Source: a virus. From it: a stretch of DNA of 20,314 nucleotides. The DNA is taken from positions 1-20,314 of IMG/VR virus record IMGVR_UViG_3300012359_000115; one strand, 5' to 3'. The translations under genes and the position numbers were made by a program. The notes under the pieces were generated by a model, which did no database searches, had not been told where the DNA came from, and saw only the letters and a list, made by a program, of their open reading frames with translations. Within the stretch, counting starts at the first letter, position 1. The number at the start of each line of letters is the position of its first letter. Shown here one piece after another: positions 1 through 20,314 of this stretch.

Positions 1-2324
1 CCCCTGCGCTGCGTTGCTGGAAAGAGCGCAATGCCGGATCGCGGCTGGATGGATTCGGCCAACGCGGAGAACGGGCCAAGCGGCGCGTACGCTGGTGAGC
101 CTGTGGCAATCACATCGAAGTAGCTGTACCAGAGGATGAGACGCGGATACATGTTGGCTTTCACCGTTGCGAGATTTGCTTGCATCTGTGCCAGGGTCGG
201 CCAGGGACCAAGGATGTTGTAAGGCGCAAGGCTATGCGCCTGAAGCGAAATGGCTGAGTAGATATTTTTGCCGTTGCAAAAGTTCTGGATGTGCTGAGCG
301 CGATACGTGAGCGAATTGGCATACGCGGCTGAGTCCCCTATCGGGTAGTAGTCGTCTCCCAATACCTCACAGCAATCAGCCAGAAGGCTCGTCCCGGTGT
401 ACACAGCATCCGTGCTGGCGCCATTGGAGATAATCAGGCGCGGATGATTGGGGTCTGCCGCCTTGATATAATTGGCATGTGTGAGTAAAGCTGCGTGATC
501 GGAATTCGCCACCTCGTCAGCGACGTAGTAGCCCCACGTCCCTGGTAAGCCTTTGACCAGGTTCACGACATAGGTTGTAAAGCCATTATCGGTGCTCTGG
601 TTTCCTGAGTCGGCATACAGGTTCGGAAACGTGGCGGCAATCTGATTCGTTTTCCAGATCACCGGATTGTTCAAGGCAACGATGACCTGCAAGCCAACTG
701 TGGCCGCGTAATTGATATAGGCGGTGATATCGCTGGCATGGCCGAAGAGCAGGTCATAGTTCATGACCAGCTTAAAGCCTGCCGCAGCTATCTGATTCAA
801 GCGTGGCTGATAGAAGGCTGGCCCGTTCTGCGGCCCGTGGTTTTCATAGACTCCCTGCCCGTAGAACGTGGCAGGCACGACAGTAGTGAGGACAGAGAGG
901 TAACAGGTCACGACCGTGCTCCCGTACGGCGTCACATAGGTGATAGCGCCGCTATAGGTGCCGGGCGCAAAATTGCCCACACCCGAGGCGCTGATACTGC
1001 TGGTGGCAGTGCCATTGCTCCCGGCAACCGTGCCAGAGGCAGGTGAGACTCTGAGCCAGGATACGCTGCTTGACGTCGTATAGCTCACACTGGCGCTGTT
1101 GGGATTGGTCAGCGTCACACTTTGGCTGGCCGGGTCACTGCCATCGGAGGGAGCGGTAAACGAGAGGCTTGTCGAAGAGACAGATAATGGCACCGTTGCT
1201 GCTGTCACGTTCCACTGCGGGTAATTATTGATATAGCTCTGGATCGTAAAGGCGGCCGGCTCAAGGTGCGGGCTATAGCCAGTCGGTTGCGTGAGCGATT
1301 TGCCGGCCGCCCAGCTGCCGGCCGCCTGCGTGGTGTAGGCCATCGTGAAGAGGTTGAAGCGGTCAACCACGCCACTGGTGCGCATCTCGTCCAGCGCCTC
1401 TTGATAGTAGGTTGCAATGGTGGCCTCTGTCGGGTCTGTGGGATCGCCTGAGAACTCCTGCGCGGTCCAGCCAATTTCGGTGACCCAGAAGTGTTTGGTG
1501 TCACTATGTGATGTCACGACATTATACAGGTTCGTGATGACGTGCGGCAGCGACACATCCAGCGTGGTGATATCGACGTTTGGGTCGCTGCCGCTATGAT
1601 AGAAGTGGAAGTTGAAGTAGTCTAAGAGTGCCGCCACGTTTTGCCCTGAGACACCCACCCCGTTATACATGTCGGTCAAGAACTGCGTGCGATGGAGGTT
1701 ATCCTTCCACCACGAGCCGAACATGCCGACAAGCGTATTCGGCGAGTTCGTCCGTATAGCAGGCGCTGCTGCCACCACCACCGGATTGTACCACTTTGCC
1801 AGGCGACCTTCCTGGCCTAAGTATCCGACCCCGGTACCCGCGTTACAATCATAAAAAACGTCAAAATCCTCGTTGCCGATCTCAATAGCATCGATGAAGA
1901 GAAAGGTGCCAGGCTTCTGTGAATTGGGCGTCGTCGTGCCGTTGTAGCGGTGAGCAAGGATGCCAGCGAACACGCCCGCCGCCGTTGCATCCATGTTATA
2001 GATACGGTCATTCGGAAAGTTTGTGTTGCAGGTCGTGCGGTTAGTTTGGCCCGGATTCACCAGTGTGGTCATGTACCAGGCAGGAGCACCCCTGATCGGG
2101 AACTGGATAAAGAGGCCGTTGGCATTGCAGCGACCCACCATATCATCAAGCGCCGACCAGTTGTAGACGCCCTTTGTACCCTCGATAAGTGACCAACTCT
2201 GCTGGAAGCGCACGCATCCTAGCCCGATCGTTGCGATGTCGGGAAAGAGTTGCGCCGAATACGCATACGGCGACGTGTTGAAGACGGCAATTGTCACACC
2301 ATACGGATTGGCCTTTGCTGCCAT
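1..2324 (-). CDS. Modular glycosidase-like virion protein with BACON-like domain (3' end cut by window)
   Basis: An open frame of 774 codons runs from an ATG at 2324 (good site GGAGGGG just upstream) to the left edge without a stop, so the C terminus is missing. Residues about 8-370 look like a clan GH-A type barrel: Asn151-Glu152 in IEIGNED is a candidate acid/base and Glu283 in WVTEIGW a candidate nucleophile. Residues about 378-478 resemble a BACON/Ig-like domain (VSWLRVSPASGTV, then a GTYSGAITY strand). Residues about 486-740 look like a second barrel with a GYYVADEV element (Glu604). It follows the beta-helix gene. I infer a tail or capsid-surface protein that binds or cuts host glycans. 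Family assignment is by motif only; the substrate is unknown. The last 28 or so residues look less natural than those before them, and a frameshift is possible there (see findings). Confidence 0.8.
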   Translation of the reverse strand, partial: MAAKANPYGVTIAVFNTSPYAYSAQLFPDIATIGLGCVRFQQSWSLIEGTKGVYNWSALDDMVGRCNANGLFIQFPIRGAPAWYMTTLVNPGQTNRTTCNTNFPNDRIYNMDATAAGVFAGILAHRYNGTTTPNSQKPGTFLFIDAIEIGNEDFDVFYDCNAGTGVGYLGQEGRLAKWYNPVVVAAAPAIRTNSPNTLVGMFGSWWKDNLHRTQFLTDMYNGVGVSGQNVAALLDYFNFHFYHSGSDPNVDITTLDVSLPHVITNLYNVVTSHSDTKHFWVTEIGWTAQEFSGDPTDPTEATIATYYQEALDEMRTSGVVDRFNLFTMAYTTQAAGSWAAGKSLTQPTGYSPHLEPAAFTIQSYINNYPQWNVTAATVPLSVSSTSLSFTAPSDGSDPASQSVTLTNPNSASVSYTTSSSVSWLRVSPASGTVAGSNGTATSSISASGVGNFAPGTYSGAITYVTPYGSTVVTCYLSVLTTVVPATFYGQGVYENHGPQNGPAFYQPRLNQIAAAGFKLVMNYDLLFGHASDITAYINYAATVGLQVIVALNNPVIWKTNQIAATFPNLYADSGNQSTDNGFTTYVVNLVKGLPGTWGYYVADEVANSDHAALLTHANYIKAADPNHPRLIISNGASTDAVYTGTSLLADCCEVLGDDYYPIGDSAAYANSLTYRAQHIQNFCNGKNIYSAISLQAHSLAPYNILGPWPTLAQMQANLATVKANMYPRLILWYSYFDVIATGSPAYAPLGPFSALAESIQPRSGIALFPATQRR

Positions 2325-2375
2325 CAGTCCCCTCCATTATTTGCGTAATTGTCGGCTCCAAGAATAGTCATATCG

Positions 2376-4073
2376 CTACCCGTCCCATGTCCAGGCACGC
2401 CAATCAAATGTCACCGTGCTGGATGCGCTCAGCGTGATCGTGAAAGTCGTCGCACCTTTGGCACTCACCCAATACCTGATACCCGCCCCTGGGTCGCCCG
2501 TCGGCGTGATCTCCACCCGCGTCGGCGTCTTCCACAGGCCATGAGTGACCACTATACTCGTAGCGGCTGAAATGCTGGCATTGCCGCTATTGGCATCGAG
2601 GAAGCCTGCCGCTGAGCCATTAATGAGCTTCGAGCGACGCGAAACGGAGCTGGCATTGGTGAGATTGAAAGGCTGAAAGGTGATATTGGAAAAGGTTTCG
2701 TCTTCAAGCAGTGTCGGTCCAGCACCTGACACCTCTTGCACGCCGCGCCCTTGCGTGCCTACTTCCACATTGGCATGATAGTTGTGGCGCAGGATCACGT
2801 TCGCGACGCCATTATCGATCTGAATGCCGTTGTTCGCTCCGTCGTAGCATCTATTGCCCTCAAGCACACTTCCTCCGCTGCCTGTGCTACACGCGATTGC
2901 CCCGTTCCCAGCCGAGCGAGGAATCACATTATCGTGGACCCACGCCTTCCGAGAAAGGGCAATGCCATTGTTGGTGGTATCTGTCACATAATTATTGTCG
3001 ATCTCATACGTCACGCCAGCAGTAGGATTGAGGCGAATGCCTGTGTCGCTACTCGTCTTAATGCTATTACCTGAAATCTTCAGGTCACTCGTTCCGAGAT
3101 TGGCGACGTTTGCAACGTTAATGCCAAAGTTGTTGTTATACAGCAGATTATTCGCCAGCAAGACATGGTTGGAGTCGCTGACCCCTATACCGCCAGCATC
3201 GCCACCGGTCGAAGGATGATTGTAAATAGTGTTGCCAACGACAGTGATATGGCTCGACGCCTGGTTTGAACCGACTTCACTGGTATAGCGAATATTGATT
3301 CCCTGCACGCCGTTATCATGACTCACATTGCCGGTAATCGTGACGTGCGACGCACCCTCGCATCCGATCCCGTTTCCTTGTCCGGCGCTCGGCCCATTGC
3401 CATAGCAGGTATTCCCGGTGATAGCGCCATAACTACTTCCAAGCACCTGGATACCGCTAAACGCGCTTCCGCTGCTAATATTGCCGGTAATCGTGACATT
3501 GCTGCAAGGCGTGTACGGACTCACGCTCTTGGCTCGCACATAGACCTGATTATCTCCACAATTGAGTAAGCGATTATTGGAGATAATCAGATTCGTGCTG
3601 CTATCCGCCATGATGCCGCTCACATAGCAATCGTGGATGTAGCACCGCTCAATCGTGATATCGTCGGAGCCGCCAGTGATGTAGATGCCTTGCAGCTTTG
3701 TGTACTGCGTTGCGAGCTGCGCCACTTGCAATTTGTTGCCATCGATCTGCAGGTCCGAAATGGTCACGTGTGAGACGCCAGAGAGTTTGAAGCCGTTCGC
3801 CTGGCAGCCTGGCGCCGCCTGAAAGATGGTGCCTTTGCCTGAGCCTTGGAAGTGTACATTGCTTGGAACAACAAGATCACTTGAATAGATATAGAGTCCT
3901 GGCCCTGCATACACCAGGCCACCGCCAACCTCTCCAGCAGCGTTGAGTGCATTTTGCACCTGGATCGTCTGATCCGTTCCATTGCCGAACGCGTCAAAAT
4001 CGCGCACGTTGAAGGCGTGCATGTCCAGTGCGTCGTATTGGTAGCTGCCATTGGCGTTGACGGTAAGAGCCAT
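2376..4073 (-). CDS. Right-handed beta-helix (pectate-lyase-like) tailspike-type protein
   Basis: A 565-residue protein. The ATG at 4073 is preferred over an in-frame ATG at 4097: GAGGA lies at good spacing before 4073 and the upstream gene stops at 4078. The N-terminal part has the typical opening of Pectate_lyase_3-like proteins (FNVRDFDAFGNGTDQT, then GGGLVYAGPGLYIYSSDL). It is followed by about ten parallel beta-helix turns with repeated xxITGNxxxxN and HVTIxGN patterns (about residues 100-450), and then a beta-rich C-terminal domain. This fold is common in phage tailspikes and depolymerases. Role inferred: adsorption to, or cleavage of, surface polysaccharide. No catalytic residues can be assigned by eye, so it may bind rather than cut. 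It is followed by the glycosidase-like gene, so the two probably form one receptor or carbohydrate module. Confidence 0.85.
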   Translation of the reverse strand: MALTVNANGSYQYDALDMHAFNVRDFDAFGNGTDQTIQVQNALNAAGEVGGGLVYAGPGLYIYSSDLVVPSNVHFQGSGKGTIFQAAPGCQANGFKLSGVSHVTISDLQIDGNKLQVAQLATQYTKLQGIYITGGSDDITIERCYIHDCYVSGIMADSSTNLIISNNRLLNCGDNQVYVRAKSVSPYTPCSNVTITGNISSGSAFSGIQVLGSSYGAITGNTCYGNGPSAGQGNGIGCEGASHVTITGNVSHDNGVQGINIRYTSEVGSNQASSHITVVGNTIYNHPSTGGDAGGIGVSDSNHVLLANNLLYNNNFGINVANVANLGTSDLKISGNSIKTSSDTGIRLNPTAGVTYEIDNNYVTDTTNNGIALSRKAWVHDNVIPRSAGNGAIACSTGSGGSVLEGNRCYDGANNGIQIDNGVANVILRHNYHANVEVGTQGRGVQEVSGAGPTLLEDETFSNITFQPFNLTNASSVSRRSKLINGSAAGFLDANSGNASISAATSIVVTHGLWKTPTRVEITPTGDPGAGIRYWVSAKGATTFTITLSASSTVTFDWRAWTWDG

Positions 4074-4077
4074 CTCT

Positions 4078-4713
4078 TTATTCCTCAGTCCACTCAATCA
4101 CGACATCATAGACGCCGCCAGACGGAATAGTACCCGGCTGTAACGCTAGCTCTTGTGCCGCTCCACGCAAGACGAGCGCCTGTGCTGGTCGGTTGCCATA
4201 GTCCAGGATGAAGCGGTCAACAAGGTTAGCCGTTGCCGCCGGTGCTACAGCCAGCGTGAGCCTTACCGGTTGAAAGATCGTTGCCGTTCCATCAATGGTC
4301 GGCGCTACGCTGTATAGCAGGACCGTCGCTATTGACACCCCGTTGGTGCTGTCATGCAAGGTTGGCGTCGGGTTGGTAAACGTGCCGCCCGTATTGGCAA
4401 CCGTGTGCTTTTTCAGCAGCATGATCACCTCGGTCGCAGCCGTTGCCGCTCCAGAGAGTTCGATGTGCGTAATGCGAACCGTTTTTGAGGCAGAGCCGCG
4501 AAGGACAATCCAGTCTGTTGCCGAGGCATACGGTGCCGTTGCCTGGATCGCATAGCGGTATGTCGCTTTCAGTCCATCGGTCGGTGCCACAGGATACCCA
4601 TTTGTGCTGCCAATCGGATTGCCGTACACATCAACCAGGTAGACCGGTTGTGCATCAGGTACACCCGGCCCGCGTGCAGGCGTCATAATTGGCGTGACTG
4701 TCGGATTAGCCAT
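4078..4713 (-). CDS. Putative virion structural protein, beta-rich
   Basis: A 211-residue protein with a strong AGGAGG site 5 nt before its ATG. It is rich in Ala, Thr, Val and Pro with no membrane segment. Alternating strands such as DWIVLRGSASKTVRITHIEL suggest a beta-sandwich. The stop is 4 nt before the start of the beta-helix gene, so the two are likely translated together. The position between the capsid-proximal small genes and the tailspike-type gene suggests a virion or adsorption-apparatus protein. I do not recognise the family; the function is inferred from composition and context only. Confidence 0.75.
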   Translation of the reverse strand: MANPTVTPIMTPARGPGVPDAQPVYLVDVYGNPIGSTNGYPVAPTDGLKATYRYAIQATAPYASATDWIVLRGSASKTVRITHIELSGAATAATEVIMLLKKHTVANTGGTFTNPTPTLHDSTNGVSIATVLLYSVAPTIDGTATIFQPVRLTLAVAPAATANLVDRFILDYGNRPAQALVLRGAAQELALQPGTIPSGGVYDVVIEWTEE

Positions 4714-4722
4714 AAGAGCCTC

Positions 4723-5082
4723 CTATTGCCCCGCTGTATGCGTGCGCCGCGAGGTCTGCGTTGGATTTTGCAAGATCGCAATCTGCTTCGCCAGTGCAGA
4801 CATGAAGTCATCCACGAGCTTGAACTGGATATCGGCAGCCACGCCCGCGCCAGCATTGTTATTGGCGGCCCGCGCCTGTGATGTTGCGAGTTGCTGCGCT
4901 CGACTTCCACCGCTGAGCAGTGTAGTCATCGCGCTATCAAGCCGTGTGGTGAGGAGTGCAACGCTGGCAGCGTCAACGTTTGGATCGCCGCTGCGCCAGT
5001 TGGCGGCAAAACTCTCGATATTGTTAATCAGCGTTTGCAGGTTCTGCAACATGGTGATCTGATTTGCGGTATTGGTTGCCAT
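4723..5082 (-). CDS. Small alpha-helical protein, unknown, virion region
   Basis: A 119-residue protein that is mostly amphipathic helix (NQITMLQNLQTLINNIESFA near the N terminus), Ala/Gln/Asn-rich in the middle (about residues 60-85), with a short basic C-terminal tail. Its ATG overlaps the stop of the upstream gene as TAATG, with AAAGG about 7 nt ahead, which indicates translational coupling. It has no membrane segment or Cys cluster. The helical composition would suit a small structural or assembly protein, but no family is recognised. Confidence 0.7.
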   Translation of the reverse strand: MATNTANQITMLQNLQTLINNIESFAANWRSGDPNVDAASVALLTTRLDSAMTTLLSGGSRAQQLATSQARAANNNAGAGVAADIQFKLVDDFMSALAKQIAILQNPTQTSRRTHTAGQ

Positions 5083-5375
5083 TAGCCCGCCTTTCCATTC
5101 TCTTCTGTGGTTGCGCTAAACTCATCGTGTATGTACAATTTGGCGATCTGGCTCGTATGCAGGTAGGCGTGTACGACGCTGCCTTTTAAAAGCGGATCTA
5201 TCGGCACCTCGATAAAAGCGTCAGGCACATCAGGGTCGAGTATCCCTTTGGCCACGCTTTCATATGGGTTCAGATGATACTCGAACGCCTTATTGTCGAT
5301 GATCGTGAGCCTGATGCGCCGCTCTGCTTTGTCCCGCTCAGATGCTGCTTGCATCGCTTTGGCTTTGCTTGGCAT
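5082..5375 (-). CDS. Small protein of unknown function in the capsid-tail region
   Basis: A 97-residue protein with a strong AGGAGG site ahead of its ATG. The first 20 residues are charged and helical (KAMQAASERDKAERRIRL). The remainder is mixed strands with an acidic C terminus. There is no transmembrane segment and no known motif. It overlaps the next gene by TAATG and lies 12 nt after the preceding gene, so it belongs to the virion operon. I do not recognise it. Confidence 0.7.
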   Translation of the reverse strand: MPSKAKAMQAASERDKAERRIRLTIIDNKAFEYHLNPYESVAKGILDPDVPDAFIEVPIDPLLKGSVVHAYLHTSQIAKLYIHDEFSATTEENGKAG

Positions 5376-5387
5376 ACTCGGAGCCTC

Positions 5388-5636
5388 CTACATTGCAACC
5401 CATACCCAGGTCGGCGTACTTGACTGCGTAATAGCGATGGTTTGGGTCGCTTCCACGATAAAAGTACCGCTTGTAAGTCCTGTGGTCACGCCATTGACCT
5501 TGATCACCGTTACCGTGCCACCGCTGACGTACACGAGGCAATCCTGCGCGTATGGATTGGTCAGAGCCACTGTGGACGCTGGCACGGTAGGCGGCCCTAG
5601 CGCGGTGCCAGTCGCGAAGTATCCTAAATTCGACAT
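5388..5636 (-). CDS. Small beta-rich protein downstream of the major capsid gene
   Basis: An 82-residue protein made largely of predicted beta strands (LVYVSGGTVTVIKVNGVTTG, then TQTIAITQSSTPTWVWVAM), which looks like a compact beta-barrel or Ig-like unit. GGAGAT precedes the ATG at good spacing. It is the first gene after the major capsid gene and is separated from it by a 9-bp hairpin. Small beta proteins in this place are often capsid decoration or cement proteins, or part of the head-tail interface. That is inference from position and composition, not a family match. Confidence 0.7.
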   Translation of the reverse strand: MSNLGYFATGTALGPPTVPASTVALTNPYAQDCLVYVSGGTVTVIKVNGVTTGLTSGTFIVEATQTIAITQSSTPTWVWVAM

Positions 5637-5653
5637 ATTTCTATCTCCAATCA

Positions 5654-5682
5654 GGGACTAGAAGCAGCACACCTCTAGTCCC
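5654..5682 (-). terminator. Hairpin after the major capsid gene (attenuator or partial terminator)
   Basis: A perfect 9-bp inverted repeat, GGGACTAGA / TCTAGTCCC, with an 11-nt loop lies about 30 nt beyond the capsid stop. On the minus strand it is followed by TGATTGG, not a U tract, so full rho-independent termination is doubtful. An RNA-stabilising or attenuating hairpin that lets capsid be made in excess over downstream genes is the likelier reading. Confidence 0.5.
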
Positions 5683-5714
5683 ATAACTATGTATACTAAA
5701 GCCGCTCTACAGGC

Positions 5715-7412
5715 TTAGTGATAGACAATCCCGTTCAAAACGCCCATTCCACCTAAAAATTCGATGACCAGCGTTTCATCTACGAAGTCGCCCATGCCCC
5801 ATGCCATCGGATTTTGCTGTGTTGGTGGATAATCGACACCGTAGTATTCCTGGTTCGTGATGACTCTAAAAGGTGTGTTCCCATAGCCACTGACCGGATA
5901 CGGGAAGGTGAACGACGCGGCGATCATGGTGCCTTGCGCCAGGAAAGGAAGCTGGATGATATTGACCAGGCTCTGTGTGACCTGGTTGAGTACCCTGGTC
6001 ACTTTGAAGCCTGCCGTCAAATCCATCTGTCCGCCCGATGGTGAAGAGCCATCGACAACGACGCGGGTCTCGCCGTTGGTCGCAACCAGGTTATTGACCG
6101 AGATCGCGTCCTGTGGACTCACAAAGAGCACCTTTGGATCCGCGCGAGCGTTCAGGTACATATTGGTGAAGAGTTGCTGAATGTCGCTCAAAGCCAGGAA
6201 GCCGGTCGTGGCAGCAGGCTGTAGCACCTGCGGCTTGAGTCCACCGGCGCCGACGTTGGTATTAGCGGCCTGGTTGTTGTAGACGAGCGATTGTGTGCCT
6301 CGGAAGGTAATGATGTTTCCGCTTCCATCTACGGCGACTTTGGCTGTGTTACCAGCCGCCGCTTGCGTGCTGTATGCTGTGCCTGATGCAAGAGCAGGCG
6401 CGGTCATGGTCGCGGTAAAGCTGCCCTGAATTGGGCTTGCTGGCTGGTTCAGCGCGGATGCACTGCCGAAGTAGGTTGCGACGGGTGTCTGCAAGTACAT
6501 GGCGCTTGTTGCAGGCGGCGAACTTGCCAGTCCTGCGTAGACGTTGTACTTCGTCGCATTTGGCACCGTGAAGATCGTCAGCGTTATGCTCGAAGTTGTG
6601 CCAGGAATAGCGATGCTCTGCATCGTTGTTCCAAGCGTCTCACCATTGGCGTTGACCGCTGTTACAATGAAGTACATTGTGGTGCTGACTGCGTTGGTGA
6701 TTGTGCCACCGGAGTTGACTGCACTCATGAGGATAGGCGGAGGCGTCCACAGCTTATCGCTCATATTGATCAGCCAGTTCTCTTCAACGAGTTTCAAGGC
6801 AAAGAGCAATTGCGCGGTTAAGGTTGCTCGCAAGTCTCCCTGCAATTGCCTGCCTCTCCATTGTGCCTGGAAGGTCTCGGAGTTCATGAGGCCGATGGTC
6901 TGAAAGGTGTTACTGAGTGCAGAGACGCTATAGCTGACGAATGATGGTGTGCCACCGTCAGCAACGGCACCAATGACCGACTGCGGACCATTGCCGCCGA
7001 AGAAGTCAACCACGGCTTTCCAGTTGTGGATGTCCACGCCAACGCCGCCTTCACGCGGAAGCATGTTGAGCAGCGGTGTGAGAAAGGGTACCAGCATTGC
7101 AGCCGGTGTCTTGAGATCGTAGCCGATGAAGCCCGTCGCGGTGGTGATACCAGCACGAGCGATATCGGCGCGTGCGTTCTGCACCAGTGCGACGGTCTGC
7201 GAAGAAATGTCGTCGCCCTGCCCCATATTGGCCGGACCATTACGAAAGATTGCGCCATCCTGGACGCCGTGTACGAGTTCAGGCGTGGCAGCAGGCGCGT
7301 CTAGGGAGCCGGATTGCATCATGCGTATCACCTGCTCAGCAAGACGAGTCAGATCGCTCTCGCTCAGTCCAGATGTCGCTGGCTCAACCACGGCGGTTGC
7401 TTGTTCGTTCAT
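5715..7412 (-). CDS. Major capsid protein (HK97-like) with Ig/Fn3-like insertion
   Basis: A 565-residue protein immediately downstream of the prohead protease; AGAGGA precedes the ATG. Residues about 1-60 are helical and acidic, like a delta/scaffold arm. The core contains FLTPLLNMLPREGGVGVDIHNWKA-type text (near 110-132) and a C-terminal half with FLALSDIQQLFTNMYL and KVLFVSPQDA, then strands ending DETLVIEFLGGMGVLNGIVYH. This pattern and the gene order fit the HK97 fold. Residues about 228-345 form an extra beta-rich segment (YFIVTAVNANGETLG, then ATKYNVYAG) that reads as an Ig/Fn3-like domain inserted in the capsid fold. At 565 residues it is long for this family, which the insertion explains. 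The role as shell subunit is inferred from context plus pattern. Confidence 0.85.
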   Translation of the reverse strand: MNEQATAVVEPATSGLSESDLTRLAEQVIRMMQSGSLDAPAATPELVHGVQDGAIFRNGPANMGQGDDISSQTVALVQNARADIARAGITTATGFIGYDLKTPAAMLVPFLTPLLNMLPREGGVGVDIHNWKAVVDFFGGNGPQSVIGAVADGGTPSFVSYSVSALSNTFQTIGLMNSETFQAQWRGRQLQGDLRATLTAQLLFALKLVEENWLINMSDKLWTPPPILMSAVNSGGTITNAVSTTMYFIVTAVNANGETLGTTMQSIAIPGTTSSITLTIFTVPNATKYNVYAGLASSPPATSAMYLQTPVATYFGSASALNQPASPIQGSFTATMTAPALASGTAYSTQAAAGNTAKVAVDGSGNIITFRGTQSLVYNNQAANTNVGAGGLKPQVLQPAATTGFLALSDIQQLFTNMYLNARADPKVLFVSPQDAISVNNLVATNGETRVVVDGSSPSGGQMDLTAGFKVTRVLNQVTQSLVNIIQLPFLAQGTMIAASFTFPYPVSGYGNTPFRVITNQEYYGVDYPPTQQNPMAWGMGDFVDETLVIEFLGGMGVLNGIVYH

Positions 7413-7417
7413 GTGTT

Positions 7418-8629
7418 CTATCCTCTATTTTGCTGCTTGAAGATCTCAGCAGCGAACTTGATTTGTTCTTCTTGCGATAAGGGGACGAGCTGCGAAGCAC
7501 GTTGCAACGCGGCTATATCGTCGGTCTGGTTGTAGCCCTGTTGCGGGCTGGTTGCGAGTCGTTTATCCACTGGCGTCATAACGGGACCGCCCGGCATTGG
7601 CATCGCTGCAATCTTCACGGTCAACTCTTTTACCTCGCTCAGAAGCGAGCGTACTTCAGTCAGCTTCGTGTCGAATGCGCGTTCCACGTCGGCTATGCGG
7701 CGCTCTAACGGCTCTGTGGAAAACTCTACGGTTTGCTGTGGATAAGTCTGTATTGGTATCGTGCGCGATGCGTAGCTACTCAACATCGCGTTCACGCGGG
7801 AAATAAGCGGGTTCATGTGGCGTGTGATAGTGGCCTCAACGCTGTAGTTCATACTGCCTTGCATGGGCTGGCCACCATCGTTGTCATAGTCCAGACTTGG
7901 AACGATATCAAAATCCCCATCATCGTCTGGATCAAACAAGGCACACAGCGCGGCGCATTCTTCGCATAGGCAGAGATCAATAACGGTATCAAGCTGTCTC
8001 AAAAGGCCATTGCGTACGCTGTGCAGTTGATCTTGCGTTGCATGACTGATACGCTGGCCGTCTCGGGTGAGATCGTCGTTTGCTGGCGTGGTAGGTGTTT
8101 CTTCTTCGCTATCGTCCAGCACATCCGTAGCCACGCCGTCAGCGCGGACTACTGCGATATTGCAGCCAGGACTACCAGGATTATCAACCAGGCTCAGTTC
8201 TGCGAGTTCATGGTCGTAATACTCTTTGATTGCGCGTCCGTTGCGCTCAACCGTCCTGGCTTTATATTTGCCTTTAGGTACGGCAATGGAAAAGCCGCTA
8301 AGCGTACCATCTAAGACCTTCTCCCACGTGTCACGCGCGCCCCTGCTCACAAATGCCCGCACATCAATCGTGTGACTTTCATCGTTCGGAGTCACTTCGA
8401 TAGCGCGTCCAACGGCCTTATCCTGGTGCATTTCGCGGATATTGCCGCGCCATGCTGCAAACGCTCGCTTGCTGCTCTCGTAATCAAAAGTGGTGTCGTA
8501 GTAGTCCACGGCATCGGAGGTTGCTTGCCCTTCAACGACCCATTTGTCTTTGTCGATGCGGGTGATCGGGACATACATAAAAGCGGATTCAGTATCGGTA
8601 TGTTCGGGGTTGTTCTGTGTTTCGTCCAT
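7418..8629 (-). CDS. Prohead maturation protease with scaffold-like C-terminal region
   Basis: A 403-residue protein. Residues about 15-160 match the HK97-type prohead serine protease pattern: candidate catalytic His68 in REMHQDKAVGRA, Ser114 in LSGFSIAV, and the ELAELSLVDNPGSPGC element near 141-156. A linker follows with a Cys cluster (LCLCEECAALC, about 219-229) and an acidic DPDDDGDFD loop. A probable coiled coil at about 305-345 (LERRIADVERAFDTKLTEVR) would suit an attached scaffold. It stops 5 nt before the capsid ATG. The family role is to trim the capsid delta domain and scaffold inside the prohead. The ATG at 8629 is about 12 nt from its GAGGAG site, longer than usual, with a small hairpin and T-run between. 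Confidence 0.9.
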   Translation of the reverse strand: MDETQNNPEHTDTESAFMYVPITRIDKDKWVVEGQATSDAVDYYDTTFDYESSKRAFAAWRGNIREMHQDKAVGRAIEVTPNDESHTIDVRAFVSRGARDTWEKVLDGTLSGFSIAVPKGKYKARTVERNGRAIKEYYDHELAELSLVDNPGSPGCNIAVVRADGVATDVLDDSEEETPTTPANDDLTRDGQRISHATQDQLHSVRNGLLRQLDTVIDLCLCEECAALCALFDPDDDGDFDIVPSLDYDNDGGQPMQGSMNYSVEATITRHMNPLISRVNAMLSSYASRTIPIQTYPQQTVEFSTEPLERRIADVERAFDTKLTEVRSLLSEVKELTVKIAAMPMPGGPVMTPVDKRLATSPQQGYNQTDDIAALQRASQLVPLSQEEQIKFAAEIFKQQNRG

Positions 8630-8655
8630 AAAAAGAGACCACTCCTCTCGGAAAG

Positions 8656-8677
8656 GAATGGCCTCGTAGAATGGCCT
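8656..8677 (-). repeat. Tandem 9-bp direct repeat in the protease mRNA leader
   Basis: Two perfect copies of AGGCCATTC (minus strand; plus-strand copies at 8656-8664 and 8669-8677) separated by 4 nt. They lie between the predicted promoter at 8698-8726 and the protease start, so they would be in the 5' leader of that message. This could be a protein or RNA binding site; chance is not excluded. Confidence 0.45.
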
Positions 8678-8697
8678 GCTATGTTTTTGTTACGTCA

Positions 8698-8726
8698 ATT
8701 ATAGCTTATGCGATGATTGCACGCAA
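8698..8726 (-). promoter_or_regulatory. Predicted sigma-70 promoter for protease-capsid genes
   Basis: On the minus strand, TTGCGT (8726-8721), a 17-nt spacer and a perfect TATAAT (8703-8698). The -35 box matches only TTG of the consensus. The promoter overlaps the last codons of the zinc-protein gene and would start RNA near 8691, ahead of the protease leader. It would allow the capsid operon to be expressed more strongly than the packaging genes. Confidence 0.5.
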
Positions 8727-8906
8727 GGGCTTTGTAGCGCGATCTGCAATCGCGAGATCATCCCATGCGTTTTCTAAGTGCGATCTGCCAATGAAATGCT
8801 TGTCGCCACACGCCTTGCACTTGATCTCGATACCATCGGGCACAACAGCGAACAAAGGACGGTGCCACGTCGGGCAAGTGAAATACTGGTTAAGGAGTCT
8901 TAACAT
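8706..8906 (-). CDS. Small zinc-binding protein, Com-like
   Basis: A 66-residue protein with candidate metal ligands Cys11 and His15 (TCPTWH), then Cys30, Cys33 and His37 (GIEIKCKACGDKHF). The pattern, a first ligand pair, then PLF..PDGIEIKC..CG..H, resembles the Com family of phage Mu, which are RNA-binding zinc proteins that control translation of a later gene. AGAGG lies 6 nt before the ATG, which overlaps the end of the upstream gene by 7 nt. It sits just before the structured leader of the protease gene, so a role in regulating that message is possible but unproven. The zinc-ribbon call is firmer than the Com call. Confidence 0.65.
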   Translation of the reverse strand: MLRLLNQYFTCPTWHRPLFAVVPDGIEIKCKACGDKHFIGRSHLENAWDDLAIADRATKPLRAIIA

Positions 8907-9166
8907 ATTTGCCTCTCATCTACCCATTGCAGCACTTGTTTGGGTTCTGTCTCACGCGCCACATGCATTGTAATCGTGCAAGAGTACGGAGTGTTGGCAT
9001 CGACAAAAATATACCGGTAGAGATTATCATATGTGACGACATGTCCACGCTTCTGCAAGCCATTCACTAGCGCCGTGAGATTGGCGTCCTCTTGCCTCAC
9101 TCTATTCTCATGCTGGACGCCACGGAGCCAATTATCAAATGCCTTATTAAATGCATCAACACTCAT
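8900..9166 (-). CDS. Small protein of unknown function next to portal
   Basis: An 88-residue protein whose ATG overlaps the portal stop as ATGA, with GGAGG ahead, so it is translationally coupled to the portal gene. The N terminus is amphipathic helix (VDAFNKAFDNWLRGVQHENR). The middle has two or three strands (HVVTYDNLYRYIFVDANTPYSCTITMHV). No membrane segment or metal site is seen. The family is not recognised. The location between portal and a zinc protein suggests a head-assembly accessory or a small regulatory protein. Confidence 0.65.
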   Translation of the reverse strand: MSVDAFNKAFDNWLRGVQHENRVRQEDANLTALVNGLQKRGHVVTYDNLYRYIFVDANTPYSCTITMHVARETEPKQVLQWVDERQIC

Positions 9167-11346
9167 GCTTCATCCTCCATGCTCAGTATAATCTCGCATC
9201 CACAATGATTGTGATTCGGCGTGTAGTATGCGCCACTTGGGAACGTTTCGCCTAATCGCACTTTGGCACCTCTATTCATGAGACATGCCGCACACGGTAT
9301 AAGCGACTCTTTCCAGGTGCCGTGTGTGTAGCCTGCATCGGTGGCTCTCTTCAAGGCGTCTTGTATTTCAGGCTCTACTTCCTGCCAACTCTGTGTATCG
9401 GCGGGATCCACGCCAGCATCGCTATCACGTTTCACGTCGGCAAAGACGCGCTTCACATCATCGGCAGTCTTGCAAAGCTCCAAGCCGTCGCGAATACGCT
9501 GTTGTTCATTCTCGCTAACATTGTTAGTGGAAAAAGACAAACGTATCAGTTTGCCCTCTTTCACGTCCTTTAATGCGCGTTCACGCCATCGCCTATAGTC
9601 CGCTGCTCTCTCAGCATCGCGAGATTGGCCTGGTACAACTCCGTCAGTGTTGCGCGTTGCATTGCTGGTGCCATTTGCGCGACCATTGCCCTGCGATTGG
9701 CCTGTAGATTTTCCAGTTGTTTTTGTTGCTCCTCCACTTTGGCCTTGTTTTCCTGCCATTGCTCCTTGCGTTCCTTGATTGCCTTGCTGTGTCCCCTGCT
9801 CATTATTGTATGCCTCCGGGTGTTGTTGTTGGTCATAGCCTGCGAGCTTCGCGGCCTTTGCTTCTTCTCGCATATCGTTCACGTCGCTGATAAACTGGAT
9901 ACCCTGGCCTGGCACGATGATAAATGGCTCTGTTTCGATGAGTGGCTTCAATCCCAGTGCTGTAGCTGCCTGGCTGGTGCTTTGTGTGCCGTTCGTCGTG
10001 AGGATATTCCAGGCCTCGACTTTGGTCTTGAAGTCCTCTGGCTCTTCGAAGGCTTTCCACGTTGCATAGAGATCGGTCTCGCCTTCATCGACCATAACAT
10101 CGGTAAAGGTCTCGCCGAACGTGTCCATGATCGGCGACATGGCTCTACGATAGATGATCGCTTCCTGCGTCTCGCCACTGCTCTTATTGACGCTTTCAGT
10201 GAAGCTCAACTCTGCCATGGTCAGCCCGAAATCGCCCACAGTGACATTGAGCAGGAACTGATCGAACATGAACATAATGTCGTCGGGGTCGAATTTATTG
10301 AACTTGCTGCCAGGTGGGATCACCTTAATTCTGGACTTGGTGGCATCGTTCCCTGCGAGCATGCCGTCCCACATCTCTTGATACATAAAGAGTTGTTCAG
10401 GTGTCCAGTCCGTTGTACCATCGTCAGGCGGTTCAAGCGTCCCTGCTGGCATGTTGCCATCGGTAAATGTAGCGAGGTCTTTATTTTGCTTGCGTAACGC
10501 CTGATTCACTCTCAGGATGATCCGCTCAACACGTGAGAGTCCATAAGGCGACTCGACCCGTTCCGTTTCACGCCTGTAGATCAGGTCTGTGCCAAGTAGC
10601 AACATGCCAGGAACGCCATACACAAATTGCTGATAGGCTGGATAGGGGGGATAGGGGGCCATGCCTCTTTCATCGAGTAATGGCTTGATGGTACTACCGT
10701 CCAAGATCTCCAGCGCATACAAGCCGCCTGATCTATCCTTGTGCTTGTATATCGAGAGCGCGTCGATCTCCAGCACTTCTTTGAGTGCCATGCGCATCCA
10801 ACTCTTCAAGCTACGGCGTTTGTCAGGCTTGGCGAAAAACTCTTCCCATTTGGCGATACGATCACCGTACTGGCTCATGATCTTCTCTTGCGGTATGGGG
10901 TCGCCTTTCTCGTCAATCGTCAGTTTCGGCTTAGGCTTGATCTGCAATTCTGGCTTACTGCACAGATCGAACCAGACACGTTCACATAAGCCAATACCAT
11001 CATAGAGCGCGGCCAGGTTGCGCAATGTGTCGAAGCTCGTCAGTTCGGTCGAGCGAGGATGCTGGCCTATATTGTAGCCAAACGGGTATTGGAATTGCCT
11101 CGGGCCTTGCGCTGGCGTGATACCTGGCGTTGGCTGAATAGGAGCGCCAGGACTAAACATGCCTTGCGTCTTATCCTGTGGCGCCATCTGTGCCTGCATC
11201 TGGTTGATAACAGCCTGTGTAATCGGCGTCACATTCGCGCCAGCAGGAGGCGTGTATCTTCGAGCAATCACCGACTCGATCATGCGCTCGATCTCGCGCT
11301 TATCCATGACGGCTACGTTTCGATTGCGAGTGCTGCGCCTGCTCAT
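9163..11346 (-). CDS. Portal protein with C-terminal MuF-like (minor head) region
   Basis: A 727-residue protein directly after the large terminase (ATGA overlap). Residues about 90-490 have the portal pattern: RSTELTSFDTLRNLAALYDG, a long helical stem, PYGLSRVERIILRVNQALRK, and IKVIPPGSKF with a wing/crown segment following. Residues about 505-580 form a Gln/Gly/Thr-rich linker. The C-terminal part ends with PCAACLMNRGAKVRL and TPNHNHCGCEI, the Cys/His pattern typical of the MuF/minor-head domain (CxxC then HxNCxC-like). Normally portal and MuF protein are separate or neighbouring genes; here they look fused. The portal forms the DNA gate at the capsid vertex, and MuF proteins are injected or head-inside proteins. 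A local Tyr/Pro-rich string (YPPYPAYQQ, about 235) comes from a G-rich DNA tract. Confidence 0.88.
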   Translation of the reverse strand: MSRRSTRNRNVAVMDKREIERMIESVIARRYTPPAGANVTPITQAVINQMQAQMAPQDKTQGMFSPGAPIQPTPGITPAQGPRQFQYPFGYNIGQHPRSTELTSFDTLRNLAALYDGIGLCERVWFDLCSKPELQIKPKPKLTIDEKGDPIPQEKIMSQYGDRIAKWEEFFAKPDKRRSLKSWMRMALKEVLEIDALSIYKHKDRSGGLYALEILDGSTIKPLLDERGMAPYPPYPAYQQFVYGVPGMLLLGTDLIYRRETERVESPYGLSRVERIILRVNQALRKQNKDLATFTDGNMPAGTLEPPDDGTTDWTPEQLFMYQEMWDGMLAGNDATKSRIKVIPPGSKFNKFDPDDIMFMFDQFLLNVTVGDFGLTMAELSFTESVNKSSGETQEAIIYRRAMSPIMDTFGETFTDVMVDEGETDLYATWKAFEEPEDFKTKVEAWNILTTNGTQSTSQAATALGLKPLIETEPFIIVPGQGIQFISDVNDMREEAKAAKLAGYDQQQHPEAYNNEQGTQQGNQGTQGAMAGKQGQSGGATKTTGKSTGQSQGNGRANGTSNATRNTDGVVPGQSRDAERAADYRRWRERALKDVKEGKLIRLSFSTNNVSENEQQRIRDGLELCKTADDVKRVFADVKRDSDAGVDPADTQSWQEVEPEIQDALKRATDAGYTHGTWKESLIPCAACLMNRGAKVRLGETFPSGAYYTPNHNHCGCEIILSMEDEA

Positions 11347-12659
11347 ACCTTAGCTTCCTCTTTCGCTTGCTCCATGGCGGCCTTACGAGCTGCTGCATAG
11401 CGTTCTGCAAAGCTCAAATGTTCCTGTGCTGACGGACCAGCATCGACAATCAACTCAGTGAATGCCCACACGAGCGCGTCTAATCTATCAGGCGATTGTG
11501 TGATGCCTGGCTCCCACGAGCACAATTGATCTTCGAGTTCGGGAAATGCGCCGACGTGATGAATCAATCCTCGTTCATAGAGTGCTGACACCGGCTCTGC
11601 TCGCGTCCACTTGCCACGACTGGCACGTACCGCCTTGAATGGAATACGCCGTCTCTGCTCTTTGGCAATGTTGTGTATCATGGCCTCAACCATGTCACCA
11701 CCGTTATTGACCTCGGCTATGATGCGGTCGCATTCCTGATAGGTGTATGCTGCAATCGCTGTCTCTGCCCATACTTGGGGACTGGCTTTCATACTGCGAT
11801 CTGCCAGCACATAGCCATGTCCATCGATACCCAGGCCAGCCACAATCATACCCGTTTCGTCGCTACCCTCTTCAGCAGTCACCGCTGGATCTATGGCTAC
11901 GATGACACGCTTCATCTCAGGCGCTTTTGTGACGCGCGTATCCTCGATCATATAGCGCTTCCACAATGCGCCCTCTACATCGTCGAGTATCTCAGCGTTC
12001 AGTTCTTGCCTACCCAGGCGCGTACCCTCGTACTTTTTGACAATTTGTTCTACGAACGCACCTGCAAGATTCGCTTTATTTTCGTATGTACTGCCAGTGG
12101 TGACGTGTGTTGTATGCGAGGCTATCAATTGCTTAATCAGTTTCGTTGGTCGTGGTGTCGTTGTCGCCACGCCCCTCGGATTGTTGCCCAAGCGTAGACC
12201 GAACATGAGCTGATCCCACGTCTCTTCATACTGCCATGCTGCTGGTTCGTCTGCCCAAAAGCCGTCATGCTGTGGACCTCGTAATGAGTCGGGTTCGTCT
12301 GCACTGTACGTCGTGGCTCTTGCGCCATTCGGCCAGGTCAAACGTCTTTTCGATGGCTCATAATGTGGCCTGTTATATGGAGGTGAAACTGCGAGTATGC
12401 CCGACTCGCCCTCTATCATAACATCGCGCACATCGGCGGCTGTTCTCCCGACCAGGGCCAGGCGTTTACATTTCTTCTGCTCGACTTGCGCCCGTATCCA
12501 TTCCGCGCCTGTGCGTGTCTTGCCAAATCCACGACCAGCGAGGATAAGCCAGATACGCCAATCACCTGCTGGCTCGCGCTGCTTTAGTCTAGACCAGATG
12601 TCCCAGTCATAGAGCAACACGGCGGCCTGTTCGTCGGTGATCGTGGCAAGATCAATCAT
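11343..12659 (-). CDS. terL: Terminase large subunit (packaging ATPase-nuclease)
   Basis: A 438-residue protein that drives DNA into the prohead and cuts concatemers. ATPase: Walker A AGRGFGKT (41-48), Walker B with Asp137-Glu138 in GFWADEPAAW, and coupling motif VATTTPRP (about 163-170). RNase-H-like nuclease: Asp256 in VAIDPAV, Glu315 in IIAEVNNGG, and Asp393 in SPDRLDALVWA, the usual acidic triad. Length is slightly short but complete. GGAGGG precedes the ATG, and the start overlaps the small-subunit stop. It is followed by the portal gene as in most tailed phages. This is the most secure call in the window. Confidence 0.97.
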   Translation of the reverse strand: MIDLATITDEQAAVLLYDWDIWSRLKQREPAGDWRIWLILAGRGFGKTRTGAEWIRAQVEQKKCKRLALVGRTAADVRDVMIEGESGILAVSPPYNRPHYEPSKRRLTWPNGARATTYSADEPDSLRGPQHDGFWADEPAAWQYEETWDQLMFGLRLGNNPRGVATTTPRPTKLIKQLIASHTTHVTTGSTYENKANLAGAFVEQIVKKYEGTRLGRQELNAEILDDVEGALWKRYMIEDTRVTKAPEMKRVIVAIDPAVTAEEGSDETGMIVAGLGIDGHGYVLADRSMKASPQVWAETAIAAYTYQECDRIIAEVNNGGDMVEAMIHNIAKEQRRRIPFKAVRASRGKWTRAEPVSALYERGLIHHVGAFPELEDQLCSWEPGITQSPDRLDALVWAFTELIVDAGPSAQEHLSFAERYAAARKAAMEQAKEEAKV

Positions 12660-13240
12660 TCGGTGCTACCCTCCAACCTCGCCAATCGTTGCAGCAACAA
12701 CTCTTTCGCGCCGCTCACATCGGGATGTGTCGTGATATCAATGGATTGTTTTTCGCGATACTCAGGCATGAGCATCTTGGCATGGAAGATCAAGAGCGTA
12801 TCACTGTACTTGTGTACGGTGTGTATCTTACCACCAACCAGCACCTGTTCGTCAAAGCCATCATGTCCACGGCGGCGTATCTCTGCTCGTATCTCGTCTT
12901 TGGCGGCCTCTTTCGCCTGGTTGAACGCAAAGCTAAAGTCTTCGTCATGCTCCAACCAATCGTACACCGTCTTACGATGTATACCAGCGTCACGTGCTGC
13001 ATGTGTGACGATACCGTGATGTGTGAATGAGTCAAGAAAGAGGATTTTAGGATCTGCTTTTTGAGGTGTAACATCCGTGTTCTGTTGCACTTGAGGCTGT
13101 CCACTGTCCACTTTGGCTGTCCACTGCTCTTCAAACTTCTTCTTGCCGATGAGGGATTTCGAGATGCCATGCTTCGCAGCCAATTGGCGCAAACTCGCCC
13201 CAGCTTCGTATTCGGTGCGGATCACTTGCCAGTCTGCCAC
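12656..13240 (-). CDS. terS: Terminase small subunit (DNA recognition)
   Basis: A 194-residue protein with a GTG start at 13240 supported by AGGTGA 4 nt ahead. Two helix-turn-helix-like units are visible: residues about 8-38 (YEAGASLRQLAAKHGISKSL) and about 72-100 (THHGIVTHAARDAGIHRKTV, then YDWLEHDEDF). The second matches the N-terminal DNA-binding pattern of phage small terminases. The C-terminal part is helical (SGAKELLLQRLARLEGSTE) and probably contacts the large subunit. Its stop overlaps the terL start. The family binds the packaging (pac/cos) site, often in or near its own gene. Confidence 0.9.
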   Translation of the reverse strand: MADWQVIRTEYEAGASLRQLAAKHGISKSLIGKKKFEEQWTAKVDSGQPQVQQNTDVTPQKADPKILFLDSFTHHGIVTHAARDAGIHRKTVYDWLEHDEDFSFAFNQAKEAAKDEIRAEIRRRGHDGFDEQVLVGGKIHTVHKYSDTLLIFHAKMLMPEYREKQSIDITTHPDVSGAKELLLQRLARLEGSTE

Positions 13241-13243
13241 GTA

Positions 13244-13288
13244 TCACCTGCCTATTGGTCGTAGGATAGAGTGGAAGATGGGCTTCAT
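13244..13288 (-). CDS. Possible 14-codon leader ORF upstream of terS
   Basis: ATG at 13288 preceded by GGGGAG at 7 nt, reading MKPIFHSILRPIGR. The TGA stop lies inside the terS Shine-Dalgarno sequence (AGGTGA), so translation of the leader would affect access to the terS start. A perfect 11-bp hairpin lies just upstream. The ORF is too short to judge by codon use; it could be chance. Confidence 0.4.
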   Translation of the reverse strand: MKPIFHSILRPIGR

Positions 13289-13306
13289 GTGTACTCTCCC
13301 CTGGCA

Positions 13307-13334
13307 AGACTATAGGTATTTCAACCTATAGTCT
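13307..13334 (-). promoter_or_regulatory. Strong hairpin in the packaging-operon leader
   Basis: Perfect 11-bp inverted repeat AGACTATAGGT / ACCTATAGTCT with a 6-nt loop, ending 10 or so nt before the leader ORF ribosome site. No U tract follows on either strand, so it is not a standard terminator. A weaker 6-bp stem (TGGCGG / CCGCCA, 13340-13365) and a 5-bp stem (TATGA / TCATA, near 13400) lie further upstream in the same leader. Likely a regulatory or processing structure, or an operator, since the sequence is also a DNA palindrome. Confidence 0.55.
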
Positions 13335-13461
13335 CTTGTTGGCGGCTAATGCACAGATACCGCCAGCCCTCAAAGCCTGCACTGCTTAACGAGCCATTGT
13401 TATGAAGCCCTCATAGCCTTCTTCCCTGGCTAGTCACCACTGTTTATAAATTGGGGATAGG

Positions 13462-13532
13462 TCCAGGCCCAGGAATTGAACCCCTCTTCTACCCTATGCG
13501 GATAGCGTGCTACCGTTACACCACAACCTAGA
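13462..13532 (-). tRNA. tRNA-like element, non-canonical (possibly decayed or a mimic)
   Basis: The 5' half is very tRNA-like: TGGTGTAACGGTAGCAC gives a normal D arm (GTGT/GCAC). A 5-bp anticodon stem (CTATC/GGTAG) and a TTCAATT T loop follow. Departures are clear. The 7-nt anticodon loop CGCATAG has G where U33 should be (anticodon position reads CAT), and the T stem pairs only at three positions. The best acceptor stem (TCTAGGT with GCCTGGA, 7 pairs, 2 wobble) forces a 4-nt rather than 2-nt link to the D arm. No CCA is encoded. It starts about 10 nt after the predicted start of RNA from the promoter at 13547-13575. Could be a degenerate tRNA, a phage tRNA with errors, or a structured leader that imitates tRNA. 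Confidence 0.5.
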
Positions 13533-13546
13533 TGTGCTTTACGTCA

Positions 13547-13575
13547 AGTATAGCGTATAAGTGCTCAACTTGCAA
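13547..13575 (-). promoter_or_regulatory. Predicted sigma-70 promoter of the packaging operon
   Basis: Minus strand TTGCAA (13575-13570), 17-nt spacer, TATACT (13552-13547): 4/6 and 5/6 matches at ideal spacing. It lies between the terminator at 13607-13634 and the tRNA-like element. Predicted RNA start near 13540, giving a leader of about 300 nt before terS. Confidence 0.7.
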
Positions 13576-13606
13576 CTACTCATATATTGAGTGCGCAAGA
13601 GACAGC

Positions 13607-13634
13607 AAAAAGCGCATGGCTCTCGTCATGCGCT
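13607..13634 (-). terminator. Intrinsic terminator after the small-gene operon
   Basis: Perfect 8-bp stem AGCGCATG / CATGCGCT with an 8-nt loop, followed on the minus strand by a T run (TTTT). It begins 14 nt after the stop of the gene at 13649-13855, as expected for a rho-independent terminator. Confidence 0.85.
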
Positions 13635-13648
13635 GGCTGGATTGGCGG

Positions 13649-13855
13649 CTAGAGACCGAGCATATTCTTATCTCGCTCAGTAAACGGAGTCGTATGAGCC
13701 TCAATCCACTCTTGATCGACAACGGTAAACCCCAGGTGATCTTCGCCCCAGGGGGCGATACCTATGGTCTGAATGGTGATCTTGCCCTCTGGTGTCAGAG
13801 GGTCGTTTACGATTTTGATAACTTTGTTGTTCTCATAACTGCGATAGTTTTCCAT
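13649..13855 (-). CDS. Small protein of unknown function
   Basis: A 68-residue protein with AAGAAGGA ahead of its ATG and a terminator 14 nt past its stop. It is a mix of strands and charged turns (KIVNDPLTPEGKITIQTIGI) and has a C-terminal acidic helix (EWIEAHTTPFTERDKNMLGL). No Cys, no membrane segment, no known motif. It is the last gene of the short operon that starts at the consensus promoter 14811-14839. Unrecognised; may be a small phage regulator or host-takeover factor by position only. Confidence 0.65.
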   Translation of the reverse strand: MENYRSYENNKVIKIVNDPLTPEGKITIQTIGIAPWGEDHLGFTVVDQEWIEAHTTPFTERDKNMLGL

Positions 13856-13912
13856 TGTCCTTCTTTCCTGCCCTCTTTCAAGGGCTACCTCGTTGTACGA
13901 GGCTGTTTTACT

Positions 13913-14059
13913 TTAAATTGTTTCTAGCCACTGCTCGACGTATGCACGGCGGCTCATTTTACTGCGTTTTGCCTTTGTGTCGAGCTTTACTAATAAATCC
14001 TTACGAACATCAATCGCGGTGTGTTCGTACTCACCCTTGCGCCCTTTCGGACGACCTAC
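13913..14059 (-). CDS. Ribbon-helix-helix-like domain reached by predicted -1 frameshift
   Basis: This is the -1 frame extension of the gene at 14056-14259. It reads 48 residues: a basic VGRPKGRKGEYE linker, a strand (HTAIDVR), a helix (KDLLVKLDTKAKRSKM), a turn and a second helix (SRRAYVEQWLETI), the order seen in Arc/CopG/MetJ-type ribbon-helix-helix DNA-binding proteins. Between the preceding in-frame TGA and the ATG at the second helix there is no ATG, GTG, TTG or CTG, so it cannot easily be started on its own. Reading -1 at A_AAA_AAG joins it to the 67-residue upstream product to give 115 residues. An alternative is a one-base error or transcript slippage in the nine-A run. Confidence 0.75.
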   Translation of the reverse strand, partial: VGRPKGRKGEYEHTAIDVRKDLLVKLDTKAKRSKMSRRAYVEQWLETI

Positions 14060-14065
14060 TTTTTT
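14040..14065 (-). promoter_or_regulatory. Predicted -1 ribosomal frameshift signal (A_AAA_AAG)
   Basis: Zero-frame slippery heptamer A AAA AAG (14065-14059), then the UAG stop of the upstream frame, spacer TAGGT (5 nt), then a hairpin CGTCC-GAAA-GGGCG (14053-14040, five pairs with one G.U, GNRA tetraloop). A AAA AAG is among the most efficient -1 shift heptamers in bacteria. The nine-A run could also cause polymerase slippage. Confidence 0.7.
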
Positions 14066-14259
14066 TTTACCTGTTTGGCGACCGCCATAGACGCGGCATT
14101 CATCTCAGCAGGTAGTTCATCCTCTGGAATAACACCCTTTTTACGCGCTTCCCGATTGACTGCCCCTACCGCCATCCACTTAGCATCCTCATCGTCCAGG
14201 CCCTCGGATTGTGCTTGATCGAGGGCTTCTTTGGCGATCTGTTGAATTTTCTTGTCCAT
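14056..14259 (-). CDS. Small helical protein; zero-frame product ahead of frameshift
   Basis: A 67-residue protein. The ATG at 14259 is chosen because a perfect AGGAGG lies 5 nt ahead; an in-frame ATG further up at 14379 would run into the preceding gene and has no such site. The protein is highly helical and charged (MDKKIQQIAKEALDQAQSEG, then WMAVGAVNREARKKG) and ends KQVKKK at UAG. Function not recognised. The zero-frame product would be a short protein lacking the DNA-binding part, and the shifted product carries it, so the two forms may compete or hetero-oligomerise (inference). Confidence 0.75.
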   Translation of the reverse strand: MDKKIQQIAKEALDQAQSEGLDDEDAKWMAVGAVNREARKKGVIPEDELPAEMNAASMAVAKQVKKK

Positions 14260-14272
14260 AATTCCTCCTTTC

Positions 14273-14776
14273 TTATTTGATACTGTGTATGCTGCAAGGA
14301 ATACCGCACTCTTGCAGTACCGCCATGATGGAACGGGGTTCGCGCTCTCCATCATAGACTTGAAATACGACTTCTTCAATATCCTCTATGGAAACGCTTT
14401 GATATTGCGCTTCAACGTAGGGGATAATCTCATCGAGATTGGTAGGGACTGCCTCATCGCTATAGGGTGTCAATTCGCAATCCTGGTAGAGCGAATCGCT
14501 GATGCAAAAGCTCGTCCTGGCCTTGATTGCATCGCTTAAGCGAACTGCCGCCGTGCCATACTCGTTGAGAATAAGATCATGTCCGTGAGTCGGTGCGCCG
14601 TTTTCCTGATTGCAGAGATACCCGTAAATGACTGCCCCGCCGTCTTTCTGTGTGCGAAGTTCGGCATCTTCAACAGCGTTGAGACTGTAACCTGTCTCAA
14701 TTTGGCTCTTGAAGCAACCATCTGCCAGGATACTCTTGAGAGTATAGGGGCTTGTGCGTATCCAGCAGTGTGTCAT
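14273..14776 (-). CDS. Protein of unknown function, first gene after consensus promoter
   Basis: A 167-residue soluble protein with AAGGAG 8 nt before its ATG; first gene of the operon from the promoter at 14811-14839. The N terminus reads MTHCWIRTSPYTLKSILADG. A central segment, HDLILNEYGTAAVRLSDAIK followed by RTSFCISDSL, has the look of an enzyme-like alpha/beta fold and faintly recalls an Arg-Thr-x-Phe...Asp-Ser-Leu string that I associate with some putative ADP-ribosyltransferase-like phage proteins, but I cannot support that assignment. The C-terminal third is acidic (DIEEVVFQVYDGEREPRSI). Its expression from a perfect promoter suggests an early or highly expressed product. Confidence 0.7.
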   Translation of the reverse strand: MTHCWIRTSPYTLKSILADGCFKSQIETGYSLNAVEDAELRTQKDGGAVIYGYLCNQENGAPTHGHDLILNEYGTAAVRLSDAIKARTSFCISDSLYQDCELTPYSDEAVPTNLDEIIPYVEAQYQSVSIEDIEEVVFQVYDGEREPRSIMAVLQECGIPCSIHSIK

Positions 14777-14810
14777 TTCCGTTTCTCCTTTCGTTTGATC
14801 TTATGTATTA

Positions 14811-14839
14811 ATTATAATCATATATAATTAATGTGTCAA
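14811..14839 (-). promoter_or_regulatory. Consensus sigma-70 promoter
   Basis: Minus strand TTGACA (14839-14834), exactly 17 nt, TATAAT (14816-14811): both boxes perfect. The spacer and surroundings are very AT-rich compared with the rest of the window. RNA would start near 14804, about 28 nt before the gene at 14776. It sits just beyond the terminator at 14899-14929. Confidence 0.9.
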
Positions 14840-14898
14840 GTGTTTTTAGACCAATTTGGAGCACTTTTCAAAAACTCGTAATTATTCGTTTTGCACGC

Positions 14899-14929
14899 AA
14901 AAATTCCCAGGCGGGGAAGTACCTGGGAA
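14899..14929 (-). terminator. Intrinsic terminator closing the accessory operon
   Basis: Perfect 8-bp stem TTCCCAGG / CCTGGGAA with a 10-nt loop, followed by TTTTT on the minus strand. It starts about 15 nt after the stop of the gene at 14944-15342. Confidence 0.9.
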
Positions 14930-14943
14930 CTATCGTGAACAAG

Positions 14944-15342
14944 CTACAGCAATGGGGTAGTTGGCAGCATCTCGGTGATCGGGCCGAGCTTGATCGTCTG
15001 GAATTTCTTGCGCTCCATATCCTTGTGGTAGAGTGCATATCTGCCAGGATGCTGCTGGAAATGCGCCATATTTGGCTCTGTGATGCGTTCTGGCTCAGCA
15101 TTCCACGCGCTTTGTTCATAGCCGTGCTGCCTCATGGTACTTCGCTGTACAGATTCCTCTAGCCCTCTCTGGTAGCCTGTTTTTTCGCCTTGCGCATGGC
15201 CTAAGTGGAACATGCTGAGAAGTTGCGCCTCGCTCGACATGCGTTCGGCAAGGGGAATCGTCTCGATGGCTGGCGGTAGTGGCTCCATCTCATGGAATAT
15301 GCTTGCAATCCAGTGCTGGAATCGGTTGAGCTTTTTTTTCAT
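14944..15342 (-). CDS. Protein of unknown function
   Basis: A 132-residue protein starting at an ATG that overlaps the upstream stop (ATGA) with a weak AGAAAG ahead, so expression probably depends on coupling. The N terminus is basic (MKKKLNRFQHWIASIFHEME), the middle is helical with Gln/Arg/Glu (GEKTGYQRGLEESVQRSTMR), and the C-terminal part is basic and Pro-containing. No membrane segment, Cys cluster or known motif. It is the last gene before the terminator. Confidence 0.65.
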   Translation of the reverse strand: MKKKLNRFQHWIASIFHEMEPLPPAIETIPLAERMSSEAQLLSMFHLGHAQGEKTGYQRGLEESVQRSTMRQHGYEQSAWNAEPERITEPNMAHFQQHPGRYALYHKDMERKKFQTIKLGPITEMLPTTPLL

Positions 15343-15659
15343 GGATTTACTTTCTTTGTGCGTGTCGTGCGCTTCACTGGCACTTCCTCCACCTGAATCG
15401 TCTGCATCTGCAACGCCTTGATCTCCCGTTGCGCATCTGTCAGCTCGTATTGCATATCAGTGTTGAGCGCATATAATTCGGCGTTCTCACGATTGAGCTT
15501 ATCGCGCTGCTGCCGTGCCTCTTCAACCGACTTGACGAGCTGGTGGATCTCGTCATCCTTTTGCGTCATATCGGCAAGCCATGCCTCATAGAGCTTTTTG
15601 TGTGCTCGCCGCTCTGCAAGTGCCACCCACGGCAACAGCAGCCAATATTCATTTCTCAC
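15339..15659 (-). CDS. Coiled-coil protein with hydrophobic N terminus
   Basis: A 106-residue protein. A GTG start at 15659 directly follows the upstream TAA and has AAAGGA at good spacing. The first 16 residues are hydrophobic (EYWLLLPWVALAERRA), perhaps a short membrane-contact helix. Residues about 30-90 form a long coiled coil (DEIHQLVKSVEEARQQRDKL, then NRENAELYALNTDMQYELTD). The tail is basic (KRTTRTKKVNP). The arrangement recalls small phage spanin-, adaptor- or cell-division-interfering-type proteins, but no family match is claimed. Confidence 0.65.
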   Translation of the reverse strand: MRNEYWLLLPWVALAERRAHKKLYEAWLADMTQKDDEIHQLVKSVEEARQQRDKLNRENAELYALNTDMQYELTDAQREIKALQMQTIQVEEVPVKRTTRTKKVNP

Positions 15660-15857
15660 TTACTTTTCCTTTGCTACTTGCATCGCTTCGAGATGCGCTG
15701 CATTCAATCGGAGCAACTTTTCTTTCTCCTGCAACAGCCATCCTAGAATATCTAAGGCTTCGGCAGGATACATCACAATCGTTTCATGGCTTCCATCAAG
15801 ATCGAAGAGGTGGATATGCACGCGTTCATCCACCCATTCGATTCGTTCTACGAGCAT
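15660..15857 (-). CDS. Small protein of unknown function
   Basis: A 65-residue protein with GGAGG before its ATG, which overlaps the upstream stop as TAATG. Strands at the N terminus (LVERIEWVDERVHIHLFDLD) are followed by a helix (DILGWLLQEKEKLLRLNAAH). The stop is immediately followed by the GTG of the next gene. No motif recognised; coupled translation on both sides shows it is a real operon member. Confidence 0.65.
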   Translation of the reverse strand: MLVERIEWVDERVHIHLFDLDGSHETIVMYPAEALDILGWLLQEKEKLLRLNAAHLEAMQVAKEK

Positions 15858-16021
15858 TACGCCTCCTTTTTCGTGCAGGGAAACAGCCGCGCGAGCACAA
15901 GGTCGTCCTGCCGTTCCCTCAGCGCACGTTTACGCATGTCGAGCGTATGGAGGCGATAGGCGAGGCACAGCATACGATAGCGGTAGTCCTCCTGCCTAGC
16001 ACGAAAGTCCTCCATGGTCAT
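15857..16021 (-). CDS. 54-residue charged protein, unknown
   Basis: A short gene with a strong AGGAGG site 8 nt before its ATG and a TAATG overlap with the next gene. The protein is almost wholly amphipathic helix with many Arg, Glu and Asp (MTMEDFRARQEDYRYRMLCL, then DMRKRALRERQDDL) and two Cys. It fills what would otherwise be a gap between two coupled genes, with frame, ribosome site and overlap all in agreement. Function unknown. Confidence 0.65.
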   Translation of the reverse strand: MTMEDFRARQEDYRYRMLCLAYRLHTLDMRKRALRERQDDLVLARLFPCTKKEA

Positions 16022-16037
16022 GGTTACGCCTCCTGTG

Positions 16038-16229
16038 CTATACTTTGTCGATCAACTGATTGATTAGGCCAAGAAGTTGTACCACAATCGTACTCAGTAG
16101 ATGAAGTATTTGGTGCCAGATGATTCGGACAGCATCAGCCGCGCCTGAGCCAGGCCAAAAGATCAGGATGAGCAGACACACGCCTATAGTCAACAAAAAC
16201 CAATGCTTTTTCGTCCAACTTTTCGTCAT
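16038..16229 (-). CDS. Small two-helix membrane protein
   Basis: A 63-residue protein. The ATG at 16229 is preferred because it forms an ATGA overlap with the upstream stop and has AGGAAG ahead; the longer frame from 16268 lacks a ribosome site. After a basic MTKSWTKKHW start come two hydrophobic stretches: residues about 10-26 (WFLLTIGVCLLILIFW) and about 41-60 (ILHLLSTIVVQLLGLINQLI). Size and topology would fit a holin or other small phage membrane protein. No endolysin is seen nearby, so holin is only one possibility. Confidence 0.65.
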   Translation of the reverse strand: MTKSWTKKHWFLLTIGVCLLILIFWPGSGAADAVRIIWHQILHLLSTIVVQLLGLINQLIDKV

Positions 16230-16465
16230 GTTAAGCTGCTTCCTGCCTTCGCGCGTCGTATATCCCACCCATCTCTTGCGCCTTGACTTCTATTGATGCG
16301 CTGCCGCCAGTCTTCAAGGCTCCTAGCAAGCATCAGAAACTCAGTTTGTGTGACAACAAGCGCAGGGTCATCGGGCGTTGGCATGGTGTTACTGCGCGCA
16401 GTAAGGCAAATGGTATAGGTATCATCCTGATTTCTGACTATGAATACGTTACGGTCTTCTTCCAT
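16226..16465 (-). CDS. Small protein of unknown function
   Basis: A 79-residue protein with AAGGAG ahead of its ATG, 1 nt after the upstream stop. The N-terminal strands (VFIVRNQDDTYTICLTARSN) and a helix (TQTEFLMLARSLEDWRQRIN) suggest a small alpha-beta fold. The C terminus is basic. It overlaps the next gene by ATGA. Not recognised. Confidence 0.65.
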   Translation of the reverse strand: MEEDRNVFIVRNQDDTYTICLTARSNTMPTPDDPALVVTQTEFLMLARSLEDWRQRINRSQGARDGWDIRRAKAGSSLT

Positions 16466-16466
16466 G

Positions 16467-16814
16467 TCAAGCTCCTTCCTGAGCGGCTTCGTCGGCTACT
16501 TCCGTTAAAGGAAAATCATAGCCTTCCGTTAAACAAAATTGGTGCAATTCGTTAATCAAATCGCGTCTCACCTCAAGAGGCCACACGTCGGTATTGACAT
16601 CCTCTACATCTGCGAACGCTTCAGCAAAGGCGTTGAACTGCTCGGCTGTGGCTGCCTCGGCATCAATTGCCTGTTCCACTCCGTCTAGCTGAAATGTTAA
16701 TCGGTGCAGGTCTAACAACTGGTATCTTCCCTGCTGTTTGCCTCTTGCGCCCTTTCCTGAAGTATTCTGGATATTCTCTTCGGTAGTATCGTTGCATTTG
16801 GCTACTGATTCCAT
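16467..16814 (-). CDS. Acidic protein of unknown function overlapping the frameshift extension
   Basis: 115 residues from an ATG at 16814 with AGAGGAG about 9 nt ahead; a longer frame from a TTG at 16841 is less likely. The first 38 residues are polar and low-complexity. The rest is a helical acidic domain (LTFQLDGVEQAIDAEAATAE, then VWPLEVRRDLINELHQFCLT). The first 152 nt overlap the end of the -1 frame coding region at 16663-17373 in another frame, which is unusually long. A later start, such as TTG at about residue 40 or GTG near 16680, would shorten the overlap. Function unknown. Confidence 0.6.
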   Translation of the reverse strand: MESVAKCNDTTEENIQNTSGKGARGKQQGRYQLLDLHRLTFQLDGVEQAIDAEAATAEQFNAFAEAFADVEDVNTDVWPLEVRRDLINELHQFCLTEGYDFPLTEVADEAAQEGA

Positions 16815-17373
16815 TCGGAAATGCTCCTCTCGTTTGTGCAAACGTTAACAATTCGACCACTTGTTCATTCGTTCGCTGCCTCCCTGGGTGTCCTTTGAAC
16901 TTTAACTTTTTAGGCAATTTCGGGCTAGAAAAATTTAACGTCGGTTTTGGTGAAAAATTAACGCTTTGAGGCTGATTCGTTAATTTTTCGTTAATTCTTT
17001 CCGGTGCTTTTTGTTTAACGGGCGTTAAAACTTTCGAAGGCTCAGGCGTTGAACTTTTCGAAGGTTCCGGTTGCCTCACCATGTCCTGCACAGGTGGCAA
17101 TGCTACCGTCTCAGGATGGCTCATACTCACTTGTTGGCTCGGTTGTTCAGGTACGACACGCGCTACAGGATTTGGAACATATGCGCTAGGTCGGGTAGGT
17201 GGTCGCTGGTAAGGCTGCACCTGCACAGGCTTCGGCTTTTCGTCGCCAGGGCTAGACCGTGCAACTGGCGACGGGTATTCGTAAGGCGGCGGTGGCTCAA
17301 TCTCGATTGGCTCAAAATTGCGCTCCTTGCCGATAGGTCCAGAAGTGCGGTCTTCATCCCCTGGACCACCTAA
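16663..17373 (-). CDS. Proline-rich, basic C-terminal extension reached by predicted -1 frameshift
   Basis: The -1 frame continuation of the membrane protein at 17370-18122: 236 residues that run open from the slippery site. About the first 135 are Pro/Ser/Glu-rich and disordered (IEIEPPPPYEYPSPVARS; TPEPSKVLTPVKQK). They are followed by basic KLPKKLKFKGHPGRQ and a compact helical, DNA-binding-like domain (RTNEQVVELLTFAQTRGAFP, then SSQMQRYYRREYPEYFRKG), with a basic tail. The first conventional start in this frame is a GTG at 17226 with no good ribosome site, 49 codons into the open frame. Joined to the 250 upstream residues it would make a 486-residue membrane-anchored protein. Domain function is inferred, not identified. 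Confidence 0.75.
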   Translation of the reverse strand, partial: LGGPGDEDRTSGPIGKERNFEPIEIEPPPPYEYPSPVARSSPGDEKPKPVQVQPYQRPPTRPSAYVPNPVARVVPEQPSQQVSMSHPETVALPPVQDMVRQPEPSKSSTPEPSKVLTPVKQKAPERINEKLTNQPQSVNFSPKPTLNFSSPKLPKKLKFKGHPGRQRTNEQVVELLTFAQTRGAFPNGISSQMQRYYRREYPEYFRKGRKRQTAGKIPVVRPAPINISARRSGTGN

Positions 17374-17379
17374 AAAGGG
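17336..17379 (-). promoter_or_regulatory. Predicted -1 ribosomal frameshift signal (C_CCT_TTT)
   Basis: Zero-frame slippery heptamer C CCT TTT (17379-17373), followed at once by the UAG stop, spacer TAGGT (5 nt), then a perfect 7-bp stem GGTCCAG / CTGGACC (17367-17361 with 17342-17336) and an 18-nt loop. Heptamer form, spacer length and stem placement all match established -1 shift signals. Confidence 0.75.
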
Positions 17380-18122
17380 TTTAGCGTCTTGCTGTGACCA
17401 TTGGAAGAAGACTTGGAACGCGGGGTAATCATCTTCTGATACATTGTTGCGTTCCGTTCTTTTTCCTCTTCTGCGATACGGCGCCGTTCCTCAACTGCCT
17501 TAACTTCGCGTTCGCGCGCCATAGCTCGCTCGTCCTGAACGCTATCAAGAGGCGTGTTATCGGAATCCGCAACCATACGCTTTTGCTCATTGTTCAGATA
17601 TGGCAATTGGTCTATGCCATCCTGCGCTGCTGAACGGCCAGCTTCTTCGCGCAAATTAGCAGCGACACGTTCCTTGGTAGGATTCATCATAGCATGTAAG
17701 ATTTTGCCGAGCACAACGGACATGCCAACGCCGAGCAAGCCGAGTCCCAGGAGCACCCATCCGAGCTTAGAACCGTTCAATTCAATCCACCTGAATGCTA
17801 CTGAGCACATTTCTAAGCCAAGCACAAAGATCACGAAGAAGCTGAATGCATTCTTGAACGAAGCATCACCTGTGTCATTTGAATGATTGTGTGTTGCCTG
17901 CTTCAGATATTCTTTGTGGAAAAACATAATAAACACGCAGACACCGATGAAAGCCGCGCTGACGATACCGAGCAATTCAGGGCCACCTTTGAACGTCAAG
18001 AATTGCTCGCCGAACCAGTAACCGACAGGATACGAGTTCAGGGAAAAGAACACGACAATAACCATTCCTGCCAGTGCAAGGAAGTACTTCGGAATTTTCT
18101 TGTTGTGTACGAGTTTCAACAT
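17370..18122 (-). CDS. Four-helix membrane protein with cytoplasmic coiled coil
   Basis: A 250-residue protein with AAAGG ahead of its ATG. Four hydrophobic segments are visible: residues about 13-30 (YFLALAGMVIVVFFSL), 46-67 (LLGIVSAAFIGVCVFIMFF), 90-110 (AFSFFVIFVLGLEMCSVAF) and 120-141 (LGWVLLGLGLLGVGMSVVLG). From about 150 it is charged and helical (AREREVKAVEERRRIAEEEK), probably a cytoplasmic coiled coil, ending SKTLNPF at UAG. It is the zero-frame product of the frameshift cassette. No family recognised. A role in anchoring a DNA-binding part, or a replication or packaging complex, to the membrane is an inference from the -1 extension. Confidence 0.8.
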   Translation of the reverse strand: MLKLVHNKKIPKYFLALAGMVIVVFFSLNSYPVGYWFGEQFLTFKGGPELLGIVSAAFIGVCVFIMFFHKEYLKQATHNHSNDTGDASFKNAFSFFVIFVLGLEMCSVAFRWIELNGSKLGWVLLGLGLLGVGMSVVLGKILHAMMNPTKERVAANLREEAGRSAAQDGIDQLPYLNNEQKRMVADSDNTPLDSVQDERAMAREREVKAVEERRRIAEEEKERNATMYQKMITPRSKSSSNGHSKTLNPF

Positions 18123-18151
18123 GTTTCGAGAACCTTTCTTTTTCTTGCCTC

Positions 18152-18233
18152 ATCCATTACACTATGGATAAGGTGTGATAGCCGCTTTACTATGACGGGA
18201 GGCGGCTAGGCTCCCTTGTTACGCGCTACAAGG
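18152..18233. repeat. Three consecutive inverted repeats in a short intergenic region
   Basis: ATCCAT/ATGGAT (18152-18169, 6-nt loop), TAGCCGC/GCGGCTA (18179-18208, 16-nt loop) and CCTTGT/ACAAGG (18214-18233, 8-nt loop) fill the gap between the small membrane gene and the four-helix membrane gene. None is followed by a T run, so they are not standard terminators. I see no convincing promoter here. They may be a structured leader or operator sites. Confidence 0.45.
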
Positions 18234-18411
18234 CCAAATTATCACATTGCGCTAACAATCGCCGCGCCTGCCTATCGTGATAGACTTGCGGCTTTTCGAT
18301 GACTGGTCTCTGTGTACGTTTGCGTGGCCTGCTCAGAAGATGGCCGAACACTAAGCCAACCAGGAGCATAGTCGCATTCGAGAGCACGATGCCGGGAAGC
18401 AAGATATCCAT
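18226..18411 (-). CDS. Small single-span membrane protein with basic tail
   Basis: 61 residues from an ATG at 18411, chosen over an ATG at 18429 because GAGG lies about 6 nt ahead; the latter directly abuts the upstream stop and has no close site. One hydrophobic stretch, residues about 3-28 (ILLPGIVLSNATMLLVGLVF), is followed by a basic tail (RPRKRTQRPVIEKP), giving an N-out, C-in topology. It follows the helicase-loader gene and precedes another membrane protein. Function unknown. Confidence 0.6.
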   Translation of the reverse strand: MDILLPGIVLSNATMLLVGLVFGHLLSRPRKRTQRPVIEKPQVYHDRQARRLLAQCDNLAL

Positions 18412-18429
18412 GCTGCACCTCTTTCTCAT

Positions 18430-19248
18430 TTATCGTATCGGCCTCACTTTGCCCTCATCGTTTGCAGATCGGCGTAGATTGCGTCCTCTCATCGCCACCG
18501 GCTTGCAATATTCGGCGATGCGCTCCAGGAGTCGTCGCCCCGCGTGCATGGAGCCAGCACGCACGTTTTCAGGTCGCCACTGCGCCTCCAGATCGCGATA
18601 ACTGTAATTGCTCGTAATGATCGTGTAAAGGCCGTTATCGCGCCGTGCCTCCAGCAAGCCTTGCAGTTTCTCAAGCACAAAGTCAGTCGGTCGTTCCGTG
18701 GCCAGGTCGTCAAGTGCCAACCATTTCACCGATTTTGTGAGATGCAGGAGGTCGTCGCCGTCATCGGTACGCCTTGCGATAGCCTGCCTCACTCGATCAA
18801 GCAAGTCCAGCGACCGAATGAACAGCGTATCTTCTTCGCGCAGCATCGCAGCATGAATGATGCTGATAGCCAGGCCGGTTTTGCCACAACCGAAATCACC
18901 GAAAAGGTATAGGCCATGCTCGCCACTCTGCCTGTTGCTGAAATTGGCGCAACGTGCGATAGCCAGCTGGTCAACATCCCCCGGTGTCGTACCAAAGTTC
19001 CATTCTTTTGCGCGTTGCGGGATGTTCGCATCGGCAAAGAGCCGCGCAACCTTAGCTGAGAATGCGTGTGCTGTAGCCTTATCTGAGCAGGTTGGACAGG
19101 GAAGAATGTGCTGTTTCCAACCTGTTTCGGGCCCAAAATTGCGATCTCGTACCCACCCGTGCATATTTGGGTCTGTGATTTCGATTTTGCATGTTGGACA
19201 GATGAAAGCTCGAAAAGGCTCATAGGCCAGGTTTGTTTGATCGTTCAT
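18430..19248 (-). CDS. DnaC/DnaI-type AAA+ helicase loader
   Basis: A 272-residue protein with AGGAG 8 nt before an ATG that overlaps the upstream stop (ATGA). The N-terminal part has two CPTC pairs (Cys17/Cys20 and Cys51/Cys54), a likely zinc site, as in DnaI and IstB-like loaders. The ATPase core has Walker A GDFGCGKT (117-124), Walker B LALDD (177-181), sensor TSN (212-214) and a C-terminal Arg-rich MRGRNLR. Such proteins load the replicative helicase onto phage DNA. An IS21 IstB transposition helper has a similar core, but no transposase gene is nearby and the phage context favours replication. Confidence 0.85.
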   Translation of the reverse strand: MNDQTNLAYEPFRAFICPTCKIEITDPNMHGWVRDRNFGPETGWKQHILPCPTCSDKATAHAFSAKVARLFADANIPQRAKEWNFGTTPGDVDQLAIARCANFSNRQSGEHGLYLFGDFGCGKTGLAISIIHAAMLREEDTLFIRSLDLLDRVRQAIARRTDDGDDLLHLTKSVKWLALDDLATERPTDFVLEKLQGLLEARRDNGLYTIITSNYSYRDLEAQWRPENVRAGSMHAGRRLLERIAEYCKPVAMRGRNLRRSANDEGKVRPIR

Positions 19249-19586
19249 GACGCTGGCTCCTCAAGATAGCGGATAATCTTCCCATGATTTGTCGCATACA
19301 TATGCTCCCGCTTTGTAGACTCTCCCATGTAGCCGCCAACGTTCAGAAAAAGTACCTCATCAGCAAGATCAATCTTACGTAAATGAAGCTCATCGAGCAT
19401 CTTTTTGTCTTTTTCTGTGAGACCAATTGATTGATCGCTATGCCACTCACAGCCAATTGATAAGACAATATTGCCTGCTAACGTCTCTTGTAGGTTCGCT
19501 TCACGAAAAGCATCACTGAAGCGTGTGCTTCCACACAAACACACGATGACAGGTCTGATTATTTCGGCACCAAATTTATATCTCAT
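19245..19586 (-). CDS. Nucleoside 2-deoxyribosyltransferase-like protein
   Basis: 113 residues from ATG 19586 with AAGGGG about 7 nt ahead; longer frames to 19760 overlap the upstream gene and lack sites. VIVCLCGSTRFSDAFREAN is the nucleotide-binding start typical of the nucleoside deoxyribosyltransferase-like superfamily. ELHLRKIDLADEVLFLNVGG followed by YMGESTKREHMYA gives the usual Asp-rich and GES(T)xxE elements, where the Glu in this position acts as nucleophile in characterised enzymes. Related short proteins are common in phages. The reaction here could be nucleoside-bond transfer or hydrolysis in nucleotide salvage or base modification; which one cannot be told from sequence. It is coupled to the helicase loader. 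Confidence 0.8.
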   Translation of the reverse strand: MRYKFGAEIIRPVIVCLCGSTRFSDAFREANLQETLAGNIVLSIGCEWHSDQSIGLTEKDKKMLDELHLRKIDLADEVLFLNVGGYMGESTKREHMYATNHGKIIRYLEEPAS

Positions 19587-19596
19587 TTCACACCCC

Positions 19597-20314
19597 TTAC
19601 GCATATTGCGTTTGAATATACAGGCCGCCGCCGCCAGCATAGCCGCGCTCGTCGGCTTCCTCTGGCGTGCATAATTCGCCTTGCCACAAAATCCACTCCT
19701 GGTCATCGCCAGGACGCTGATACACGCACCATGTCGGATCCACGCATTCCACCTCGTCAAGCGTTGGCCTGGTCGTTGGTTTACGTTGCCTCGTAGACTT
19801 TGCCAACTTGCGCTTGACGAGCGGCCAGTTCTTCTCGAAGTTCAACTGGCTTTTGTCCGATGCCAGCACCTGAATGTCAATGGCGTAGTCATGTTCTATG
19901 ACCCATTTCAAGGCGTCTAAATGCTCTATCGTTGCTTTGAGGCTGTCAAATGTTACATCCTCATCGTCCCCCAACACATTGCAAGCTGCTACATTCTTCT
20001 CGGTCATACGCAGCTTCGTGCCGCGTACCTCTTCGTACCACGACTTGACTTGTAAGCCCTGCAAGGTCAGTTCCAGGATGACCGGCTTCTTTGTGCGTGG
20101 GCGTTTCGTCCCTGCGCCCTGCTGCACACTACTCCTGGGGGAAGAGGTAAGAGCAGTTGCAGCAGGCGCTGGAAGTCCCTGGGTCGGAAGAGTTTGCTGA
20201 GAAGACGCCTGGGCGCTTGCATCACCGTGGCCGCCATCACCAGCACGGCTGACGGCTGACGGGAGAGGTGAAGCGCCAGGCTTTTGCTCTACGAGTGGTG
20301 TATCTCCTCGACGA
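19597..20314 (-). CDS. C-terminal part of a larger protein (5' end beyond window)
   Basis: The frame is open from the right edge to a TAA at 19597: 238 visible residues with no start needed inside the window. Residues about 1-65 of the visible part are a low-complexity Ala/Ser/Gln/Pro linker. A basic step (TKRPRTKKP) leads to a compact domain (VILELTLQGLQVKSWYEEV, then TIEHLDALKWVIEHDYAIDI) and a C-terminal piece with WILWQGELCTPEEADERG. An internal GTG at 20127 with AGGAG 4 nt ahead is possible but unnecessary. Family not recognised. It precedes a deoxyribosyltransferase-like gene and a helicase loader, so a DNA-replication or recombination role is possible. Confidence 0.7.
   Translation of the reverse strand, partial: RRGDTPLVEQKPGASPLPSAVSRAGDGGHGDASAQASSQQTLPTQGLPAPAATALTSSPRSSVQQGAGTKRPRTKKPVILELTLQGLQVKSWYEEVRGTKLRMTEKNVAACNVLGDDEDVTFDSLKATIEHLDALKWVIEHDYAIDIQVLASDKSQLNFEKNWPLVKRKLAKSTRQRKPTTRPTLDEVECVDPTWCVYQRPGDDQEWILWQGELCTPEEADERGYAGGGGLYIQTQYA

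Follow-up and report, generated by a model that had tools for sequence, protein, structure and literature searches.

A conserved −1 frameshift signal in a predicted membrane protein gene of uncultured phages and its possible relation to a DNA-tethering form

Described systems closest to the frameshifted gene

In tailed phages, the known cases of programmed frameshifting are mainly tail assembly chaperones, along with a few capsid genes. Among the 2476 annotated frameshift genes of the SEA-PHAGES collection, 2397 are tail chaperones and 79 are hypothetical (PMC10885494), a count that fits the rarity outside tail chaperones claimed in a preliminary description of the DNA analyzed here. No paper on a frameshifted phage gene of the membrane/DNA-binding kind was found, in a search that mostly did not cover subscription journals and is therefore weak evidence of absence. 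In the gpG/gpGT system of phage lambda and its relatives, ribosomes shift into the −1 frame shortly before the gene ends, which gives rise to a minority form with a C-terminal extension (PMC5009743). The gene studied here was found in a 20,314-base IMG/VR viral contig (the whole of this stretch of DNA is called the window) and would resemble gpG/gpGT in its minority extended form and in an N-terminal part common to both forms; unlike gpG/gpGT, it would encode a membrane protein and it lies beside replication-type genes, not between the major tail and tape-measure genes. A tail assembly chaperone of the G/GT type was rejected, as the neighbors are a DnaC-like loader and small genes and no PHROG or Pfam match was obtained.

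To our knowledge, it has been worked out in few systems how tailed phages bring their DNA to the membrane. The phi29 proteins p16.7 and p1 are membrane organizers of phage DNA replication, and p16.7 contacts the terminal protein and ssDNA (PMC4974454). The present protein would be similar to p16.7 and p1 in being a phage membrane protein proposed to anchor viral DNA at the membrane, and different from p16.7 in its proposed repeat-specific binding, for which we know of no description in p16.7. Membership of the p16.7 family was rejected, since neither the Pfam and PHROG searches nor those of PDB sequences and folds gave a significant match, with fold models that were weak; no similarity to either phi29 protein was detected in these searches. 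We know of no frameshifting in the production of p16.7 or p1.

The origins of lambdoid phages lie inside the initiator gene O, as iterons (PMC7466680). The window resembles this arrangement in that the gene for the proposed DNA-binding protein itself contains a repeat cluster, next to a helicase-loader function; its repeats differ from the lambdoid iterons by being 6–8 bp long, more numerous and extended into the next gene. Lambdoid O is a soluble protein without a membrane part or a frameshift. Another parallel comes from ICP1, whose Odn combines a GIY-YIG-type nuclease with a copy of the origin-binding domain of a competitor and needs its iterons (PMC8263062). One of the relatives described below (L011) likewise joins a GIY-YIG nuclease to the C-terminal domain family, which is a close logical parallel; unlike in Odn, the domain is not recognized by Pfam as RepA_N, and the fusion is a single instance. 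Compared with these systems, frameshifting here appears, with strong comparative support, to serve a different kind of gene, a membrane protein gaining a probable DNA-binding tail.

The slip site and its hairpin in nine loci

The minus strand of the window bears terminase, portal and head-protease genes, and a DnaC-like loader, a one-helix protein, the membrane protein gene (gene 1) and its extension ORF are all located upstream of them. The features are as follows.

18430–19248, minus strand: DnaC-like helicase loader (phrog_50, E = 1.5e-32)
18226–18429, minus strand: small protein with a single hydrophobic helix, immediately upstream of gene 1 (by eye)
17370–18122, minus strand: gene 1, frame-0 predicted membrane protein, 250 aa (ORF; blastp similarity to seven other contigs)
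17373–17379, minus strand: slippery heptamer C_CCU_UUU, in frame with gene 1
17370–17372, minus strand: frame-0 UAG stop, directly after the heptamer (sequence)
17361–17367, minus strand: 5′ arm of the stem, GGUCCAG (pairing; covariation)
17336–17342, minus strand: 3′ arm of the stem, CUGGACC (pairing; covariation)
16663–17376, minus strand: −1 frame extension, 237 aa counted from the shifted UUU codon (ORF, start-codon scan, dN/dS)
16669–16926, minus strand: conserved basic C-terminal domain, probably DNA-binding (profile match E = 3.5e-39; alignments; low-confidence model)
16843–17028: repeat cluster 1, seven copies of TTAACG/CGTTAA in both orientations, inside the extension ORF
16467–16718, minus strand: gene 3, protein of about 83 aa, LLDLHRLTFQLDG.. 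(ORF; start codon picked by eye)
16503–16555: repeat cluster 2, three copies of TTAACG near the end of gene 3

The junction reads ..CTA AAC CCT TTT TAG on the minus strand and is followed, after a 5-nt spacer, by a hairpin with a 7-bp stem (10 bp if G-U pairs are allowed) and an 18-nt loop. The −1 frame continues to position 16663, 235 codons past the heptamer, so that the predicted fusion comprises 486 aa. Past the slip, the first codon of this frame that could serve as a start is a GTG at a distance of 153 nt, without a good Shine-Dalgarno sequence. The heptamer, the UAG, the 5-nt spacer and the 7-bp stem are exactly as the preliminary description had given them. The predicted forms of 250 and 486 residues that it proposed agree with the ORF lengths (250 and 486 aa), as does the start-less beginning of the −1 frame, where no start codon occurs for about 50 codons. 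By-eye inspection of the junction revealed no consistent upstream Shine-Dalgarno stimulator or pseudoknot. Downstream, the start of gene 3 overlaps the end of the extension ORF, and this gene (DLHRLTF..) is kept in the relatives, apparently also in L008; upstream of gene 1, one-helix genes of similar size are found in L002 (2806–3045) and L003 (2388–2630).

The gene pair is present in eight further IMG/VR viral contigs, which makes nine loci in all. The extension protein led to L002, L003 and L004, an alignment to L008, the membrane protein profile to L010, L011 and L012, and a last scan to L046 (L005, L006 and L007 are the contigs of L002, L003 and L004 with longer flanks). Searches of phage records and prokaryote genome contigs with short exact peptide patterns, which will miss divergent relatives, returned no relative, and the group is thus known here only from uncultured viral contigs. 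All nine loci carry the membrane ORF in frame 0 and the extension ORF in frame −1, with a canonical X_XXY_YYZ heptamer in six and a near-canonical one in three.

Window: C_CCU_UUU, canonical; perfect Watson-Crick stem of 7 bp
L002: C_CCA_AAA, canonical; perfect Watson-Crick stem of 7 bp
L003: C_CCU_UUC, canonical; perfect Watson-Crick stem of 7 bp
L008: C_CCU_UUG, canonical; perfect Watson-Crick stem of 6 bp
L012: U_UUU_UUC, canonical; bulged stem
L046: C_CCU_UUA, canonical; stem of 7 bp with one G-U pair
L004: G_GAU_UUU, near-canonical; perfect Watson-Crick stem of 9 bp
L010: U_GCU_UUU, near-canonical; perfect Watson-Crick stem of 11 bp
L011: G_UCU_UUU, near-canonical; perfect Watson-Crick stem of 9 bp

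The three near-canonical sites all place UUU in the A site, and those of L010 and L011 were chosen with the stem in view. In Escherichia coli, heptamers of the UUN/AAN type in which X and Z belong to the same base class (e.g., both pyrimidines) shift when stimulated, and U_UU.C and U_UU.U are among the tetramers that shift in a stimulator-dependent manner (PMC4066793). G_GA-type sites (dianthoviruses and others) and the G_GU site of T7 gene 10 have a P-site triplet that is not XXX (PMC5009743), a property shared by the L004 site, in unrelated genes. The change from CCCUUUU to CCCAAAA among the loci preserves the X_XXY_YYZ pattern. A hairpin follows the slip site in all nine loci, at a spacing of 5–6 nt in eight and of 3 nt in L012; perfect Watson-Crick stems of 6–11 bp with spacers of 5–6 nt were obtained in seven of the first eight loci, and the 18-nt loop is common to the window, L002 and L003. 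When the window and seven relatives were scanned over every ORF of 150 codons or more (130,946 codon positions), only 130 in-frame XXXYYYZ heptamers (Y = A/T) emerged. The chance rate of a stem of at least 7 bp is 1.8% of positions. Five of the 130 have such a stem at a spacing of 4–8 nt and three of these five are the junction described here, in three different phages; the other two (one A_AAA_AAG, one GGGUUUC) both belong to the L012 contig. The A_AAA_AAG site (L035, near 8845) lies in a recombinase-like ORF with an 11-bp stem and is probably due to chance, because its −1 ORF has only 30 codons.

Among the four gap-free sequences, two of the seven stem pairs are altered on both sides, with one cell unpaired; slid controls showed zero two-sided changes and 30 of 500 shuffles reached the observed count, which is small given that just four sequences entered it. 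The L010 and L011 stems differ at several positions while their pairing stays full. L046, which came to light through its extension protein once the model had been fixed, exhibits C_CCU_UUA, a 6-nt spacer and the 7-bp stem; it comes close to an out-of-sample test of the predicted frameshift, and fits. Had the relatives shown two independent genes and neither a conserved heptamer nor a conserved stem, this would have spoken against the preliminary description; the opposite was found, as the arrangement, the slip site and the hairpin occur in nine of nine loci.

The −1 frame also shows signs of coding. For the first 24 codons past the slip, comparison of the window with L002 gives a dN/dS of 0.33 in the −1 frame against 1.42 and 0.86 in the other frames, and over 43 codons 0.39 against 1.49 and 1.23. 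A peptide just past the slip (GDEDxTSxPIGxExNxEP) is conserved between these two loci under −1 frame selection. The first −1 start codon lies 78 to 282 nt (26 to 94 codons) past the slip in eight of the nine loci, the exception being L004 (the same contig as L007), with a −1 frame ATG 30 nt upstream of the slip; in L012 the −1 frame opens a single codon ahead of the slip and then lacks a start for about 50 codons. Sequence comparison demonstrates a conserved −1 frameshift signal, as predicted from sequence, together with a coding −1 frame.

Two explanations would dispense with ribosomal frameshifting. The ORFs might be separate overlapping genes, in which case the downstream one would use a start of its own or depend on re-initiation after the frame-0 stop, and the occurrence of slip site and hairpin would be a coincidence; the L004 ATG and the frame-0 stop at the junction in the window and L002 are compatible with this. 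Against it stand the recurrence of slip site and hairpin in all nine loci, the lack of a start for 26 to 94 codons past the slip in eight of them, and the peptide under −1 selection in this stretch of the window and L002, and we consider it very improbable; an independent start for the −1 ORF was rejected on the start-codon scan and dN/dS. Transcriptional slippage or a homopolymer sequencing indel might be suspected from the T runs of 5 in the window and 6 in L012. The runs are only 3 in L003 (CCCUUUCC), L008 and L046 and 4 in the others, however, and what is conserved is X_XXY_YYZ with a hairpin at fixed spacing; additionally, an indel error is not reasonable because nine contigs with differing site sequences present the same −1 shift, which leaves this explanation hardly credible. 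A −1 frameshift on a hairpin-stimulated X_XXY_YYZ-type site in the membrane protein gene appears almost certain from these comparisons.

The two predicted proteins and the short DNA repeats

The AlphaFold2 model of the gene 1 product (mean pLDDT 72.6) comprises four long N-terminal helices (9–40, 47–84, 88–114 and 119–146), as expected for the four-helix membrane protein of the preliminary description, then further helices including a 43-residue coiled-coil-like helix (190–232), and a disordered tail that ends SSNGHSKTLNPF. We infer its membrane topology and localization. A similar frame-0 tail (SNGH or QNG) is kept in most loci (alignment only), suggesting that the short form is also functional. 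The extension consists of a Pro-rich disordered arm and then the basic C-terminal domain, in which a G..GR.R arm, with its G..GR nearly invariant, is accompanied by two predicted helices and QRYYRREYPEYFRK; the fold model of this domain is of low confidence (pLDDT 64, two helices), and neither a Pfam family above cut-off nor a PDB entry was found for it. Both parts gave no significant match in Pfam, PHROGs, PDB sequences, PDB folds or viral folds (best viral fold match, E = 0.35), with weak fold models, and the match of the L008 membrane protein to the family profile was not significant.

All nine loci have clusters of short repeats, of the TTAACG, CAATTC, CTTCCG or AATTGAG type, within the extension ORF and immediately downstream of it. 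Within 1.7 kb past the slip, TTAACG occurs 10 times in the window (2 elsewhere in the contig), 12 in L002 (7), 8 in L003 (2), 7 in L004 (9 in 108 kb) and 5 in L008 (4); over the same distance CTTCCG is present 10 times in L010 (20 elsewhere), AATTGAG 13 times in L011 (4) and AACAATTC 6 times in L012 (2), and L046 carries 8 copies of CAATTC in 1.5 kb compared to 1.1 expected. The density past the slip (1.7 kb) is 12 to about 100 times that of the remainder of each contig, values that are descriptive only because the motifs were picked after looking at each locus. Repeat counts exceed codon-shuffled controls in eight of the nine ORFs; in L011 most repeats sit just after the ORF. The repeats occupy both strands and all codon phases, which marks them as a feature of the DNA rather than of a repeated peptide. 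In most loci the GC content around them falls to 28–44%, with a weak AT dip in L008 and L010, so that clustered short repeats lie beside AT-rich DNA as in iteron-type origins.

The repeat type tracks the type of the C-terminal domain and not that of the membrane protein. The L004 membrane protein is 52–57% identical to those of L010–L012 (52% for L012) and at most 31% to those of the window and L002, whereas its domain is 92% identical to that of L002, whose repeat it carries. L046 and L012 share 79% domain identity and the same repeat with no detectable membrane protein similarity; conversely, the L011 and L012 membrane proteins are 58% identical and domain and repeat differ. Judging from these identities, membrane protein and C-terminal domain have apparently been swapped between phages. 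A repeat that follows the domain is the pattern expected from a domain and its recognition site, with the main caveat that linkage alone might carry both along, because the repeats lie in or beside the domain-coding DNA.

The C-terminal domain also occurs outside the frameshifted gene. The product of L011:6387–7151 was recognized as GIY-YIG (E = 3.6e-9), and its C-terminal portion fits the domain profile with E = 9e-10. This portion is closer to the type of L012, with whose domain it shares 39% identity across 59 residues; it is possible, by analogy, that this fusion acts as an Odn-like origin-directed nuclease. Stand-alone GIY-YIG genes are located just downstream of the gene 3 position in L002 (4823–5326) and L004 (4640–5149), and none was seen in the window. 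The DNA-binding-like character that the preliminary description gave to the domain gains support from the domain-tracking repeats and from the GIY-YIG fusion, and binding itself we infer.

A proposed mechanism and its genomic context

The best explanation overall, which we consider probable, is that the frameshift sets the ratio of a bare membrane scaffold to a repeat-binding, DNA-tethering form. Ribosomes on the membrane protein gene almost certainly slip by −1, so that one mRNA would yield the short form and a long form with the Pro-rich arm and the basic domain. Both forms would reside in the host membrane, probably co-assembled via their common membrane/coiled-coil part, and the C-terminal domain would extend into the cytoplasm and bind the short repeats in its own gene and in the next gene (TTAACG here), holding the phage genome at the membrane; this part of the proposal has moderate support and is fairly probable. 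The AT-rich repeat cluster, which in several of these phages lies near a DnaC-type loader, might then be a replication origin or a genome-organizing site, and the frameshift might keep the DNA-tethering subunits a minority within a larger scaffold, a weaker and tentative suggestion.

Other roles can be proposed for a genuine frameshift product. The long form might be a membrane-bound transcription regulator with the repeats as operators, given that they are short, in some cases in inverted pairs, and reach into the next gene; most of them lie within coding DNA, not upstream in intergenic DNA, and a ratio-setting frameshift with a scaffold form would be an unusual route to a regulator, which makes this role unlikely. 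A further role, which is also rather unlikely, is that the target of the basic domain is a protein or nucleic acid from the host or elsewhere, the repeats serving another protein, e.g., an initiator-like one. A separate initiator-like ORF does occur upstream in L002 and L010 (by eye), which means that the frameshifted protein need not be the initiator; on the other hand, the repeat type tracks the domain across two apparent swaps of the membrane part.

If the frameshift does set the ratio of scaffold to tethering form, the locus would represent a tether that is dosed by frameshifting and whose own gene contains the sites it binds. The GIY-YIG fusion hints at a possible origin-directed phage–phage conflict. 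More speculatively, it is conceivable that this is an undescribed system in which frameshifting doses DNA-binding subunits into a scaffold, the sites, a phage-specific repeat cluster and likely the origin, lie in the protein's own gene, domain and repeat are exchanged as a unit between phages, and a GIY-YIG nuclease equipped with the domain version of another phage type may target competitors.

A DnaC-like loader is found 1–4 kb upstream in four of the nine loci (window, L002, L003 and L010); the match in L004 is weak and about 8 kb away, and no DnaC-like gene was detected in the other four contigs, which may be incomplete. A ParA-type partition system was rejected, as PF13614 had no match in seven contigs that may be incomplete (the control matched 14 of 14). 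Integrases in four contigs suggest that some of these phages are temperate. In L010, an ORF resembling a DNA cytosine methylase (2533–3219, by eye) adjoins the DnaC-like loader.
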